The notes under the pieces are model-generated. The model was not told where the DNA came from. It did not search any database and was given only the letters and a program-made list of their open reading frames with translations. Positions 1 through 64,000 of a DNA stretch of 64,000 bases are shown here, one piece after another. The translations under genes were made by a program, and so were the position numbers. Position 1 is the stretch's first letter; each line of letters starts with the position of its first letter. The DNA comes from Pseudomonadota bacterium (GTDB taxonomy: Bacteria; Pseudomonadota; Gammaproteobacteria; Steroidobacterales; Woeseiaceae), in NCBI GenBank assembly GCA_022563255.1, contig JADFNS010000003.1, positions 1-64,000 of the forward strand. The letters are read 5' to 3'.

Positions 1-968
<968 letters not shown>

Positions 969-1093
969 AAAGCTTTGAGCTTCATCTAAAGAACGTAATC
1001 ACCAGCTTAATTACAAATTAAACTTAGGTTCTTACGTCAAAATTGCCTTCGCAAAATCCAACGCAAGCACCCACACAAATTATCTGATTGAAT

Positions 1094-1105
1094 TGTTAAA
1101 GAACG
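1094..1105 (-). promoter_or_regulatory. rrn boxA antitermination element
   Basis: The minus strand reads CGTTCTTTAACA, followed by ATT and an E. coli-like leader sequence. It matches the rrn boxA consensus (TGCTCTTTAACA in E. coli), where NusB/NusE load an antitermination complex on the rRNA leader. It lies about 126 nt upstream of the 16S 5' end. Confidence 0.85.
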
Positions 1106-1106
1106 A

Positions 1107-1177
1107 GAAAAAAGGTGCCAGGTTTATTTTCGCCTGCCGATGTTTACCAGACGAAAATAAACCTGGCACCTTTTTTC
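1107..1177 (-). repeat. Perfect 26-bp inverted repeat in the rRNA leader
   Basis: The arms are 1107-1132 and 1152-1177, complementary without mismatch, around a 19-nt loop (1133-1151). The core is AAAAAAGGTGCCAGG followed by TTTATTTTCG. In the rRNA transcript the hairpin is followed by a run of six T, so it has the form of an intrinsic terminator immediately before boxA. The GGTGCCAGG...TTTATTTTC core looks to me like REP-type palindromes that travel with RAYT transposases; that is recollection, not a search. No second full copy was seen in the window. Confidence 0.85.
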
Positions 1178-1280
1178 GATCAGCCCATAAGTATACAGGC
1201 GAAAGGGGACCAATCAACAGCCCTCGGGCGCCTGCATCAAACTTCTTGGGGGTTCGCCGAAGCACACCTTGTCCTCAACG

Positions 1281-1345
1281 AGCCGGGCATTATACGGGCC
1301 AAGCGGGTCCCGTCAACATCTTTTCGGAAGTTTTTTCAAAATGCC
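1281..1345 (-). promoter_or_regulatory. rRNA operon promoter (P1-like)
   Basis: On the minus strand the -35 box is TTGACG (1311-1316) and the -10 box is TATAAT (1289-1294), separated by 16 bp. The GC-rich stretch after the -10 box (GCCCGGC) resembles the discriminator of stringently controlled rrn promoters. An A/T-rich tract at about 1317-1345, with a TTTTTT/AAAAAA run, would serve as an UP element. Expected start of transcription is about 1281-1283. Confidence 0.85.
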
Positions 1346-1441
1346 CGAAATCCACGGCTGGCGCGGGCTTAAGGGGTCCTAACGGACGTCTCGAAAGCAG
1401 GCTTTTCCCCGGGCAAAAAGGCTATTTCCGGGACCCGCCCC

Positions 1442-1770
1442 TTACCCCGGCCGATACACCATATACACGTCAGCGCGCTCGTATTCTGAGGGGTTCGGGC
1501 GGGGTTTGTGTCGAAATCCCGCAGATTCATACAAGGCCCCGTCCCTGGCTATCTTCGGTGACGGCCATTTTGGTCAGTTCAAAGACGCCCTCGCCGTGAT
1601 ACTTGAGCGCCGCCGGGATCGATGATCGTGCTTTGCAGGTCCGACAGCATTTCCTCGTCAATCGGCTCGACGCGAAAGAATTTTTCCAGCCATTCACGAT
1701 TCAGCTGCCCGAATGCGTCGCCACCGCATATCGAAAAATCGACAATTTCGACGTTACTCCCGGCTCGCAC
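1442..1770 (-). pseudogene. GNAT-family N-acetyltransferase remnant with two internal deletions
   Basis: Three adjoining minus-strand pieces read as successive parts of one GNAT protein. From about 1770: an N-terminus with AFGQLNREWLEKFFRVEPID and STIIDPGGA. After a junction near 1605, in another frame, comes motif A: EGVFELTKMAVTEDSQGRG. After a junction near 1535, in a third frame, comes the C-terminus LYESAGFRHKPRPNPSEYER, then ADVYMVYRPG and a stop at 1442-1444. The strands normally found between these pieces are missing, so this looks like two out-of-frame deletions. It overlaps the end of the upstream gene by about 17 bp (possible GTG start at 1770), suggesting it was once the third gene after tyrS. 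Confidence 0.8.
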
Positions 1771-2914
1771 GCCAATCCCTGAACTCCTGGCTTGCCGCAA
1801 GACGGATGAATCCCCGGAATCGATCCCTTTTCAGTTTTGCCGCATCGAGTTTGTGCCCGAAGTCATTCTCAAGATGCGTCAGAACCTCGGTCGCACCGGC
1901 GAAATTCCCTGCCGTGGAGCGCGCGCGTAGCAACGACCACCAGCCGAGCTCCAGTGTCGGTTCGTTCATCGTCGCCTCGACGGCATATTGTTCCGCTTCC
2001 TGACGCTTACCCAATGCGAGCGCCAGCGCCGACAATCGTGCCGGCGTTGCACCTTCCTTTATTGCCAGCCGATCATGAAATTTCAAAAGCGACTCGTACC
2101 CTTTCTCATATTCCTGGAGTCGCAACAATAAATCAGTGAGCAGGAGGGAAAAATCCGGGTTGCCCTCGAACAGTTCCTGGAAAATTGGAAAGGTCTTGGT
2201 GAATCGATCGGCATCCCGCCCGCTTAACGCGATCAGGGCCGCAAATTTCGCGATCAGCATTTCTCGTTGCAAGCCTTCCGGCAGGTCGTCGTAGATCTCG
2301 AAAAAACGCGCCATATCGCGGTCGCGCGCCGCCTTCAGAATTTCCGTCAACTGAAACAGCTCACGATCTGTGACATTGATCGCCTTGACCAAGCGCCTGG
2401 TCGCACCCTTGCTCGGCAAGACCACCATCAGAAACTCACTGACCTCGGCACTCAAAGTCTGCCCGGCGTTGTAGCTCAGGAAATCAACGATCTTCAGTCG
2501 GCCTCTCGAATCGTGGCGCAACTGAAAATCGTGGTACTCATATTCGTATTGCGGCTGCCGAAATCGCACCACCGCTCTGCCAACGCCGTCCTTGAATTCG
2601 AAATGCACGAGCTCGCCTTTGATACCGGACTCGACGCTCGGCGACACGCCATTGAAAACTTCCTGTACGATTTGCCAAAAATTCTCGTCGAATACTTTCA
2701 TGACCTCAACGTCGACGGGGCGAATTCCGTAAATTCTGGCGGTCAGCTCGTTCCGGTCCAGCGATCTTTGTATCGGCGTGAAGGAATGCTCGTTGATCCC
2801 TTTCAGGATGACTTGAAACTGCTTTGGGGCTTTAGCATCGTTGTCAGCCCCGTGCAGCGGCGGCGAAAGGAATATGAACGCAATAATAGTCACGACTTGC
2901 GTTGCGAACTTCAT
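1754..2914 (-). CDS. Exported TPR-like protein of unknown function
   Basis: A 386-residue protein with a clear Sec signal peptide (MKFATQ, hydrophobic core, cleavage near PPLHGA-D at about residue 23). The middle region is mixed; from about residue 195 the sequence is helical with repeated Leu/Ala pairs and motifs such as ELTEILKAARDRDM and EQYAVEATMNEPTLELGWW that resemble tetratricopeptide repeats. The start is supported by an AGGAGG ribosome binding site. It lies 65 bp downstream of tyrS in the same direction and is probably co-transcribed. I do not recognise the family; a periplasmic scaffold or chaperone-like role would be a guess from the repeats. Confidence 0.8.
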   Translation of the reverse strand: MKFATQVVTIIAFIFLSPPLHGADNDAKAPKQFQVILKGINEHSFTPIQRSLDRNELTARIYGIRPVDVEVMKVFDENFWQIVQEVFNGVSPSVESGIKGELVHFEFKDGVGRAVVRFRQPQYEYEYHDFQLRHDSRGRLKIVDFLSYNAGQTLSAEVSEFLMVVLPSKGATRRLVKAINVTDRELFQLTEILKAARDRDMARFFEIYDDLPEGLQREMLIAKFAALIALSGRDADRFTKTFPIFQELFEGNPDFSLLLTDLLLRLQEYEKGYESLLKFHDRLAIKEGATPARLSALALALGKRQEAEQYAVEATMNEPTLELGWWSLLRARSTAGNFAGATEVLTHLENDFGHKLDAAKLKRDRFRGFIRLAASQEFRDWRASRE

Positions 2915-2979
2915 ATCGAAACCTCCTGCTCAACGATGCCCGGGCCGAGCTTGAGCCCTGTACCGAGAACCCGCCCCCC

Positions 2980-4179
2980 TCAAGTCAGACTGACGCGTGC
3001 GAATTTGCGCTTGCCCACCTGGTATGTGTGAGTCGTGCCCGCATCGAGCTGCAACGAGTAATCTTCAATGCGCTGACCGTCAATCTTCACCGCGCCCTGC
3101 TTGATCATGCGTGTCGCATCCGACGTGCTGCTCACGAGTCCAGCGCCCTTCAACAAATGTGTAATCGCCAACTTGCCGTCCTGGCAGCCAAGACTTACGT
3201 CGGGAATATCATCCGGCATGGCGCCTTGCTGAAATCGAGAAACAAATTCCTGCCTGGCCGCTTCCGCCGATGCGTCACTATGGAATCTGGCAACTATTTC
3301 AATGCCAAGTTCAAATTTTGCGTCGCGCGGGTTCATGCCAGCGTCGACAGACTTCCTGAGTGCCGCGATATCCTTGAGCGAGCGGAAACTCAGGACTTCG
3401 AAATAACGCCACATCAGATCGTCAGAAATCGACATGATCTTGCCGAACATTTCGCCCGGCGGGTCCGTTATGCCGATGTAATTGCCCAAAGATTTCGACA
3501 TCTTCTGCACGCCGTCCAGGCCTTCGAGCAGCGGCGTCGTAATGGCAATCTGTGGTTCCTGCCCGTAGTCCTGCTGCAACCGGCGGCCGACAAGCAGATT
3601 GAACGTTTGATCTGTGCCGCCAAGTTCGACGTCCGCCTGCAAAGCGACCGAATCGTATCCCTGTACCAGCGGGTACAGAAACTCATGTATCGAAATCGGC
3701 TGACCGTCTGTGTAACGCTTGTTGAAATCATCGCGTTCAAGCATACGTGCAACCGTGTGCCGGGCCGCAAGCTTGATCAGCCCGGCCGCATCCATCTTGT
3801 CCATCCAGCTCGAGTTGAACTCGATACGCGTTTTTTTCTCATCGAGAATTTTAAATATCTGTTTCTCGTAGGTCGCGGCATTGGCGCGGATCTCTTCCGA
3901 TGACAGCGGCGGGCGCGTCACGTTTTTACCGCTGGGATCGCCGATCATGGCGGTGAAATCGCCTACCAAAAATACGACATCGTGGCCGAATTGCTGAAAC
4001 TGGCGCATCTTGTTGATCAGGACCGTGTGGCCAATGTGAAGATCGGGCGCGGTCGGATCGAATCCAGCTTTGACAACCAGCGGACGCGCCTCTTTCAATT
4101 TCGCTTCGAGCCCGTCTACGGGTAATACCTCAGCGGTACCGCGCGTCAGCTCTGCAAGTTGTTCCTTAATGCCTGTCAT
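2980..4179 (-). CDS. tyrS: Tyrosyl-tRNA synthetase
   Basis: Charges tRNA-Tyr with tyrosine in the cytoplasm. This class Ic synthetase of 399 residues has the HIGH signature at residues 48-51 (DLHIGHT), the KMSKS loop near residue 226 (QKMSKSLGN), the tyrosine pocket segment GTDQTFN, and a C-terminal S4 RNA-binding domain over the last 60 or so residues. Length and the spacing of the two motifs fit the TyrZ-like form common in Pseudomonas. It is divergent from the M23 peptidase gene at 4284. The order M23 peptidase / tyrS / 16S rRNA matches Pseudomonas. Confidence 0.98.
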
Positions 4180-4283
4180 GCCTCTTGGCGCTCAGATTTT
4201 ATCGGGTTAGCAGGAGCAGAACTGTAGCATTGAAAAAATTCGCACGGTAGAGTAACGACTTCCAGCCCAGAAGGTACGCAGAC

Positions 4284-5651
4284 TTGAATCGCCCTGTCAG
4301 TCCGTTGCGTCACGACTACAAGACATCTGCTTATAGAAAGCCCGCGAAACCGAAGGCCCTTCAATGGTTTGCGGTCGGGCTGGGCATCCCCCTCATCGCC
4401 GTGTTCCTGCTCGACGCCGTCACCGGGAGAGCGCCGCAACCGCCAGTGTCCAGCGCACCCATCATGACCGCAAGCGTTGATGAGCTACTCGTATCTCCGC
4501 CGATCGATCATTTCGCGCTGCTGCAGGAGCCCGTCCCGCAGTTCGATAAGCTCATGCTGAAGTTCGCGTCCGGCGACACCATGGAAGGGCTATTCAGGAG
4601 GAACAACCTCGACGTGGGTCACCTGATGCTGATCACTCAACTTGAAGAGGTGCAGAAACGTTTTCGAAAAATTAAGCCCGGCGACGTGTTCGAGGTAACG
4701 CACGACAACGGTCGTTTAATCAGCATGTATACGAAACTTGATCTGACCAGCGCTCTGCAAATCGAAAGGCGCGCTGCCGGATTTTCGGCGAAAATCGTCG
4801 AACGGCCGATCGAAAAACGCAACCGCATAGCCTACGGCGTGATTGATTCGTCGTTGTTTGAAAGTGGGGCCAATGCTGGCCTCTCGGATAAAATCATTAT
4901 GAATATCGCGGGTATTTTCGCCTGGGACGTCGATTTCGTTCTCGATATTCGCGCGGGCGACAATTACTACGTGCAGTACGAAGAAATCTGGCAAGACGGA
5001 AAATTTGTGGCCGACGGCGAGATCATCGCGGCAGAATTTAACAACAACGGTCGGACGATTCAGGCGATCCGTTTTGTCTATGACGACAATCGCAGCGAGT
5101 ACTTCACGCCTGACGGCCACAGCGTACGCAAAGCGTTCATACGCGCGCCCGTCGATTTCACCCGGATCAGTTCGAATTTCAACCCGCGTCGCAGGCACCC
5201 GATTCTCAATAGAATCCGCGCGCACCGCGGCGTTGATTACGCCGCACCTCGCGGCACGCCGGTCAAAGCCTCGGGCGATGGCAGGGTCATTTACCGCAGT
5301 AACAAGTCAGGGTACGGCAGGACGATTATCCTGCAACACGGCGGTAACATCACCACGCTGTATGCACACTTGTCGGGGTACGCGGCCAAAGCTCGAATGG
5401 GGTCGCGAGTAGTGCAGAGCCAAACCATTGGGTATGTCGGCATGACAGGACTCGCCACTGCAAATCATCTGCACTATGAGTATCGCCTGGACGGCGTTCA
5501 CCGAAATCCACGTACGGTCAATCTTCCGGACGCGAAGCCGATCGCGGAGCAGTACCGCGATAGATTCATGGCCGAGGCGGGATCCATCCTGAAAGAACTG
5601 GAACAGTTCAAAAGTACGCAGGTCGCCTTGGTCGCGTACAACAGCCGATAA
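4284..5651 (+). CDS. M23-family murein endopeptidase (MepM-like)
   Basis: A 455-residue, membrane-anchored peptidoglycan hydrolase that would cut peptide cross-links in the periplasm. A single membrane segment lies at about residues 27-46. Next comes an OapA/LysM-like region with SGDTMEGLFRRNNLD at about 98-112, as in MepM (YebA) proteins. The LytM/M23 zinc site is visible as HRGVDYAAPRG (about 313) and HLHYEYR (about 394). The start is TTG at 4284 with AGAAGG nine bases upstream; no better in-frame ATG exists before the membrane segment. It is followed after 5 bp by anmK, so hydrolysis of the wall and recycling of its sugar are probably transcribed together. Confidence 0.92.
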   Translation: MNRPVSPLRHDYKTSAYRKPAKPKALQWFAVGLGIPLIAVFLLDAVTGRAPQPPVSSAPIMTASVDELLVSPPIDHFALLQEPVPQFDKLMLKFASGDTMEGLFRRNNLDVGHLMLITQLEEVQKRFRKIKPGDVFEVTHDNGRLISMYTKLDLTSALQIERRAAGFSAKIVERPIEKRNRIAYGVIDSSLFESGANAGLSDKIIMNIAGIFAWDVDFVLDIRAGDNYYVQYEEIWQDGKFVADGEIIAAEFNNNGRTIQAIRFVYDDNRSEYFTPDGHSVRKAFIRAPVDFTRISSNFNPRRRHPILNRIRAHRGVDYAAPRGTPVKASGDGRVIYRSNKSGYGRTIILQHGGNITTLYAHLSGYAAKARMGSRVVQSQTIGYVGMTGLATANHLHYEYRLDGVHRNPRTVNLPDAKPIAEQYRDRFMAEAGSILKELEQFKSTQVALVAYNSR

Positions 5652-5656
5652 CTCCG

Positions 5657-6760
5657 GTGACTGATTTATTCGTCGGTTTGATGTCCGGTACCAGCATGGA
5701 CGGAATCGATGCCGTGCTCGTCAGCTTCGATGAGTCTGGCGTGCGTATCCACGCATCTCACACGCAACATTACCCCGACAAACTCAGGAGTGCGTTGCTC
5801 GCTGCGATCCGCGAACCGCTGGACGTCGAACTGGATCAGTCCGGCATACTGGACCACGACGTCGGCGAGTGTTTCCGGGACGCGGCGCTAACTGTCCTCG
5901 CGAAAGGCGGTGCCAACAAGAAAGACGTCCTGGCCATCGGCAGCCATGGCCAAACGCTGCGCCACCAGCCCAACGCCGAGCCGCCGTATTCGCTGCAAAT
6001 TGGTGATGCGGACATTATTGCGGCGGGCACCAACGTCGCAACGATCGCAAACTTTCGACAGGCGGACATTGCCGCAGGCGGACAGGGAGCGCCGCTCGTC
6101 CCTCCGTTTCACGCGTGGCTGTTCGGTTCGGCCAACAGCGACCGGGTCGTCGTAAACATCGGCGGGATCGCCAATATTACGGTCCTGCCTGCAAAGAACC
6201 CGGCGGTGACAGGTTTCGATACCGGACCCGGCAACGGCTTGCTGGACGCCTGGGTGCGCGAGCATCTTGATCAACCATTCGACGCCGACGGCCGCTGGGC
6301 AGCGACCGGCAAAGTCGTCGAACCGCTGCTCGCGCAACTCCTGGCTGACCCTTACTTTGCACTGGCGCCCCCGAAGAGCACGGGCTTCGAGTACTTCAAT
6401 CTCGCCTGGCTCAGAAAATTCCATGTCGACGAACACCAGCCTGGCGACGTGCAGGCGACACTCTGTGAACTCAGCGCAACCACGATTGCAGATTCGATCG
6501 GGCAGTACGCGACTCACTGCGCGGAGGCCTTCATCTGCGGTGGCGGCACACATAACCGGGAACTGATGCGGCGGCTGAGCAACAAGCTTCCCGAAATATC
6601 GGTATCGAGTACGTCCGCTGCCGGCCTCGACCCTGATTGGGTGGAAGCCGCCGCGTTTGCCTGGCTGGCGATGCGAACACTGCGCGGTCAGACTGGAAAT
6701 CTACCCAGTGTGACTGGCGCCAGGCACAAAGTAGTGCTGGGCGAGATACACTCGCCCTGA
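5657..6760 (+). CDS. anmK: Anhydro-N-acetylmuramic acid kinase
   Basis: Phosphorylates 1,6-anhydro-MurNAc with hydrolytic ring opening to give MurNAc-6-phosphate, a step in recycling of cell-wall sugars. The protein has 367 residues, the usual AnmK size, with the N-terminal GLMSGTSMDGIDAV signature at residues 7-20, the phosphate loop GHGQTLRHQ-like segment near residue 95 (SHGQTLRHQPN), NIGGIANIT, and FDTGPGN. The start is GTG at 5657. It sits between the M23 peptidase and ppk1, with ampD and ampE, which act in the same recycling route, 22 kb away. Confidence 0.97.
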   Translation: MTDLFVGLMSGTSMDGIDAVLVSFDESGVRIHASHTQHYPDKLRSALLAAIREPLDVELDQSGILDHDVGECFRDAALTVLAKGGANKKDVLAIGSHGQTLRHQPNAEPPYSLQIGDADIIAAGTNVATIANFRQADIAAGGQGAPLVPPFHAWLFGSANSDRVVVNIGGIANITVLPAKNPAVTGFDTGPGNGLLDAWVREHLDQPFDADGRWAATGKVVEPLLAQLLADPYFALAPPKSTGFEYFNLAWLRKFHVDEHQPGDVQATLCELSATTIADSIGQYATHCAEAFICGGGTHNRELMRRLSNKLPEISVSSTSAAGLDPDWVEAAAFAWLAMRTLRGQTGNLPSVTGARHKVVLGEIHSP

Positions 6761-6762
6761 CC

Positions 6763-8814
6763 ATGGACAACCTGTATTTCAATCGAGACCTTAGTCTGCT
6801 TGAGTTCAACAGACGTGTGCTGGCACAAGCTCAAGACGCCGAGGTGCCGCTACTCGACCGCTTGCGATTCCTGTGTATCAGCTGCACCAACCTTGATGAA
6901 TTTTTCGAAATTCGCATTGCCGGACTGAAGCAGCGAATGGAAATCGGTGCGCCGGCGCAAGGCCCCGAAAAAGAACCGGCGCAGGATATATTCGACGCAT
7001 TGCGCGTTGGCGCCGCCGATCTGATCAAACAGCAATACGAATTGTTGAACGACGAACTTTTCCCGAAATTGACGAAAGCCGGCATTCGCTTCATGCAAAG
7101 CGATGACTGGAACGAGGAGCAGCGTGCCTGGTTGGATAAATATTTTGAGGAGCAGGTTGTACCGGTGCTCACGCCACTGACTTTTGATCCGTCGCGACCG
7201 TTTCCACGCATTCTCAACAAGAGCCTGAATTTCATCGTACGCCTGCACGGCAAGGATGCATTCGGCCGCCGGCGGCATCGCGGTATGGTGCAGGCGCCGC
7301 GATCGCTGCCCCGTATCATCAGGCTCCCCAACGACCTCAGCAAGCCGGGCGACCACAGTTTTGTTTTCTTGTCGTCCATTATCCGCGTAAACGTCGAGCG
7401 CCTGTTCCCGGGCCTGGATGTCGATGGCTGTTACCAGTTTCGTGTAACCCGCAACAGCAATCTTTATGTTGACGATGAAGAGGTCAGTGATCTGGTTCGT
7501 GCGCTTGAAGGCCAGCTTGAGGCCAGCCGGTATGGCGCCGCCGTGCGCATAGAGATAGGTCATGAATGCCCGGACGACCTGAAAAATTTCCTGCTGGATC
7601 ACTTCGGCCTCAGCGAAGACGACACCTACATGGTTGACGGACCAGTAAACCTGAACCGGCTGGTGACAGTTTGCGAGTTGGACGACCGACCTGATTTGCT
7701 GTACCGACCCTTCACGCAAGGCCTGCCTGTCGAATTGCGGACGGACGAAAATATCTTCTCGATTCTCAGCAAGAAAAACGTACTGTTGCACCATCCGTAT
7801 CAGTCGTTTAAGCCCGTCATCGATTTCATCGGCACGGCCGCCATCGACCCCGACGTGCTCGCGATCAAACAAACGCTATACCGCACCGGTCCCGCATCAC
7901 CGATCGTTGATCACCTCGTCGTCGCCGCGCGCTCGGGCAAAGAGGTCACGGTGGTTATCGAACTCATGGCACGCTTCGACGAAGCGGCAAATATTTCGCT
8001 GGCGAATCGCCTGCAGGAGGCGGGGGCTCATGTCGTTTATGGTTTGGTGGGATTCAAAACACACGCAAAAATGACTCTCGTCGTCCGCCGCGAAAGCAAC
8101 GTGCTCGTACGCTACATGCATCTGGGCACCGGCAACTACCACCATGCGACAACCTCGGTTTACACGGACTACGGTTATCTGAGCGGCAGCAAGCGCCTCG
8201 GCGAGGATGTGCATAAGCTCTTTTTGCAACTCACCAGCCTCACTGAAGCGAGCGGCATGACGCGCATGCTGGCGTCACCGTTCAGCTTGTTTGACGCACT
8301 CATTGAGAAAACCCGACGCGAGACCACCAATGCGAAGGAGGGCAAGCCCGCCAGAATCATTGCGAAGATAAACTCCCTGAATGAACCACAGCTCATCAAT
8401 GCCCTTTACGAAGCATCGCAGGCCGGGGTGAAAATTGACCTGATCGTGCGCGGCATTTGTTCGTTACGACCCGGAGTGAAAGCTCTTTCTGAAAATATCC
8501 ATGTTCGCTCCATCGTCGGCCGCTTTCTGGAACACTCACGTGTCTACTATTTCCTCAACGACGGCAAAGAAGAGTTTTATTGCTCGAGCGCCGACTGGAT
8601 GCACCGCAACATGTTCCGGCGCAACGAATCGTGCTTCGAAATCAAGCAAAAAAGAATGAAAGATCAGATCAGGAGCGACCTCGAACTGTTCCTGGCGGAC
8701 AACTGCCAAGCCTGGGTGTTGAGCAGCGACGGGAGCTACCGACGCTTGTCGCCCGGCAAGAAAAAACGCATCTCGGCACAAGAAACTTTTCTTGAAGACC
8801 TGGCACTACAGTAA
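6763..8814 (+). CDS. ppk1: Polyphosphate kinase 1
   Basis: Makes inorganic polyphosphate from ATP. I place the start at ATG 6763 (MDNLYFNRDLSLLEFNRRVL), two bases after the anmK stop; longer in-frame versions begin inside anmK and lack PPK sequence. The 683-residue product has the N domain (FNRDLSLLEFN), the head domain, and the two phospholipase D-like C1/C2 domains. The catalytic-histidine segment YMHLGTGNYH has its first His near residue 453, and the C-terminal part contains SIVGRFLEHSR. The gene ends 12 bp from the stop of the convergent exopolyphosphatase. Confidence 0.97.
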   Translation: MDNLYFNRDLSLLEFNRRVLAQAQDAEVPLLDRLRFLCISCTNLDEFFEIRIAGLKQRMEIGAPAQGPEKEPAQDIFDALRVGAADLIKQQYELLNDELFPKLTKAGIRFMQSDDWNEEQRAWLDKYFEEQVVPVLTPLTFDPSRPFPRILNKSLNFIVRLHGKDAFGRRRHRGMVQAPRSLPRIIRLPNDLSKPGDHSFVFLSSIIRVNVERLFPGLDVDGCYQFRVTRNSNLYVDDEEVSDLVRALEGQLEASRYGAAVRIEIGHECPDDLKNFLLDHFGLSEDDTYMVDGPVNLNRLVTVCELDDRPDLLYRPFTQGLPVELRTDENIFSILSKKNVLLHHPYQSFKPVIDFIGTAAIDPDVLAIKQTLYRTGPASPIVDHLVVAARSGKEVTVVIELMARFDEAANISLANRLQEAGAHVVYGLVGFKTHAKMTLVVRRESNVLVRYMHLGTGNYHHATTSVYTDYGYLSGSKRLGEDVHKLFLQLTSLTEASGMTRMLASPFSLFDALIEKTRRETTNAKEGKPARIIAKINSLNEPQLINALYEASQAGVKIDLIVRGICSLRPGVKALSENIHVRSIVGRFLEHSRVYYFLNDGKEEFYCSSADWMHRNMFRRNESCFEIKQKRMKDQIRSDLELFLADNCQAWVLSSDGSYRRLSPGKKKRISAQETFLEDLALQ

Positions 8815-8829
8815 AAAGGTGCCTTTTTA
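8812..8829. terminator. Possible bidirectional terminator between ppk1 and ppx
   Basis: TAAAAAGG-TG-CCTTTTTA is an 18-bp near-palindrome with two unpaired central bases. The stop codons of both convergent genes (TAA at 8812-8814 on plus, TAA at 8827-8829 on minus) lie inside it. The stem is AT-rich with only two G:C pairs, so termination strength would be modest. Its left part (AAAAAGGTGCC) is the same as the end of the inverted repeat in the rRNA leader. Confidence 0.4.
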
Positions 8830-9786
8830 TGCCGCATGAAACAGGTCGCATAGCAGCCCTTCTCGCAGCGCGGTGTCGGAAACGCGCAGCTCGCCAATAC
8901 GAAAAACGTCAAACAACTCAACAAGTATCGATAATCCGCCAGGCCAAACCTGCGCGCGTCGTTCGGAGAGCCCTGCCAGCGACAAATCATTAACGGAGTC
9001 GAACTCCAGAACTTCCGTTATGAGCGTCTCCACTGTTTCCATCGTAATCCCAGCCGCTGCGATCCCCAGTTGCTCGGCAACCTCTGCCGTTGCGCGAATG
9101 GTTCCCGATGCTCCGATTGCTTCTGCAGCCGTCGCGTCCCGAATAACTGCCTTGACTGACAGCAGCTCCATTCGCGCTGCTTGCCTCGCGTCGATGAAGC
9201 CTGCACGGGTGATCGTGCCACCCGGGAAGAAGCGTTCCGTCATGGACACGCAGCCGATCCGCAGGCTCTCCATCTCCTGCGGCTGCGCTGCCTGACCCAA
9301 TATTACTTCGGTGCTGCCACCGCCGATATCCATAACCAGACGCATGCCCGTAGTCGGCGGAAGACTGTGCGCGACGCCAGCATAAACAAGCCGAGCCTCC
9401 TCGATGCCCGATATCACTTCAATCCGATGGCCCAGCAGGCTCTCCGCCACAGTTATGAACGCGGTGTCGTTTCGTATTCGCCGCATCGCGCTGGTACCCG
9501 CGACACGCACACGACCTGCGCGCAGCTCGCGAAGCCGCTCGCCGAAACGCGCAAGACAATCCAGTGCACGCTGCCGCGTGTCATCGGTGAGTTCGCTTGT
9601 GGGGGAGAGGCCTTCCGCGAGTCTGACTGTCTCGCGACTGCGGTCGATGATCGTGAGCTGGCCGTCGCGCAGCTCGCCGACAATCATATGAAAGCTGTTT
9701 GAACCGAGATCAACGGCCGCAAGAATTTCTGACTGGCTGTTCTCAGACCGTAAAGGACTGCCCGCAACCACAGGTGCTTTGCGCAT
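8827..9786 (-). CDS. ppx: Exopolyphosphatase / pppGpp phosphohydrolase family protein
   Basis: Ppx/GppA proteins remove terminal phosphate from polyphosphate or the gamma phosphate from pppGpp. The 319-residue product has the sugar-kinase-fold signatures [16 protein letters not shown] (near residue 23), [11 protein letters not shown], and [12 protein letters not shown]. It contains only the two-domain catalytic core; the C-terminal HD-like domains of long (about 500 residue) Ppx are absent, as in short Ppx forms. The ATG at 9786 makes a 44-bp overlap with erpA; GTG at 9771 is an alternative. The convergent arrangement opposite ppk1 is a common pairing. Confidence 0.93.
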
Positions 9787-10099
9787 TCGGATTCCGGATG
9801 ATGAACTGTGCTCCTTGCAGATCTTCCTTGTAGTCGATCTCGGCGCCCATCAGGTATTGGGCACTCATCGGATCAATCAACAGGGTAACGCCCTGATTTT
9901 CTACCTGGCTATCGCCATCTTCCACGCTTTCATCGAACGTAAAGCCGTACTGAAAGCCGGAACAGCCGCCACCGGAAACATAGACCCGCAACTTGAGATT
10001 CGGGTTGTCCTCTTCTGAAATCAGCTCACCCACCTTCCGCGCTGCGGCATCCGTGAAGATAACGCTGGGAGGAGGTGGCACACTTGTTGTCGTTTCCAT
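9743..10099 (-). CDS. erpA: Iron-sulfur cluster insertion protein
   Basis: A-type carrier that delivers Fe-S clusters to apo-proteins, including IspG/IspH in E. coli. The 118-residue product has the three conserved cysteines, one in [11 protein letters not shown] and two in the C-terminal CGCGQSF. The FTDAAARKV start of the HesB domain is preceded by a short acidic/proline N-terminus. The gene lies between ppx (which overlaps its 3' end) and bactofilin. A similar order of erpA near anmK and the M23 peptidase occurs in Pseudomonas. Confidence 0.97.
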
Positions 10100-10126
10100 A
10101 TCTGTCTTTCCTGCTGCCGCGGGCGG

Positions 10127-10549
10127 TTACTCTTCCGCCGTGGCCGCTGTTTCGTCTAATCGGCTCGTCTGTTCCAGAAGCGGCACCTGCCCCTTGGGCT
10201 GGTGTACCAGTTTACCGTTAATCTCGGCGCCTTCTGCCATTTGGATCAGATTATAATACACATTACCAATGACCCGCGCCGTCGCGCCCAGTTCCACACG
10301 CTGACTGGCGGAGACGTCGCCCTTCACTATGCCGTTCAATACGACATAAGGGACTGTGACCCCGCCATCAATATCACCAATATCGCTGATACTCAACGCC
10401 GAGTCCGTATCCGGATCTGCCGTGACATTGCCCTTGATCGACCCATCGATATGGCAACCGCCCTGAAAATGCAAATCCCCATTGATCTTGCTTTTTGAGC
10501 CGATGAGTGTTTCAACCACTAAGTGTCTGCGTTGTTTCTTGCCGAACAT
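10127..10549 (-). CDS. Bactofilin (polymer-forming cytoskeletal protein)
   Basis: Bactofilins self-assemble into filaments at the inner membrane and often place cell-wall enzymes. The 140-residue protein has the DUF583 beta-helix: ETLIGSKSKINGDLHFQGG at residues 14-32, followed by repeated Gly-spaced turns (IDGSIKGNV, IDGGVTVPY, LNGIVKGDV) to about residue 110, with short disordered ends. It lies 27 bp upstream of erpA and 36 bp downstream of the DUF6776 gene, all on the minus strand. In Helicobacter and Caulobacter, bactofilins work with M23 peptidases; an M23 gene lies 5 kb away, but a link is only an inference. Confidence 0.93.
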   Translation of the reverse strand: MFGKKQRRHLVVETLIGSKSKINGDLHFQGGCHIDGSIKGNVTADPDTDSALSISDIGDIDGGVTVPYVVLNGIVKGDVSASQRVELGATARVIGNVYYNLIQMAEGAEINGKLVHQPKGQVPLLEQTSRLDETAATAEE

Positions 10550-10585
10550 CTGGTTCTCCGTGATGCCGCCTCGCGGCCCAAAATC

Positions 10586-11305
10586 TCAGCCCTGACTGGT
10601 CACCCAGTCAAAACTCTCTTCGATGCTGGAAATCGATCGCGTGCGGGAATGTACTTCGATTGTGATGCTCTCCGGCGTAAAGCCGTCCGGCAAGACCAAC
10701 CACCGGTTAAAGTCCTGAAAATATCGGAATGAATACACCCAACGTTTGTCGGCTCCATCGGTCAGCAATTGCGCGAACGTATATGTAGTCTCAACGCCGT
10801 CCTGACTTCCTGCCACGCTCAGATTGACGTCACCCGACACTTTGCGGTCGTGCTTCATTGCCTGTACCAGCACGATTCGCACGTTGAATTCCCGCTCGGA
10901 CTTGCCGCGCGTAACTTTCAGGTCCTGCACCCGCAATCCGGAATTACCGTCAATCGGCGATACAATGCCTCGATAAAACGCGATCGCATTGCGTTGCTCT
11001 TCTATCTTGGCTTGCAGTGCCAGCAGGCTTACCTCAACTTCTTTATAGGCAACGCGCTCGACGTCCCGATGTGTTTCCAACAGGGCTATTTTCTGACGCA
11101 GCTCAATGATGTCGTTGTCGAGCGCCACTATGTGATCTTCGTACGCCTGGTGGATGCTGACCGCGTCGACGACATTGTAGCCCGCCTTGATCCGGCCGTA
11201 TTCGAATACCAGGTAAGCGCTGACCACAACCAACCCAATGAAGAAGACCCGGACCGCTAAGGTTCTGCCTGTCCCGTGCTGCTGAAGGGGAGACTTTATT
11301 GCCAC
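10586..11305 (-). CDS. DUF6776-type membrane-anchored coiled-coil protein
   Basis: The 239-residue product has one membrane segment at about residues 18-36 (VRVFFIGLVVVSAYLVFEYG), a coiled coil at about 50-110 (DHIVALDNDIIELRQKI...LQAKIEEQRNAIAFYRGI), and a beta-rich periplasmic domain ending in FDWVTSQG. The arrangement and the FYRGIVSP motif match a family I know as DUF6776, found next to bactofilin and erpA in Pseudomonas. No enzymatic motif is visible. Co-occurrence with bactofilin suggests a role in envelope organisation, which is inference. Confidence 0.85.
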   Translation of the reverse strand: MAIKSPLQQHGTGRTLAVRVFFIGLVVVSAYLVFEYGRIKAGYNVVDAVSIHQAYEDHIVALDNDIIELRQKIALLETHRDVERVAYKEVEVSLLALQAKIEEQRNAIAFYRGIVSPIDGNSGLRVQDLKVTRGKSEREFNVRIVLVQAMKHDRKVSGDVNLSVAGSQDGVETTYTFAQLLTDGADKRWVYSFRYFQDFNRWLVLPDGFTPESITIEVHSRTRSISSIEESFDWVTSQG

Positions 11306-11414
11306 TGCGTCGATAACTTCCGGTAGCTTTGAAAAGACGTTATGTTACTCACGTATCCGGGCGAACTACAATGCGCCAGGTCACGAAATATCAAGTAACC
11401 ACACGGGCGAATCG
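11306..11414. other. Divergent intergenic region (DUF6776 / hemJ)
   Basis: The 109 bp between two divergent starts should hold both promoters. I cannot name convincing -35/-10 pairs. TCAAGTAACCACACGGGCGA precedes hemJ, whose ribosome binding site is weak. Confidence 0.4.
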
Positions 11415-11843
11415 ATGGCCTCATATTACATTTGGCTCAAGGCACTGCATATTGTATTCATGGTGACCTGGTTTGCCGGCCTTTTTTACCTGCCGCGACT
11501 GTTTATTTACCACGGGCAGACGGCGGATCCCGAGAGTCGGAAGCGGTTTACTTTCATGGAACGGCGCCTGTTCGCAATCATGACGCTCGGTGCCATACTC
11601 ACTGGGTTGCTCGGGATACTTCTGGTGGGCGCCAACCCGGCGGTCGCCGAAACCGGCTGGTTTATGGCCAAGCTAGCGCTGCTACTCGGACTCGTGATCT
11701 ACCACTACCGCTGCTGGCTGTGGATCCGTCGATTGCAGGACACGAACGAAATTCAGGAATCGAAGTGGCTCAGGGGGTTTAACGAAATCCCGACTGTGTT
11801 CCTGATAGGCATTGTCCTGCTCGCTGTCGTCAAACCGTTCTGA
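11415..11843 (+). CDS. hemJ: Protoporphyrinogen oxidase HemJ
   Basis: A small inner-membrane protein that oxidises protoporphyrinogen IX in heme synthesis. The 142-residue product has four predicted membrane helices and the family's N-terminal signature YIWLKALHIVFMVTWFAGLF with the conserved His (ALHI, residue 12), followed by YLPRLFIYH. A conserved Lys-containing helix MAKLALLLGLVIYHY follows near residue 85. The stop at 11841-11843 directly abuts the stop of the convergent rppH. Confidence 0.93.
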   Translation: MASYYIWLKALHIVFMVTWFAGLFYLPRLFIYHGQTADPESRKRFTFMERRLFAIMTLGAILTGLLGILLVGANPAVAETGWFMAKLALLLGLVIYHYRCWLWIRRLQDTNEIQESKWLRGFNEIPTVFLIGIVLLAVVKPF

Positions 11844-12425
11844 TCAGGAGCCTTTCGTGGCATTCTTCGCCGCCGCCAGATCTTTATCGAAAACCGCGCG
11901 CCAGCGTTGTGGCCACCACCGGGGACGCGGCGGCAAGCCGTCGGGATGAACGGCCGGTCCAAGTTCGTACAAAGCACTCGCGTAGACGCGACGCTTGAAA
12001 TAAATCACTTCATTGACTGGCCGCCAGAAATCAACCCAGCGAACACGGTCGAATTCGGGTTTGTCGCACCGATCGAAGCGCACGGCGTCGGCGTTACAGA
12101 GGAGCCGCAAAATGAACCAGCGCTGCTTCTGGCCAATGCAGAGGGGTTTGCTGTGCCGGCGTATGAATTTGTCCGGCAAGTCGTAACGCAACCAGCCGCG
12201 CGTGACTTCGAGCAGCTCTACATCGGCTTTTACGAGCCCGATTTCTTCATGCAACTCGCGGTACATTGCATCGACGGACTCTTCGCCTTCGAGCATCCCA
12301 CCTTGCGGAAACTGCCAGCCTTTGGCACCTATCCGGCCACCCAACAGCAGCTTGTTGTCGGAATTCGCAAGAATGATGCCGACGTTGGCGCGATACCCCT
12401 CGGGGTCTATCCAATCGTTGCCCAT
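11844..12425 (-). CDS. rppH: RNA 5'-pyrophosphohydrolase
   Basis: Removes pyrophosphate from 5'-triphosphorylated mRNA and so starts RNase E-dependent decay. The 193-residue Nudix protein starts DPEGYRANVGII as in RppH/YgdP, with WQFPQGGMLEGEES and the Nudix box completed by YRELHEEIGL at about residues 42-64 (GX5EX7REXXEEXG intact). It is somewhat longer than E. coli RppH (176) because of a C-terminal tail rich in Pro/Arg/Trp. It is divergent from btuC. Confidence 0.96.
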   Translation of the reverse strand: MGNDWIDPEGYRANVGIILANSDNKLLLGGRIGAKGWQFPQGGMLEGEESVDAMYRELHEEIGLVKADVELLEVTRGWLRYDLPDKFIRRHSKPLCIGQKQRWFILRLLCNADAVRFDRCDKPEFDRVRWVDFWRPVNEVIYFKRRVYASALYELGPAVHPDGLPPRPRWWPQRWRAVFDKDLAAAKNATKGS

Positions 12426-12497
12426 AGCAACCGTACTTAAACTCTAACTGCCATTTACTTTACACTATCCGTCGCCAACCGCCCCAGGAGATTGTTA

Positions 12498-13490
12498 GTG
12501 ATTGCAGGTCGCGCCGGAATCCTGTTTGCAGGCCTCTTGATGCTATGCGCTGCGGCGTTCATCGCGGCACTCGCCTCCGGCAGCGCCGACATCGCTTTCA
12601 CCGAGACCCTCAAAGCGTTGCATGGAGCCGCTCCGGCAAGTGTGCAATCGCTGGTTTTGGATTTGCGTCTGCCCAGGGCACTGACCGCTTTCGCCGTAGG
12701 CGGTCTGCTTGCAGTCGCGGGCGTCCTGATGCAGGTCTTGCTGCGCAATCCGCTCGCAGAGCCCTATATTCTGGGCAGTTCAGGAGGCGCCGCCGTCGCT
12801 GCGCTGCTCGCGATGACGCTGGGCATGGGCAGCCTGATCGTCGATCTGGCGGCCTTTGGCGGCGCCATGGCCGCCACATTACTGGTGTTCGCCATTGCGC
12901 ACGGAACCGGCAGTTGGGCGCCGTCCCGGCTGTTGCTTACCGGTGTCGTGCTCGCCGCGGGGTTCAGCGCTGCAACGACGATGCTGCTGGCGCTTTCCCC
13001 TGATCAAAATCTCCGCGGCATGTTGTTCTGGCTGATGGGCGATCTCAGCTTTGCTTTCGAACCCGCGCGTTCCCTGTGCTTGCTTGCGATATTGCTGCTG
13101 CTCGGGACCGCTGCAGCCCGACATCTCAACGTCCTCGCGCGCGGCGAATTGCAGGCAGCCATCGTCGGTCTGCCCGTGAAGGGATTTCGTTATTTGATCT
13201 TCGCCGCCGCCGCGCTGGCGACTGCCTTGTCGGTCACAACCGTCGGCGTTATCGGTTTCATTGGCCTGGTCATACCGCATTTAATTCGCCTGGTCGCCGG
13301 CAGCGACCATCGAATCGTATTGCCCGCGTCGGCGCTCGCAGGAGGTACGCTGCTCGTGATCGCAGACACTCTCGCGCGGACGCTGATGGCGCCGCGTCAG
13401 CTACCGGTTGGCGCGTTAACTGCGGCTATCGGTGTGCCGCTTTTTCTGCTCCTCATGGCCCGCTCTTTCAGAGAGCTGCCGCAACGATGA
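12498..13490 (+). CDS. btuC: Vitamin B12 (or siderophore-type) ABC transporter permease
   Basis: Inner-membrane permease of the FecCD/BtuC family. The product is very hydrophobic (about ten helices) with LRLPRALTAFAVGGLLAVAG near residue 57, the NPLAEPYILGSSGGA segment, and GFIGLVIPHLIRL near 250, the cytoplasmic loop that contacts the ATPase. I place the start at GTG 12498, seven bases after AGGAG; the TTG at 12492 is too close to that site. Length is 330 residues. The B12 assignment rests on the ATPase (24243), adenosyltransferase (25924) and BtuF (26478) further along, since the family also transports heme and siderophores. There is no B12 riboswitch-sized leader. Confidence 0.88.
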   Translation: MIAGRAGILFAGLLMLCAAAFIAALASGSADIAFTETLKALHGAAPASVQSLVLDLRLPRALTAFAVGGLLAVAGVLMQVLLRNPLAEPYILGSSGGAAVAALLAMTLGMGSLIVDLAAFGGAMAATLLVFAIAHGTGSWAPSRLLLTGVVLAAGFSAATTMLLALSPDQNLRGMLFWLMGDLSFAFEPARSLCLLAILLLLGTAAARHLNVLARGELQAAIVGLPVKGFRYLIFAAAALATALSVTTVGVIGFIGLVIPHLIRLVAGSDHRIVLPASALAGGTLLVIADTLARTLMAPRQLPVGALTAAIGVPLFLLLMARSFRELPQR

Positions 13491-14571
13491 CGCGATCCCG
13501 CCCAGCGGACTTGGCGGCGTACAGCGCGACGTCAGCGCGTGCGAGCAGCGAATCGCCGACGGTTTTCAGATCGTCGTCGGCGGGCGATGGCTGCACGCCG
13601 GCGATGCCTATGGACACGGTGATGGTAACCGTTTGCCCGCCAGGCAGATCCATCGGCGCGCCCGATATGGTTTCGCGAATACGCTCGGCCAGCAGTTTCG
13701 CCGATGACGCCTCCGTGTTGGGCAGCAGCACAACGAACTCTTCACCTCCGTATCGCGCGGCGACGTCACTGGCGCGCACCTGAGATTCAATACGTTGGGC
13801 CAGCTCGCGCAATACCGCATCGCCTGCCACGTGGCCCCAGGTATCGTTCACGCGTTTGAAATGATCGACGTCAAGCATCAGGCAGATGATACCGGCCTGG
13901 TCACGTCTGGCCCGTGCCAGCTCTTCCCCGAGTCGCACCGTAAGATAACGGCGGTTGTACCAGCCGGTCAGCACGTCTGTAAATCCGCTGCGCAACAAAC
14001 GCGCCCGGTTGGCGACGTTTTCCACGCAATACGACGCAATGATTCCCAGATGCGCCAGGAAATCGCTCGCGTGATCACGAGTAAATCGCGCCGCATCGCT
14101 GCTGCAAAGATTGATACTTCCGAGCAGCTTGCCGCGGTGCGTCAACGGAATCATGGCAATGCTTTTGCTGCCGTCGGCACCGGGGCAAATCATCTGGTGA
14201 TCACAACCCGCAAACGCTCCCAGCCAGGGTCGATGCAGGGCGGTGTATTGCGGTGCGAGTCCGGTCAGTGATTCGACCATCAGGAGATTCGGAACATCCT
14301 CAACGGGAGAACCGGTCGCCAGCAGCAAGTGGCGTATGTCATGGTCCGGATCGCACAACACCACACTGACGTATTCAAGTCCGTAGCTGTCTCGCAGTCC
14401 ATCGATCAAGGCGTGAAACAGCGAATCCAGATCTGCTGCCTGCAACAGGCACAGCTCCCGCTGTTGCGCACGCTGCATGATGTCGTCGTTGCGGGCAACC
14501 TCGTCCGTCAACTCGTCGAGCTGGCGTCGTGCGGCATCAAGTCGCGCACTTAATTCTTTCGCTGATCGCAT
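13468..14571 (-). CDS. DUF484/GAF-like diguanylate cyclase
   Basis: Predicted to make cyclic di-GMP. In 367 residues it has an N-terminal coiled coil (5-45), a DUF484/GAF-type sensor region (about 45-195, with LLMVESLTGLAPQYTAL and GKLLGSINLCSSD), and a GGDEF domain (about 205-365). The active site is GGEEF near residue 275 and an intact RxxD inhibitory site (RASD) lies five residues before it, so product inhibition is expected. The sequence after it (VSIGIAGVQPS) is canonical. There is no membrane segment, so it acts in the cytoplasm. Its 3' end overlaps btuC by 23 bp in convergent orientation. It could feed the type IV pilus system in this window; that is inference. Confidence 0.94.
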   Translation of the reverse strand: MRSAKELSARLDAARRQLDELTDEVARNDDIMQRAQQRELCLLQAADLDSLFHALIDGLRDSYGLEYVSVVLCDPDHDIRHLLLATGSPVEDVPNLLMVESLTGLAPQYTALHRPWLGAFAGCDHQMICPGADGSKSIAMIPLTHRGKLLGSINLCSSDAARFTRDHASDFLAHLGIIASYCVENVANRARLLRSGFTDVLTGWYNRRYLTVRLGEELARARRDQAGIICLMLDVDHFKRVNDTWGHVAGDAVLRELAQRIESQVRASDVAARYGGEEFVVLLPNTEASSAKLLAERIRETISGAPMDLPGGQTVTITVSIGIAGVQPSPADDDLKTVGDSLLARADVALYAAKSAGRDRVIVAAAL

Positions 14572-14586
14572 GAATTTTCCTGCTCA

Positions 14587-15672
14587 CTATCCCCGCAGCG
14601 CGAAGTAGTCGCGGCCCTTCTGCATGAGTTCCACGAACTCGTCTTCATCTCCGCTCGCGACCGCATCGCGAATTCTCCCGGCAGCCTCACACAGCGCATC
14701 CAACGGTCCAAGACCAAATTTGTTGAGATTCTGAATTTCAAAATACAAATGCGGATTGTCCTGCGCTACGGCCTCCGACACGAGCAGCTGCGAATCGAAG
14801 GTAGTCGAGGATATTTGCGCGAGCTTCGGCGCTGCTTCGCCGCTCTCCGCCAGCGCTGTAAAGAACGCGATGTTAAGCGCGTGCGACAAACCCAGGACGT
14901 AAGCGATCAGACGATCGTGGTCTTCCAGCCCCATGTCGAGCTGCTCCACCATGGTCGCTGCAAACAAATCTTTCGCGGCCGCCGTCGCCTGTGCGTCGCC
15001 GACGTCACAGAAAATGAGATGACGGCCCGACAGCAATCGCGTATCCGGCCCGTACATCGGATGCAAGGAAGTTACGCGGCATCCCGCCGACCGCAGCTCC
15101 TTGAGACCATCAAGCAGCGGAGACTTCAGCGAACCGATATCGAATATGAGGCCCTTTGGTTTCAGCACGGCGAGCTGGGCCAAAATCCTTCCCGATACAG
15201 CCAGCGGCGCCGCTACAACGATGACGTCGAATTCGACGCCCGCATCGGTCCAGTTCCTGAACCGGGACGGACCGTCCTCCACCGATGTATCGGCGACCGT
15301 CGTCGCATAACCCTGTGAGGCAAAAAAATCCACGAACCAGCGGCCCATTTTTCCGGCGCCGCCGATGACCAGCGCGTGACTGCCGTCGCCCCGTCCTTCA
15401 GCGACGACACGATCGCGCTCCTGGCTTTCAAGCGATGAGCGAATCAGCAATTGCAGCAGGTTTTCAATCAGGTCCGGATCTATGCCCATCTCAACCGCCT
15501 GCTTGCGGCCCATATCAAGCACCTCTTTCTCGCGCGCATAATCGCGCGTGCCGGTCCCGGCGGCTTGCTTGATCTTGCCGATATCACCAACGATGCGTTC
15601 GCGATCAGCAATGAGGTCGACCAGGTGCCGGTCGATGGCGGACAGGTTCTTGCGAAGTTCGTCGAGGCTCAT
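14587..15672 (-). CDS. tyrA: Bifunctional chorismate mutase / prephenate dehydrogenase
   Basis: Converts chorismate to prephenate and then to 4-hydroxyphenylpyruvate in tyrosine synthesis. The first 90 or so residues form an AroQ-type mutase (LDELRKNLSAIDRHLVDLIA, with REKEVL). From about residue 95 an NAD-binding dehydrogenase follows (ALVIGGAGKMGRWF, then FDIGSLKSP and LHPMYGPDT). At 361 residues it matches E. coli TyrA (373). It lies 15 bp upstream of the diguanylate cyclase gene on the same strand. Confidence 0.96.
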   Translation of the reverse strand: MSLDELRKNLSAIDRHLVDLIADRERIVGDIGKIKQAAGTGTRDYAREKEVLDMGRKQAVEMGIDPDLIENLLQLLIRSSLESQERDRVVAEGRGDGSHALVIGGAGKMGRWFVDFFASQGYATTVADTSVEDGPSRFRNWTDAGVEFDVIVVAAPLAVSGRILAQLAVLKPKGLIFDIGSLKSPLLDGLKELRSAGCRVTSLHPMYGPDTRLLSGRHLIFCDVGDAQATAAAKDLFAATMVEQLDMGLEDHDRLIAYVLGLSHALNIAFFTALAESGEAAPKLAQISSTTFDSQLLVSEAVAQDNPHLYFEIQNLNKFGLGPLDALCEAAGRIRDAVASGDEDEFVELMQKGRDYFALRG

Positions 15673-15731
15673 CTTGAGGTTGCTGTGTCCGAAGTTAATC
15701 GCATCCTTTTTACAGGAGACAACGGCACAGT

Positions 15732-15765
15732 GAAAGCTGGCCCGGATAAATTCGGGCCAGCTTTC
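15732..15765. terminator. 13-bp perfect hairpin between tyrA and a small secreted-protein gene
   Basis: GAAAGCTGGCCCG (15732-15744) pairs perfectly with CGGGCCAGCTTTC (15753-15765) around an 8-nt loop. It lies 24 bp past the stop of the 15790-16134 gene, where a terminator is expected. Neither strand has a long T run after the stem, so it may be a weak terminator or an mRNA-stabilising structure. Confidence 0.6.
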
Positions 15766-15789
15766 GCGTCTCGCTACATACCAGTACGC

Positions 15790-16134
15790 CTAGTGTCCGT
15801 GATGTCGATAGCGCGACGTTTCCCAGAGATAGATAGCAAACAGCTGCTGCCAGGACAGGTACACGTCCCTGCGATACAACGAGCCGCCATACCAATGGCC
15901 AAACGAGTTCTCATGCTGCAACCAGTACGGCATGTGGTGCGCACGCGCGTGCCGCTCACTGTAATAGTGACGCCGATAAGAACGGTGGCGATACGGTTCG
16001 TAGCGATGCCTGCCGGAATAATGGTAGCTCCGCGACTGGTACTGACGGCGCATCTCGTCGCTGGCCGCAGCTTCCGGCGAATCCAAAAGCAACAGGCCAC
16101 CCACTACGAGCGTTATGAAAAACAATTTGTTCAT
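15790..16134 (-). CDS. Small exported His/Arg/Tyr-rich protein
   Basis: A 114-residue protein with a Sec signal peptide (MNKLFFITLVVGGLLLLDSPEAAAS, cleavage near residue 24). The mature part is unusually rich in His, Arg and Tyr (for example YRHRSYRRHYYSERHARAHH), then has an aromatic C-terminus (DVYLSWQQLFAIYLWETSRY). The start is supported by a GGAG site eight bases upstream, and a hairpin follows the stop, so I think it is expressed. Function is unknown; the clustered histidines could bind metal, and the positive charge could bind wall polymer or lipopolysaccharide. Both are guesses. Confidence 0.65.
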   Translation of the reverse strand: MNKLFFITLVVGGLLLLDSPEAAASDEMRRQYQSRSYHYSGRHRYEPYRHRSYRRHYYSERHARAHHMPYWLQHENSFGHWYGGSLYRRDVYLSWQQLFAIYLWETSRYRHHGH

Positions 16135-16301
16135 GATCAGACTCCGGTTTCTCTTGCTTCACGTGCAGAATAGGCTTGCTGGCATGAACCCAAACTGAAT
16201 ACAACTCTTTGTTTATATTAATTTTATGAACGCAAGATGAACGAGTCTCGTAATCGTGAGAACATCCGGGCACAAGCTGAATTTTGTCGGGGTAACAAGA
16301 G
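16135..16301. other. Divergent intergenic region upstream of adhC
   Basis: 167 bp with an AT-rich core (about 16195-16235, TTTGTTTATATTAATTTTAT) that probably contains promoters for both adhC and the small secreted-protein gene. I could not select a single -35/-10 pair with confidence. Confidence 0.4.
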
Positions 16302-17411
16302 ATGAAGACACGTGCAGCCGTCGCCTGGGAAGCAGGTAAACCGCTCGAGATCGAGATGCTGGACCTGGAGGGTCCAAAGGCGGGTGAAGTGCTGCTTCGC
16401 ATCGTCGCATCGGGAGTCTGCCATACGGATGCTTTCACGCTGTCGGGCGACGATCCCGAAGGAATCTTTCCAGTCGTGCTCGGACACGAAGGCGGTGCGA
16501 TCGTGGAAGAACTTGGCGCGGGCGTGACGTCGCTCAGTGTCGGCGACCATGTTATTCCGCTGTACACACCCGAATGCGGCGAGTGCAGTTTCTGCACCTC
16601 GGGCAAGACCAACTTGTGTCAGGCAATTCGCGTCACCCAGGGCCAGGGCCTGATGCCTGACGGCACCTCGCGTTTTTCGTCCAACGGCAAGACCATCCAC
16701 CACTATATGGGGACGTCGACCTTCAGTGAGTACGCAGTATTGCCGGAGATCGCCGTCGCCAAAATCAATAAGGAAGCACCCCTGGAGAAGGTTTGTCTTT
16801 TGGGCTGCGGCATTACGACCGGGATCGGCGCGGTACTGAACACGGCCAAGGTCAAGCCTGGCGATACTGTCGCGGTCTTCGGTCTCGGCGGCGTCGGATT
16901 GAGCGCCATTCAGGGCGCCACCATGGCCAGAGCAGGCCGGATCATCGCTATCGATATCAACGCGGATAAATTCGAGCTCGCGCAACAACTCGGCGCTACG
17001 GATACCGTGAATCCGAACGATTACGATGGGCCCATTCAAGATGTGATCGTCGAACTCACCGGCGGCGGCGTTGATTTTTCATTCGAGTGTGTCGGCAACA
17101 CGGACCTGATGCGCTCAGCGCTCGAGTGCTGCCACAAAGGCTGGGGTGAATCCATCATCATCGGCGTTGCGGGCGCCGGTCAGGAAATTGCGACGCGTCC
17201 TTTCCAGTTGGTGACGGGCCGCGTCTGGCGCGGCACTGCGTTCGGCGGGTGCAAGGGCCGTTCACAGCTACCCGGCATGGTTGATCAGTACCTGGCCGGC
17301 GACATCAAGATTGACGAGTTCATCACCTATACGATGCCGCTGGAGGACGTCAACAAAGCGTTCGACCTTATGCATGAAGGCAAGAGCATCCGATCGGTGA
17401 TCCACTTTTAG
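16302..17411 (+). CDS. adhC: S-(hydroxymethyl)glutathione dehydrogenase (class III alcohol dehydrogenase)
   Basis: Oxidises the glutathione adduct of formaldehyde to S-formylglutathione with NAD. The 369-residue product has the catalytic zinc site [17 protein letters not shown] (Cys near residue 40), LGHEGG, the four-cysteine structural zinc loop [15 protein letters not shown], and the NAD site [15 protein letters not shown]. Length and the [16 protein letters not shown] segment are those of FrmA/AdhC. An esterase gene (fghA/frmB), often adjacent, is not present. The stop overlaps the GTG start of the next gene by one base (TAGTG), which implies translational coupling to the gamma-glutamyltransferase-like gene. 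Confidence 0.97.
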
Positions 17412-18937
17412 TGACCAGCGTTGCAGTAGCCACAGCCTCTCAGTTGGCCGCTGACGCCGCGTACGAAGTCGCTGCGGCCGGTGGCAATGCAGTCGACTGC
17501 GCGTTGGCTGCAGGACTTCTGGCGATGAACACCGAGCCCGGTGTGTGCGCTCTGGCGGGCGGTTCCTTTATCACGATCTGGCAACACGGCGGCGCACCGG
17601 TAACCATTGACGGCAATGTCGCGGTGCCGGGCGCGGGCCTGGCAGCCGACGAACGCGGTCAAGGCGCCACCGCCGTGACGATGGATTACGGCGGCGGCAT
17701 CGAAACACTGGTCGGCGCGGGCGCCGTGGCGATTCCCGGATCGCTCGCCGCCATCGAGCACGCCTGGAAGAAATTCGGTGCAGCCGGATGGGAGACAATA
17801 TTCGCGCCGTCTATTCGCGCGGCACGGGACGGCTTCCCGCTTTCCGCCGCTTGCCACTACTACCTCAGCTATTCCGGCGACTGCATTTTTGCGCGCAGCG
17901 ACGACGGTCACAGCGCCTTGCATCACCCGGACGGCACATTGCGTGACGCCGGCAGTCGGATCGTCGTTCCCCACCTCGCCGACACCCTGGACGCGATATC
18001 GCGCGAAGGCGCCAGCTTGTTCTATGCAGGCGAACTCGCGGCGGTTTTGTCGGATCACTGCCGCGACGGCGGCGGCATGTTGACACGCGAAGATTTATCC
18101 GCGTATCGCGCCATCGAAAGACCGTCCTTGATGACGAACGTGGGGAACTGGCGCATCGCCAGTAACCCTCCGCCGGCGGTCGGTGGCGCGATGCTGGCTG
18201 CGATGCTGCTTGCTTGCGCAGATCTGCCCGCCACCGAATGGAATCGCGAAACGCTGGCGAGCCTGATTCGGGCGCAGCGAGCCTGCCTCGACTTTCGTCA
18301 GCGACATCTCGACCTTGAGGACGACATAGGCGCTGCAGCCACACGTCTTGTGGAACTCGCTCGCAGTGGAAAATTAGTGAGCGAGTGGACCTCTGCATGC
18401 ACCGTCCATACCTCCGTCGTCGACAGTTCCGGCACTGGTTGTGCGATCACGTCTTCATCGGGTTACGGCTCCGGTGAAATGCCGGCGAAAACCGGCCTTT
18501 GGCTCAATAATTGCCTCGGGGAGATCGAATTGAATCGCCACGGCCTCGATGCCGGTCCTCCGGGTTCACGTTTGCCGTCCAACATGGCCCCCAGCGTTGC
18601 ACGCCACAATGGCGCAGTTCTTGCGGTAGGATCACCGGGTGCGGATCGAATAAGTACCGCGCTGCAGCAGTTCCTGATCAACTATTTGCAGTTCGATATG
18701 TCTCTGGAAGATGCGCTCGCGCATCCACGAATTCACGTCGATACCAGCGGCGAGGAGACTCGCCTGATGGCTGAACCGGGACTGGATCTCCCGGACACGA
18801 ACTTGCCCGTAAACGTATTTCCCGAGCTGGTAATGTACTTCGGCGGGGTCGGCGTTGCGACACACTACGACGCAACGGGCCTTGCTGCCGCGGCAGACCC
18901 TCGCCGTGCAGGTGGAACGTGTATTTACGACGGCTGA
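17411..18937 (+). CDS. Gamma-glutamyltransferase-family protein without signal peptide
   Basis: N-terminal nucleophile hydrolase of the GGT family, 508 residues. It starts at ASQLAADAAYEVAAAGGNAVDCALA, the normal beginning of the mature GGT large subunit, with no signal peptide or membrane anchor. The self-cleavage/nucleophile region is TVHTSVVDSSG near residue 335, where Thr replaces the first Thr of the usual TTHxSVVD; this is followed by SGYGSGEMPAKTGLWLNN. The C-terminal GSPGADRIST replaces the usual GSPGG. If active it would act on gamma-glutamyl compounds in the cytoplasm. Overlap with adhC points to a glutathione-related task; substrate is unknown and could be another gamma-glutamyl compound. 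Confidence 0.88.
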   Translation: MTSVAVATASQLAADAAYEVAAAGGNAVDCALAAGLLAMNTEPGVCALAGGSFITIWQHGGAPVTIDGNVAVPGAGLAADERGQGATAVTMDYGGGIETLVGAGAVAIPGSLAAIEHAWKKFGAAGWETIFAPSIRAARDGFPLSAACHYYLSYSGDCIFARSDDGHSALHHPDGTLRDAGSRIVVPHLADTLDAISREGASLFYAGELAAVLSDHCRDGGGMLTREDLSAYRAIERPSLMTNVGNWRIASNPPPAVGGAMLAAMLLACADLPATEWNRETLASLIRAQRACLDFRQRHLDLEDDIGAAATRLVELARSGKLVSEWTSACTVHTSVVDSSGTGCAITSSSGYGSGEMPAKTGLWLNNCLGEIELNRHGLDAGPPGSRLPSNMAPSVARHNGAVLAVGSPGADRISTALQQFLINYLQFDMSLEDALAHPRIHVDTSGEETRLMAEPGLDLPDTNLPVNVFPELVMYFGGVGVATHYDATGLAAAADPRRAGGTCIYDG

Positions 18938-20541
18938 TCATTCTCGCGTTTGCCATTGTGTGCGCCCTGCCGGCCAGCGCGCAAGTGACATTCACGCGCA
19001 GCGCCAATCTTGCCGTGGACGTGTCCAAAGACGGCCGCCTGGCGATCGATTTGCGCGGCGAAATCTGGGTCGTGCCCAGCGGCGGCGGCGATGCCCGACA
19101 GCTGACTCAAGGTCTGAAAACGGTGCAACACCCACGCTGGTCCCCGGACGGCGAGCAACTCGTATACGAGGCGACAAGCAACGGCCGGCGAGGCATTTGG
19201 CTATACAACATCGGTAACGGTGAGATGCGCAGCATCAGCGCAAATTCCAATTTCGACTTACACCCGGCCTGGCATCCCGACGGTGAACGCGTTATCTATG
19301 CGTCCGACAAGTACGGCACCGGAATCGACCTTTGGGAGATCGACTTGCCGACCGGTCTGCGCTGGCGCGTCAGCGACCGGCCAGGCGACGAAACGGCTCC
19401 CGCATGGTCGTCCGACGGCCGCGATCTCGTGTACGTCTATCGTCAGGGCAAACAGTGGTCGTTGATCTTGCGCCGCCATGCGCAACCTGAGGAAGTCCTG
19501 CTAACGTCGCCGGAAATGATCGCCGCGCCATCCTGGCGACCGGACAGCAGCCTGATCACGTTCTTTCGCAGCACGGCAGGGCGTATCTCCATCGACATGA
19601 TTATCTTGTCGCGGCCGAGGCTGATTCGGTCGTACGCGGCCGATGAGAATTTCGTAGTCAGTCCGGTCAGCTGGCTCGACCGGCACCGCATGTACTTCTC
19701 CTCGAACGGAGAAATAAGGCAACGGCTGTTTAACTCACGAAGCTCCAGCCCTTTGCAATTTCGGGCAAGCATACGACCCAAGCCACTGCACTCAAGGCGG
19801 CGCGAGCGGCACCGGTTGCCCTGGATTGATGAGCCACCCGGAAAATTCGTCGTCCACGCATCGCGATTGTTTGACGGCACTAGCGACGGCTACCGGCACG
19901 ACAAGGACATCGTCATAGAAGGTGGTCGAATCATCTCCGTTGAAGACCATGCAGAGCGATCCGGCGTGATCGTCATCAACATGGGTGATCTGACAGTGCT
20001 GCCCGGCTTTGTGGATGCAGACGCCCGCCTGCCTGCAGGACTTGCGGCCAGTTACGGACCGGAGCTGTTGACGACGGGGGTGACCACACTGATCGGAACG
20101 CACCCACAGACGGAGCAACTGAATTCATTGTGGTCAGGCAGAGACGTTCCAGGGCCCAGATTGCTCGATGCTTCGCAATGGCACATCAGACCTCTGTCCA
20201 GACCCGAGTTCGATGTTACTGCAGCCGTTGTCAGCAGTCGATCGACCAACCTGCCAGCGGGTCAGGCACTGCAAGCCGAGTTTCGGGAAATGCAGGTTGC
20301 AGGTCTGACACCGCTGCAGACCTTGCGAGCTGTCGGCGTGAACGCGGCGGCGGCCCTGCTCGCCGACCCCTACCTCGGTCGCATTGCGGCCGGCGCCGCA
20401 GCGGATCTGGTTTTCGTCGACGGCGATCCACTGGCGGATATCTTCGATGCGCTAAATGTGGTCGCTATTATCCGAAACGGGCGGTTCTACAGCGTCTCCG
20501 GTTTAATCGAACGAGCCAAAAATGCACAAAGCGTCGAATAA
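18919..20541 (+). CDS. Exported TolB-like beta-propeller / degenerate amidohydrolase
   Basis: A 540-residue protein with a signal peptide (LILAFAIVCALPASAQ, about residues 7-22). Residues about 25-290 hold TolB/WD40-like blades (HPRWSPDGEQLVYEA, HPAWHPDGERVIYAS, APAWSSDGRDLVYVY). Residues about 310-530 resemble the ends of a cyclic amidohydrolase: HASRLFDGTSDGYRHDKDI, then GFVDADARLP where active enzymes have G-(F/L)-x-D-x-H-x-H, and at the end GRIAAGAAADLVFVDGDPL. Most of the central barrel and the metal-binding His residues are missing; related propeller-amidohydrolases are about 1,000 residues. It overlaps the upstream gene by 19 bp (GTG start). Likely not a metal hydrolase, or a shrunken derivative. 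Confidence 0.8.
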   Translation: MYLRRLIILAFAIVCALPASAQVTFTRSANLAVDVSKDGRLAIDLRGEIWVVPSGGGDARQLTQGLKTVQHPRWSPDGEQLVYEATSNGRRGIWLYNIGNGEMRSISANSNFDLHPAWHPDGERVIYASDKYGTGIDLWEIDLPTGLRWRVSDRPGDETAPAWSSDGRDLVYVYRQGKQWSLILRRHAQPEEVLLTSPEMIAAPSWRPDSSLITFFRSTAGRISIDMIILSRPRLIRSYAADENFVVSPVSWLDRHRMYFSSNGEIRQRLFNSRSSSPLQFRASIRPKPLHSRRRERHRLPWIDEPPGKFVVHASRLFDGTSDGYRHDKDIVIEGGRIISVEDHAERSGVIVINMGDLTVLPGFVDADARLPAGLAASYGPELLTTGVTTLIGTHPQTEQLNSLWSGRDVPGPRLLDASQWHIRPLSRPEFDVTAAVVSSRSTNLPAGQALQAEFREMQVAGLTPLQTLRAVGVNAAAALLADPYLGRIAAGAAADLVFVDGDPLADIFDALNVVAIIRNGRFYSVSGLIERAKNAQSVE

Positions 20542-20655
20542 TTTAACAAATCCAAAGCAAATTCCGGTACTCAGGCCCGACTTTTTTCTATTGGACATAA
20601 TAAGACGACTTTTCACGCGCCGTCCGTCCAGCAGCGGAGAATCGCTGCCTAAAAG

Positions 20656-20672
20656 TGTCGAATTTCTTTACA
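20656..20672 (+). promoter_or_regulatory. Possible enhancer-binding site upstream of the sigma-54 promoter
   Basis: TGTCGAATTTCTTTACA is an imperfect dyad (TGTCGA / TGTAAA on opposite strands, 5-bp spacer). It lies 77 bp upstream of the -24 box, a usual distance for a bacterial enhancer-binding protein. I associate such TGT-N-ACA sites with PrsR-type regulators of PEP-CTERM genes; this is an inference. Confidence 0.35.
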
Positions 20673-20748
20673 AAATACTGACTATCGTGAACTGTCCCCC
20701 GGTCGGGTGAACGCTAATCCGTTGAATTCGCGTCTCCGCCGACGACGT

Positions 20749-20764
20749 TGGCACAGCTCTTGCT
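20749..20764 (+). promoter_or_regulatory. Sigma-54 (RpoN) promoter
   Basis: TGGCACAGCTCTTGCT matches the RpoN consensus TGGCAC-N5-TTGCW at every specified position, with GG (20750-20751) and GC (20762-20763) separated by exactly 10 bases. Transcription would start near 20775. No protein gene follows before the terminator at 20951. Confidence 0.75.
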
Positions 20765-20774
20765 CCTATTTAAC

Positions 20775-20982
20775 CTGCCCAAGCAAAGCGTAGCTGCGTT
20801 TGATAACGAAAACGGTCAGAAACAGGATTTAGACGCCAGAAGAACAATAACTATAAAAACAATAAGATCCAGATCCAATAACAATAAGAAAACCACTGTC
20901 ACCGGTTATCGAAAATGCAGTTACCTCTCTTTTGAAAAAAAGAGAAATCCAGCCCCACCGTTAACACCGTGGGGCTTTTTTT
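20775..20982 (+). ncRNA. Candidate sigma-54-dependent small RNA (about 208 nt)
   Basis: The interval between the predicted sigma-54 start and a strong intrinsic terminator contains no open frame longer than a few codons with a start site. It has a purine-rich, AACAATAA-repeated middle and a CTCTTTT...AAAAGAG hairpin (about 20927-20945) before the terminator. It may be an sRNA, an attenuated leader for the methyltransferase operon 85 bp further on, or the untranslated leader and terminator of a gene whose body was deleted. Confidence 0.4.
20951..20982 (+). terminator. Rho-independent terminator
   Basis: AGCCCCAC (20951-20958) pairs with GTGGGGCT (20969-20976) around a 10-nt loop, followed by seven T (20976-20982). 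It lies 176 bp after the sigma-54 start and 85 bp before the next gene. Confidence 0.85.
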
Positions 20983-21067
20983 GCCCGCGAACGCGACGGC
21001 GACGGCCTGCCGCACTTTGCCCTTTCCTGCCTGTCCGAATAGGATCAGGAAACCAGGGAGAAACATC

Positions 21068-21898
21068 ATGAGCAAGCCGACAAGAATCAGCGGGCTGACT
21101 GCGGTCCTCGCTTGTACTCTGATAGCCGCGTGCGACCAGCAGTCTGCTGAGCCACCGGCCACTGAACCGGAAGCCGTTGCAATTACTGCGCCTGCCAACG
21201 ACGCAAGCGGAGCATCGATTTACGCCGCCGCCGTCGCCGATACGGCGAGACCGGATGCCGACACGGAAAGGGACGTACAACGCAAGCCAGGCGCAGTGCT
21301 GGAGTTTTTTGGCATACAGCCCGGCATGATCGTGCTCGATATGTTTACTGGCAGCGGCTATTACGCCGAGATCGTCGCCAACATCGTCGGCCTCGAAGGC
21401 AGGGTCGTCGCACACTCGAACCAGGCATATCTCAATTTTGTCGGCGACGCCTTCGAGGAGCGTTTTAGCGGTCGCCTGACGAACGTCGAGGTGCTCATGG
21501 CAGAGAACAACGAACTGTCTCTGGAAGCCAATACCTTCGACGCCATTTTGCTGGTGTTGAGTTTTCACGATCTGTATCACGCTGATCCCGAGCACGGCTG
21601 GGAACGCATTGACGGCGCGGTATTTTTTGCGGAACTCAGGCAGTCGCTGAAGGCTGGCGGCATCGTCGGCATTGTGGATCACTATGCACAGGCCGGTTCA
21701 CCAAGTGAAACCGGTGACACGATACACCGCATCGATCCCGCCATCGTAATCGCGGATATGCAAGCAGCCGGGTTTACTCTGGCGGCACAAAGCGACCTGC
21801 TGCGAAACCCGAACGACGACCTCAGCAGAACAGTCTTCGCGCCTGAGTTGCGCGGCAAAACCGATCGTTTCGTGATGCGTTTTCAGAAAACTGAATAA
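21068..21898 (+). CDS. Lipoprotein with class I SAM-methyltransferase domain
   Basis: 276 residues from ATG 21068, supported by GGGAGAAAC upstream. The N-terminus is a lipoprotein signal (SGLTAVLACTLIAAC, lipobox LIAAC, Cys near residue 19), then a Pro/Ala/Glu linker. From about residue 75 it has a Rossmann methyltransferase fold: VLEFFGIQPGMIVLDMFTGSGYYAEI is motif I with GSG, LEGRVVAHSNQ follows, and FDAILLVLSFHDLYH is the motif IV region. Related exported methyltransferase-like proteins occur in gammaproteobacteria, but SAM is not known to be present outside the cytoplasm, so activity there is an open question. Its stop overlaps the next ATG (TAATG), and two more envelope genes follow. Confidence 0.85.
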   Translation: MSKPTRISGLTAVLACTLIAACDQQSAEPPATEPEAVAITAPANDASGASIYAAAVADTARPDADTERDVQRKPGAVLEFFGIQPGMIVLDMFTGSGYYAEIVANIVGLEGRVVAHSNQAYLNFVGDAFEERFSGRLTNVEVLMAENNELSLEANTFDAILLVLSFHDLYHADPEHGWERIDGAVFFAELRQSLKAGGIVGIVDHYAQAGSPSETGDTIHRIDPAIVIADMQAAGFTLAAQSDLLRNPNDDLSRTVFAPELRGKTDRFVMRFQKTE

Positions 21899-23427
21899 TG
21901 CGCAACACCTGCAGCGCGTTACTGTTATTGGCGCTCGCGGCGTGCACGGCCAGCGAGCAGGATTTTTCAGAATCCGGCCTCGCTGAACTGCACGATCAAC
22001 TGCAGCGCGGCGAAATCAGTGCAGAACAGCTAACGCAGTGGTACATCGATCGCATTGCTGCCATCGATCGTGCAGGCCCGACACTCAACGCGATCATCGA
22101 AGTGAATCCTGACGCCCTGAGGATTGCCAGGGCGCTTGATGATGAATGGCGGATGTCGGGACCGCGCGGCCCCATGCACGGCATCCCCGTCGTTCTCAAA
22201 GCAAATATCGATACGGCGGACGACATGGTTACGAGCGCGGGTTCGCTAGCGCTCGCCGAACACTTTCCTCCTGAAGATGCGTTCGTTGTGCGACGCCTGC
22301 GCGATGCAGGCGCTGTTATTCTCGGTAAGGCGAACCTCAGCGAGTGGGCGAATTTTCGCTCGATGCACTCATCGAGCGGCTGGAGCAGCGTTGGCGGCCA
22401 AACCCTGAACCCCTATGACACCCGGCGATCTCCGTGCGGATCGTCGAGTGGGTCCGCCGTAGCCGTGGCCGCGAACCTGACCGCAGTCGCCATCGGCACC
22501 GAAACCGACGGCTCAGTGGTCTGTCCGGCAAGCATCAATGGCATCGTCGGCATCAAGCCCACGGTCGGTCTCGTGAGCCGCAGCGGCATCATTCCACTTG
22601 CCCACAGTCAGGACACGGCCGGACCTATGGGCCGCACGGTTCGCGATGCCGCCATATTGCTGACGGCGATGACCGGTATGGACCCTGCGGATCCCGAAAC
22701 GGCAAACGCTGCAATGCATCACGACTATTCCGCCAATCTCACGGCCGACGGACTCGCGGGTAAACGCATCGGCGTCATACGGTCCTATCATGGCGCCGGT
22801 TCCAATCCCCATGTTGACGATATTCTTGCGGCCAGCATCGACAAAATGAAGGCCGCTGGCGCGACTGTCATCGATGACATCAATATCGACGTGGGGGAAA
22901 TGTATGACAAGGAATACGAAGTCCTGCTCTACGAATTTCGCAGCGACCTGAACACATACCTGACGCGGTCGGACGCACCGGTACGCAGCCTTGCCGATCT
23001 GATCGCTTACAACAGGATCAATGCAGAAACAGTCATGCCCATTTTCGGTCAGGAGCATTTCCTGGCTGCCGAAAAGAAAGGCCCGCTTACGGATGCCGCA
23101 TACCTCGAGGCGCTGGCAACCAGCAGGCGCATCGCGCGATCCGCCATTGATGGCCTGCTGGAAGAGCATCAGCTGGACGCCCTGATCGCGCCGACCAACG
23201 GACCAGCGTGGATGATCGACCACGTCAATGGTGATTCCGACGGCATTAGCAGCTCTTCGCTGGCCGCGATCTCCGGCTACCCCAGCATCACCGTGCCCGC
23301 CGGCTTCGTTGCCGGCCTGCCGATCGGCATTTCGTTCATTGGAAATGCCTGGAATGAGAAGCAGCTCATAGAGTTAGCCTATGCGTTTGAGCAAACTACG
23401 CAGATTCGCAGGCCACCCGATTTGTAG
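21898..23427 (+). CDS. Lipoprotein amidase (amidase-signature family, peptide-amidase-like)
   Basis: 509 residues. The lipoprotein signal is SALLLLALAAC (lipobox LALAAC, Cys near 16). The amidase-signature Ser-cisSer-Lys triad is complete: Lys in GIPVVLKANIDT (near 100), cis-Ser in SPCGSSSGSAVAVAANL (near 183), and the nucleophile Ser in GTETDGSVVCPA (near 205). The stretch SINGIVGIKPTVGLVSRSG and the later QDTAGPMGRTVRDA resemble peptide amidase of Stenotrophomonas more than GatA, so it may deamidate C-terminal peptide amides or similar substrates in the envelope. It starts within the stop of the methyltransferase gene and is followed after 3 bp by the HExxH gene. Confidence 0.92.
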   Translation: MRNTCSALLLLALAACTASEQDFSESGLAELHDQLQRGEISAEQLTQWYIDRIAAIDRAGPTLNAIIEVNPDALRIARALDDEWRMSGPRGPMHGIPVVLKANIDTADDMVTSAGSLALAEHFPPEDAFVVRRLRDAGAVILGKANLSEWANFRSMHSSSGWSSVGGQTLNPYDTRRSPCGSSSGSAVAVAANLTAVAIGTETDGSVVCPASINGIVGIKPTVGLVSRSGIIPLAHSQDTAGPMGRTVRDAAILLTAMTGMDPADPETANAAMHHDYSANLTADGLAGKRIGVIRSYHGAGSNPHVDDILAASIDKMKAAGATVIDDINIDVGEMYDKEYEVLLYEFRSDLNTYLTRSDAPVRSLADLIAYNRINAETVMPIFGQEHFLAAEKKGPLTDAAYLEALATSRRIARSAIDGLLEEHQLDALIAPTNGPAWMIDHVNGDSDGISSSSLAAISGYPSITVPAGFVAGLPIGISFIGNAWNEKQLIELAYAFEQTTQIRRPPDL

Positions 23428-23430
23428 TCC

Positions 23431-24201
23431 ATGTTCAAAGCCATCCGCGTTTCGATACTGCTGCTAATACTCTTTTTTGTCGTCGTCAGCACCTGGCTGA
23501 CGCAGGCGAGAAGCACCGACTGGAACAACAGCCTGTGGATCAAGATTTATCCGATCAATGGCGATGGCAGCGAGGCAGCGCAGAAATACATTGATCATCT
23601 GAAACTGCGTGACTTCGAAGGTATTGAGACGTTTATCGCCCGCGAGACAAAACGCTACTCCAGGGACATAGCCCGCCCCGTCCGTATCGAACTCGGTAGC
23701 GAGGTCACGGAACAACCACCGGCGCTCGGCAAGCGGCCAGGCATGCTCTCGGTCATGCTCTGGTCGCTGAAAATGCGTTGGTGGGCCAGCGGCGCAACCG
23801 ATGCACAGGACCGTATCAACCCTGACGTACGCATTTTCGTGCGCTATCACAAACCTGACTTCGCCGTCATGCTGGAAAACTCCGTCGGCCTGCAAAAAGG
23901 CATGGTTGGGATTGTTAACGGCTATGCCAGCCGCCGTCATCGCGGCACGAACAATCTCATCATCGCGCACGAGTTCCTGCACACGTTGGGGGCGACCGAC
24001 AAGTACAGTCCACTCGACGGTCAGCCCATCGGGCCGGACGGAATCGCGGAACCGGATCGGCAACCACTCTATCCGCAACGCTACGCCGAAATCATGGGCG
24101 GTCGCATTGCGATTTCCGCAGACGATTCATTGATACCGAAAAGTCTGCAGAAGGTGCTGATCGGCCGTCTCACAGCCCGTGAAATCAATCTCATTGACTG
24201 A
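23431..24201 (+). CDS. Membrane-anchored HExxH putative metallopeptidase
   Basis: 256 residues with one N-terminal membrane segment (ISLLLILFFVVVSTWL-type, about residues 8-24) and the rest predicted outside the cytoplasm. A zinc-protease-like motif AHEFLHTLGATDKY lies near residue 186, with a downstream EIMGG (near 222) that could give the Met turn seen in metzincin-like folds. I do not recognise the full family. Three bases separate it from the amidase gene. The operon context (lipoprotein methyltransferase, amidase, metallopeptidase) suggests processing of an envelope peptide or protein; substrate unknown. Confidence 0.8.
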   Translation: MFKAIRVSILLLILFFVVVSTWLTQARSTDWNNSLWIKIYPINGDGSEAAQKYIDHLKLRDFEGIETFIARETKRYSRDIARPVRIELGSEVTEQPPALGKRPGMLSVMLWSLKMRWWASGATDAQDRINPDVRIFVRYHKPDFAVMLENSVGLQKGMVGIVNGYASRRHRGTNNLIIAHEFLHTLGATDKYSPLDGQPIGPDGIAEPDRQPLYPQRYAEIMGGRIAISADDSLIPKSLQKVLIGRLTAREINLID

Positions 24202-24242
24202 CCCGCCTTTTTCTACACGTCTGCGTAAGCTACGCTGCGGCA

Positions 24243-25037
24243 ATGCGTGATAACGAACGAAAATTTTTCTCCAGCGAGGATCTAACTGTCAGCGTCGCCG
24301 GACGCATGCTGGTCGATGCGTTGACCATGGAAGTCGAACGTGGCGAGCTGATCGCCGTGCTTGGACAAAACGGTTCCGGCAAAACCCTGACGCTGCACAC
24401 GCTCGCCGGCCTGCGGCCAGCGGAAAAAGGCGTCACGCGACTGCAGGGAGTGGATGTGGCCAACGGCAACAGACTCGAACTCGCGAAGCATCTTGCTCTA
24501 CTGCCACAGCACGTCGATGACATATTTCCGGCGACGGTGCTCGATACGGCGCTGGTGGGCCGGCATCCGCATATCGGTCGCCTGGACTGGGAATCGCAGC
24601 AAGACATCGAGGTCGCGAAAACCGCCCTGGCATCCGTTGATCTCCAGGAGCTCGCACAACGCGATGTGCTTACGTTGTCAGGCGGCGAACGCAGACGCCT
24701 CGCAATCGCGCAAATCCTCACGCAAACACCCGACTTGTATCTGCTCGACGAGCCCACCAATCACCTCGATCCGCAGCATCAGCTGGATGCCCTGCGGCTG
24801 TTCCGGGAGAAAGCCGACGACGGTGCGGCCGTGATCGCAAGTCTGCACGACGTCAATCTGGCCGTGCGCTTCGCTGACCGCTGCCTGCTGCTTTACGGCG
24901 ACGGGCGCTGGGACATGGGTGCAACGCGAGACATTCTCGACTCCGAGCGCTTGAGCCGACTCTACGCTACGCCGATGGAGGCCATCGACTGGCGGGGACG
25001 CCAGTTATTCATCGCGTCAGGTGACGCAGCCCTTTAG
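24243..25037 (+). CDS. btuD: Vitamin B12-type ABC transporter ATPase
   Basis: ATPase subunit expected to drive the BtuC-type permease. It has a Walker A GQNGSGKT (near residue 42), the Q-loop region LLPQHVDD, the ABC signature LSGGERRRL (near 145), Walker B LYLLDEP with the D-loop segment TNHLDPQHQ, and the switch His in SLHDVNLA. It has 264 residues. Family members also serve heme or siderophores. It is separated from btuC by 10.7 kb, while adenosyltransferase and BtuF genes are within 2.3 kb. Its 3' end overlaps the convergent hisN by 21 bp. Confidence 0.88.
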   Translation: MRDNERKFFSSEDLTVSVAGRMLVDALTMEVERGELIAVLGQNGSGKTLTLHTLAGLRPAEKGVTRLQGVDVANGNRLELAKHLALLPQHVDDIFPATVLDTALVGRHPHIGRLDWESQQDIEVAKTALASVDLQELAQRDVLTLSGGERRRLAIAQILTQTPDLYLLDEPTNHLDPQHQLDALRLFREKADDGAAVIASLHDVNLAVRFADRCLLLYGDGRWDMGATRDILDSERLSRLYATPMEAIDWRGRQLFIASGDAAL

Positions 25038-25811
25038 CTGGCGCAGGTATGTTCGATGCAAGGACGGGTTCGCCGCCAGCACCGAGCGAATTTTCAGATC
25101 CGGCTGCTCGCCGTTGAGGTTTGTAAATACGCCGCCTGCCTCAGTCACGATCACCGACAACGCCGCGATGTCCAGAATATTCACGTCCGACTCAATGACC
25201 GCCTCGATTTTTCCCGCAGCCAGCAAATGGTAATGATAAAAATCGCCGTAACCACGAATGCGGTCAGCACGTTCGACAATCTTGCCCAGCGACGACCAGC
25301 CGTCGCTGGCGGCCAGCGACTTCAGATTGCCGGTGGAGACGGCGGCCCGGTCCGGGTCGTCAATCCGACTGATTGCCAGCGGCTTGCCGTTTAACCAGGC
25401 GCCCTGTCCTTTTTCCGCCCAGGCGAGCTCGTCCATCATCGCGCCGCTGGACACGCCGAGAATTAATTCACCGCCGTGCATGAGCGCAATTTGTGTTGAG
25501 AAAAACGGGTACTGGCGAACAAACGCCTTGGTGCCGTCTATCGGATCGACCAACCAGAGATATTCGGCATCTTCCTGCGTTCGGACGGTCTCCTCGCCGT
25601 AGAAACCGTGCTCGGGATAGGCGCCAAGAATAACATCGCGTATCGCCTGTTCACACTCGACGTCCGCTTGCGTAACAGGCGTCATGTCAGCCTTGGTCGT
25701 TACGGTGAAATTGCCGGCGTAATAATCGCGGCTGATTTTGGCCGCTTTATCAGCCGCCGCCAGCGCTACCTTAAGGTAGCCCGACGCGTTTTCTGCGCTG
25801 AAACTTTCCAC
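25017..25811 (-). CDS. hisN: Inositol-monophosphatase-family phosphatase, probably histidinol-phosphatase
   Basis: A Mg-dependent phosphatase of 264 residues. The metal-binding motifs are GEETV (near 73), WLVDPIDGTKAFVR (near 90), and ILDIAALSVIVTEAGGVF near the C-terminus. The sequence DPIDGTKAF and the DMTPVTQADVECEQAIR start resemble HisN-type histidinol-phosphatases rather than SuhB; a broader sugar- or inositol-phosphatase role is possible. It stands alone, convergent with btuD, away from other his genes. Confidence 0.85.
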   Translation of the reverse strand: MESFSAENASGYLKVALAAADKAAKISRDYYAGNFTVTTKADMTPVTQADVECEQAIRDVILGAYPEHGFYGEETVRTQEDAEYLWLVDPIDGTKAFVRQYPFFSTQIALMHGGELILGVSSGAMMDELAWAEKGQGAWLNGKPLAISRIDDPDRAAVSTGNLKSLAASDGWSSLGKIVERADRIRGYGDFYHYHLLAAGKIEAVIESDVNILDIAALSVIVTEAGGVFTNLNGEQPDLKIRSVLAANPSLHRTYLRQLKGCVT

Positions 25812-25923
25812 CGTACTGAGAGATCCTGCAGTTGCTGACTGACGGCATCACTATGGCCGCAAGCTTCGGGAGAAACAAGCACGGTTTCTTGACAGCCCGG
25901 ACCCGCCTACCTATCGTTTCAGC

Positions 25924-26472
25924 ATGGGAAATCGGCTGAGCAAAATTTACACACGCACCGGCGATGACGGCACCACAGGTCTCGGCGACGGTAGTCGCGT
26001 CGCCAAAGATTCCGTCCGGGTCGAGGCTTTTGGCACCGTCGACGAGGCGAACAGCGCAATCGGCGCCGTTCTGGCGGCAGACACCGTGCCAGAAGACATT
26101 CGTTTGTGCCTGGCCGAGGTGCAGCACGACCTCTTTGAACTCGGTGGGGAGCTGTGTATCCCTGGCCACAGCGCGATAACTCAGGCGTTCGTTGACCGAC
26201 TTGAGGCCGACCTCGACGGCTTCAACGCAGACCTTCCGATGCTCAAGGAGTTCATCCTGCCGGGAGGCGGGCAGGCCGCCGCCGCATGCCATCTGGCACG
26301 CACTATCGTGCGACGGGCGGAACGAAGAGTCATCACGCTAGCGGGCGTCGAGGATGTCCGGTCCGAGGTTGTCAAATACCTGAATCGCCTGTCCGACCTG
26401 CTGTTCGTAATCGCCCGCGTCCTGGCCCGCAAGGAATCCGGCCAGGAAGTCTTGTGGAACCGCGACCGATAG
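25924..26472 (+). CDS. pduO: Cob(I)alamin adenosyltransferase, PduO type
   Basis: Transfers the adenosyl group of ATP to cob(I)alamin to make coenzyme B12. The 182-residue, all-helical protein has the ATP-binding N-terminus KIYTRTGDDGTTGLGDGSRV (residues 7-26), the RVEAFGTVDEANSAIG segment, and the C-terminal CHLARTIVRRAERRV and YLNRLSDLLFVIAR motifs. It is convergent with btuF, 5 bp between stops. Together with the btu genes this supports salvage of imported corrinoid rather than de novo synthesis. Confidence 0.96.
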   Translation: MGNRLSKIYTRTGDDGTTGLGDGSRVAKDSVRVEAFGTVDEANSAIGAVLAADTVPEDIRLCLAEVQHDLFELGGELCIPGHSAITQAFVDRLEADLDGFNADLPMLKEFILPGGGQAAAACHLARTIVRRAERRVITLAGVEDVRSEVVKYLNRLSDLLFVIARVLARKESGQEVLWNRDR

Positions 26473-26477
26473 CGTCT

Positions 26478-27329
26478 CTACCCGCGATTCACTCGCGCCT
26501 GTTGCAGCGCCGTACACAACGCTTCTCCGGCGATGATCAACCGCGCCGTCGCCCGCCCGATCTCATCGGCCGGCAACAGGAACTGATTCCCAAAACGATT
26601 GGCCGCAATCTCCGGCCAGCGCTCCCACTCATCGAACGCGTTGTCGCCGGCGTCGGTGCTCGCCAACATGACCTCCGGATTGCGATCGACAACGGCTTCA
26701 ACGTCAACGGTCGGCGCGAGATCGTTTAGGTCATTGAATATATTTTCACCGCCGCATATCGAAATCAGCTTACTGACATAGTGCTCTTTGTTGACCGTGA
26801 AAAGCGGTCGCGCGGAAACCTGGTAAAAGACGCGTATCGGGTCCAGGCCCGCAAAGCGCTCCTGCAGAGACCACAGACCGGCACGAAATTCGGCGGCGGC
26901 GCGCGCCGCCTCGTCGGTACGCCCCGTCAACGCACCGAGGCGCAACATTGCGTCGGCGATGTCATCGAGACCGCGCGTGCGAATCGACGCAACGCGGTAA
27001 CCGGTCGCCCGCAACTGTTCAATTGTGCGCGCGGGTGTGCCGCTCTCCCAGACCAATAGCAAATCCGGATTCACCAGCGCGAGCCGTTCCTGATCGACAC
27101 TAAAGGCGTCGCCGACAACCGGCAGATCAAGCGCCTCCTGCGGATAATCCGACCAGGCGCTGACACCCACGAGCTGGTCGCCCGCCCCGATCGTGTACAT
27201 GAGTTCAGTTAGATTTGGCGCGAGAGAAACAATGCGCGGCGCGTCGTTGGATACAGGCGTTGGGTCTTGCGCTTCGGTACAGGCGGCAACGCAGGCAAGT
27301 ACCGCCAGCATCGCCAACGCGGCTTTCAC
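26478..27329 (-). CDS. btuF: Cobalamin-binding lipoprotein of the BtuF family
   Basis: Periplasmic substrate-binding component for vitamin B12 import. The 283 residues begin with a lipoprotein signal (LAMLAVLACVAAC, lipobox CVAAC), so it would be membrane-tethered unlike soluble E. coli BtuF. The class III binding-protein fold is shown by APRIVSLAPNLTELMYTIGAG (near 30), GVSAWSDYPQEA, and ICGGENIFNDL. The sequence NPDLLLVWESGTP is typical of BtuF. Its start overlaps ampE's end by 4 bp (27326-27329), so it is transcribed after ampDE. Confidence 0.93.
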   Translation of the reverse strand: MKAALAMLAVLACVAACTEAQDPTPVSNDAPRIVSLAPNLTELMYTIGAGDQLVGVSAWSDYPQEALDLPVVGDAFSVDQERLALVNPDLLLVWESGTPARTIEQLRATGYRVASIRTRGLDDIADAMLRLGALTGRTDEAARAAAEFRAGLWSLQERFAGLDPIRVFYQVSARPLFTVNKEHYVSKLISICGGENIFNDLNDLAPTVDVEAVVDRNPEVMLASTDAGDNAFDEWERWPEIAANRFGNQFLLPADEIGRATARLIIAGEALCTALQQARVNRG

Positions 27330-28237
27330 CGCGTCAGGCCGTACAACGTCATCGCCGCTATGACAACCGCCCAGATCAGCAACAGGCGGAATACGAGTTT
27401 CTTGGCCGCGGTCGCACCGCGCAAGCCGCGTTCGGTCACTGTCTCGTCCGCCAGATCCTGTGTCGCAAGAGCTGCGACACCGACTCTCGCCAGCAGATTT
27501 TCGCTTTGCTCGGAGGTTGTCGCATCGTGTTCTTCGGCTGGCGCACGGAACGCTGCAATCGCGTCATCAGCGTGTCCTGCCGTCGCATAGCCAAGCGCTG
27601 TCAACCGCGCTGGCACCCAGACCAGCCAGCCGTGCAGCGATTCCGCCGCGTCGCGTATGCGCTCGGCGTTGCTGGACGACTCGGTATCGCGAGCCGCGTT
27701 GAAGACAGCTCGCCGCCTGATCAGGTCTGTGACCCGATAACCCCACGCTGCCAACGGGCCCAGGACAACGAACCAGAATACGACGGCAAACAACCGGTTA
27801 TTCGCCTGCACGCAGACGGCCTCTTCCACGCGCGCAATTCGCGCCCGCGCATCGGCAGGAACCTTGCCTTCGATGATCGATTTTGCGGCACATTGAATTT
27901 GCTCTTCGTCTTCCGATTCGAGGGCCTTGCAATAGGTGTCGACTTCCTCTCCGATATCTTTGGGGCCTATCGAAAACAACAGGACAATAATGGCGAGGAT
28001 CAGGTAGGTGAAGCCCTTCAAGGTCTCACCAAGACCGAAAATAATTCCGAAAACGGGCAACACGAGAACCGCAGCCAGCAGGAGTACGGGAATTAACGCC
28101 GGGCAATTGTCGAGGCCCGCGGCCCGGGCGAATCCCGCATCGATAATACGGTCCAGCCAACGCATCCGACGCCAATGAAACCGCTTCGTTGCGAGTCGCT
28201 CAATGAGCAGTCCGATCAGCAGCGCTATCAGGTTCAT
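27326..28237 (-). CDS. ampE: AmpE family inner-membrane protein
   Basis: A 303-residue, four-helix membrane protein of the AmpE/CobD-like family that accompanies AmpD in cell-wall recycling and beta-lactamase control. It has an N-terminal segment NLIALLIGLLIERLATKRFHWRR, two further hydrophobic pairs (about 45-95 and 145-165), and a final helix at the C-terminus. The ATGA overlap with ampD (28234-28237) fits the ampDE operon of enterobacteria. Molecular function is not settled; sensor and transport roles have been suggested. Confidence 0.88.
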   Translation of the reverse strand: MNLIALLIGLLIERLATKRFHWRRMRWLDRIIDAGFARAAGLDNCPALIPVLLLAAVLVLPVFGIIFGLGETLKGFTYLILAIIVLLFSIGPKDIGEEVDTYCKALESEDEEQIQCAAKSIIEGKVPADARARIARVEEAVCVQANNRLFAVVFWFVVLGPLAAWGYRVTDLIRRRAVFNAARDTESSSNAERIRDAAESLHGWLVWVPARLTALGYATAGHADDAIAAFRAPAEEHDATTSEQSENLLARVGVAALATQDLADETVTERGLRGATAAKKLVFRLLLIWAVVIAAMTLYGLTR

Positions 28238-28833
28238 AAGGTGTCGCTCTCCACTAGTTCACCCCAGGCATCATACAAGCGCAGCCAGTCGAGTGCAGGA
28301 CCTGGGTCGCTCTTGCGACCGGGAGCGACGTCACAGTGACCGGCAATACTGCGTGCCGTGATTTCGGGGTAGGCCTGTATCAAAGCCCGCGCAACATGGA
28401 CCAAGACGTCGTACTGCCGATCGTCATAGGGTGTTTCGTCCTCACCCTCGAGCTCGATGCCTATCGAAAAATCGTTGCACTGCACCCGGCCGCGAAAACT
28501 GGACTCTCCCGCATGCCAGGCACGCTCGCCAAAGGGCACAAATTGAATCAGTTCGCCGTCTCTGCGAATCAGCAGATGCGCCGACACCTGCGTCCCCCGA
28601 ATCTCATCGAAGTACGGATGAGCGTCCCAGTCGAGTTCATTCAAAAACAACGCCTCGATCTGCGGACCGCCGAACTCGCCGGGCGGCAGGCTGATGCCGT
28701 GCAACACGATCATCGCTGGCGCCGTACCCTCTGGACGCGCGTCCCGGTTCGGGCTCAGGCGCAAGCGGGCCGGATGAATCAGCCCGGTTTCCAGGCTGAT
28801 GGCATATTGGCCAGGCACGTTTAGATCAGGCAT
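28234..28833 (-). CDS. ampD: 1,6-anhydro-N-acetylmuramyl-L-alanine amidase
   Basis: Cytoplasmic zinc amidase that splits anhydromuropeptides during wall recycling. The 199 residues contain the AmpD ligands: His in MIVLHGISLPPGEFGG (near 46), His and Asp in IAGHCDVAPGRKSDPGP (near 170-180), and the conserved Glu in FSIGIELEGEDETPY. There is no signal peptide. It works in the same route as anmK (5657) and is followed by ampE and btuF. It is divergent from rsmE with only 12 bp between starts. Confidence 0.96.
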   Translation of the reverse strand: MPDLNVPGQYAISLETGLIHPARLRLSPNRDARPEGTAPAMIVLHGISLPPGEFGGPQIEALFLNELDWDAHPYFDEIRGTQVSAHLLIRRDGELIQFVPFGERAWHAGESSFRGRVQCNDFSIGIELEGEDETPYDDRQYDVLVHVARALIQAYPEITARSIAGHCDVAPGRKSDPGPALDWLRLYDAWGELVESDTL

Positions 28834-28845
28834 GATTTCGGAGTC

Positions 28846-29580
28846 ATGAGTACGAGGCTATTTGTTTCCGGCGCATTGATCAACGGCGTCGAAATTGAAC
28901 TCGACGGAGATCGTGCGCGGTACCTCGGCAAGGTGCTGCGCGCGCGCGTCGGCGACAGCGTCATTGTCTTCAATGGCGAAGGGGCCGAATGGCCAGCGAC
29001 CATAACGCGCATCGGCAGGAACGGTGTCAGCCTGACGGTGGGTGAGGGCTGCGAGGCGGGCACCGAATCGCCTCTGAAGATACACCTTGTGCAGGCAATC
29101 TCGCGCGGCGAGCGCATGGACTTCGTCGTGCAGAAAGCGACGGAACTTGGCGTCAAACGTATTACGCCCGTACTGACGGAGTACGGCATCGTCAAACTGA
29201 ACGCCGAGCGCGCTGAAAAACGTCGGGACCACTGGCGGAAAATCGCGGCAAGCGCATGCGAGCAATCGGGCCGGACTCGCCTGCCGCTGATCGACACGCC
29301 GATACCGCTGCAGCACTGGTTTGGCAGCAAGCCCGACAACGTCGATGCGGAACTCATACTCAAGCCGGGTGCAAAAACGGCCCTCGCGACATTGTCCGCC
29401 CCCAAGACCAAGGTTTGCGTGTTGATCGGACCGGAAGGAGGGTTCAGCGACCTCGAATACGAGGCCGCTGAAATCGCTGACTTCAAGCCAATGTCACTGG
29501 GACCGAGAATCCTGCGAACAGAATCCGCGGCTATCGCAGCGCTCGCCATACTGCAATCTTTGTGGGGCGATCTGCGCTGA
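28846..29580 (+). CDS. rsmE: 16S rRNA (uracil-1498-N3)-methyltransferase
   Basis: Methylates U1498 of 16S rRNA. The 244-residue product has the N-terminal PUA-like domain (RYLGKVLRARVGD) and a C-terminal SPOUT knot: LIGPEGGFSDLEYEAAE near 191 and SLGPRILRTESAAIAAL near 216, both diagnostic of RsmE. The length is normal. Confidence 0.97.
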   Translation: MSTRLFVSGALINGVEIELDGDRARYLGKVLRARVGDSVIVFNGEGAEWPATITRIGRNGVSLTVGEGCEAGTESPLKIHLVQAISRGERMDFVVQKATELGVKRITPVLTEYGIVKLNAERAEKRRDHWRKIAASACEQSGRTRLPLIDTPIPLQHWFGSKPDNVDAELILKPGAKTALATLSAPKTKVCVLIGPEGGFSDLEYEAAEIADFKPMSLGPRILRTESAAIAALAILQSLWGDLR

Positions 29581-29594
29581 CCAGGCTTTGCAGG

Positions 29595-29843
29595 TCAATG
29601 GTGTCCGGCGTAGATGTCCTCACGCAGCAACTGCTCAGTGCCAAGCAATTTATTGCCGTCAGGTGAGAAACCCTTCACCGGAATCACCGGGTTGCCAAAA
29701 TGTCTCTCAAGCAAGCAATGCGTGAAGTTGCTCGGTCCGGCGGGAAAGCAAAGGTACCCGGCCTTGCTGAATTTTCCGGCACCGGCCTCAGCGTGCACAC
29801 TGGCGCTACCGGCAAAAAGTATGATCGCGGCCAGTGCCGCCAC
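29595..29843 (-). CDS. Small exported protein of unknown function
   Basis: 82 residues from GTG 29843. The N-terminus is a signal peptide (MAALAAIILFAGSASVHAEA, cleavage near 18). The mature part has two Cys (YLCFPAGPSNFTHCLLERHFG) and a well-formed C-terminal segment NPVIPVKGFSPDGNKLLGTE. The balanced composition and signal peptide suggest a real gene, but the ribosome binding site is poor. It is convergent with rsmE and lies on the same strand after chpC. Function unknown; the two Cys could form a disulfide. Confidence 0.5.
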   Translation of the reverse strand: MAALAAIILFAGSASVHAEAGAGKFSKAGYLCFPAGPSNFTHCLLERHFGNPVIPVKGFSPDGNKLLGTEQLLREDIYAGHH

Positions 29844-29929
29844 ACCTGCTCATTCCCCTTTTTTGGCCTGCTACCAGAAAGTACCGGGTCGTGACGAAAA
29901 AGTTGGGGCGAAACAAACGGTTTGGCCGG

Positions 29930-30400
29930 TCAGGCCTGCAACTCCTCGCGTTCCAGCATCGCCTCAATCTTCTCGAGATCCGGAATCAGGGGAAACTCGT
30001 TAATCATCCGCACACGGCAATGCACGGGTACATCTTCGGGCCAGTCGTCTTTGGCCTCCAGTTTAAGCACGTCCGGGTTGACACGAACGAGCTGCGGGAA
30101 GCCCTGCGTGACGATACCGAAGTGACCGGCCTTTAATTTGCCGGTAATCGCATAAAAAACGACGACCCGCGTTCGACCGGTAGTAACCGGCACTTCTTTT
30201 CCCAGAGCGCCCTCGAAGGAAATTACCTGCAGTGGCCTGCCATTCCAGTTGACGGTCCCCAACATCCAGGAGTGAGCGCCTTCGAGCCGCTCAAGTTGGG
30301 ATAGCCTGACAACCTCAGCGACGCAGGCTCGCGGCACGATCAACCGATCCTCCGACAACGGCACGAGCAGGCTGTACAGTTCTTCAGCTGCGGTGCTCAC
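29930..30400 (-). CDS. chpC: CheW-like adaptor of the Pil-Chp system
   Basis: 156 residues with a CheW-type fold: LYSLLVPLSEDRLIVPRACVAEV at the start, LGTVNWNGRPLQVISFEGALG near 47, and FGIVTQGFPQLVRVNPD near 95. It overlaps the end of chpA by 4 bp and so is the last gene of the pilGHIJ-chpA unit. In Pseudomonas the CheW-like gene downstream of chpA/chpB is chpC; identity here rests on position and fold. It would couple an additional receptor to ChpA. Confidence 0.88.
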   Translation of the reverse strand: MSTAAEELYSLLVPLSEDRLIVPRACVAEVVRLSQLERLEGAHSWMLGTVNWNGRPLQVISFEGALGKEVPVTTGRTRVVVFYAITGKLKAGHFGIVTQGFPQLVRVNPDVLKLEAKDDWPEDVPVHCRVRMINEFPLIPDLEKIEAMLEREELQA

Positions 30401-33400
30401 GGCAGCTCAATACCTCTTTCTTCCAGTTGACGACGAATGGCTTCGAGCAGTTCTGAATCCTGGTACGGCTTGCCGAGGTAGTCGTTCACGCCGAGCTCAA
30501 TCGCACGCGCCCGGTGTTTATCCCCAACTCGCGACGTGATCATGATGATCGGCACATCCGACACGCGCTCGTCGTTGCGTACATGCGACGCAAATTCGTA
30601 GCCATCCATACGTGGCATTTCGATATCAAGTAAAATAATGTCGGGTTTCGCATCCTGCATCACGCGAATCGCGTCAAGACCGTCTTTTGCGGTCACGCAA
30701 CGCAGACCGTTGCGCTCCAGTATGCGTTCCGTAACGCGACGCACAGTAATCGAATCGTCCACCACCAGGGCCAGCGGTCGTTCGTCCGTCGGGGTTGGCG
30801 CGGCTTTGGCGATTTCAACGACAGGCGCGCCTGTGCGCACGAAGGCATGGATGTCGAGGATCAACACGATGCTGCCATCACCGAGAATGGTCGCGCCGGA
30901 AATTCCGCGAATACTGGCGAGTTGCGGACCGACGCTCTTGACCACGATTTCGCGACTGGCGAGCATCTCATCCACGAGCAATGCCGCTGAAAATTCGCCT
31001 GCCTGCACAAGGATGACCGGGACAAACGGCTCTTCCTCGGGCAACTTGGCGGCCTGACCGCCCAGGTACAGCCCCAGGTGGCGAAACTTGTAGGTCTGCT
31101 CACCGTACTCGTAGCTGGGCTCGCTCTGACTGAGCAGATTCTCCAGTTCCCCACGCGGAATACGGGCGATTCCTTCCACGGTCGGCAGCGGCAATGCGTA
31201 AATCTCTTCACCGGTTCGCACGATCAGAGCCTGCGTGATCGCGAGTGTAAATGGCAAACGCACGGTGAAGTTGGTGCCCTGACCGGTGACCGAACTGATA
31301 CGCAGTGACCCGCCGAGCTTTTTGATTTCGTTCGCAACAATATCCAGGCCAATGCCACGCCCGGCTGACTGCGTTACTTCGGTTGCCGTTGTAAAACCCG
31401 GCGTAAGGATCAGCTGCATGATTTCGTCATCGGTAACCTTGCTGTCGGGCTTGAGCATGTCGAGCTCGTAGGCCTTGCGTCGAATGGCGTCGACGTCGAG
31501 CCCGGCGCCGTCGTCGGCAACATCGATGATCATTTCCGCACCTTCCCGGCGCAGGCTGACCGTAATCCGGCCAACGGCCGGCTTGCCCGCAGCCTGACGT
31601 TTCGGTGCGTCCTCGATACCGTGTATGACCGCATTGCGCAGCATGTGCTCGAAAGGCGGCAACATCTTGTCCAGCACCTGACGATCCAGTTCGCCGGATG
31701 CACCCTCGACTGCAAGTTCTGCGCGCTTGCCCGTTTCCTCCGCGACCTGCCGCACAAGTCTGGTCAATCGACCCACGTGCCGCTCGAACGGCACCATTCG
31801 CGTGCGCATCAGTCCGTCCTGCAACTCAGCGGTGACACGTGACTGCTGCACGAGCAAGCTGTCCGCCTCTGTCGTTACAGTCCGCAACAGGTCTTTCAGG
31901 CTGCCCAGATCGCTCGCCGATTCGGCTAACGCTCTCGTTAGCTGCTGAATATTGGAATAGCGATCGAGTTCCAGCGGATCGAAATCACGGGCAACAAGTG
32001 TTTCCTGGTGGCCGTGCATAATTTGCGCTTCGGTCTCGATTTCGAGCTTGCGCAACTGTTCGCGCAGGCGAGCTATCGTCTGTTCGAGTTCATCCACATG
32101 AAACTCGAAGGAATTGATCTGCTGACTGAGTCTCGCGTGATAAATACTGATCTCGCCCGCCGCATTGAGGAGATCCTCAAGCAGCTCGGCGTCGATCCGA
32201 GCGAACTCCTGACGAGTTTCTGGCGCGCGGACTGCGCGAACATCGGGCGCTGGCCTGGTTTCAGGCTTCGATTTGGGTTCCGGTTTTGGCTCCGGCGCTG
32301 GCGCCGGTGGTTCTTCGGGCTCGACGTCCGCATCGTCTTTTGTGTCTGCGCCGATCTCAGCAAGATCGTCTGCGAGCGGCGAGTCAACGATAACCATGCT
32401 GATCGTGTCTTCGGGTTCTATAGTAAATTCGGTCGACGGCGCCACCTCGACATTCGCATCGACCACCGTCAATTCAATATCCGCATCGTCAGCCACTTCA
32501 AATCCAGCGTTCGCCTGCTGAATACGCTGTTCCAGTTCCAGCGAGGCTTTTACGGTCTTGCCGGCGATAACCGTGTCACGCATCCGGTGTAAGCCGTCGA
32601 TGCTACGTTGCAAAAGATCCTCGATTGCCGGTGTGGCTTTAACGCTCCCGGCGTCAATCGAAATCAACAACGTCTCTATTTCATGACTCAGATTGCCCAT
32701 GGCCGTGATACCGGCCATGCGGGCGCCGCCTTTTAGCGTGTGGAGATGGCGTTTGAGTTCTTGCATGGCCTGCGGCGACCTGTCTTTTGACCAGGCTATA
32801 AGCGCCAGATCCGCCTCTTCCAGCAACTCTGCAGATTCTTCGGTGAAGATCGCGGCAATTTCAGCGTCGTACTCCGCCTCTTCGACAGTCTCTGCAGCGA
32901 CGAGCTGCGACACGTTCTGCGGTAGGTCCGGCTCTGGCTGCAGCGGCTGTGGCGCAGCGGCCGGGCGGACCGCGTCCGCAAGCCTGGCGATATGGTCGAT
33001 GAGCGCTGTGTAGTCGGCGCGGTCTCGGTCCCGGGTGTTGATATCGCCAACAATCGTTCCGATTGCCCGTGCCGCCGCGCGCAGCGCATCAAGGCCTGAT
33101 TTCTGGAATCCGATTTTATGATCGTAGACACGACGCACGAATCGATTGAGCGCCGCTGCAACGGCGACACCTCGCTCAACGTTCGCCATATTGGCGCTGC
33201 CGTGCAGCGTATGACACGCACGATGTAATTTATCCGTAACGTCGAACGGCGGTTGATGCCCTTCGCACGCCGCAAGATAGTCGATTATAACTTTCAGATG
33301 GCCCGCTGTTTCTTTCGTAAAAATATCGTGCAGGATGGGATCCATCTCCAGAGCTGACTTTTCCTCGTCCGGCTCCGCGCTGACCGACCTCGCGATCGTC

Positions 33401-35721
33401 AACACCGCCGCGTTCGGATTACCGTCGGCGAACGCGTTTGACCGAGCGATCAGCAAACCGATATCAGCCTTTGTCTCCGTACCCACTTCCAGCTGTTCCA
33501 CAAGTTCGGGCACTGCAGCGGCGGCGGTCAGAATAAAATCGACCATCGGCGGCGTGCGTTCCAGCGTCCGATTGATCAGTCGATTGAGAAGATTTTCGAT
33601 CGCCCAGGAATATTCGCCTATGCGTTGCGCACCGACCATCCGACCGCTGCCTTTAAGCGTATGAAAGGACCGTCTGACCGTTATGAGCTTTTCCATATCG
33701 TCGGGTGTTTTTGCCCACTCAGGCAAATGTCGATTGATCGAAGCGATTTCCTCTTTCGCCTCTTCTATGAATATTTCCAGCAGCTCAGGGTCCGTCCGAT
33801 CGGCGGTGGGAGCCACCACCGGCAACGGAATAACGTCGGTCGCTTGCAGCGACGGAGCTTGTCCGGACCATGCCACCTGTCCCTGCGCTGAGACAGCAGG
33901 CTGTGCCCCGACATCCACGGCCGAAAGCTCTTGCGGCTGCTCCGGTCTCGCCGGCTTATCTTCGCCAGACTTCAATAAGCGCAGTTCGACACCCTGCAAT
34001 ACGGCGAGGCAAGCCTCGGCGTTGTCGAGCATGTACCAAGGTTCATTGCGGCCTGCTTTAACCGTTTCCATGTAGTACTCAATGCTGACGATGACGTCGG
34101 CGAGGCGGTCCGTTTCTTTCTGATTCAGCATCGCCGTGCCACCAGCATTCAGCATCGTCGCTATCAAGCGACCAATCCGTTCAACGACCTCCATCGCACG
34201 CGTTTTGTCCAGCATTAACAAGCCGGCTTTAATGCCACGTATGAGGGACGGCACGTTATCGAGTCCCATCGACGGCGATCGCGAGGTCAGACTCTGGCTG
34301 ATAGTCTCCTTGATGTGCGCCAGATTGATGATGCACTCACGCATGACCGATGCGGCAACCTTGCGAAAGTCCTCTTCGTCCTGTGACAATTCATCCGGCC
34401 CGCCGTCGCCGTCCCGCGGTGCGGTCAAGCGCACCAACTGGTAATCGAGCCGGTCTTCCACGCGCAATAATGTCGAGGCGACATCCAGAATGACCGCATC
34501 GTTCGCGACGCCGCCGCGTTCGACAACAGATTTTAGCCGATCGATTTCGCCATCGATGTTGCCACGCAATTCGCCGAGGCCCAGTACTCCCAGCGTGTCA
34601 CTGATCTTCTTCAATAACTCGAGCTGCGGAACCAGCTCCGAGGACTTGTTCAATCCCGTGCGCACGAAAATATCGAGTACGTCTTTGACGCGACCCAAGT
34701 CGTCCTTGATAGCGGCGGCAACCGTCTTCATGAGTTTGGCGCTTGGAGCAGACAGCGCCTCGCGAGCCAGTTCAACCTGCTCATCGCCGGGCAATAGCTC
34801 GGAAAGATTGAACGCTGCGCGAATTTCGCTGATGCGTTCGCCAACGTTGCTCGAACGAGCAACGTAATAAAGAAGGTTGTTCAACAGATCATCGACGGGA
34901 TGTTCGTCAAATGCGACTAAGCCTTCGTTGATCACATACTTGAGTTGGCGGTCGGCCTGCCCAAGAAGACGCTTGATAGCGATGGACGTCTCGAGGCCGC
35001 CATTTTGCAAAGACTCCAGCACACCCGATACTATCCACCACAACTGGTACATGTCGTCGCGCGTAGCAGACTCTTGCACGGCAGACGCAACTTTACTCAG
35101 TGCAGTAAGATAGCGGTCGTTATCTCCACCTTTGATCCACCCCAGCAACGCCAACTGAAATTTCGGTCGCAAGCGTTTGGCGACGAGCACTGGATCCTCG
35201 CCGCTGCCCTTGTGTACCTGAGCTTTCCTAGTGGAGCGGTCGGGCGACAGGTTCAGGAGCAGCAGCGTGCTTTCAGAGAGCAGGGGCTCGCCGCGCGCCG
35301 CGCGCAGATCGTTCAACATCGGCAACAACACCAGCGCGATATCCCGCCCGCCGCCGAGCAAACGTTCAATATAAATAGGCAACTGCACCATCGAACGCGT
35401 CAGAGCTTCGAGACCGTCTTCACGTTCGTTGCCGGAGCGCAAAACCGCGAGATAATCGCAAGCCAGTTCCATCTCTTCGACCAGCAGCGCTGCGCCGTAG
35501 GTTTCCGTGAGATGCAAGGCGCCGCGGGCCTGATGCAATAATTCGCCGGCGCGCTTAAGTGCCGCCGTGCCACCGCGGCCATCGACACAGTCTTCCAGCG
35601 CCAGATGAGCGTTATGGATAGTCTCCATGAGTTCGGCGCTGATAATCGACAGCGCACTAACAGCGCCACTGCTTGCATCGTCGCCGATCATCTGTTCGTG
35701 AATGCTTGTCTCGCCCATCAT
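30397..35721 (-). CDS. chpA: ChpA: hybrid CheA-type histidine kinase for type IV pili
   Basis: 1774 residues. It autophosphorylates and passes phosphate to PilG/PilH in twitching chemotaxis. Domains in order: a FimL-like N-terminus with a degenerate Hpt (HQARGALHL, near 65); Hpt domains with intact His at SFHTLKGSGRM (near 687), CHTLHGSANM (near 836) and LHTLKGGARM (near 992); an acidic/Pro-rich linker (about 1110-1200, EPEEPPAPAPEPKPEPKSKP); dimerisation helices (about 1215-1300); the HATPase with MLRNAVIHGIEDAPK (near 1365) and GRGIGLDIV; a CheW domain (about 1490-1620); and a receiver with ILLDIEMP (phospho-Asp near 1697). That is fewer phosphotransfer modules than the eight of P. aeruginosa ChpA. 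Confidence 0.96.
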   Translation of the reverse strand: MMGETSIHEQMIGDDASSGAVSALSIISAELMETIHNAHLALEDCVDGRGGTAALKRAGELLHQARGALHLTETYGAALLVEEMELACDYLAVLRSGNEREDGLEALTRSMVQLPIYIERLLGGGRDIALVLLPMLNDLRAARGEPLLSESTLLLLNLSPDRSTRKAQVHKGSGEDPVLVAKRLRPKFQLALLGWIKGGDNDRYLTALSKVASAVQESATRDDMYQLWWIVSGVLESLQNGGLETSIAIKRLLGQADRQLKYVINEGLVAFDEHPVDDLLNNLLYYVARSSNVGERISEIRAAFNLSELLPGDEQVELAREALSAPSAKLMKTVAAAIKDDLGRVKDVLDIFVRTGLNKSSELVPQLELLKKISDTLGVLGLGELRGNIDGEIDRLKSVVERGGVANDAVILDVASTLLRVEDRLDYQLVRLTAPRDGDGGPDELSQDEEDFRKVAASVMRECIINLAHIKETISQSLTSRSPSMGLDNVPSLIRGIKAGLLMLDKTRAMEVVERIGRLIATMLNAGGTAMLNQKETDRLADVIVSIEYYMETVKAGRNEPWYMLDNAEACLAVLQGVELRLLKSGEDKPARPEQPQELSAVDVGAQPAVSAQGQVAWSGQAPSLQATDVIPLPVVAPTADRTDPELLEIFIEEAKEEIASINRHLPEWAKTPDDMEKLITVRRSFHTLKGSGRMVGAQRIGEYSWAIENLLNRLINRTLERTPPMVDFILTAAAAVPELVEQLEVGTETKADIGLLIARSNAFADGNPNAAVLTIARSVSAEPDEEKSALEMDPILHDIFTKETAGHLKVIIDYLAACEGHQPPFDVTDKLHRACHTLHGSANMANVERGVAVAAALNRFVRRVYDHKIGFQKSGLDALRAAARAIGTIVGDINTRDRDRADYTALIDHIARLADAVRPAAAPQPLQPEPDLPQNVSQLVAAETVEEAEYDAEIAAIFTEESAELLEEADLALIAWSKDRSPQAMQELKRHLHTLKGGARMAGITAMGNLSHEIETLLISIDAGSVKATPAIEDLLQRSIDGLHRMRDTVIAGKTVKASLELEQRIQQANAGFEVADDADIELTVVDANVEVAPSTEFTIEPEDTISMVIVDSPLADDLAEIGADTKDDADVEPEEPPAPAPEPKPEPKSKPETRPAPDVRAVRAPETRQEFARIDAELLEDLLNAAGEISIYHARLSQQINSFEFHVDELEQTIARLREQLRKLEIETEAQIMHGHQETLVARDFDPLELDRYSNIQQLTRALAESASDLGSLKDLLRTVTTEADSLLVQQSRVTAELQDGLMRTRMVPFERHVGRLTRLVRQVAEETGKRAELAVEGASGELDRQVLDKMLPPFEHMLRNAVIHGIEDAPKRQAAGKPAVGRITVSLRREGAEMIIDVADDGAGLDVDAIRRKAYELDMLKPDSKVTDDEIMQLILTPGFTTATEVTQSAGRGIGLDIVANEIKKLGGSLRISSVTGQGTNFTVRLPFTLAITQALIVRTGEEIYALPLPTVEGIARIPRGELENLLSQSEPSYEYGEQTYKFRHLGLYLGGQAAKLPEEEPFVPVILVQAGEFSAALLVDEMLASREIVVKSVGPQLASIRGISGATILGDGSIVLILDIHAFVRTGAPVVEIAKAAPTPTDERPLALVVDDSITVRRVTERILERNGLRCVTAKDGLDAIRVMQDAKPDIILLDIEMPRMDGYEFASHVRNDERVSDVPIIMITSRVGDKHRARAIELGVNDYLGKPYQDSELLEAIRRQLEERGIELP

Positions 35722-35758
35722 CTGGTCGTCCGTGTCGCTCGCGATAGACCGTTATCGA

Positions 35759-37759
35759 CTATCCCACTTTCACCTGGCTGCCCGCCGGCGGTTGCGACGC
35801 AACTTTGGGAGGACTGGATGCCGCCCGCGCCAACGCACTCGCTTGCATCATGTCAGGCGGCAGGGAAAACCCCTCCACTGTTTTTCTCAGTTGTGTCGCA
35901 AGTTCCGATAAGTTCGCGATTGACGCGGCTGTCGCCATTGTCGCCCTGCCGGTCTGATCACCGATTTCGCGCAATCTGGCTGTGCGCCGCGTGACATCGG
36001 CCGCCGCCAATGCCTGTTGCCTGGCCGAGCTCGAAATATTCTGCACGAGGCTCGCGATCTGGTTGGATACCTGCTCGATCTCGTCCAGCGCCGCACCGGC
36101 ATTCTCGGCCAGCAATGCGCCACCCACCACATCGGTAGTACTGCGTTCCATCGAGATCACGGCCTCGTTGGTGTCTGCCTGAATCTTTCTTACAAGAACT
36201 TCGATCTGTTTTGTCGCATTGGTAGAGCGTTCAGCAAGCCGTTGTACTTCGTCGGCGACGACCGCAAATCCACGCCCGGCCTCGCCGGCCATCGACGCCT
36301 GTATGGAGGCGTTCAGAGCCAGAATATTGGTTTGCTCGGCGATGTCGCTGATCAGCTCAATGATGTTACCGATTTCCTGCGAGCTTTCACCCAGTCGCTT
36401 GATGCGCTTCGAGGTTTCCTGAATGGTCTCGCGAATAGCGTTCATGCCGTCTATCGTCCGCCGTACTGCCTCGCCGCCTTTGTGCGCAACCTCCACGGAA
36501 TGGCGTGCAACGTCCGACGACCGTTCGGCGTTTCCCGAAACCTCTTCAATGGATGCAGCCATCAATGCGATGGACTCCGTTGCTGCATTGATTTCCCTGG
36601 TCTGATTTTTTGCGGCCTTGGCCAGGTGCACGGCCGTGGTTTCGGTTTGTTTGGTGGCAGTATCGACCATGATCGCCGTGTCATTCACCGTGGAAACGAG
36701 CTTGCGCAACTCCTCGATCGCAAAGTTGAACGAGTCGGCGATGGTTCCGGTAATGTCCTCGGTCACGGTTGCCTCGACTGTCAGATCCCCGTCGGCAAGA
36801 CTTCCCATCTCGTCGAGCAATCGTAAGATCGCTTTCTGATTGCGTTCGTTTTGTTCGCTCTGCTCTTTGGCAAGTCTTTCGAACACGGCGCTCTTCGAGT
36901 GCAGCACCAGCAGCCAGCCTATGAGCAAAGCCGCGAAACCGACCATGCCGATCGGAATCCAGGGATTAACCAGGAACGACGGCAGCAGTGACGTACCGCC
37001 GCCCAAACCGAATGCGGTGCCCAACGATTTCTCGGCACTCGCTGATAGCTCCGCGACCGTGGCGGCAAGGGCGACAACCGCACCTATGTTGCTGTCCAGA
37101 ATCGCGGACTGTTCCTCCAGGCTGCTCAGGCTGCTGATGACCGGCACCAATGCGACTTCGCGGCCTTGCCTGTTAAGCGGACGAATATCAAGATCGCTGG
37201 TGGCGCCGTTCAGCGCATTCGCAACATTGCGCAGAAAACCGATGTCTTCGGCAATCGCGCTAGCGGCGCTTTCACCACCTGCGGGCAAGCCAGCCGCCGT
37301 TTCGCGGATGCGATCAGCGCGTTGTTGAAATTCCTGAATGGTGGCCGTCGCCCCGGAACGATTCAGAAGTTCGTCGGCCAGTTTCACCAGCGACGCTGCA
37401 TCGATTCCGATACGATTCGCCGCCGAGTGTACCGCTTCAATCGCGGGTCGCTGCTCGAGAATCGCCGCGGCCCGTGATTCCAGTCGCCGCCAGTCGGACG
37501 ACCGCCCTGCCGCACCGTCGCGCTGCAACGCGGCCAACTTTTTGGTGCTGATTTCGAGTTGTTCGAATGCCCCGCTGTCGCCGCCCAGCGCCCGCGCCGC
37601 CTGCGTCGGAACGGCCTGTGACAGAGCGGCCAGTTCCGGCGCTACAGAATTACCGCCACCTGCCTGCAAATAAATCAATGCCGCCGAGAGGATTAATAGA
37701 ACCGCCGCAATTATGGCGCCGTTTCTAAACAGGGATGCATTGTCGATCTTTCTAGCCAT
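35759..37759 (-). CDS. pilJ: PilJ methyl-accepting chemotaxis-type receptor
   Basis: Receptor of the Pil-Chp system, 666 residues. Two membrane segments lie at about residues 13-33 and 272-293, bracketing a periplasmic PilJ sensor region. A HAMP-like segment and a long helical signalling domain follow, with the hairpin tip ISDIAEQTNILALNASIQAS, then AGRGFAVVADEVQRLAERS. It ends in a Pro/Ala-rich tail. It lies 9 bp after pilI and 37 bp before chpA. No methyltransferase or methylesterase gene is adjacent. Confidence 0.96.
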   Translation of the reverse strand: MARKIDNASLFRNGAIIAAVLLILSAALIYLQAGGGNSVAPELAALSQAVPTQAARALGGDSGAFEQLEISTKKLAALQRDGAAGRSSDWRRLESRAAAILEQRPAIEAVHSAANRIGIDAASLVKLADELLNRSGATATIQEFQQRADRIRETAAGLPAGGESAASAIAEDIGFLRNVANALNGATSDLDIRPLNRQGREVALVPVISSLSSLEEQSAILDSNIGAVVALAATVAELSASAEKSLGTAFGLGGGTSLLPSFLVNPWIPIGMVGFAALLIGWLLVLHSKSAVFERLAKEQSEQNERNQKAILRLLDEMGSLADGDLTVEATVTEDITGTIADSFNFAIEELRKLVSTVNDTAIMVDTATKQTETTAVHLAKAAKNQTREINAATESIALMAASIEEVSGNAERSSDVARHSVEVAHKGGEAVRRTIDGMNAIRETIQETSKRIKRLGESSQEIGNIIELISDIAEQTNILALNASIQASMAGEAGRGFAVVADEVQRLAERSTNATKQIEVLVRKIQADTNEAVISMERSTTDVVGGALLAENAGAALDEIEQVSNQIASLVQNISSSARQQALAAADVTRRTARLREIGDQTGRATMATAASIANLSELATQLRKTVEGFSLPPDMMQASALARAASSPPKVASQPPAGSQVKVG

Positions 37760-37768
37760 AACTCACCT

Positions 37769-38332
37769 TTATTCCTTCGATGCCTGCAGGAATACATTGC
37801 TTTCGACTAAACTGGACAAATTGAAAATTGGCCACGACTGCCCCTCGCGCTGGTAAGTCCCGGTCAGGAAACGATCGCATCGTACGATCGTTTCCTGCGT
37901 TTCCCTGACGAATTCGTGATCCATGAAACGCCGGAATCCCAAAACTTCGTCAACGACGAGTCCTGCCGGCACTTCGCGGTGATTAACCGATATCACGCGC
38001 GTGCTGCGCCGCAGTGATGTTCTGCCACTACCGAGCATTAATTTCAGATCTATCAACGGCAGCAGATGTCCACGCAGATTGGCGATACCGAGCAACCAGC
38101 GATTGGCTCCAGGCACGCGGGTCATCGCGTCGGGCAACATCAAAACTTCCCGGACCTGATCGCGCTCGGCAACAAATTGTTCCTCGCCAACACGAAACCC
38201 GACGCCAACCCACTCGTCTGGCATCGAGCCCACGGCCTGCCCCTTGTGTGCGGAAAGACTGCGCAACTCCATTTCCTGCAGCAACTCGAACGGTTGCTCA
38301 ACGAGAGCCGCGAGGTCCACAGAATCACCCAT
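37769..38332 (-). CDS. pilI: PilI, CheW-like coupling protein
   Basis: Links PilJ to ChpA. The 187-residue product is a single CheW domain: GVGFRVGEEQFVAERDQVRE near 43, VPGANRWLLGIANLRGHLLPLIDL near 72, and LVVDEVLGFRRF near 125. Its ATG directly follows the pilH stop with no gap, in the order pilG-pilH-pilI-pilJ as in Pseudomonas and Xanthomonas. Confidence 0.96.
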   Translation of the reverse strand: MGDSVDLAALVEQPFELLQEMELRSLSAHKGQAVGSMPDEWVGVGFRVGEEQFVAERDQVREVLMLPDAMTRVPGANRWLLGIANLRGHLLPLIDLKLMLGSGRTSLRRSTRVISVNHREVPAGLVVDEVLGFRRFMDHEFVRETQETIVRCDRFLTGTYQREGQSWPIFNLSSLVESNVFLQASKE

Positions 38333-38698
38333 TCAGGCTGCCATCACCGTATTTATCTTCGCGACCAGATCCTTGTCGGCGATCGGCTTGACCAGGTACT
38401 CAACGGCTCCCTGGCGCATTCCCCAGATTTTGTCGGTCTCCTGATCCTTGCTCGTGATCATGATGACCGGAATCGCGGACGTCGCCGGATCCCGCGTCAG
38501 GCGTCGAGTCGCCTGAAATCCGTTCATTCCCGGCATGACGATATCCATCAATATGCAATCCGGGTGCGCCGTCCTGGCGGTCTGCAGACCTTCCTCGCCG
38601 CTGTCGGCGACCAGCGTATCGAAACCCGCCTTTTCAAGCATGTTCTGAAAGAGATGAAGTTCCGTTGGCGAATCATCGATTATGAGTACGACGGCCAT
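38333..38698 (-). CDS. pilH: PilH response regulator (single receiver)
   Basis: 121-residue CheY-like receiver that in Pseudomonas acts on pilus retraction as a PilU/PilT-side output or phosphate sink. The acidic pair is in LIIDDSPTE (8-9), the phospho-acceptor Asp in CILMDIVMPGMNG (near 52), the Thr/Ser in IMITSK, and the Lys in YLVKPI. No output domain is present. Confidence 0.96.
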   Translation of the reverse strand: MAVVLIIDDSPTELHLFQNMLEKAGFDTLVADSGEEGLQTARTAHPDCILMDIVMPGMNGFQATRRLTRDPATSAIPVIMITSKDQETDKIWGMRQGAVEYLVKPIADKDLVAKINTVMAA

Positions 38699-38735
38699 CT
38701 AACAAGTCCTCTGTCTGGTTATCGCCAGGCCCGGC

Positions 38736-39128
38736 CTAGCAAATCTGGTTGGTAATCGCATTGAGCAGTTCGTCCTTCGTAAATGGTTTGGTCAAATACT
38801 GCTCGGAACCTACAATCCGCCCTCGCGCGCGATCAAAAAGACCGTCTTTGCTGGAGAGCATGATCACGGGCGTCGACTTGAATACTTTGTTGTGCTTGAT
38901 CAATGAGCAGGTCTCATAACCATCGAGGCGCGGCATCATGATGTCCACAAAAATCAGGTCGGGCTGGTGATCGGCAATCTTCGACAACGCATCGAATCCA
39001 TCAATCGCCGTAAACACCTGGCAACCCTCTTTGGTTAACAGCGTCTCTGCTGTTCGGCGGATGGTCTTGCTGTCGTCCACGACAAGTATTTTCAGCCCGT
39101 TAAGACTTGCGCGCGCGTTACCTGACAC
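38736..39128 (-). CDS. pilG: PilG response regulator (single receiver)
   Basis: 130-residue CheY-like protein, first gene of the Pil-Chp operon. Key residues are in ILVVDDSKTIRRTAE (near 15), IFVDIMMPRLDG (Asp near 61), VIMLSSKDG and YLTKPFTKDELL. It starts at GTG 39128 with GGGGA upstream. The divergent neighbour is gshB, the same arrangement as in Pseudomonas. Confidence 0.96.
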   Translation of the reverse strand: MSGNARASLNGLKILVVDDSKTIRRTAETLLTKEGCQVFTAIDGFDALSKIADHQPDLIFVDIMMPRLDGYETCSLIKHNKVFKSTPVIMLSSKDGLFDRARGRIVGSEQYLTKPFTKDELLNAITNQIC

Positions 39129-39287
39129 CGAATTTCCCCACTGTAAAAACCGATTTTTACCATATTGACATAACTGCTGCTACGACGCGCGCCGCGATAC
39201 GCAAAATCCTCCGATACCCGGTGCTTACGAGAGATTTCACGGTATAGTTGGCCGCTTCCCACGACAGGCGCACCGGATTCACGAAAG
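39129..39287. promoter_or_regulatory. Divergent promoter region pilG / gshB
   Basis: 159 bp between divergent starts. For gshB a -10-like TATAGT lies at 39243-39248 with a weak -35 (TGCTTA, 39222-39227). For pilG the AT-rich stretch 39140-39175 (minus strand ATGGTAAAAATCGGTTTTTA) is the likely promoter. Neither is well defined. Confidence 0.35.
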
Positions 39288-40244
39288 ATGGGCAGGAAAC
39301 CGCTAAAAATTGGCATCGTGATGGACCCGATCGCGTCGATCACGGCGAAGAAAGATTCTTCGCTCGCGATGTTGCTCGAAGCGGCGCGTCGCAACGCCGC
39401 AATACACTACTTCGAGCAGCGGGATTTATACCTTCTGTCCGGCACGGCGATGGGCCGTGCGACTCGCTTAAGTGTTCGTGACGACAATGAAAACTGGTTC
39501 GACTTCGGCGCGTGCGAAGAGGTCGCGTTGGGCGATCTGGACGTCATTCTGATGCGCAAGGACCCGCCGTTCGATATGGAGTACGTCTACACAACGTACA
39601 TTCTGGATCGCGCCAAAGAAGCTGGTGCACTGATCGTCAATGAGCCGCAGGCGCTTCGCGACATGAACGAAAAGGTCTGCACGGCCTGGTTTCCGGACTG
39701 CACACCGGTCACACTGATCACGCGATCCATGGAGCAGATGAAGGCTTTTCTCGCCGAACACGACTGCATCGTCGTCAAGCCTCTCGATGGCATGGGTGGT
39801 CGCTCGATTTTTGTGCTTCGGAAAGACGACAAAAACGCGAACGTCATATTCGAGACCTTGACCGACTACGGTCAGCGTTTTGCGATGGCGCAGGTTTATA
39901 TACCCGAAATCAGCCTTGGCGATAAACGCATACTGCTCATCGACGGCGAAGCCGTTCCTTTTGCGCTCGCGCGCATTCCGCCGGAGGGCGACAATCGCGG
40001 CAACCTGGTCGCTGGCGCCATCGCCAAAGGCCAGGAGTTGTCAGATGCTGATCGCAGAATTTGCGCCCAGGTTGGGCCGGTGCTGCGCGAGCGCGGCGTC
40101 TTGTTCGCCGGCATCGATATCATCGGCGACTTCATGACCGAGATTAATGTTACGAGCCCGACCGGCATGCGCGAACTGGACCAGCAATTCGACCTCAATA
40201 TCGCGGGACTGATTTTCGATGCCATCGAAAAAAAGCTGTCGTGA
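39288..40244 (+). CDS. gshB: Glutathione synthase
   Basis: ATP-grasp ligase that joins gamma-glutamylcysteine and glycine. The 318-residue product has LKIGIVMDPIASITAKKDSS at the start (MDPI is diagnostic), VIVNEPQALRDMNEK near 123, the ATP-grasp segments VVKPLDGMGGRSIF (near 164) and FAGIDIIGDFMTEINVTSPTG near the end. The start ATG at 39288 gives a normal length. Glutathione made here is the cofactor of the adhC-encoded dehydrogenase at 16302. Confidence 0.98.
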   Translation: MGRKPLKIGIVMDPIASITAKKDSSLAMLLEAARRNAAIHYFEQRDLYLLSGTAMGRATRLSVRDDNENWFDFGACEEVALGDLDVILMRKDPPFDMEYVYTTYILDRAKEAGALIVNEPQALRDMNEKVCTAWFPDCTPVTLITRSMEQMKAFLAEHDCIVVKPLDGMGGRSIFVLRKDDKNANVIFETLTDYGQRFAMAQVYIPEISLGDKRILLIDGEAVPFALARIPPEGDNRGNLVAGAIAKGQELSDADRRICAQVGPVLRERGVLFAGIDIIGDFMTEINVTSPTGMRELDQQFDLNIAGLIFDAIEKKLS

Positions 40245-40282
40245 GCGCTAATCGCTTGTTTTTGTAAACAAATTGGCGGATT

Positions 40283-41212
40283 ATGCGCGCGAGTATGGCC
40301 AACGTTGCGCTGAATACAGATCCTCTCGACGAGTTGCGACTCGTCGCACCAGCCGTCCCCGACAGGCTGCCCGCCATGCTTTTCCTTGCCGCCCTGATAC
40401 ACGGCGTCCTGATTATCGGGGTGACCTTCAATCCGGAACTCGCCAGTCAGTTTGCCAACGTAATATCGCTGGAAGTGACGATCGTTGCCGACGCCGATCA
40501 GCAAATTGACCGGCCCGACGAGGCCGAATACCTGGCGCAGGCCAGTCAGGAAGGCGGCGGCAATACGACGGACAAGGTACGACCTTCGGCGCCACTGCAA
40601 AGCGCAATGCCCATCGACAACGAAGGCCAGGAAGACGGTACAACATTGTTGACGTCAAAAATCCATGAACGGTCTGCCGACGAGGTATTGGCGACGCAGG
40701 ACGACAACGAACGGCAGGTCAATATCGATCCGCGGACCGACCCCAGGTCCGAAACCAGCATCGCGATCGCCATGGAAGCCGGTATCGAGGTGACCTTGCC
40801 CTTGCCGCAGGAAGATCGGGCGACGATGTTGATCAGCGACGACAAACCACGGCAATTGATTGTCAGCGCCGATACGCGCGAGTCGGTTGTTGCCGCTTAC
40901 CTCGACAACTGGAAACGCCGGATTGAGGCGGTCGGCGCCGCCTATCTTCCGGAACTGGGCGAACTCAAGGACATCACCGGCAGCCCAACCTTGATGGTGA
41001 GCATAGACGTCAATGGCGACCTGACCGAGGCCGTCCTGCGCAAGAGCAGCGGCTCGACGGTTCTCGACCTCGCTGCACTGGACATCCTGCAGCGCGCCTC
41101 GCCTTTTGACCCTTTTCCCCCGGAAATCACGGCGGAGTACGATACGGTTCGTTTTGAGTACAAATGGCTGTTCACCGACCAGCTGATTTCGGGCACGTCA
41201 GACCCTGGCTGA
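40283..41212 (+). CDS. tonB: TonB-like energy-transducing protein
   Basis: 309 residues. One N-terminal membrane segment (AMLFLAALIHGVLIIGVTF, about 31-49) with the TonB-typical His, a long acidic/polar periplasmic linker without the usual Pro-Lys repeats, and a C-terminal TonB domain (about 205-300) with YLDNWKRRIEAVG, GSPTLMVSIDVNGDLTEAVL and SSGSTVLDLAALDILQRASPF. In Pseudomonas the gene at this position (between gshB and yqgE) is tonB3, reported to affect twitching motility. ATG 40283 or 40295 may be the start. Confidence 0.9.
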   Translation: MRASMANVALNTDPLDELRLVAPAVPDRLPAMLFLAALIHGVLIIGVTFNPELASQFANVISLEVTIVADADQQIDRPDEAEYLAQASQEGGGNTTDKVRPSAPLQSAMPIDNEGQEDGTTLLTSKIHERSADEVLATQDDNERQVNIDPRTDPRSETSIAIAMEAGIEVTLPLPQEDRATMLISDDKPRQLIVSADTRESVVAAYLDNWKRRIEAVGAAYLPELGELKDITGSPTLMVSIDVNGDLTEAVLRKSSGSTVLDLAALDILQRASPFDPFPPEITAEYDTVRFEYKWLFTDQLISGTSDPG

Positions 41213-41255
41213 CCGCCCGCTTGTGCCGGAGGGCACGAGCGCCGATACTGCTTGC

Positions 41256-41819
41256 ATGGAGTCGAACAGCTCGCTGACAAATCAATTACTTATCGCCATG
41301 CCCGGCATGGCGGACCCAAATTTCAGCACGACCGTCACGTTGATCTGCGAACATAACGACGACGGTGCGCTCGGTATCATCATCAATCGCCCCCTGAATC
41401 TGAGGCTCTCCGGATTGTTCGATCAACTCTCGGTTCCTTACACCGGTCCCGACACCGTGAGCGATCTGGTCGTCTCCGGAGGCCCGGTTGGGATGGAGCG
41501 CGGGTTCGTTCTGCACGACAAGAACCACAGTTTTGAGAATACGTTGACCGTTTCCGACGACATCCACCTGACACTGTCGCGCGACGTCATCGAAGCGCTG
41601 GCGATGGGTGAGGGACCGAAAAAATCGCTGGTCGCGATTGGCTGCGCCGGCTGGGAACCAGGGCAACTCGAAGACGAGATGCTCGCCAATTCGTGGCTTA
41701 GCGTTCCGGCTACCCCGCAGCTGGTATTCGACACCCCGTTCGCCGAACGCTGGGACTCGGCGGCACGAATACTGGGTATCGACATCGCCAGCATTTCCCC
41801 GGACGCCGGTCACGCCTGA
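41256..41819 (+). CDS. yqgE: YqgE/AlgH family protein
   Basis: A conserved protein of unsettled function (UPF0301). I take ATG 41256 (MESNSSLTNQLLIAMPGMAD), which gives 187 residues, the family norm; an upstream GTG at 41223 would add 11 non-conserved residues. Typical segments are LIAMPGMADPNFSTTVTLICEH, GALGIIINRP, VSGGPVGMERGFVLH and VAIGCAGWEPGQLE. It is followed directly by ruvX, a nearly universal pairing. Confidence 0.95.
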   Translation: MESNSSLTNQLLIAMPGMADPNFSTTVTLICEHNDDGALGIIINRPLNLRLSGLFDQLSVPYTGPDTVSDLVVSGGPVGMERGFVLHDKNHSFENTLTVSDDIHLTLSRDVIEALAMGEGPKKSLVAIGCAGWEPGQLEDEMLANSWLSVPATPQLVFDTPFAERWDSAARILGIDIASISPDAGHA

Positions 41820-41820
41820 C

Positions 41821-42246
41821 TTGTCACGACCCGGAACCATACTCGCCTTCGATTTCGGCCTGCGGCGCATCGGCGTCGCGGTCGGTCAGGATATTACGGG
41901 ATCCGCGAGTCCGCTCGGCATCGTTGCCAATCGCAGCAAAGGCGTTGATCACGCCGCAATCGCCGCACTGATCGAGGAGTGGCAACCGGCGACTCTCGTT
42001 GTCGGCATGCCCACTCACGCCGACGGCTCACCGAGCGAGATGCAATCGCCAGTCGACGCGTTCATACAGGAAATGCAGCGCTATGAACTGCCCATAGCAA
42101 CGGTCGACGAACGTTACACATCGATCGACGCGAAGCGGGTACTCAGGGAGGCTCGCGCGGCTGGATCTCGCGGCCGCATTTCAAAGGAAATGATCGACAG
42201 CGCGGCCGCGGTATTTATCGCTGAAAGATACCTCTCATGTGGGTAG
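41821..42246 (+). CDS. ruvX: Putative Holliday-junction resolvase RuvX / pre-16S nuclease YqgF
   Basis: RNase H-fold nuclease, implicated in maturation of the 16S rRNA 5' end. The start is TTG 41821, one base after the yqgE stop, giving 141 residues. Motifs are ILAFDFGLRRIGVAVG (catalytic Asp), LVVGMPTHADGSPSEM, TVDERYTSIDAKRVL and IDSAAAVFIAERYL. A longer frame reaching into yqgE is not conserved. Its stop overlaps or abuts the start of pyrB. Confidence 0.94.
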   Translation: MSRPGTILAFDFGLRRIGVAVGQDITGSASPLGIVANRSKGVDHAAIAALIEEWQPATLVVGMPTHADGSPSEMQSPVDAFIQEMQRYELPIATVDERYTSIDAKRVLREARAAGSRGRISKEMIDSAAAVFIAERYLSCG

Positions 42247-42247
42247 A

Positions 42248-43249
42248 ATGCCCCCCGCAATGAATGCCACAGACAATCTCGAAGAAGACGGCAGGCTACA
42301 GCTCAACGAAAAAGGCGAATTGCGCCATCTGCTGACCCTGAAGGGTCTTGACAAGGCGATGTTGATCGACTTGCTCGACGAAGCCGAGCAATACTGCGTC
42401 CCGCACGGCAGTCTGCCGGCACGCCGCCAGTCGCTCGCCGGTCGCACGGTCGCCAATCTCTTTTTTGAACCAAGCACTCGCACACGCGCATCGTTTGATC
42501 TGGCTGGAAAGCGGCTGGGCGCCGACGTATTGAATCTGGACGTCAATACGTCGTCTCGCAAGAAAGGCGAAAGCATACTCGACACTATTTACACGCTCCA
42601 GGCGATGCAGGTCGATATCATGGTGGTGCGTGACGCAAGCTCCGGTGTCCCGGCCTACATCGCGCGCAACGTCGGTGATCATGTGTGCATACTCAACGCC
42701 GGTGAGGCGGACGTTTCGCACCCGACGCAGGGTCTCCTCGACCTTCTGACTATCCGACAGCACAAAGACAGTTTTGCAGACCTCGTGGTCGCCATTGTTG
42801 GCGACATACGACACTCCCGAGTCGCCAAGTCGACTGCACAAGGATTGCAGACGATGGGCGTTGGCGAGCTGCGCTTGATTTCGCCCCCGGCGCTTGCGCC
42901 GAATCCGGAATTCGCGGCAGGCGCGAAAATCATCGACAACCTCGACGACGGACTCAAGGACGCCGACGTCGTCATGGCCCTTAGAATCCAGCGCGAACGC
43001 ATTGGCAACCTCGACGGTATTCCCGGTATCGACGAATACTTTGCGAACTTCGGAATCAGCCAGGAACGCATGAAAATCGCGAAACCCGACGCCATCGTCA
43101 TGCATCCCGGACCCATGAATCGCGGTATTGAAATCGAGGGCTCGCTCGCCGACGGCCCGAGTTCAGTCATCACTCGCCAGGTTTCGAACGGCGTGGCGGT
43201 TCGAATGGCCATCCTTGATCGGGTCAGCAGGACTTTGGTTGCGCGGTGA
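42248..43249 (+). CDS. pyrB: Aspartate carbamoyltransferase catalytic subunit
   Basis: Forms N-carbamoylaspartate from carbamoyl phosphate and aspartate, the first committed pyrimidine step. The product (about 333 residues) has the carbamoyl-phosphate motif FFEPSTRTRASFDLAGKRL, the STSSRKKGES-type loop (NTSSRKKGES), HPTQGLLDLLTIRQ and HPGPMNRGIEIE. Start candidates are ATG 42248, ATG 42260 and GTG 42239; none has a good ribosome binding site. As in Pseudomonas (class A ATCase), it lies after ruvX, but pyrR is absent and no pyrC follows. Confidence 0.95.
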   Translation: MPPAMNATDNLEEDGRLQLNEKGELRHLLTLKGLDKAMLIDLLDEAEQYCVPHGSLPARRQSLAGRTVANLFFEPSTRTRASFDLAGKRLGADVLNLDVNTSSRKKGESILDTIYTLQAMQVDIMVVRDASSGVPAYIARNVGDHVCILNAGEADVSHPTQGLLDLLTIRQHKDSFADLVVAIVGDIRHSRVAKSTAQGLQTMGVGELRLISPPALAPNPEFAAGAKIIDNLDDGLKDADVVMALRIQRERIGNLDGIPGIDEYFANFGISQERMKIAKPDAIVMHPGPMNRGIEIEGSLADGPSSVITRQVSNGVAVRMAILDRVSRTLVAR

Positions 43250-44136
43250 CGACTGCGGCGCAACAAAAAGCTCAACAAAACCGTAGCACCGTGTTCGTTG
43301 AGGTCGGCAAATTATCGTCCGTAGAACGATTGCCCGGTGACCAGTTCATACTGAGAATTCGAGCGCCAAAATGCGCCGCCGCTGCGCGGCCAGGCAGTTT
43401 TGTACACCTGACATGCGACCCGGCCGCGCCCATGCGACGCCCGCTGTCGATCATGCGCGTCGTAGACGATTGCATTGAAATTCTCTACAAGATTGTCGGG
43501 GAAGGTCTGCAACGACTGTCCGAAAAGAAGCCCGGCGACACGATCAGTATTTTGGGCCCGATCGGCCATCCCTTCCGGCCGTCGCCCGAACGTCCGAAGG
43601 CATTGTTGATCGGCGGTGGCGTTGGCATTCCTCCGATGATTTTCATCGCGGACAGCCTGCGACAACAACCGGATACCTGGACGCCACTGGCGATTCTGGG
43701 CTCCGAGATTCCCTTTCCGTTCGCGCGGCAAAGGTCGCAGCTGGCGACGCCTTGGTTAAGCAACGCGATCATCGATACGATGCCTTTGCTGGAGGGATGG
43801 GGTGTCCCGTGCCGACTCGCGACACTCTCGGGAATGGATGGCTGCTTCGACGGTTACGTCACAGACCTGGCTGAACAATGGCTGTCGACTTTGTCAGCGC
43901 AGGATCTGGCGAAGACGCAGATTTTTTCCTGCGGGCCCACGCCGATGCTCAAGGCGGTGGCCGCACTGGCGGAAAAGTACGATCTCCCCTGTCAGGTATC
44001 ACTGGAAGAATTCATGGCCTGCGCAGTAGGCGGGTGCGGCGGTTGCACGGTGGTGATCAAGACGCCAGAGGGCGAAGCAATGCAACGTGTCTGTGTCGAC
44101 GGTCCGGTCTTCGATGCCGCATCGGTGGTTTGGTAA
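43246..44136 (+). CDS. pyrK: PyrK-like dihydroorotate dehydrogenase electron-transfer subunit
   Basis: 296-residue flavoprotein of the ferredoxin-reductase family. It has RPLSIMRVV (FAD-binding RPLS motif, near 65), LIGGGVGIPPMIFIA (NAD region, near 123), CGPTPMLKAVAAL (near 227), and a C-terminal 2Fe-2S cluster: FMACAVGGCGGCTVVIK with a fourth Cys in RVCVDGPVF. This is the PyrK pattern. PyrK normally pairs with PyrDB to pass electrons from dihydroorotate to NAD; no pyrD is nearby. It overlaps pyrB by GTGA, so the two are translated together. Another partner oxidoreductase is possible. Confidence 0.88.
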   Translation: MTTAAQQKAQQNRSTVFVEVGKLSSVERLPGDQFILRIRAPKCAAAARPGSFVHLTCDPAAPMRRPLSIMRVVDDCIEILYKIVGEGLQRLSEKKPGDTISILGPIGHPFRPSPERPKALLIGGGVGIPPMIFIADSLRQQPDTWTPLAILGSEIPFPFARQRSQLATPWLSNAIIDTMPLLEGWGVPCRLATLSGMDGCFDGYVTDLAEQWLSTLSAQDLAKTQIFSCGPTPMLKAVAALAEKYDLPCQVSLEEFMACAVGGCGGCTVVIKTPEGEAMQRVCVDGPVFDAASVVW

Positions 44137-44189
44137 CCAGCAAGCCGGTTCTCCCCGCCATCTCTTTCCACTTAGGAAGGAGACGATCC

Positions 44190-44657
44190 ATGTTCGACAA
44201 TACAGATAATGTAACGCGCGCTGAAGCTCGGGACGCCCTTGATTCAGCTGATAAAATGGAAAGCGCCGGTTGGCGACGCGGCGTACCCGAACGATGGTTT
44301 GGTGCCGTAATTTCAGCCTTGATCGGCAGCTTGTTTGCCGTATACACGCTGCAAGACCCCAGCGCCTACATTGTGTTCCCAATTCTTGCTCTGGGCATAG
44401 TCATCGCAATAACGCGCCAGAAAAGCGGTGCGTATGGGCGAGAATTTCCGAACACCAAAGCGGACGCGTGGAAGACGGCGTTGTTTGCCGCCGTGCTGCT
44501 GGTCGTATTTTTCGGTTCGATTGTCATCAGACGAACCTATGACATTGCATGGGTGCCTCTTGTTGCCGGGTTGCTGGTGGCGCTGTTGGTATATCTGGCC
44601 AGTGAACATGAGCGCCGTGCCTACCTTGCCAAGGGTGCTGGTGGTGAACCTAAGTGA
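44190..44657 (+). CDS. Small inner-membrane protein
   Basis: 155 residues from ATG 44190, preceded by a strong GGAAGGAG site; longer frames run through pyrK and are spurious. About four membrane helices (around 36-52, 58-72, 95-110, 118-134) follow a soluble N-terminus with AEARDALDSADKMES. It overlaps the next gene by GTGA. Such membrane protein/winged-helix pairs occur widely and are usually autoregulated; the function is unknown. Confidence 0.8.
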   Translation: MFDNTDNVTRAEARDALDSADKMESAGWRRGVPERWFGAVISALIGSLFAVYTLQDPSAYIVFPILALGIVIAITRQKSGAYGREFPNTKADAWKTALFAAVLLVVFFGSIVIRRTYDIAWVPLVAGLLVALLVYLASEHERRAYLAKGAGGEPK

Positions 44658-44950
44658 CGAAGACGCAACTCAACCCAGTCATCCATGCACCCAATCGTCT
44701 CAGAATCTGCGCATTTCTGACGCCGCTGCAGGAAGCTGAGTTCCAGGTGCTTCGAGACGAATTGGATGTGAGTGATTCCGTGCTGTCCAAGCACCTGAAA
44801 CAACTAGAGGAAGCCGGGTATGTTGCCTTCAGGAAAGGCGCAGTGAATGGTCGTCAGCGCATGTGGGCCAGCCTTACGAAAACGGGCCGGAAAGCGTTTG
44901 CGGGACATATTGAAGAATTGACCCGTATCGCCGGCGTCATTGATGCCTAA
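44654..44950 (+). CDS. Winged-helix transcriptional regulator
   Basis: 98 residues, a single winged-helix domain of the PF13601-like (ArsR/MarR-related) type: HAPNRLRICAFLTPLQEAEF, then a recognition helix in VSDSVLSKHLKQLEEAGYV (near 37-55) and a wing RKGAVNGRQRMWASLT. There are no metal-binding Cys/His clusters. Its GTG start is inside the stop of the membrane-protein gene, so it probably controls that pair. Confidence 0.88.
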   Translation: MTKTQLNPVIHAPNRLRICAFLTPLQEAEFQVLRDELDVSDSVLSKHLKQLEEAGYVAFRKGAVNGRQRMWASLTKTGRKAFAGHIEELTRIAGVIDA

Positions 44951-45008
44951 TCTGTGGATAGCAGTGTGCGAATTGGCGAGTTTAGGTTATCGCGCGCAAG
45001 GCGCGCCC

Positions 45009-46067
45009 CTACCCGCCAAAATTAACTTTGGCCTCAAGGTTCGCGCGCGAATCGGCATGCGACATTGCCTCATCCAGTGTGATGGTGCCGTTATTGTATA
45101 GCTCCAGCAACGCATCATCGAAATTCCGCATACCCTGCTCACCACTGTCCCTGTGGGCTTCTTTCACGCCGGCAATATCGCCCTTGAGGATCAGGTCCTT
45201 GATGTGCGGCGTGTTCAACAGGAGTTCCACCGCCGCAACCAGTTTGCCATTGCGAGCACGCACAAGTCGTTGAGAAAGAATTGCGCGCAGATAGTGCGCG
45301 AGATCCATGAAAACCTGCGCATGCTGTTCCTGCGGAAACAAATTGATGATTCTATCCAGCGTCTCAGGTGCGTTGTTCGAGTGCACGGTGGCAAGCACCA
45401 GATGACCTGTGCCGGCCATGTCGAGGGCCGCACGCATCGACTCGGTGTCGCGGATCTCGCCGATTAGAATGACATCGGGCGCGGCACGGACAGCGCTCTT
45501 GAGTGCCCGACTGTATGATTTCGTATCCAGCCCGACTTCGCGCTGGTTGATGATCGACTGCTTGTTCGGGTGTAGGAACTCAATAGGATCTTCAATCGTA
45601 ATAATGTGCGAGGACGTCTTTTCGTTGCGATAATTCACCATTGCCGCCAGAGTCGTCGACTTGCCCGCGCCCGTGGCGCCTACCATCAGGATCAGGCCAC
45701 GTCGCAGCATGACCAGTTCTTTGAGTTCCTTGGGCATGCCAAGCTCCTCCAGCGTCGGCAAATCCGAGGTGATGTAGCGCAACACCATGGAAACGTTGCC
45801 GCGCTGGTGGAATACGTTCACACGAAACCTGCCGAGGCCTTCTTCGGACAACGCGAAGTCGATTTCCAGTTCCCGGTTGAACTCTTCGATCTGGTCTTCG
45901 GTCATGAGTTCGAGGGCCGCCTGCCGTACCATTTTCGGCGTCATTTCAAGTTTATTGACCGGCATGATCTTGCCTTCGATCTTGATCTTCGCAGGCGCGA
46001 ATGGCGCGAAAAAAAGGTCCGAGGCCTTTTTTTCCACCATCAGTTTAAAAAGCGGTTTGACGTTCAT
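45009..46067 (-). CDS. Third PilT/PilU-family retraction ATPase paralogue
   Basis: 352 residues. A GspE/PilT ATPase with N-terminal domain FKLMVEKKASDLFFAPFAP, Walker A GATGAGKST (near 138), the Asp box EDPIEF, Walker B VILIGEIRD (near 205), the His box GHLVLATVHS, and C-terminal FDDALLELYNNGTITLDEA. The N-terminus reads like PilU (LxKLMVEK), but it lacks the extended PilU tail and the PilT AIRNLIRE motif (it has HIKDLILKGD). It is the last gene of pilT-pilU-this gene (21-bp gap). All catalytic motifs are intact, so it should hydrolyse ATP. Confidence 0.9.
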   Translation of the reverse strand: MNVKPLFKLMVEKKASDLFFAPFAPAKIKIEGKIMPVNKLEMTPKMVRQAALELMTEDQIEEFNRELEIDFALSEEGLGRFRVNVFHQRGNVSMVLRYITSDLPTLEELGMPKELKELVMLRRGLILMVGATGAGKSTTLAAMVNYRNEKTSSHIITIEDPIEFLHPNKQSIINQREVGLDTKSYSRALKSAVRAAPDVILIGEIRDTESMRAALDMAGTGHLVLATVHSNNAPETLDRIINLFPQEQHAQVFMDLAHYLRAILSQRLVRARNGKLVAAVELLLNTPHIKDLILKGDIAGVKEAHRDSGEQGMRNFDDALLELYNNGTITLDEAMSHADSRANLEAKVNFGG

Positions 46068-46088
46068 TTGTCAGACTTCCTCATTCAC

Positions 46089-47246
46089 TCAGAAAGTCTG
46101 AGCGGTATCTTCGTCCATGATTTGCAGGCTTTCCGTGTGTTGATCGGCGGGGGCGGAGTCGCGCTTGCTTTCAAGCTTGATGCGCAGCCGCAATTCGTTC
46201 TTCGAATCTGAATTGCGTATGGCTTCTTCGTAGGAGATATCGGCATCTTCGTAAAGAGCAAACAGCGCCTGGTCAAAAGTCTGCATGCCGAGGCGCGTCG
46301 ACTTCGCCATGATTTCCTTTATGTCTCCCACCTTGCCTTTAAAAATCAGGTCCTGAATCAATGGCGTATTGAGCATGATTTCCATTGCCGCTACTCGACC
46401 TACGCCACCTTCGCGCGGTATGAGACGCTGCGATATGAAAGCTTTCGTATTCAGTGACAAATCCATCAGCAATTGCTGGCGCCGGTCTTCAGAGAAGAAG
46501 TTAATGATGCGGTCGAGTGCCTGGTTCGCACTGTTCGCGTGCAAGGTCGCCAGACACAAGTGGCCGGTCTCCGCGAATTGAATGCCGTATCCCATCGTCT
46601 CTCTGTCACGAATCTCGCCGATCATGATCACGTCGGGGGCCTGACGTAAGGTGTTTTTCAGCGCTGCATGCCAGGATTCCGTATCAACGCCAACTTCGCG
46701 TTGCGTAATGACGCAGCCCTTGTGCGGGTGAACGTACTCGATTGGATCCTCGATCGAAACAATATGGCCACGTGAATTCTCGTTGCGATGGCCAATCATC
46801 GCAGCGAGCGTTGTCGATTTGCCGGAACCCGTACCGCCAACGACGATGCACAGACCGCGTTTGTTCATGACGATGTCTTTGAGGATAGGCGGCAGCCCAA
46901 GACCTTCGAGCGTCGGAATCTCAGTGGTGATCGCGCGCAGTACCGCTCCAACCATGCCCTGTTGAATAAATGCGCTGACGCGGAACCGGCCTATTCCCTT
47001 CGGCGCGATAGCGAAATTGGCCTCGTTAGTCGCGTCGAATTCCTTGATCTGCCTGTCGTTCATGATCGAACGCACCATGATCGCGGCCTGATCTGCAGTC
47101 AGCGGCGTATCGGTTGCCTTGTGGATCGTGCCGTCGACCTTGATGGCCGGTGGAAATGCTGCCGTAATGAACAGGTCCGAACCGTCTCGCTCGACCATTT
47201 TTCGCAATAAATTCTGCGTCAGTCGTATCGCTTGTTCGCGTTCCAT
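46089..47246 (-). CDS. pilU: PilU retraction ATPase
   Basis: PilT-dependent accessory motor for type IV pilus retraction. 385 residues, longer than PilT by a C-terminal tail. It has GSDLFITAAFPPAIKVDG near 21, IGRFRVSAFIQQGMVGAVLR, Walker A GGTGSGKST, Asp box EDPIEYVHPH, Walker B VIMIGEIRDRETM, His box GHLCLATLHANSANQALDRI, and LGMQTFDQALFALYEDADISY, the PilU form. It lies 40 bp downstream of pilT. Confidence 0.95.
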   Translation of the reverse strand: MEREQAIRLTQNLLRKMVERDGSDLFITAAFPPAIKVDGTIHKATDTPLTADQAAIMVRSIMNDRQIKEFDATNEANFAIAPKGIGRFRVSAFIQQGMVGAVLRAITTEIPTLEGLGLPPILKDIVMNKRGLCIVVGGTGSGKSTTLAAMIGHRNENSRGHIVSIEDPIEYVHPHKGCVITQREVGVDTESWHAALKNTLRQAPDVIMIGEIRDRETMGYGIQFAETGHLCLATLHANSANQALDRIINFFSEDRRQQLLMDLSLNTKAFISQRLIPREGGVGRVAAMEIMLNTPLIQDLIFKGKVGDIKEIMAKSTRLGMQTFDQALFALYEDADISYEEAIRNSDSKNELRLRIKLESKRDSAPADQHTESLQIMDEDTAQTF

Positions 47247-47286
47247 TGTTCTAATCTCCAGTCAAACTGCTCGCCTTCGTGCAGCC

Positions 47287-48327
47287 TTAGAAGTTCTCTT
47301 TATTGACGGCCCTGTAGCGCGCTTCTTCCTTGTTGATCAGACCTTTTTTCAACAGGTCCGCAAGGTTTTGATCAAGCGTCTGCATACCTGCACCCTGACC
47401 GGTCTGAATGGTCGAGTACATTTGCGCAATCTTGCCTTCACGAATCAGGTTTCTGATCGCCGGTGTACAAATCATGATTTCGTGGGCCGCGATCCGTCCA
47501 CCACCCACCTTCTTCAGCAGTGTCTGCGAAATTACCGCACGCAGCGATTCAGATAACATCGCTCGAACCATATCTTTTTCCGCCGCCGGAAATACGTCGA
47601 CAATGCGGTCAACCGTCTTCGCGGCGGAACTTGTGTGCAGCGTACCGAAAACCAGATGACCGGTTTCGGCGCCGGTCAGTGCAAGACGGATGGTTTCGAG
47701 ATCGCGCATTTCACCGACCAGGATCACGTCGGGATCTTCCCGCAGCGCGGAACGCAGCGCTTCGTTAAAGCCCAGCGTGTCGCGATGCACTTCTCGCTGG
47801 TTAATAAGTGATTTTTTCGATTCGTGTACGAACTCGATCGGATCTTCGATCGTGAGAATGTGATTGGGTTTGTTCTCGTTGATGTAATCGACCATCGCCG
47901 CGAGCGTCGTGGACTTACCGGAGCCCGTCGGTCCCGTTACGAGCACCAGGCCCCGCGGGTGCATGGATATATCCTTGAAAATCTGCGGCGCACCCAAATC
48001 ATCCAGCGACAAAATTTCGGATGGAATGGTTCTGAATACTGCAGCCGAGCCGCGATTTTGGTTGAATACGTTAACCCGAAATCGTGCCAGCTTCGGTATT
48101 TCGAATGAGAAGTCGGTCTCGAGAAATTCCTCATAGTCCTTGCGCTGCTTGTCATTCATGATGTCGTACACCATGCTATTGACATCTTTGTGGGTGAGCG
48201 CCGGCATATTGATGCGTTTGATGTCGCCATCAACGCGAATCATAGGCGGAACACCACCTGACAAGTGCAGGTCTGAGGCGTTGTTCTTAACCGCAAACGA
48301 CAACAGTTGGGCAACATCAACAGCCAT
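47287..48327 (-). CDS. pilT: PilT retraction ATPase
   Basis: Hexameric ATPase that depolymerises type IV pili at the inner membrane. 346 residues (P. aeruginosa PilT has 344). It has ASDLHLSGGVPPMIRVDGD, FLETDFSFEIP, Walker A GPTGSGKST (near 134), EDPIEFVHESKKSLINQREV, Walker B VILVGEMRDLETI, GHLVFGTLHTSSAAKT, and the retraction motif AIRNLIREGK near 290. It is divergent from yggS, the standard gammaproteobacterial arrangement. Confidence 0.98.
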   Translation of the reverse strand: MAVDVAQLLSFAVKNNASDLHLSGGVPPMIRVDGDIKRINMPALTHKDVNSMVYDIMNDKQRKDYEEFLETDFSFEIPKLARFRVNVFNQNRGSAAVFRTIPSEILSLDDLGAPQIFKDISMHPRGLVLVTGPTGSGKSTTLAAMVDYINENKPNHILTIEDPIEFVHESKKSLINQREVHRDTLGFNEALRSALREDPDVILVGEMRDLETIRLALTGAETGHLVFGTLHTSSAAKTVDRIVDVFPAAEKDMVRAMLSESLRAVISQTLLKKVGGGRIAAHEIMICTPAIRNLIREGKIAQMYSTIQTGQGAGMQTLDQNLADLLKKGLINKEEARYRAVNKENF

Positions 48328-48349
48328 GTTTCTCCCTCATTGTAAAGAT

Positions 48350-48375
48350 ATCCCGGACTTACCATAACCCGGGAT
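48350..48375. promoter_or_regulatory. 7-bp inverted repeat in the pilT / yggS divergent region
   Basis: ATCCCGG (48350-48356) and CCGGGAT (48369-48375), 12-nt spacer, between the two divergent starts. It could be an operator for either gene or a leader hairpin. No clear -35/-10 pair could be fitted with it. Confidence 0.3.
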
Positions 48376-48413
48376 GATTTGAGCCTAGTATAGCGAAGCA
48401 CCGGGACGAAAAC

Positions 48414-49103
48414 GTGATTAGAGTCACGGAAAACCTAGCATTAATCAACGATTTGTTGGCACTTGCGGCCGTGGAGGCCAACCGCGGACCAACGAGCATT
48501 AGATTACTGGCCGTTAGCAAAAAACAGCCTGTGGAGAAAATTCTTGCCGCTGCTGCCGCCGGACAGGTTGATTTTGGTGAAAATTTCGTCCAGGAGGGAC
48601 TGGCGAAGATGGCCCGGACAAGAAGTGAGAACCTGATCTGGCACTTTATCGGGCATCTGCAGACGAATAAAACCCGCGTCGTCGCCGAGAACTTTGACTG
48701 GATTCACACGATCGACAATGCGAAAACCGCGCGGCGTCTAAGCGACCAGAGACCGGCGGCGCTCGGAGCCCTGAATGTTTGCCTGCAGGTCAACGTCGAC
48801 AACGAGGAGGGCAAGTCGGGCGTTGGCGTCGACAAACTGGCGGAACTTGCCGCAACCTGTGCTGAATTACCGAATCTGGCGTTGCGCGGACTCATGTGCT
48901 TACCCGCCGTGAGAACGGAATTTGATGATCAACGAGCGCCATTCAAAAAGCTACGCGTATTGGCGGACACCCTACGCGCCAGGGGGATCGCTCTGGACAC
49001 GCTGTCAATGGGCATGAGCGAGGATTACCGGGCGGCAATTTATGAAGGCGCCACAATCGTGCGACTGGGCACGGCCGTATTTGGCGAAAGGATGTCCGGA
49101 TGA
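48414..49103 (+). CDS. yggS: Pyridoxal-phosphate homeostasis protein YggS
   Basis: Binds PLP and balances vitamin B6 pools; no known enzymatic reaction. The 229-residue barrel protein has the PLP Lys in IRLLAVSKKQP (near 38), DFGENFVQEGLAKM, WHFIGHLQTNK, and LSMGMSEDYRAAIYEGATIVRLGTAVFG at the end. The start is GTG 48414. It overlaps proC by ATGA (49100-49103). Confidence 0.97.
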   Translation: MIRVTENLALINDLLALAAVEANRGPTSIRLLAVSKKQPVEKILAAAAAGQVDFGENFVQEGLAKMARTRSENLIWHFIGHLQTNKTRVVAENFDWIHTIDNAKTARRLSDQRPAALGALNVCLQVNVDNEEGKSGVGVDKLAELAATCAELPNLALRGLMCLPAVRTEFDDQRAPFKKLRVLADTLRARGIALDTLSMGMSEDYRAAIYEGATIVRLGTAVFGERMSG

Positions 49104-49939
49104 ATTATGAAAAAATAGCTTTTGTCGGCGGCGGAAATATGACCCGGGCCATCGCTGGCGGCCTGCTTGACGCCGGTCACGCGGCGGGTGACATTTCCAT
49201 CTCCGAACCGCTTGCGGATCAACGCGACGTATTGCGCAAGAATCTTGGCGGAATTCATGTCAGCGACGACAACGCCGCAGTGGTGCGCGGGGCCGGCAGT
49301 GTCGTCCTGGCTGTGAAGCCGCAGGTCCTCGCCGACGTATGCAAACAACTCGCCAGCGCGGTGCAGGGATCGCGACCGCTGATCATTTCAATAGCAGCCG
49401 GCGTCCGCAGCATCGACATAGACAGCTGGCTGGGCGGCGGACTCGCAGTTGTGCGCGTCATGCCGAACCAACCGGCGTTGTTGCGACAGGGTATCTCCGG
49501 GATTTTCGCGAACGACGCGACCGCGCCAGAGCAATTGGCGGCTGCCAGCAAAATCATGTCTGCCGTCGGATCCGTCGTGGCCGTGCCGAACGAAAGCGAT
49601 ATTGATGCAGTTACGGCTATTTCCGGAAGCGGCCCGGCTTATTTTTACTTGTTGATCGACATGCTCGCTACGACCGGTCGCGACCTCGGACTTGACGCAA
49701 CCACGGCCAGGCAACTGGCTGCGGTGACGGCCAGGGGCGCCGCCATGCTGGCGCTCGACTCGGATGAGGCGATGGCGACGCTGATCGCCAAGGTTCGTTC
49801 GCCGGGCGGCACGACAGCCGCTGCTCTGGATAGTCTTGAGGATCAGGGCATTCGTGATATCTTCGATCGAGCGCTGCGCGCCGCACACGAACGCGCGGTC
49901 GAACTCGCCGACAACGCGCATGTCTCGGATCAGGACTAA
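49100..49939 (+). CDS. proC: Pyrroline-5-carboxylate reductase
   Basis: Last step of proline synthesis. 279 residues with the NAD(P) site KIAFVGGGNMTRAIAGGLL at the N-terminus, VLAVKPQVL near 73, the signature SGSGPAYFYLLIDML near 175, and RSPGGTTAAALDSLEDQGI near 233. The yggS-proC-yggT order is widely conserved. A second proline-related enzyme, ornithine aminotransferase, is at 52423. Confidence 0.98.
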   Translation: MNYEKIAFVGGGNMTRAIAGGLLDAGHAAGDISISEPLADQRDVLRKNLGGIHVSDDNAAVVRGAGSVVLAVKPQVLADVCKQLASAVQGSRPLIISIAAGVRSIDIDSWLGGGLAVVRVMPNQPALLRQGISGIFANDATAPEQLAAASKIMSAVGSVVAVPNESDIDAVTAISGSGPAYFYLLIDMLATTGRDLGLDATTARQLAAVTARGAAMLALDSDEAMATLIAKVRSPGGTTAAALDSLEDQGIRDIFDRALRAAHERAVELADNAHVSDQD

Positions 49940-49942
49940 TTT

Positions 49943-50503
49943 ATGCCAAGCAATATTACTTCCGCCATCGCTTTTATCGTCAATGCGCTTACGAGTCTTT
50001 ATCTGCTGGTATTGTTGCTGCGTTTCTGGCTGCCCTGGCTACGAGCGGATTTTCGCAATCCGCTGGCACAGGGGATCCTTAAATTGACGTCGCCCATAGT
50101 TGTTCCGCTGCGCCGGGTCGTGCCTTCGTTCGGCCGTCTTGATACTGCGACCGTGGCGCTGGCGTTCATAATTCAGTATCTGACGATTCTGTTGCTACTC
50201 CTGATTCTGAGCGCCAGCGCCACGTTCGCAGATATCGCGATCACCGCGTGCGTAAAACTGATCGCTCTTTCGATCAATCTATTTGCGTATGCCATCTTCA
50301 TTCGGATCATTCTCAGCTGGATCGCACCGGGGCAGCACAGTCCGGGAACGGCAATTATCACTGCATTGACCGAACCTGTTTTGCGGCCGTTCCGGCGCAT
50401 CATTCCGCCACTGGGCGGCTTCGATATCTCACCGCTGTTTGCCGTGATTCTTTTGTTTGCGCTGACCATCGTCGTCAATGGTTTCAAGCCGTTAGGAATT
50501 TGA
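49943..50503 (+). CDS. yggT: YggT family membrane protein
   Basis: 186 residues with two tandem YGGT repeats: LVLLLRFWLPWLRADFRNPL and a second FIRIILSWIAPGQHSPGTAI, each followed by a P-(V/L)-x-P-x-R segment (VPLRRVVPSFG, LRPFRRIIPPLGGFDISPL). Four to five membrane helices. Function unsettled; linked to osmotic or ion stress in E. coli. It lies 3 bp after proC. Confidence 0.95.
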   Translation: MPSNITSAIAFIVNALTSLYLLVLLLRFWLPWLRADFRNPLAQGILKLTSPIVVPLRRVVPSFGRLDTATVALAFIIQYLTILLLLLILSASATFADIAITACVKLIALSINLFAYAIFIRIILSWIAPGQHSPGTAIITALTEPVLRPFRRIIPPLGGFDISPLFAVILLFALTIVVNGFKPLGI

Positions 50504-50542
50504 CGCTCGCTGTGCGGCTTCGGCGTTTCGCCGAGCGCTTTT
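50504..50542 (+). terminator. Possible terminator after yggT
   Basis: CGCTCG (50504-50509) can pair with CGAGCG (50532-50537), and an alternative inner hairpin TCGGCG-TTT-CGCCGA (50520-50534) exists. Four T follow (50539-50542). The structure directly follows the yggT stop. Confidence 0.45.
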
Positions 50543-50624
50543 GCGCGGCAATTCCGATTCGGAACAAGCGATTCCTCATCCGTCTGTAATGGTTTATAGT
50601 GACTTGAAAAAGGGGACAAGTGTC

Positions 50625-51107
50625 ATGCTTCGAAGAATGCTACTGATTTCTCTTCCTGTGCTAGCACTGGTTGCAGCGTGCGGCGGAGCTGGCGACGCCG
50701 CGGTAGTTCCGAAAGCGGAACCTGCCGGCGCAAGCTCTGTTGATATCGGTAACCATGTCGTACATTTCAGCGCACAGTCCACCGATCAGCTGCCGCCCGC
50801 CATTGCCCGCGAATACAACATTGTGCGCAGCAAGAATCGCGCGATGCTCAATGTTTCCGTCATTCGAAAATCTGACGATGTGCCTGTGACGGCTGTCGTC
50901 ACGGTCAAAACCGTCAATATGACGGGTCAGCTCAAGAACGTCACGATGCGGAAAATCGAGGAGCCTGGGGACGTCGTCGCGATCTATTACATTGGCGACA
51001 CGACGGTTGCCAACCGCGAAATGCTGCTCTTCGATATCAGCGTCACGCCGGAAGGCGAAGACGCGCCGTCACAGATGCGGTTCAGGAGACAATTTTACAG
51101 CGACTAG
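50625..51107 (+). CDS. DUF4426 lipoprotein
   Basis: 160 residues from ATG 50625, chosen because AAGGGG lies about nine bases upstream; an earlier in-frame ATG at 50589 would break the signal. Lipoprotein signal SLPVLALVAAC (lipobox LVAAC, Cys near 19). The remaining domain, with HVVHFSAQSTDQLPPAIAREY, KNRAMLNVSVIRK and FRRQFYSD, is DUF4426. In Pseudomonas the same family lies downstream of yggT. Function unknown. Confidence 0.92.
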   Translation: MLRRMLLISLPVLALVAACGGAGDAAVVPKAEPAGASSVDIGNHVVHFSAQSTDQLPPAIAREYNIVRSKNRAMLNVSVIRKSDDVPVTAVVTVKTVNMTGQLKNVTMRKIEEPGDVVAIYYIGDTTVANREMLLFDISVTPEGEDAPSQMRFRRQFYSD

Positions 51108-51131
51108 AGATCGGTTGGGCGCAAGCGATTT

Positions 51132-51171
51132 TTTTGCTCTTTTAATGAAGCTAAAAGCGCTTTGAGCAAAA
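51132..51171 (+). other. Structured leader upstream of the HU-like gene
   Basis: TTTTGCTC (51132-51139) is complementary to GAGCAAAA (51164-51171). Inside the loop lie TTTTA/TAAAA and the palindrome AAAGCGCTTT. It is about 100 bp before the HU-like start, so it may be a terminator for the DUF4426 transcript or a 5' UTR structure. Confidence 0.35.
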
Positions 51172-51270
51172 GTCTTTTGGCGATTACAAGCTTTGCAAGG
51201 TGTGTTATCGTCGCGCAGCTTTCATCGCGGGCATCGGCCCGTTTTTGTTTTTATGAGGAGTCCGTTTTTC

Positions 51271-51591
51271 ATGGCAGAAAACAGCAAGAAGCCACCAACA
51301 AAATCTGAAATCTACGCAAAAATTGTGGACGACACCGGTCTCTCGCGCAAAGACGTAGCGGCAGTCTTCGAATCGCTCAACGGCCAGATCGAAGAAAGTC
51401 TTGGCGGTTCCGAAGCTCCGGGTATCTTCACTATTCCGGGCCTGATGAAATTGCGCGTGGTACACAAAGCGGCTCGTGAGGCTCGCATGGGTACCAACCC
51501 GTTCACAGGCGAAGAAATGATGTTCAAGGCCAAGCCAGCGTCGAAAGTTGTCAAGGTAACTGCATTGAAAGGCCTGAAAGACATGGTTTGA
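51271..51591 (+). CDS. HU-family DNA-binding protein
   Basis: 106 residues from ATG 51271 (MAENSKKPPTKSEIYAKIVD), with GAGGAG upstream. It has the HU/IHF fold: helical N-half (SRKDVAAVFESLNGQIEESL), FTIPGLMKLRVVHKAAREAR, and the DNA-intercalating loop region MGTNPFTGEEMMFKAKPAS, ending in KVTALKGLKDMV. The Pro of NPFTGE is conserved. A slightly longer N-terminus than HU and no strong match to HupA/B or IHF suggests a paralogue. An upstream GTG-type extension is unlikely. Confidence 0.94.
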   Translation: MAENSKKPPTKSEIYAKIVDDTGLSRKDVAAVFESLNGQIEESLGGSEAPGIFTIPGLMKLRVVHKAAREARMGTNPFTGEEMMFKAKPASKVVKVTALKGLKDMV

Positions 51592-51648
51592 TGCGGCGGC
51601 GGCTCAAGCCGCAATTTTGTTCGGGCCCAACGGTCCTGCTGCACACTG

Positions 51649-51674
51649 GAAAGCCGGGCTTGGTCCCGGCTTTC
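51649..51674. terminator. Hairpin between HU-like gene and convergent hydrolase
   Basis: GAAAGCCGGG (51649-51658) pairs with CCCGGCTTTC (51665-51674) around a 6-nt loop. It ends at the stop codon of the convergent hydrolase gene. It probably terminates the HU transcript, although no long T run follows. Confidence 0.65.
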
Positions 51675-52316
51675 TCACGCCAGCTGAGCAGTCACGAATT
51701 CTGTCACGACTTCGCGAAGCCCCGTAAGCTTGCCGTGAAAAAAATGCCCGCCACCGGAAACAATCGATATCTCCGGACCTGGCTGCAATTCATTAACCCA
51801 CGCTATGGTTTCCCCCACAGCAACGATATCGTCCTGGTCTCCCTGAACAATGAGCCAGGGGCAAGTGGGTTGCGAGGCGAGGCCGGAGGCAAAATGCCGG
51901 ACTGGCGGAGCAACACTGACGAGGCCGTCGGCGCGTGTCGCGATTGCCGCTTTGACCGCAATCGCTGCGCCAAACGAAAACCCCGTCACCCAGAGACGAG
52001 ACCCGGCATCTGTTTTCTGCAGCCAATCGATCGCCGCCAACATATCGTCGAGCTCGCCATCGCCCGCGTCAAATTCGCCCTCGCTTTTCCCGGTGCCGCG
52101 AAAATTGAACCGCAACGCCGCAAATCCCATGCGCACGAAAGCCCGGGCCAGAGTATGCGTGACCTTGTTTTGCATCGTGCCACCGTGTTGCGGGTGTGGA
52201 TGGCAGACGGCAACGCTGCCGACCGGAGAATGCTGCGCGGAATGTTCATAAATTGCCTCAAGACGACCTGCCGGCCCGTCGATAAACAAGGTTTCTGTGT
52301 TTAGAACTCTGGACAT
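51675..52316 (-). CDS. Alpha/beta hydrolase
   Basis: 213 residues, no signal peptide. It has CHPHPQHGGTMQNKVTHTLA near 38 (oxyanion region of the family), FNFRGTGKSEGEFDAG near 70, the nucleophile elbow VTGFSFGAAIA (Ser near 110), the acid in QGDQDDIV, and the catalytic His in GGGHFFHGKL near 190. This small family (often labelled CocE/NonD or PHB-depolymerase-like) has no firm substrate. It is divergent from rocD. Confidence 0.92.
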   Translation of the reverse strand: MSRVLNTETLFIDGPAGRLEAIYEHSAQHSPVGSVAVCHPHPQHGGTMQNKVTHTLARAFVRMGFAALRFNFRGTGKSEGEFDAGDGELDDMLAAIDWLQKTDAGSRLWVTGFSFGAAIAVKAAIATRADGLVSVAPPVRHFASGLASQPTCPWLIVQGDQDDIVAVGETIAWVNELQPGPEISIVSGGGHFFHGKLTGLREVVTEFVTAQLA

Positions 52317-52360
52317 TGTGGTATCCGGGGTGGCCTGTGGCTGAGATACTGCTGTAAAAT

Positions 52361-52377
52361 TGTTACCTTATGTAACA
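52361..52377. promoter_or_regulatory. Palindromic operator candidate upstream of rocD
   Basis: TGTTAC-CTTAT-GTAACA is a perfect 6-bp inverted repeat with a 5-bp spacer, 46 bp upstream of the rocD start and 45 bp from the divergent hydrolase start. A weak -10 (TAAAAT, 52354-52359) lies just before it on the plus strand. Position and symmetry suggest a repressor or activator site; the regulator is unknown. Confidence 0.4.
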
Positions 52378-52422
52378 CGGCCTCCGGAAATCGGGGCTCT
52401 TAGACGACGTCGGGTGGCATTA

Positions 52423-53640
52423 ATGACTCCCAGTATGGACCTTGAGGCACAGTATTGCGCGCGCAACTACCTCCCGTTGCCTGTCGTCCTGACGCGCGGC
52501 AAAGGCGTCTTCGTCTGGGATGAAAACGGCAAGAAATATCTCGACATGATGAGCGCCTATTCGGCCGTCAGTCACGGCCACTCGCATCCGCGACTCGTGG
52601 CTGTGGTCAAAGAGCAAGTCGAAAAATTGTCGATCGTCTCCCGGGCATTTTACACCGACCGCCTCGGTCCGTTCCTCGAGCGCGCATGCAAGCTGACGGG
52701 GCAGGATGTGGCGTTGCCGATGAACACCGGCGCGGAAGCCGTGGAAACGGCGATCAAGGCTGCCCGCAAATGGGCCTATACGGTCAAGGGAGTTGCTCGG
52801 GACAAGGCCGAAATTATTGCTTGCAGTGGCAATTTCCACGGCAGGACCATGGCCGCCGTGGCAATGTCCGACGAACCGCAATATCAGGAGGGATTTGGCC
52901 CGTTCCCGCCGGGCTTTGTCATCGTTGAATACGGCAGCATCGATGCTCTCGAGGCCGCGATCAACGAAAACACGGCGGCGTTTATCGTGGAACCGATCCA
53001 GGGAGAAGGTGGCATCGTCTTGCCTCCGAAAGGATATCTCAAATCTGCAGCAGCGCTTTGTCGGGAAAACAACGTGCTGCTCATCTGCGATGAAATCCAG
53101 ACCGGCCTCGGTCGGACGGGAAAATTACTCGCCTGCGAACATGAAGACGTCAAGCCCGACGGTCTCATCCTTGGTAAGGCGCTCGGCGGCGGTATTCTGG
53201 CCGTATCGATGTTCCTGGCTCGCCGCGACGTCATGGACGTTTTTACGCCGGGCGATCACGGCAGTACGTTTGGCGGAAATCCACTCGCGGCTGCGGTCGG
53301 CCTCGAAGCGCTGAACATTATTGTCGAGGAAGAACTGGCGCTGCGCAGTGCGCAACGCGGTGAGTACATGCTCAGCAAATTGCGCGCGATCGATAGCCCG
53401 TTAATCCACGAAGTTCGCGGGCGCGGCTTGTTTATTGGCGTCGATATTAATCCGGCGCTCGCCACCGCGCGCACCGTTTGCGAGGCGCTGATGGCCCGGG
53501 GCTTGTTGAGCAAGGAAACTCATGCAACCGTCCTCAGGCTGGCGCCACCTCTGGTGATCGAGGAGGCAGAGATCGACTGGGCCGTGACGCAAATCGGCGC
53601 AGTACTCGCGGAACTGGAATCGGTGCCACTTGCATCGTGA
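52423..53640 (+). CDS. rocD: Ornithine aminotransferase
   Basis: PLP enzyme that converts ornithine and 2-oxoglutarate to glutamate semialdehyde and glutamate. About 405 residues from ATG 52423; upstream frame is not conserved. Motifs are YCARNYLPLPVVLTRGKGVFVWD, SAYSAVSHGHSHP, MNTGAEAVETAIKAARKW, GNFHGRTMAAVAMSDE, the PLP Asp in LLICDEIQTGLGRTGK, and the PLP Lys in DGLILGKALGGGILAVS. These are specific for ornithine rather than acetylornithine aminotransferase. Its product feeds ProC (49100). Confidence 0.96.
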   Translation: MTPSMDLEAQYCARNYLPLPVVLTRGKGVFVWDENGKKYLDMMSAYSAVSHGHSHPRLVAVVKEQVEKLSIVSRAFYTDRLGPFLERACKLTGQDVALPMNTGAEAVETAIKAARKWAYTVKGVARDKAEIIACSGNFHGRTMAAVAMSDEPQYQEGFGPFPPGFVIVEYGSIDALEAAINENTAAFIVEPIQGEGGIVLPPKGYLKSAAALCRENNVLLICDEIQTGLGRTGKLLACEHEDVKPDGLILGKALGGGILAVSMFLARRDVMDVFTPGDHGSTFGGNPLAAAVGLEALNIIVEEELALRSAQRGEYMLSKLRAIDSPLIHEVRGRGLFIGVDINPALATARTVCEALMARGLLSKETHATVLRLAPPLVIEEAEIDWAVTQIGAVLAELESVPLAS

Positions 53641-53670
53641 CGCTTTTTACCCGAATGATGGAAGCCATTG

Positions 53671-54708
53671 ATGCCTGAAATCACTGTTGTACACATCGTC
53701 ATGCTGGTCGCAGCAGTTGCCGCCGGCGCCATCGTCGCGTGGATACTTCGCGACAAGAAATCGCTGCAGGAGAAAACAGCAATTAACGTCGGCTGGCAGG
53801 AGCAAATCAGCGCACAGCGCGTGGAACACGACCGGCTGACTGATCAAAACAAGGGACTGATGGAACAGATCAGTCAATACCTGGCCTCCAACACCGATGC
53901 CAAGAATCGCGCCAAAGAGCTGTCGGAAGCCGTACAGGAAGCATTCGCGCGACGCGATCAGCTACAGCGCGAGATAAAGGACATTCGTGGCAACCTCGAA
54001 GTTGCCGTGGCCGAGCGCGACCAGTTGCAGACAGATATGAGCGCACGCACCGGCAAGTCTGCGACCGCCGACGAAAACGATTCGCGGGTCGCGAAACTCC
54101 GCCTTGAACTCGAAAACTGGCAGAATCGCCTGCCGCCGCTTATCGAGCGATTCAAGATACGCAACGCCGAAGCCGAACAACTCGAGGCCGACCTTGACGT
54201 AGCTCGCAAACGTATCGCCGAACTTGAGGAGCTCAATGACGCCAGCCCGACCGCTGTCGAGGCCGTACGCGACCCAAGGGCATTAACTGACGGCCGCGAT
54301 GCCTCCAATGACCCGATCGAAGAAGGGCCAGAACCCGAGCCCGAACCGGAGCCGGAGCCGGAGCCGGAGCCCGAGCCCGAGCCCGAGCCCGAGCCGGAGC
54401 CGGAGCCCGAGCCGGAGCCGGAGCCGGAGCCGAAGCCCGAGCCGGAGCCGGAGCCGGCGCCGGAGTCGGAAAACGAAGAGCTAACTGCAACGGTGCGCGA
54501 CAAGCTGCAACGCATCAAAGGCATCGGACCGGCCATAGAAAAGACGCTCAACGAGGTCGGCATATTCCGCTTCGAACAGATCGCGGAAATAAGCGAGTAC
54601 GAAATTGATCGCGTCGCGAAGCGCCTGAAGGGATTTCGCAGCCGCATCTATCGTGAAGACTGGGTAGGACAGGCGCGGGAATTGCGTGACCAAGAAAACA
54701 ACGACTAG
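53671..54708 (+). CDS. Membrane-anchored coiled-coil protein with Glu-Pro repeat and helix-hairpin-helix domain
   Basis: 345 residues from ATG 53671 (GGAAG seven bases upstream). Domains in order: a membrane segment (about 7-24, [18 protein letters not shown]); a coiled coil (about 45-190, with [20 protein letters not shown]); a run of about 23 Glu-Pro units (residues about 221-265); and a C-terminal helix-hairpin-helix domain with [20 protein letters not shown], then [10 protein letters not shown]. The HhH part resembles those of predicted DNA- or ribosome-associated proteins. The next gene, an OmpA-domain protein, overlaps by 23 bp. An envelope spacer between inner membrane and another partner is a reasonable inference. 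Confidence 0.88.
54331..54468 (+). repeat. Low-complexity (GAGCCS)n repeat coding for Glu-Pro
   Basis: About 23 tandem six-base units of GAGCCG or GAGCCC, with a few GAA, AAG or GCG substitutions (Lys, Ala), in frame in the preceding gene. The strict six-base unit makes it prone to slippage in whole codon pairs, so length may vary between strains without frameshift. The complementary frames also remain open here (Gly-Ser and Ala-Pro repeats) but are not genes. Confidence 0.9.
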
Positions 54709-55546
54709 AGCCGTTGCAGCCCTCATTCTCATCGTCGGCCTTGCTGTCACGTCGATTCTGGAGCAGAGCGATCCGAGCGCATCACCTGCGGCTGCGCCCC
54801 GGGGCAACCAGACACCCGGATTCAAAATAAGCTGGCTGCGCGGCAATTTAACCATTGCTGGCCACACACGATCCCGACAGCACGAACAGGATCTTCTGCA
54901 AGTCGCGTCTACCTCCTATCCTGGCATCAAGGTTGCCACGGCTTTTGAGCCGCTGGGCACTGTTCCGGACTATTGGAGAGACATGACGATCCAGGTTCTC
55001 TACTTGTTGGCCAAAACGGTCTCGGCACAAGCACAAATGTCGGTCGAAAATCTCACGATCCGCGGCGTCACCGTAGACGAACCGGGATGGAAAAATCGGC
55101 TCAGCGCCCTGAAAAAAGCGTTGCCGGAGGGAATCAGCGTCGCAACTGAGACACTTGTCGTTTATGACACGGCGAATATTGCTGCTGTTTGCCAGCATGC
55201 GTTCGCAGCCGCCAAGCTTGGGCCGATCAACTTTGCAGAGTCCAGTGCCAGCTTTCGCCGCTCCGCCTACCCTCGGCTAGACAGAATCATAGCAATCGCA
55301 AACGCCTGCCGAGATTCGATAATTTCGATTACCGGGCATACCGACGCGTCCGGGACTGACACCTGGAACCAACAACTCAGTCTGAGACGCGCCAACGCCG
55401 TTGGCAATTACATCGTCGACGGTGGAATTGATCGCCGGCGCTTGCGCGTCTCCGGCGTGGGTTCCACGCTGCCAATCGCCAACAACGACACGCGCTATGG
55501 CCGTGCTCTCAACCGCCGCATCGAGATAATTCTGGGCGGCGATTAA
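54686..55546 (+). CDS. OmpA-domain envelope protein
   Basis: 286 residues starting at GTG 54686, overlapping the previous gene by 23 bp. An N-terminal signal anchor lies at about 8-24 ([17 protein letters not shown]). A central domain (about 45-165) resembles a BON-like fold: [20 protein letters not shown] and [26 protein letters not shown]. The C-terminal OmpA peptidoglycan-binding domain (about 175-286) has [19 protein letters not shown] and [10 protein letters not shown], with the conserved Asp and Arg (NRRIEI). It would tether to the cell wall. Overlap with the upstream gene suggests a joint complex. Confidence 0.93.
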
Positions 55547-55550
55547 TGGC

Positions 55551-56069
55551 CTATTCCTCCGGCGAAGTCAGTTTGACGAGCTCAACGCTGAATAACAACG
55601 TCGCGTTTGGTGGAATTGGCAGCCGGCCGGCCGGACCGTAGGCCAGATCTCCAATAATTTTCAGCTCGCGTGTTTCGCCTATCAACATACACGGAACACC
55701 GAGGTCCCAGCCTTTGATGACCTGCCCGGAACCAATCTGAAACTGAAACGGTTGCTGCCCGCCGGACGACCATATTTCGGTGCCGCGGCCCCCGTCGGCC
55801 TCGCCGTCGTACAACCACAACGTTGTGTGCACATCCGCGTAATCGCCGTTCACCGCCGCGCGACCGTAGCCCTTCGTAATAATCGTCGCCGTGAGTCCTG
55901 GAACAATCGTAATCTCGCCGTCCTCGCCAGCTTCGGGACAATCGTTCGCGATCGCCGTAGATTCGTCGTCTGCCGCCGTCATATCAGTGGCCTCTTCCGT
56001 TGTCGTCGGACCACAGGCCACTAGTACGACAGCAAAAAACAAGGCGAACACCGTGTAAAAGAATTTCAT
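55551..56069 (-). CDS. FKBP-type peptidyl-prolyl isomerase lipoprotein
   Basis: 172 residues. Lipoprotein signal [12 protein letters not shown] (lipobox LVAC, Cys near 19), an acidic spacer, then an FKBP domain: [22 protein letters not shown]-type start, [25 protein letters not shown] (the VIKGWD motif) near 105-128, and [24 protein letters not shown]. It is likely a periplasmic foldase. It overlaps msrB by 4 bp (ATGA). Confidence 0.94.
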
Positions 56070-56461
56070 TCATCCAGGTCCTTAAAAGCCAGTGATGCGG
56101 AATTAATGCAGTATCGCAGACCGGTCGGTTGCGGGCCATCGTCGAACACGTGCCCGAGATGAGCATCGCAATTCTTGCAGACTACCTCGCGTCGAATCGT
56201 GCCGTTGCTTGAATCCGTGTGCGTGCGCACGGCATCGCCGGCCAGCGGCAACCAGAAACTCGGCCAACCCGATCCGGAATCGTATTTGTGCTCCGAGCTA
56301 AACAGCGCCGCATCGCAGCACACGCAACGGTAAGTGCCGTCCGCCTTGTGATCGACGTATTTTCCCGTAAAAGGGCGTTCCGTAGCTCTGTTTTGCGTCA
56401 CTTGATACTGCTCGTGGTCGAGCTTGTCACGCATTTCCTTGTCGTCCAAATTACTCACTTT
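56066..56461 (-). CDS. msrB: Peptide-methionine (R)-S-oxide reductase
   Basis: Repairs methionine-R-sulfoxide. I select GTG 56461 ([20 protein letters not shown]), 131 residues, because it starts within the htpG end with AGGCGG just before; ATGs at 56470 and 56479 are possible. Zinc cysteines are in [11 protein letters not shown] and [13 protein letters not shown], the signature is SGSGWPSFW, and the catalytic Cys is in [13 protein letters not shown]. There is no signal peptide. It lies between htpG and an FKBP lipoprotein, a protein-repair operon. Confidence 0.95.
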
Positions 56462-58328
56462 CCGCCTCATTATCGGCACCGAGCAGGTACTTGTTCATAC
56501 GCCACACATAGTCCGCTGGATTTGCCAACTGAGATCCTTCGGCCAGCAACGCGTGATCGAGTACGATATTCGCCAATGCGTCGAAACGTCCATCATCACC
56601 CTCACTTGACAGGCGCTTGACAAGCGGATGCCCGATGTTTATCTCAAGAATCGGTTTGGACTCCGGTAACTCCTGACCACTGGCCTCCAGCATGCGCCGC
56701 ACTTGCGGATTGAGGTCCTGAGCGCCGGCCACAACACACGCCGACGAATCCACAAGTCTGCGACTGACGATGACAGACTCGACACGTTCGCTGAGTGCGC
56801 TCTGAATTTTCCCAAGCAGTCCTTTGTGCTCGTCCTTCGGCTTGTCCTGCTTTTTGCTGTCGCTGTCTTCCGGCAAATCGAGCGACGCTCGCGCAACATC
56901 CACGAGTGTCTTGCCCTCGTATTCGGAAAGACCGTCCGTAACCCATGCGTCAATCCGATCGGTCAGCAGCAATACTTCGATACCGCGACTTTGAAGTTGT
57001 TCCAGGTGGGGGCTGGCAACCGCAGTGGCGTAATTCTCCGCCAGAATGTAATAAATCTTGTCCTGACCATCGACGGCGCGCTTGAGGTAGTCGTCCAAAG
57101 ACTGGTCCTGCGTGTCGTTGCCATTGTGTGTCGTCGCAAACCGCAGCAATCTGGCAAGTTTTTCCTTGTTGGCATGATCCTCGACCAGGCCTTCCTTGAA
57201 TACCTGTCCAAATTCGGCCCAGAACTTCTGGTAATCGTCCTTTTTGCTGCTCGCGATTTTTTTGAGCATGTCCAGAACACGCCGCGTCAGCGCACGCCGC
57301 ATCGCGACGAGGTCGGGGTTCTGTTGCAGCATCTCCCGGGATATGTTGAGGGGTAAATCCGACGAGTCCACAACACCTTTCACGAAGCGTAAATACAGCG
57401 GCAAGAATTGTTCGGCGTCATCCATTATGAAAACACGCTGCACATAGAGCTTCAAGCCACGCGGCGCTTCTCGATTCCAGAGATCAAAGGGCGCTGCGCC
57501 CGGAATATAGAGCAGGCTAATGTAGTCGCGCTTACCCTCAACACGGTTGTGGCTCCACAAAAGAGGATCCGCGAAGTCGTGCGACAGATGCTTGTAAAAC
57601 TCCTTGTATTCGTCGTCCGACACGTCGCTGCGCGAGCGTGTCCAAAGTGCCGTCGCAGAATTGACGATGTTTGGTTCTTTGTCGTCGTCACCGATCTGGA
57701 TCAGCGAGACCGGAAAACCGATATGGTCTGAGTACTTGCGAATCAGCGACTCGATTCGAAACAACTCGGAAAATTCTGTCTCGTCTTTTTTCAGATGCAA
57801 AGTCACGCGTGTGCCACGATCAGCGCGCTCGATATTCTCGATCGTGAACTCACCATGAGCTTCAGATTCCCAGCGCACACCGGCATCAGCGCCAGCGCGT
57901 CGTGTGTCCACGGTAACTCTGTCTGCTACGATAAAACTGGAGTAAAAACCGACGCCGAACTGGCCGATAAGGTGGGCGTCGTGCTGTTTGTCGCCCGTCA
58001 TTTGTTGCAGAAATTCAGCAGTGCCCGATTTGGCGATCGTGCCTAGATTGTCGATAATCTCCTGACGCGACATACCGATGCCGTTGTCGATCACAGACAG
58101 CGTGTGCTGCTTCTTGTCGATCTCGATACGGATGGCAAGATCCGTATCGTCGCGCAGTAATTCTGGATTCCCCAGCGCTTCAAATCGCAGTTTGTCTGCG
58201 GCGTCTGACGCATTGGATATCAGCTCCCGAAGAAAGATTTCCTTGTTGCTGTACAGCGAATGGATCATCAACTGCAGCAGCTGACGGACTTCGGTTTGGA
58301 ATCCCAGGGTTTCGCGATTATCGCTCAC
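56451..58328 (-). CDS. htpG: Chaperone HtpG (Hsp90)
   Basis: ATP-dependent cytoplasmic chaperone. I place the start at GTG 58328 ([20 protein letters not shown]) with GGAGA eight bases upstream, giving 625 residues, the usual size. The N-terminal ATPase has [44 protein letters not shown], and RGTRVTLHL; the middle domain includes [15 protein letters not shown] and [13 protein letters not shown]. The C-terminus carries the dimerisation region. It is the first gene of htpG-msrB-FKBP. Confidence 0.98.
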
Positions 58329-58420
58329 GCAGACGTCTCCAGACTTGTTTAGGGACAGACACGATGAGGCCTGCGGCACCTATTTCAAGGGCGACAATAA
58401 CAGCAAAAAGGAAACTCAGG

Positions 58421-58669
58421 CTAAACGCGCAGCCAGCGCGACGACGGTACCGTAACGGACCGATACAGCAACGTCACGAAGAGCAGGGTTAAGCTTGCAA
58501 GCGCGATGGGTGGGTGTAGCAGCGCAAGCCACACGCCGGCGGTGGCGCCAACGCCAACGGACAAGAAGGAAAACAATGTGCGTGCGTAGCGGCGCAGTCG
58601 TTCACTGACCAAACCTACCATGCCGTAGAAATCATCGAGATCGTCGAGATACTGAAGCAGTCGTTCCAC
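58421..58669 (-). CDS. Small two-helix membrane protein
   Basis: 82 residues from GTG 58669 with AGGGA upstream. A charged N-terminus with EYLDDLDDFY-like sequence (LLQYLDDLDDFYGMVGLVSERL) is followed by two membrane helices (about 32-50 and 54-70) and a short basic tail. It starts 9 bp after the previous small gene. Not recognised. Confidence 0.65.
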   Translation of the reverse strand: MERLLQYLDDLDDFYGMVGLVSERLRRYARTLFSFLSVGVGATAGVWLALLHPPIALASLTLLFVTLLYRSVTVPSSRWLRV

Positions 58670-58678
58670 TGCCTGTCC

Positions 58679-58870
58679 CTAGCGGACTATGGTCAGCAAG
58701 GGCCCGGCGCCCTCGGTACCACCGACATGTGCGTCAGCCCCATCCATGGACGCGTTGTTCGACTCTTTCGCATGTGCGATTGCGCGATGGAACAGCTCCC
58801 AGCGTTGGCGGGCTGCTTCGTTCTTCAGTGCGTCGATTGGCGATTTCGAATTGACTTGTTTTTTTGGCAT
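58679..58870 (-). CDS. Small hydrophilic protein of unknown function
   Basis: 63 residues from ATG 58870 (MPKKQVNSKSPIDALKNEAA). A TTG at 58987 would extend it by 39 residues that look non-coding. The sequence is amphipathic helical to about residue 35, then Asp/Gly-rich. The ribosome binding site is weak. It lies 9 bp before the two-helix membrane gene and may be co-translated. Confidence 0.5.
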   Translation of the reverse strand: MPKKQVNSKSPIDALKNEAARQRWELFHRAIAHAKESNNASMDGADAHVGGTEGAGPLLTIVR

Positions 58871-59065
58871 GCTCAGATATTCGTAATTGGCGTTGGTAAA
58901 TGAACTATAAAGAGGCGCAGTCTGGCACTCCGTGAGACAGGTCACAGCTTGCTGCAGAACTTGCCGGAGAATCCGTTTTTCAGCCAAAAACCAGACACAG
59001 TTCCGTCGAAAATAGTGACTCCATTCACGGTCGGCAAGCCCTGCGGTTTTTTGACTTGGCCACTA

Positions 59066-59094
59066 TGCAAAACGCCGACACAAGGTCGGCGCTT
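59066..59094 (-). terminator. Terminator after the 90-residue gene
   Basis: On the minus strand CGCCGAC (complement of 59085-59091) pairs with GTCGGCG (complement of 59073-59079) around 5 nt, then TTTT. It lies about 30 bp after the stop at 59123. Confidence 0.7.
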
Positions 59095-59122
59095 TACGTC
59101 AAATTGAATGCTGCGTCAGGGC

Positions 59123-59395
59123 TTAGTCGTCGCTGCCAGAATCTCTCGACCAGCTGCGCTTCACCTGGTCCGACCAGTCGCGATACCCCTGCCAGGAATA
59201 CAGTGAAGGATCGATTCCCGCGCGTCGTCCGCGCGGCGTCGGCGCTTTTGATATCCAGCGTCGATACTGCTGCCACCCGTCTGCATCGTTCGCCGCCGGC
59301 GCATTGTTGCCCAAGTTTGCATCTTCGGCTTTGGGGTCGGACTCGGTATCCAACCCGTAGCGCTCGACTCTGTTCATGTACTTGCTGTCTGGCAT
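59123..59395 (-). CDS. Small hydrophilic protein with Trp-rich C-terminus
   Basis: 90 residues. The first half is acidic and Asn/Ala-rich; the second half has an orderly aromatic and basic pattern (DGWQQYRRWISKAPTPRGRR, then SLYSWQGYRDWSDQVKRSW). A terminator follows, supporting expression. I do not recognise a named family. ATG 59395 or 59377 may start it. Confidence 0.6.
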   Translation of the reverse strand: MPDSKYMNRVERYGLDTESDPKAEDANLGNNAPAANDADGWQQYRRWISKAPTPRGRRAGIDPSLYSWQGYRDWSDQVKRSWSRDSGSDD

Positions 59396-59514
59396 TGCAT
59401 TGCTCGGTCAATCCTTTTGCAAATGCTAAGTCGCAACAGGCAACAATCACAGGAACTGCATCACAATGCACTTTCGGTATTTCTTCTATTTTTTCAATCA
59501 GTTGACTTACGATT

Positions 59515-59610
59515 TTACTTAATCACATAACATGGATCGTAGTCTTCGCCCGATATCTGCATGAGTCGCTGGTCGACGAAGGCCTTCAGCAGTTTGTCCG
59601 GCATGGCCAT
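59515..59610 (-). CDS. Very short reading frame or C-terminal remnant downstream of the L,D-transpeptidase
   Basis: A 31-residue frame, MAMPDKLLKAFVDQRLMQIS followed by GEDYDPCYVIK and a stop. Upstream in the same frame the sequence continues open (RPLQIDGSRRF) back toward the transpeptidase end. The wording looks like the C-terminus of a real protein rather than random sequence. It may be a remnant or a small protein; no ribosome binding site is evident. Confidence 0.3.
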   Translation of the reverse strand: MAMPDKLLKAFVDQRLMQISGEDYDPCYVIK

Positions 59611-59653
59611 GAATCGCCGCGAACCGTCGATTTGCAACGGCCGTAGCGGTCGA

Positions 59654-60157
59654 TCAGGGACGAATTACGATCGGTGTATCGGCATCTGTCATCAACCAGA
59701 TATCGATCATGTCCGAATTGGAAACGGCGATGCAACCGTTGGTCCAGTCCTGGCTGCGGTAATAGGCTTCCGATCGCGTCGGTTCGTTCGGCTGGCCATG
59801 AATCATGATGGCGCCACCTGGATTCAGACCGCGTTTTTTCGCTGCGCGTCGATCGGCGACGCTGGGATAGGAAACGTGAATTGACAAGAAATAGTCGCTG
59901 TCCGGATTTCGCGTGTCGAGCAAATACTCGCCTTCTGGCGTCTTGAAATCACCCTCTTGCGTCTTGTCGCCCTCCGGGTTGCCTCCGAGAGCAATTTTGA
60001 AAGTACGAAACGGCTCGCCGCCTTTCATCAAATACAGTTCGCGGGCGGACTTGTCGACAATCACAATATCAGCGACCGGAAATTCACCGGCCTGCAACAA
60101 GCCCGGAACGACCAGCATGAGCGCACAGCGCAAAGCTTTTTTTCGATTCGCTGTCAC
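59654..60157 (-). CDS. L,D-transpeptidase (YkuD family)
   Basis: 167 residues from GTG 60157, chosen for the AGGA site six bases upstream; ATG 60178 adds seven residues. Signal peptide LRCALMLVVPGLLQAG. The YkuD domain runs over most of the protein: DKSARELYLMKGG, the His in IMIHGQPNEP (near 118), and the nucleophile Cys in SQDWTNGCIAVSNSDM (near 142). The spacing resembles the YafK-type amidase/transpeptidase branch. It acts on peptidoglycan in the periplasm. Confidence 0.93.
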   Translation of the reverse strand: MTANRKKALRCALMLVVPGLLQAGEFPVADIVIVDKSARELYLMKGGEPFRTFKIALGGNPEGDKTQEGDFKTPEGEYLLDTRNPDSDYFLSIHVSYPSVADRRAAKKRGLNPGGAIMIHGQPNEPTRSEAYYRSQDWTNGCIAVSNSDMIDIWLMTDADTPIVIRP

Positions 60158-60254
60158 AGATAATCCTCGCATATGCATCTAGCGTAGCAAACCTGCAGGC
60201 GTCCGCAAACGGCGCACATCACAGTAGCGAAGCTCTGATCAATGCAGCACGTTT

Positions 60255-60659
60255 CTAGACATTTCGACCCACGATACGGCCGATCGCAAAGCCAATACCG
60301 CCCGCGACGATTGTGTAAATAGGCAAGTACTGAAATATGCGATCGGGGTGCCTGACATCCGTAAACATCTCATTCAGGTTTATCGAATAGGCATAGTGCA
60401 GGTACAGTGACAGGCCAAGAGCGGGAATAGCGTAACCAATCAAACCCAACGGCATTCGCCTGTCGCCGCCGAACCACCGGCCGCGGCCACGATACAGCGT
60501 CAGCCAGGAAAGCAACACCAACAACGCCAGCGGCACCAGGTTTCGCAGTATGAACGGCCCGCCCTGCTGTACATCATTGAACCAAAACGCCGCAACGCTT
60601 GTCACGAGTATGACTGGCAGCATGCGCCAGATAATGACGTTGCGCATCTTGCCCATCAC
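60255..60659 (-). CDS. Four-helix membrane protein of unknown function
   Basis: 134 residues with hydrophobic segments at about 8-24, 37-52, 70-86 and 112-128 and basic connecting loops (YRGRGRWFGGDRR). It overlaps the transglycosylase gene by 4 bp (60656-60659), so it is expressed with it. No family recognised. Confidence 0.75.
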   Translation of the reverse strand: MMGKMRNVIIWRMLPVILVTSVAAFWFNDVQQGGPFILRNLVPLALLVLLSWLTLYRGRGRWFGGDRRMPLGLIGYAIPALGLSLYLHYAYSINLNEMFTDVRHPDRIFQYLPIYTIVAGGIGFAIGRIVGRNV

Positions 60660-62539
60660 CCAAGCTCCACATCGATCAGCAACGGGATTTGCACTTTCGT
60701 GCCAGGAATTACTTTGTGCAAATCGACGCCAGGATTGTACTGGCGGAACAGCCAGATCGGCACATGGTATTTTCTTAAAGCGATAATCCAGATTGATTCG
60801 CCGGAACGAATGGTGTGCTCCGTCACCCCACTGATGACATGCTGACGAAAAAAACGATCCTGCTGCGTCCGGTGAAAGGCGATGCGACGTTCTTCAAACG
60901 CTTTCGCGTCAACCGATGTCAGATCCAGCCGGATACGGTGACCGACGTTCAGTGGCGTGCGAAAAGTGAGACCGTTTAAATCCCGCAGGCGTTGCGTCTT
61001 GATTTCCAACCAGTCGCCGTAGTGCCCCAGGGTTTCCAGCGGCTGCACTTCGATCGTGTTGTCCGTGGCCACCCTGTAGTCGCTTGGATCTGACAACAAG
61101 GCCGTCTGAATCCTGCTGAGAAACGACGAGGCCAGATCGCTGACCATCGCACCTGCGGTAACTTCTGCAAGTTCGGGTTCTTCGTCCGGGACCGAATCCG
61201 CAACTACGGGACCGCGTCCACCGGGCGCGGGCCCGGCGGCCGGTAGTCTCAGGCGCTGGCCGGAACGGATACGGTGACTGCTATTGAGATTATTCAACGC
61301 AACCAGGATGGATATGCGCGTATCATAAATCTCAGCAATTTGTGACAACGTATCGCCGCGCGCGACTCTGTGAAACAGGTCAGGCAGCTGTTTTTCGAAA
61401 ACGAAGTCGCTGGACAATGACCCCAGCGTTTGCTGCAACGATTGCTTCAAACCGTCGGCAGGAAAACGCAATTCGTAGCCTTTGGGCAAGTACTTGCTGC
61501 CTTGCCAGATCGTGGCTTGCAGTGCTGGATTGTGCAGCGCAAGTTTAGCCGGCGTAATTCCGAGCGCTTGTGTCAGACCCGACACTGAAACGTACGTCGT
61601 AAGACTTGCGACCGAGTAGTCGGTCGGCTGTTCGGCGATTACGCCCGGAAAGTATTTTTCAGCATTCTGGTCCACTTCCATGGCCGCAAGAAACGCCACA
61701 TAGAAATTTCGCGACGCAAAACCGAACGTGCGGCCATCGTAACGGTGCAGAATGTCGACGTAAGCAGTATCGCCGTATTTGCGCATCGCCCGGCGTACAC
61801 CCGCAAGCCCGTGGTTGTAGGCCGTAATGGCCATCGGCCAGTTGCCGGTGATTGAATAATTGTAGGCCAGCAGGCGTCCGGCAGCACGCGTCGCCGCAAA
61901 CGGATCGTTGCGTTCGTCGACAACATGATCGACTCGCATGAAGCGCCGCCCGGTGCTGCGCGTAAACTGCCAGATACCGGAGGCGCCAATATGCGAACGT
62001 GCATCCGGATTGTACGAAGACTCCACATGCGGCAACGCAGCGATCTCGATCGGCACACCGAGCGCCGAAAATTCCCTGTTGAGGTGCTCGCGCCACCGTC
62101 CGGCACGCTGCAGACCACGTCGAAATCGATCCCTGAGTCCCTGCTGGAAGCGAATCCGACCGACGGCGCCTTTCAGCGTCAGGTTGCTGACGTCGGCCGG
62201 CCACAGAGCGAGAAGCCGCGCTTCCTCAACCGTCAAGTGGTCTCGCTTGCCGGATGCGAGCGTCCTCAACGTCGCCTGCAGCAGCCTGCGGCGTTTTTCC
62301 ACGCGGCGCCGCCGTTCCCGACGTGATAATTTCTCGGGCATGGCCAATCGCTCGTAGACGACTGCCAGATTGCGATTGTCGTGCAACACGCCTTCGTCAT
62401 TGCCGTATTCAGTAAAGACATGCAGCCAGAATTCAACGTCAGGCTGCAACTCCGCTGGCTGGGGAAATGTCTCGTCAGCAGCAGCCGCCGCCGAAAAAAA
62501 GAAACTAAGCAGTAATAAACAGGTTCTTGGGCTTGTCAT
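60656..62539 (-). CDS. mltD: MltD-like membrane-bound lytic murein transglycosylase with LysM domains
   Basis: 627 residues. Signal peptide LLLLSFFFSAAAAAD (about 7-22). The SLT domain (about 165-320) has the catalytic Glu in ALPHVESSYNPDARSHIGAS, then GIWQFTRSTGR and YNHGLAGVRRAM. LysM modules follow: HRVARGDTLSQIAEIYDTRI (near 390) and the C-terminal HTIRSGESIWIIALRKYHV (near 575). It lacks a lipobox, unlike E. coli MltD. It cuts glycan strands to 1,6-anhydromuropeptides, the substrate of the AmpD/AnmK recycling genes here. Confidence 0.94.
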   Translation of the reverse strand: MTSPRTCLLLLSFFFSAAAAADETFPQPAELQPDVEFWLHVFTEYGNDEGVLHDNRNLAVVYERLAMPEKLSRRERRRRVEKRRRLLQATLRTLASGKRDHLTVEEARLLALWPADVSNLTLKGAVGRIRFQQGLRDRFRRGLQRAGRWREHLNREFSALGVPIEIAALPHVESSYNPDARSHIGASGIWQFTRSTGRRFMRVDHVVDERNDPFAATRAAGRLLAYNYSITGNWPMAITAYNHGLAGVRRAMRKYGDTAYVDILHRYDGRTFGFASRNFYVAFLAAMEVDQNAEKYFPGVIAEQPTDYSVASLTTYVSVSGLTQALGITPAKLALHNPALQATIWQGSKYLPKGYELRFPADGLKQSLQQTLGSLSSDFVFEKQLPDLFHRVARGDTLSQIAEIYDTRISILVALNNLNSSHRIRSGQRLRLPAAGPAPGGRGPVVADSVPDEEPELAEVTAGAMVSDLASSFLSRIQTALLSDPSDYRVATDNTIEVQPLETLGHYGDWLEIKTQRLRDLNGLTFRTPLNVGHRIRLDLTSVDAKAFEERRIAFHRTQQDRFFRQHVISGVTEHTIRSGESIWIIALRKYHVPIWLFRQYNPGVDLHKVIPGTKVQIPLLIDVELG

Positions 62540-62631
62540 ATATGTTTAAGGCACCTCTGATCAATTTTCAATCGCAAACTTCTGCTTACCTCACAGTAAA
62601 AACCAGTGAAATACGCTAATTTTGGAGCATT
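62540..62631. other. Divergent intergenic region mltD / desuccinylase-family gene
   Basis: 92 bp, AT-rich near 62545-62580. It should hold promoters for both genes. The plus-strand gene has a GGAG site at 62623-62626. No clear -35/-10 pair was chosen. Confidence 0.4.
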
Positions 62632-63873
62632 ATGAGCACCGACCAGCGACAATCTGACAGCTACCGAGGCATTTGCCAACACCTGATCGGTATTGCGGCG
62701 CTTTTGCTGCTTGGCATCAGCCACGCCGACGAAGCCGCCGTCGATCCATCCGATGACAGTGTCGATGTTCCTTTGGGTTCGACTCTCTATGCCGATTCCC
62801 GTTCCACCGAAATCCTGGCCAACGTCGAGAGATTGGGCGATTCCGTGCCAGGATCCCTGTACTTGCTCGACACCGAAATTCCGCCGGGGACCACACAACG
62901 TCTGTCCTGGACAGCAACGGAATTGTTTGACGGGATACCGGCATCCACGCCGGTACTCGTCGTCAACGGTGTGCGGACAGGGCCGACTCTGTGTCTGATC
63001 GCAGCGATACACGGCGACGAACTCAACGGTATCGAAATGATCCGCCGCGTTCTGTATAACATCGAACCAACTAAATTATCGGGCGCCTTGATCGGCGTGC
63101 CCATCGTCAATGTGCAGGGCTTCCTGCGTGGATCCCGTTATTTGCCGGACCGACGTGACCTCAATCGCTATTTCCCGGGCAATCCCACCGGCAGCGCTGC
63201 GGCAAGAATCGCTCACTCGCTGTTTACTGAGGTCATTACACACTGCGATGTATTGGTTGATTTGCATACAGGATCTTTTGACCGCACCAATCTTCCCCAA
63301 ATTCGCGCTGACCTGAACAATCCGGACGTCTTGAAGATGACGCACGGTTTCGGTGCGATGGTTGTGCTGCACAGCGAGCCAATACCGGGCACGCTGCGTT
63401 ACGCTGCGACGCTGGCAAATATTCCCGCTGTCACGATTGAGGCGGGCGGTCCATCGCAACTTGAACTCGCTGAGGTGAAGCACGGCGTAAAGGGGATCGA
63501 ATCGCTGCTGACAAGCCTTGGCATGATCAAACGCAAACGCCTGTGGGGCAATCCCGAACCCGTTTACTACCGATCGTCCTGGGTGCGTGCGGACACCAGC
63601 GGGATATTATTGTCCGATGTATCGTTGGGCAGCACGGTCAAAAAAGGGGACGTGCTGGGATCGATAACAGATCCCATGAGCAACGCCAGCACGGAAATAC
63701 TTTCGCCGTATTCCGGCCGCATCATCGGCATGGCACGCAATCAGGTCGTCATGCCAGGTTTCGCAGCGTTCCATGTGGGCATCGAAACCAGCGAGCTTGC
63801 CGCGAGCGAACAAAGCGCCGACACCCCAGAAAAGCCGTCAGTGAGTAGTTACGCAGGCGGCATGTCCGAGTAG
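62632..63873 (+). CDS. Succinylglutamate desuccinylase / aspartoacylase-family protein
   Basis: 413 residues. An N-terminal hydrophobic stretch (LIGIAALLLLGISHAD, about 21-36) reads as a signal peptide, so it may be exported. The zinc carboxypeptidase-like domain has AAIHGDELNGIEMIRRV (His and Glu ligands, near 125), RDLNRYFPGN, the third ligand in VLVDLHTGSFDRTNLPQIR, and the catalytic Glu in VTIEAGGPSQLEL (near 270). The C-terminus has a biotinyl-lipoyl-like beta barrel (SLGSTVKKGDVLGSITDP, near 330). This subgroup hydrolyses N-acyl amino acids or related amides; substrate unknown. Confidence 0.9.
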   Translation: MSTDQRQSDSYRGICQHLIGIAALLLLGISHADEAAVDPSDDSVDVPLGSTLYADSRSTEILANVERLGDSVPGSLYLLDTEIPPGTTQRLSWTATELFDGIPASTPVLVVNGVRTGPTLCLIAAIHGDELNGIEMIRRVLYNIEPTKLSGALIGVPIVNVQGFLRGSRYLPDRRDLNRYFPGNPTGSAAARIAHSLFTEVITHCDVLVDLHTGSFDRTNLPQIRADLNNPDVLKMTHGFGAMVVLHSEPIPGTLRYAATLANIPAVTIEAGGPSQLELAEVKHGVKGIESLLTSLGMIKRKRLWGNPEPVYYRSSWVRADTSGILLSDVSLGSTVKKGDVLGSITDPMSNASTEILSPYSGRIIGMARNQVVMPGFAAFHVGIETSELAASEQSADTPEKPSVSSYAGGMSE

Positions 63874-63895
63874 ACTGCGGTCGCTATGTCCGCAG

Positions 63896-64000
63896 ATCGC
63901 AAACCACTTTACAGCTATTGGGCGCCTCAGTACTGGCCGATATGGTTTTGGCTGGCGTTGCTGCGCCTGGTTTGCCTGTTGCCGCATAAAATAGCACTCG
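63896..64000 (+). CDS. lpxL: Lipid A acyltransferase, partial (5' end only)
   Basis: The first 35 codons reach the window edge. The product begins MSADRKPLYSYWAPQYWPIW and continues FWLALLRLVCLLPHKIAL, the conserved start of LpxL/LpxM-type lauroyl or myristoyl acyltransferases (W-x-P-(R/Q)-Y-W-P then a membrane anchor). LpxL and LpxM cannot be told apart from this piece. It starts 22 bp after the previous stop. Confidence 0.75.

Follow-up and report, generated by a model that had tools for sequence, protein, structure and literature searches.

A putative PrsR- and sigma-54-driven small RNA of Woeseiaceae with features of a CrcZ-like Hfq decoy

Introduction

CrcZ and CrcY are RpoN- and CbrB-dependent RNAs that contain several AAnAAnAA motifs and sequester Hfq/Crc (PMC6292655, PMC5501646). 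The AAnAAnAA sequence is the CA motif, which is bound by Hfq together with Crc in Pseudomonas and Azotobacter (PMC5429807), and the distal face of Hfq takes six A-R-N triplets (PMC6422490). In Azotobacter, CrcZ and CrcY harbour six and five AAnAAnAA motifs, respectively, which are mostly located in loops (PMC5429807, PMC6292655, PMC6422490, PMC5501646). CrcZ of P. aeruginosa has a length of 426 nt (PMC6422490), and six A-rich stretches have been described for CrcZ (PMC5501646).

For PEP-CTERM genes, Haft 2006 describes a motif 1 of 17 nt ending in TTTACA, followed by a spacer (mean 62.8 nt, range 32-92 nt) and a 17-nt -24/-12 sigma-54 motif. Motif 1 was assigned to PrsR, and a few sites were located upstream of other genes (Haft 2006). 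An RpoN-dependent PEP-CTERM gene has the -24/-12 elements TGGCAC and CTGCTT (PMC9850573), and DVUA0057, a PEP-CTERM regulator, was reported to bind five targets predicted to belong to the PEP-CTERM system as well as several other sites (PMC3333781).

The locus described here lies in a window of 64,000 nucleotides, the window being the whole stretch of DNA that was analysed. Its host belongs to the Woeseiaceae, which are seabed bacteria. Among the matches listed from the open-licence PMC literature, no small RNA under PrsR or in Woeseia was described in a title or at the start of an abstract; PEP-CTERM and Hfq co-occur in two papers of this literature, and PEP-CTERM is named once in each.

Results

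A PrsR-type box, a sigma-54 promoter and an intrinsic terminator

The locus comprises the following features:

20656-20672, + strand: PrsR box, a putative upstream activator site, TGTCGAATTTCTTTACA (17 nt with TTTACA at its end)
20713-20728, + strand: IHF-like block GCTAATCCGTTGAATT, assigned by sequence likeness, between activator site and promoter
20748-20764, + strand: sigma-54 promoter TTGGCACAGCTCTTGCT, -24 GG at 20750-51 and -12 GC at 20762-63
20775-20982, + strand: predicted small RNA of ~208 nt, its start inferred from the -12 GC; supported by conservation, fold and covariation
20951-20982, + strand: intrinsic terminator with an 8-bp stem, a 10-nt loop and T7; 99.4% of cells paired, 3 of 7 counted pairs with double changes
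21068-21898, + strand (that of the RNA): next gene, methyltransferase-like, starting 85 bp after the terminator

The promoter letters at 20748-20764 are TTGGCAC-AGCTC-TTGCT with GG, N10, GC spacing, in agreement with the exact sigma-54 consensus of the original prediction. A TGT..ACA dyad had also been placed 77 bp upstream; the site is present, but the dyad is imperfect, and 75 bp separate its end from the 17-nt promoter motif. As judged from the description in Haft 2006, TGTCGAATTTCTTTACA fits motif 1, and the 75-nt spacer (20672 to 20748) lies within the published range. The expected intrinsic terminator downstream of the predicted start was found as well, with a GC-rich stem (AGCCCCAC at 20951-20958 and GTGGGGCT at 20969-20976) followed by seven T. 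It was missing from the output of a simple terminator scan, probably because its loop of 10 nt exceeds the loop limit of 8. No credible open reading frame had been noted in the region originally; a TTG-started frame of 107 codons does overlap it, but this frame begins inside the promoter.

Both TGTCGAATTTCTTTACA and TTGGCACAGCTCTTGCT have one exact match in the window. When two mismatches were allowed, each motif had two window matches, versus 0.93 and 2.95, respectively, expected by chance; as this is no clear excess, the motifs alone are little proof. In the host genome (2.45 Mb, 84% complete), the single exact match of TGTCGNNNNNNTTTACA is the upstream site.

The block is conserved in Woeseiaceae

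The block 20640-20990 was matched by blastn in 52 of the 61 genus genomes, that of the host included, with 69-86% identity in the relatives. The remaining nine genomes gave no blastn match (G001, G003, G004, G005, G008, G011, G026, G031 and G051). Most matches start near the upstream site or at the promoter and stop at the terminator. In the 52 sequences compared (the window and 51 loci), TGGCA[C/T]-N5-TTGC is kept throughout. Of its 11 fixed letters, the upstream site retains 10 or more in 49 sequences (all 11 in 25), and in 50 sequences it is separated from TGGCA by 74-76 nt; L072, a second contig piece of G029 without an anchor, was excluded from this promoter and box count. A TAA-N3-5-[TC]TGA block within 60 nt upstream of the promoter occurs in 41/52 sequences and is missing in 11. 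This conservation across relatives rules out a chance origin of the motifs. Conservation in relatives had been named as a test of the original prediction, and block, promoter and terminator are indeed kept in these 52/61 genomes.

A scan of named genomes with a 20-nt word gave at least 81 stretches, 77 of them with the promoter at most 110 nt upstream. Among the matches listed, 72 of these 77 also have a PrsR-type box, and by title they belong to Woeseiaceae, Woeseia, unplaced (Gamma)proteobacteria and, in two cases, Chromatiales. Four word matches without the promoter (Sporosarcina twice, Izemoplasmatales and Nitrospira) were taken as chance. With model R1, the RNA was also found in 6/12 genomes from other genera of the same family (160-193 bits). 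A class-wide R1 search gave matches in 11/369 genomes, nine of them outside the genus; only the match in G074 had box and promoter, and the other eight, which have no box, were taken as chance.

The original prediction had left room for a secreted-protein gene whose body is lost. This is contradicted by the relatives, which have the same short promoter-to-terminator block without a gene, and no intact gene between promoter and terminator was seen in the relatives' loci that were read. In favour of the remnant of a PEP-CTERM gene, the locus shares the box and promoter type with PEP-CTERM genes, and some of these also have the box-to-promoter distance of the RNA; however, a block that is kept without a gene in 52/61 genomes and has covarying helices inside makes such a remnant hardly credible.

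The RNA has a conserved and covarying structure

Alignment A1 consists of 47 of the 52 loci and the window (48 sequences); L047, L070, L071, L072 and L073, being short, gapped or partial, were left out. The following elements were assigned in addition to the terminator:

20790-20797 (5' arm) and 20917-20924 (3' arm), + strand: helix P1; 99.7% of cells paired, 3 of 8 pairs with double changes
20802-20807 (5' arm) and 20905-20910 (3' arm), + strand: helix P1b; 87.2% of cells paired, 5 of 6 pairs with double changes
20825-20828 (5' arm, GGAU) and 20873-20876 (3' arm), + strand: helix P2; four invariant core pairs
20926-20945, + strand: small hairpin CTCTCTTTTGAAAAAAAGAG; present in the minimum-energy fold and as a local hairpin in 33/48 single folds

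None of 200 shuffles folds as well as the 208-nt RNA (z -5.3). Over the 48 sequences, 95.9% of the cells in P1, P1b, a 3-bp inner helix, P2 and the terminator are paired. Pairing falls to 24-48% when the partners are slid, a comparison that is biased toward the structure since this was partly derived from the same 48 sequences. Double changes were observed at 11 pairs and in 52 cells, versus 6.3 and 13.3 in shuffles, and none of 500 shuffles reached the observed covarying pairs or cells. Covariation does not support the P2 core and the inner helix, because the former is invariant and the latter has no double change. RNAalifold, when applied to the same alignment, gave 29 pairs, six of them with double changes. 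In the 48 single-sequence folds, at least 60% of P1 formed in all 48, at least half of the P1b pairs in 41 and at least half of P2 in 40. A covariance analysis of 20775-20982 in relatives had been suggested with the original prediction, and it revealed covarying helices. Outside the A-rich sequence, near-invariant blocks are found across the 48 sequences, including GCCCAAGCGAAG and AGGATTTAGACGCCAGAAGAA.

At gathering score, the only Rfam match in the window was 16S, with no leader or riboswitch match; a partial 16S rRNA gene lies at window positions 1-968 on the minus strand and runs off the left window end. Up to E 10, the RNA region had 11 Rfam matches, none of which comes near its gathering score; several of the top-ranking ones overlie the 3' end and the terminator of the RNA. 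That the RNA is a cis-acting leader or attenuator might be suggested by the next gene, which in the window lies on the same strand 85 bp past the terminator, and by the terminator at the end of the RNA. Yet the RNA is retained whereas the next gene varies, encoding a methyltransferase-like protein, an amidase, an ABC ATPase, an adenosyltransferase or a conserved protein that matches no Pfam family. As Rfam also shows neither a leader nor a riboswitch here at gathering score, a leader function is very unlikely.

Unpaired A-rich elements carry CA motifs

Two A-rich elements are located between the helix arms:

20840-20866, + strand: A-rich element 1, AAG AAC AAT AAC TAT AAA AAC AAT AAG; 8 of 9 triplets are A-R-N
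20877-20892, + strand: A-rich element 2, AATAACAATAAGAAAA, with the third AAnAAnAA motif

Element 1 contains two non-overlapping AAnAAnAA motifs. A CA motif is present in element 1 in 48/48 sequences and in element 2 in 45/48. The 48 RNAs have on average 3.46 AAnAAnAA motifs, versus 0.58 in dinucleotide shuffles, and the observed count was reached by 0.8% of the shuffles; as a control, 300 segments of 210 nt were taken from the plus strand of the window, and 298 of them had at most one. Inside the CA motifs, the mean unpaired probability is 0.905, versus 0.38 elsewhere in the RNA. For an RNA of this composition, the longest uninterrupted series of A-R-N triplets is unremarkable, as 16.5% of shuffles reach its length. 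Variation in the loop falls on the N of A-A-N, with phase entropies of 8.79 versus 0.73 and 1.49 bits (permutation fraction 0.001); this period-3 test was performed on columns 71-97, which were picked after the alignment had been viewed. An Hfq gene is present in the host genome and in 62 of the 70 genomes searched. The A-rich Hfq-type motifs had been missed in the original prediction and likely provide the mechanism by which the RNA acts. A CsrA sponge was rejected: there are only one to three GGA per type A RNA (the RNA of the window and its close relatives) and 0-2 per type B RNA, a diverged form described below, and one of them is paired in P2.

Period-3 variation could also reflect codons of a short protein (frame ...TGFRRQKNNNYKNNKIQIQ-stop), since variation occurs at each third position and an ATG, GTG or TTG is found in frame in 14/48 sequences. 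In the other 34, however, the window included, there is no such start codon in frame, and RRQK is found in no forward frame of seven aligned type B RNAs, which retain the A-A-N motifs. We therefore regard a protein gene as highly improbable.

In the leaders of PEP-CTERM genes behind a PrsR box, one CA motif was found in 5 of 22, with 1.4 expected. CA motifs as a trait of PEP-CTERM leaders were thus judged weak, and as most of these leaders are without CA motifs, such motifs do not characterise the regulon as a whole.

PrsR is present in the host and co-occurs with the RNA

The host genome encodes RpoN and seven strong sigma-54 activators. One of these is PrsR (TIGR02915; 705.6 bits, cut-off 502.6), and four of the seven score below every NCBIfam activator cut-off. 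Promoter and dyad had originally been linked to PrsR; the PrsR gene in the host and the fit of the dyad to Haft motif 1 support this. In relatives, the PrsR-type box also precedes PEP-CTERM genes.

The PrsR gene is located at 5587-6912 of contig C1 of the host genome G000 (L306). It is flanked by a TonB receptor gene and, on the opposite side, by a GlrR-like gene (628.7 bits, below the cut-off of 763) with a histidine-kinase gene ahead of it. PrsK, for which a search had been suggested with the original prediction, was not recognised in the 18 kb around the host PrsR, where one kinase-like protein was scanned. This protein (L306:1906-3372) had CreC as its best match, below the cut-off, and PrsK was absent among the 25 families listed. 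An EpsH/exosortase search, suggested likewise, found none in the host genome (84% complete).

PrsR exceeds the cut-off in 47/61 genus genomes, and an exosortase was detected in 16/61. Both PrsR and the RNA occur in 45 of the 61 genomes and neither in seven; two have PrsR alone (G005 and G008) and seven the RNA without PrsR over the cut-off (G022, G024, G034, G037, G043, G050 and G056, of which G022 is 100% complete). G005, which is 98% complete, has PrsR and an exosortase yet no blastn match to the RNA. RNA and PrsR co-occur with a Fisher p of 2.2e-4, uncorrected for kinship or missing sequence, and no association of the RNA with exosortase was observed in the 61 genomes (p 1.0). PrsR and the RNA are found without a detectable exosortase in 32 genomes.

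A strict search for box and promoter gave 50 matches in 37/71 genus genomes. The small RNA accounts for at least 28 of these 50, as judged by position or sequence, and no other single target is seen as often in this search. The distance from the box start to the -12 GC is 106-108 nt in type A and B loci, whereas 10 of 12 strictly recognised PEP-CTERM rows have 94-96 nt. The two distance clusters, PEP-CTERM genes mostly at 94-96 nt and the RNAs at 106-108 nt, lie about one helical turn apart. Among 20 loci selected for the long distance, 14 encode RNA A or B, five a PEP-CTERM protein (L286, L298, L300, L301 and L303), and the remaining one has a different transcript (L302). Since the long class includes PEP-CTERM genes, at least five of them, the distance is not exclusive to the RNA and was rejected as its hallmark.

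Other RNAs behind the PrsR box

In family f15, the strict pattern revealed in at least 8 of 39 genomes an RNA that follows the same box and promoter but has diverged in sequence (type B). In type B, the distance from box start to -12 GC is 106-107 nt, and a terminator stands at the end. The eight RNAs, two of which are near-identical, have 3.88 CA motifs each, versus 0.62 in shuffles. Model R1 recognised two of them clearly (39.1 and 30.5 bits) and four weakly (15.7-18.2 bits, E 0.017-0.067), and two were unmatched. Upstream of type B, matches to gamma-glutamyltranspeptidase or amidohydrolase were found in 4/8, and downstream matches to ABC ATPase or cobalamin adenosyltransferase in 7/8. The flank matches are partly weak, with 25-41% identity for amidohydrolase and with ABC ATPases being common; the downstream methyltransferase was left out of the neighbour comparison of types A and B. 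Because their neighbours are partly shared, types A and B are probably orthologous.

Genes for an ABC ATPase, a PduO-type cobalamin adenosyltransferase and a BtuF-like protein are located at window positions 24243-27329, likely a corrinoid uptake/activation cluster. Some of its components recur in the neighbourhood of the type B RNA in another family. In one genome, a cobalamin riboswitch is located near a type B RNA (L294, 345-573, minus strand, 101.5 bits).

Further PrsR-box RNAs were found in other families. L282 (f6) has four CA motifs and a terminator and scores 30.3 bits with R1; L271 (f16) has three CA motifs and a terminator and scores 19.1 bits (E 0.011). A different non-coding RNA of ~90 nt, with a PrsR box, a GGCACG-type sigma-54 promoter and a terminator, was found in four genomes of f9 (L275-L278); it has one CA motif in each, which is no significant excess (22% of shuffles reach it). 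L302 (f5) and L273 (f16) are PrsR-box transcripts with a terminator within ~190 nt and no CA motifs.

Alignment A2 of type B was made without L293, which is near-identical to L294. GANGCCAGAAG is common to type A and 6 of the 7 aligned type B RNAs, and this bears on a further explanation, an Hfq-dependent base-pairing small RNA controlled like Qrr/GlmY. Here, the A-A-N loop would only load the distal face of Hfq, and GCCCAAGCGAAG, GACGCCAGAAG or CCUCUUUU would pair with target mRNAs. Such an RNA would be in line with the near-invariant non-A blocks over the 48 sequences and with the sharing of GANGCCAGAAG, and sigma-54-driven regulatory RNAs are known (PMC6075780). On the other hand, CA motifs, box and terminator are the best survivors between families, and three to four CA motifs seem beyond the need of one loading site. 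We consider base pairing as the sole function rather unlikely, albeit a serious alternative.

Discussion

A regulated small RNA of ~208 nt of the PrsR/sigma-54 kind, one of the two readings offered originally, is supported by conservation, covariation, the host PrsR and the fit to motif 1. Sigma-54 promoter, box, structure, unpaired CA motifs and terminator are all kept while much of the other sequence has changed, and for this reason a CrcZ-like sponge is the best reading. We thus favour, with reasonable though limited confidence, a stand-alone small-RNA gene that is driven by PrsR and sigma-54 and would act as a CrcZ-like Hfq decoy. Against the sponge, the near-invariant blocks GCCCAAGCGAAG and AGGATTTAGACGCCAGAAGAA exceed what a sponge needs; since they lie outside the loop, an additional or alternative base-pairing role is possible.

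From what is seen at the sequence level, namely promoter, box, conservation, structure, motifs and the genes for PrsR, RpoN and Hfq, the following model can be proposed. A PrsR-type response regulator (TIGR02915), of the kind that controls surface proteins linked to exopolysaccharide, would bind 20656-20672, perhaps assisted by DNA bending at 20713-20728, and activate sigma-54 RNA polymerase at 20748-20764. Transcription would yield an RNA of ~208 nt ending at 20982. When PrsR is active, this RNA would most likely sequester Hfq, either alone or together with a Crc-like partner, and A-rich mRNAs would presumably be freed from Hfq-mediated repression. The PrsR/surface programme would in this way be coupled to global post-transcriptional control.

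More tentatively, and with somewhat less than even confidence, we propose that RNAs which sponge Hfq through CA motifs form an old and spreading class under the control of PrsR, a counterpart to CbrB-CrcZ but independent of it. Within Woeseiaceae, the core target of PrsR would be the RNA rather than the PEP-CTERM genes, and the RNA would outlive the exosortase system; unrelated-looking RNAs with the same box and motifs might do the same job in several families of the order. If true, sigma-54-driven Hfq sponging would extend beyond Pseudomonas and its kin and have a second home under a different sensor system. PrsR would gain a role beyond PEP-CTERM genes, which would help to explain its persistence in genomes without a detectable exosortase. 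The idea would be testable in a cultured species.

Among known systems, Qrr (LuxO) and GlmY (GlrR/QseF) are likewise sigma-54-dependent small RNAs under an NtrC-type regulator, and PrsR here adjoins a GlrR-like gene. The RNA had no Qrr or GlmY match in Rfam, and their core sequence presumably differs from that of the RNA. With the PEP-CTERM promoters of Haft 2006, the locus shares a 17-nt box ending in TTTACA, a sigma-54 promoter and a spacer in the published range. Unlike these, it drives a non-coding RNA, its spacer is 75 nt versus a published mean of 62.8, and in its host, no exosortase was detected and PrsK was not recognised next to PrsR. As in the case of Dv_sRNA2 of Desulfovibrio vulgaris, described in PMC3333781 as a target of the response regulator DVU0679, a small RNA is the predicted target of a response regulator, although the regulator differs.

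In contrast to CrcZ, the activator site is of the PrsR type, and ~208 nt hold three to four motifs. CrcZ was not among the 11 Rfam matches of the RNA region up to E 10, although Rfam presumably contains a CrcZ family, and the CbrB half-sites TGTTAC/GTAACA are absent from 20600-20760. Because of the PrsR-type activator site and the lack of an Rfam match, we do not class the RNA as CrcZ. With CrcZ, CrcY and CrcX of Pseudomonas and Azotobacter, it shares a sigma-54 promoter that, as judged here from sequence, is controlled by a two-component regulator of the NtrC type, the presence of several AAnAAnAA motifs in loops that are unpaired and, as predicted here, the function of an Hfq sponge.
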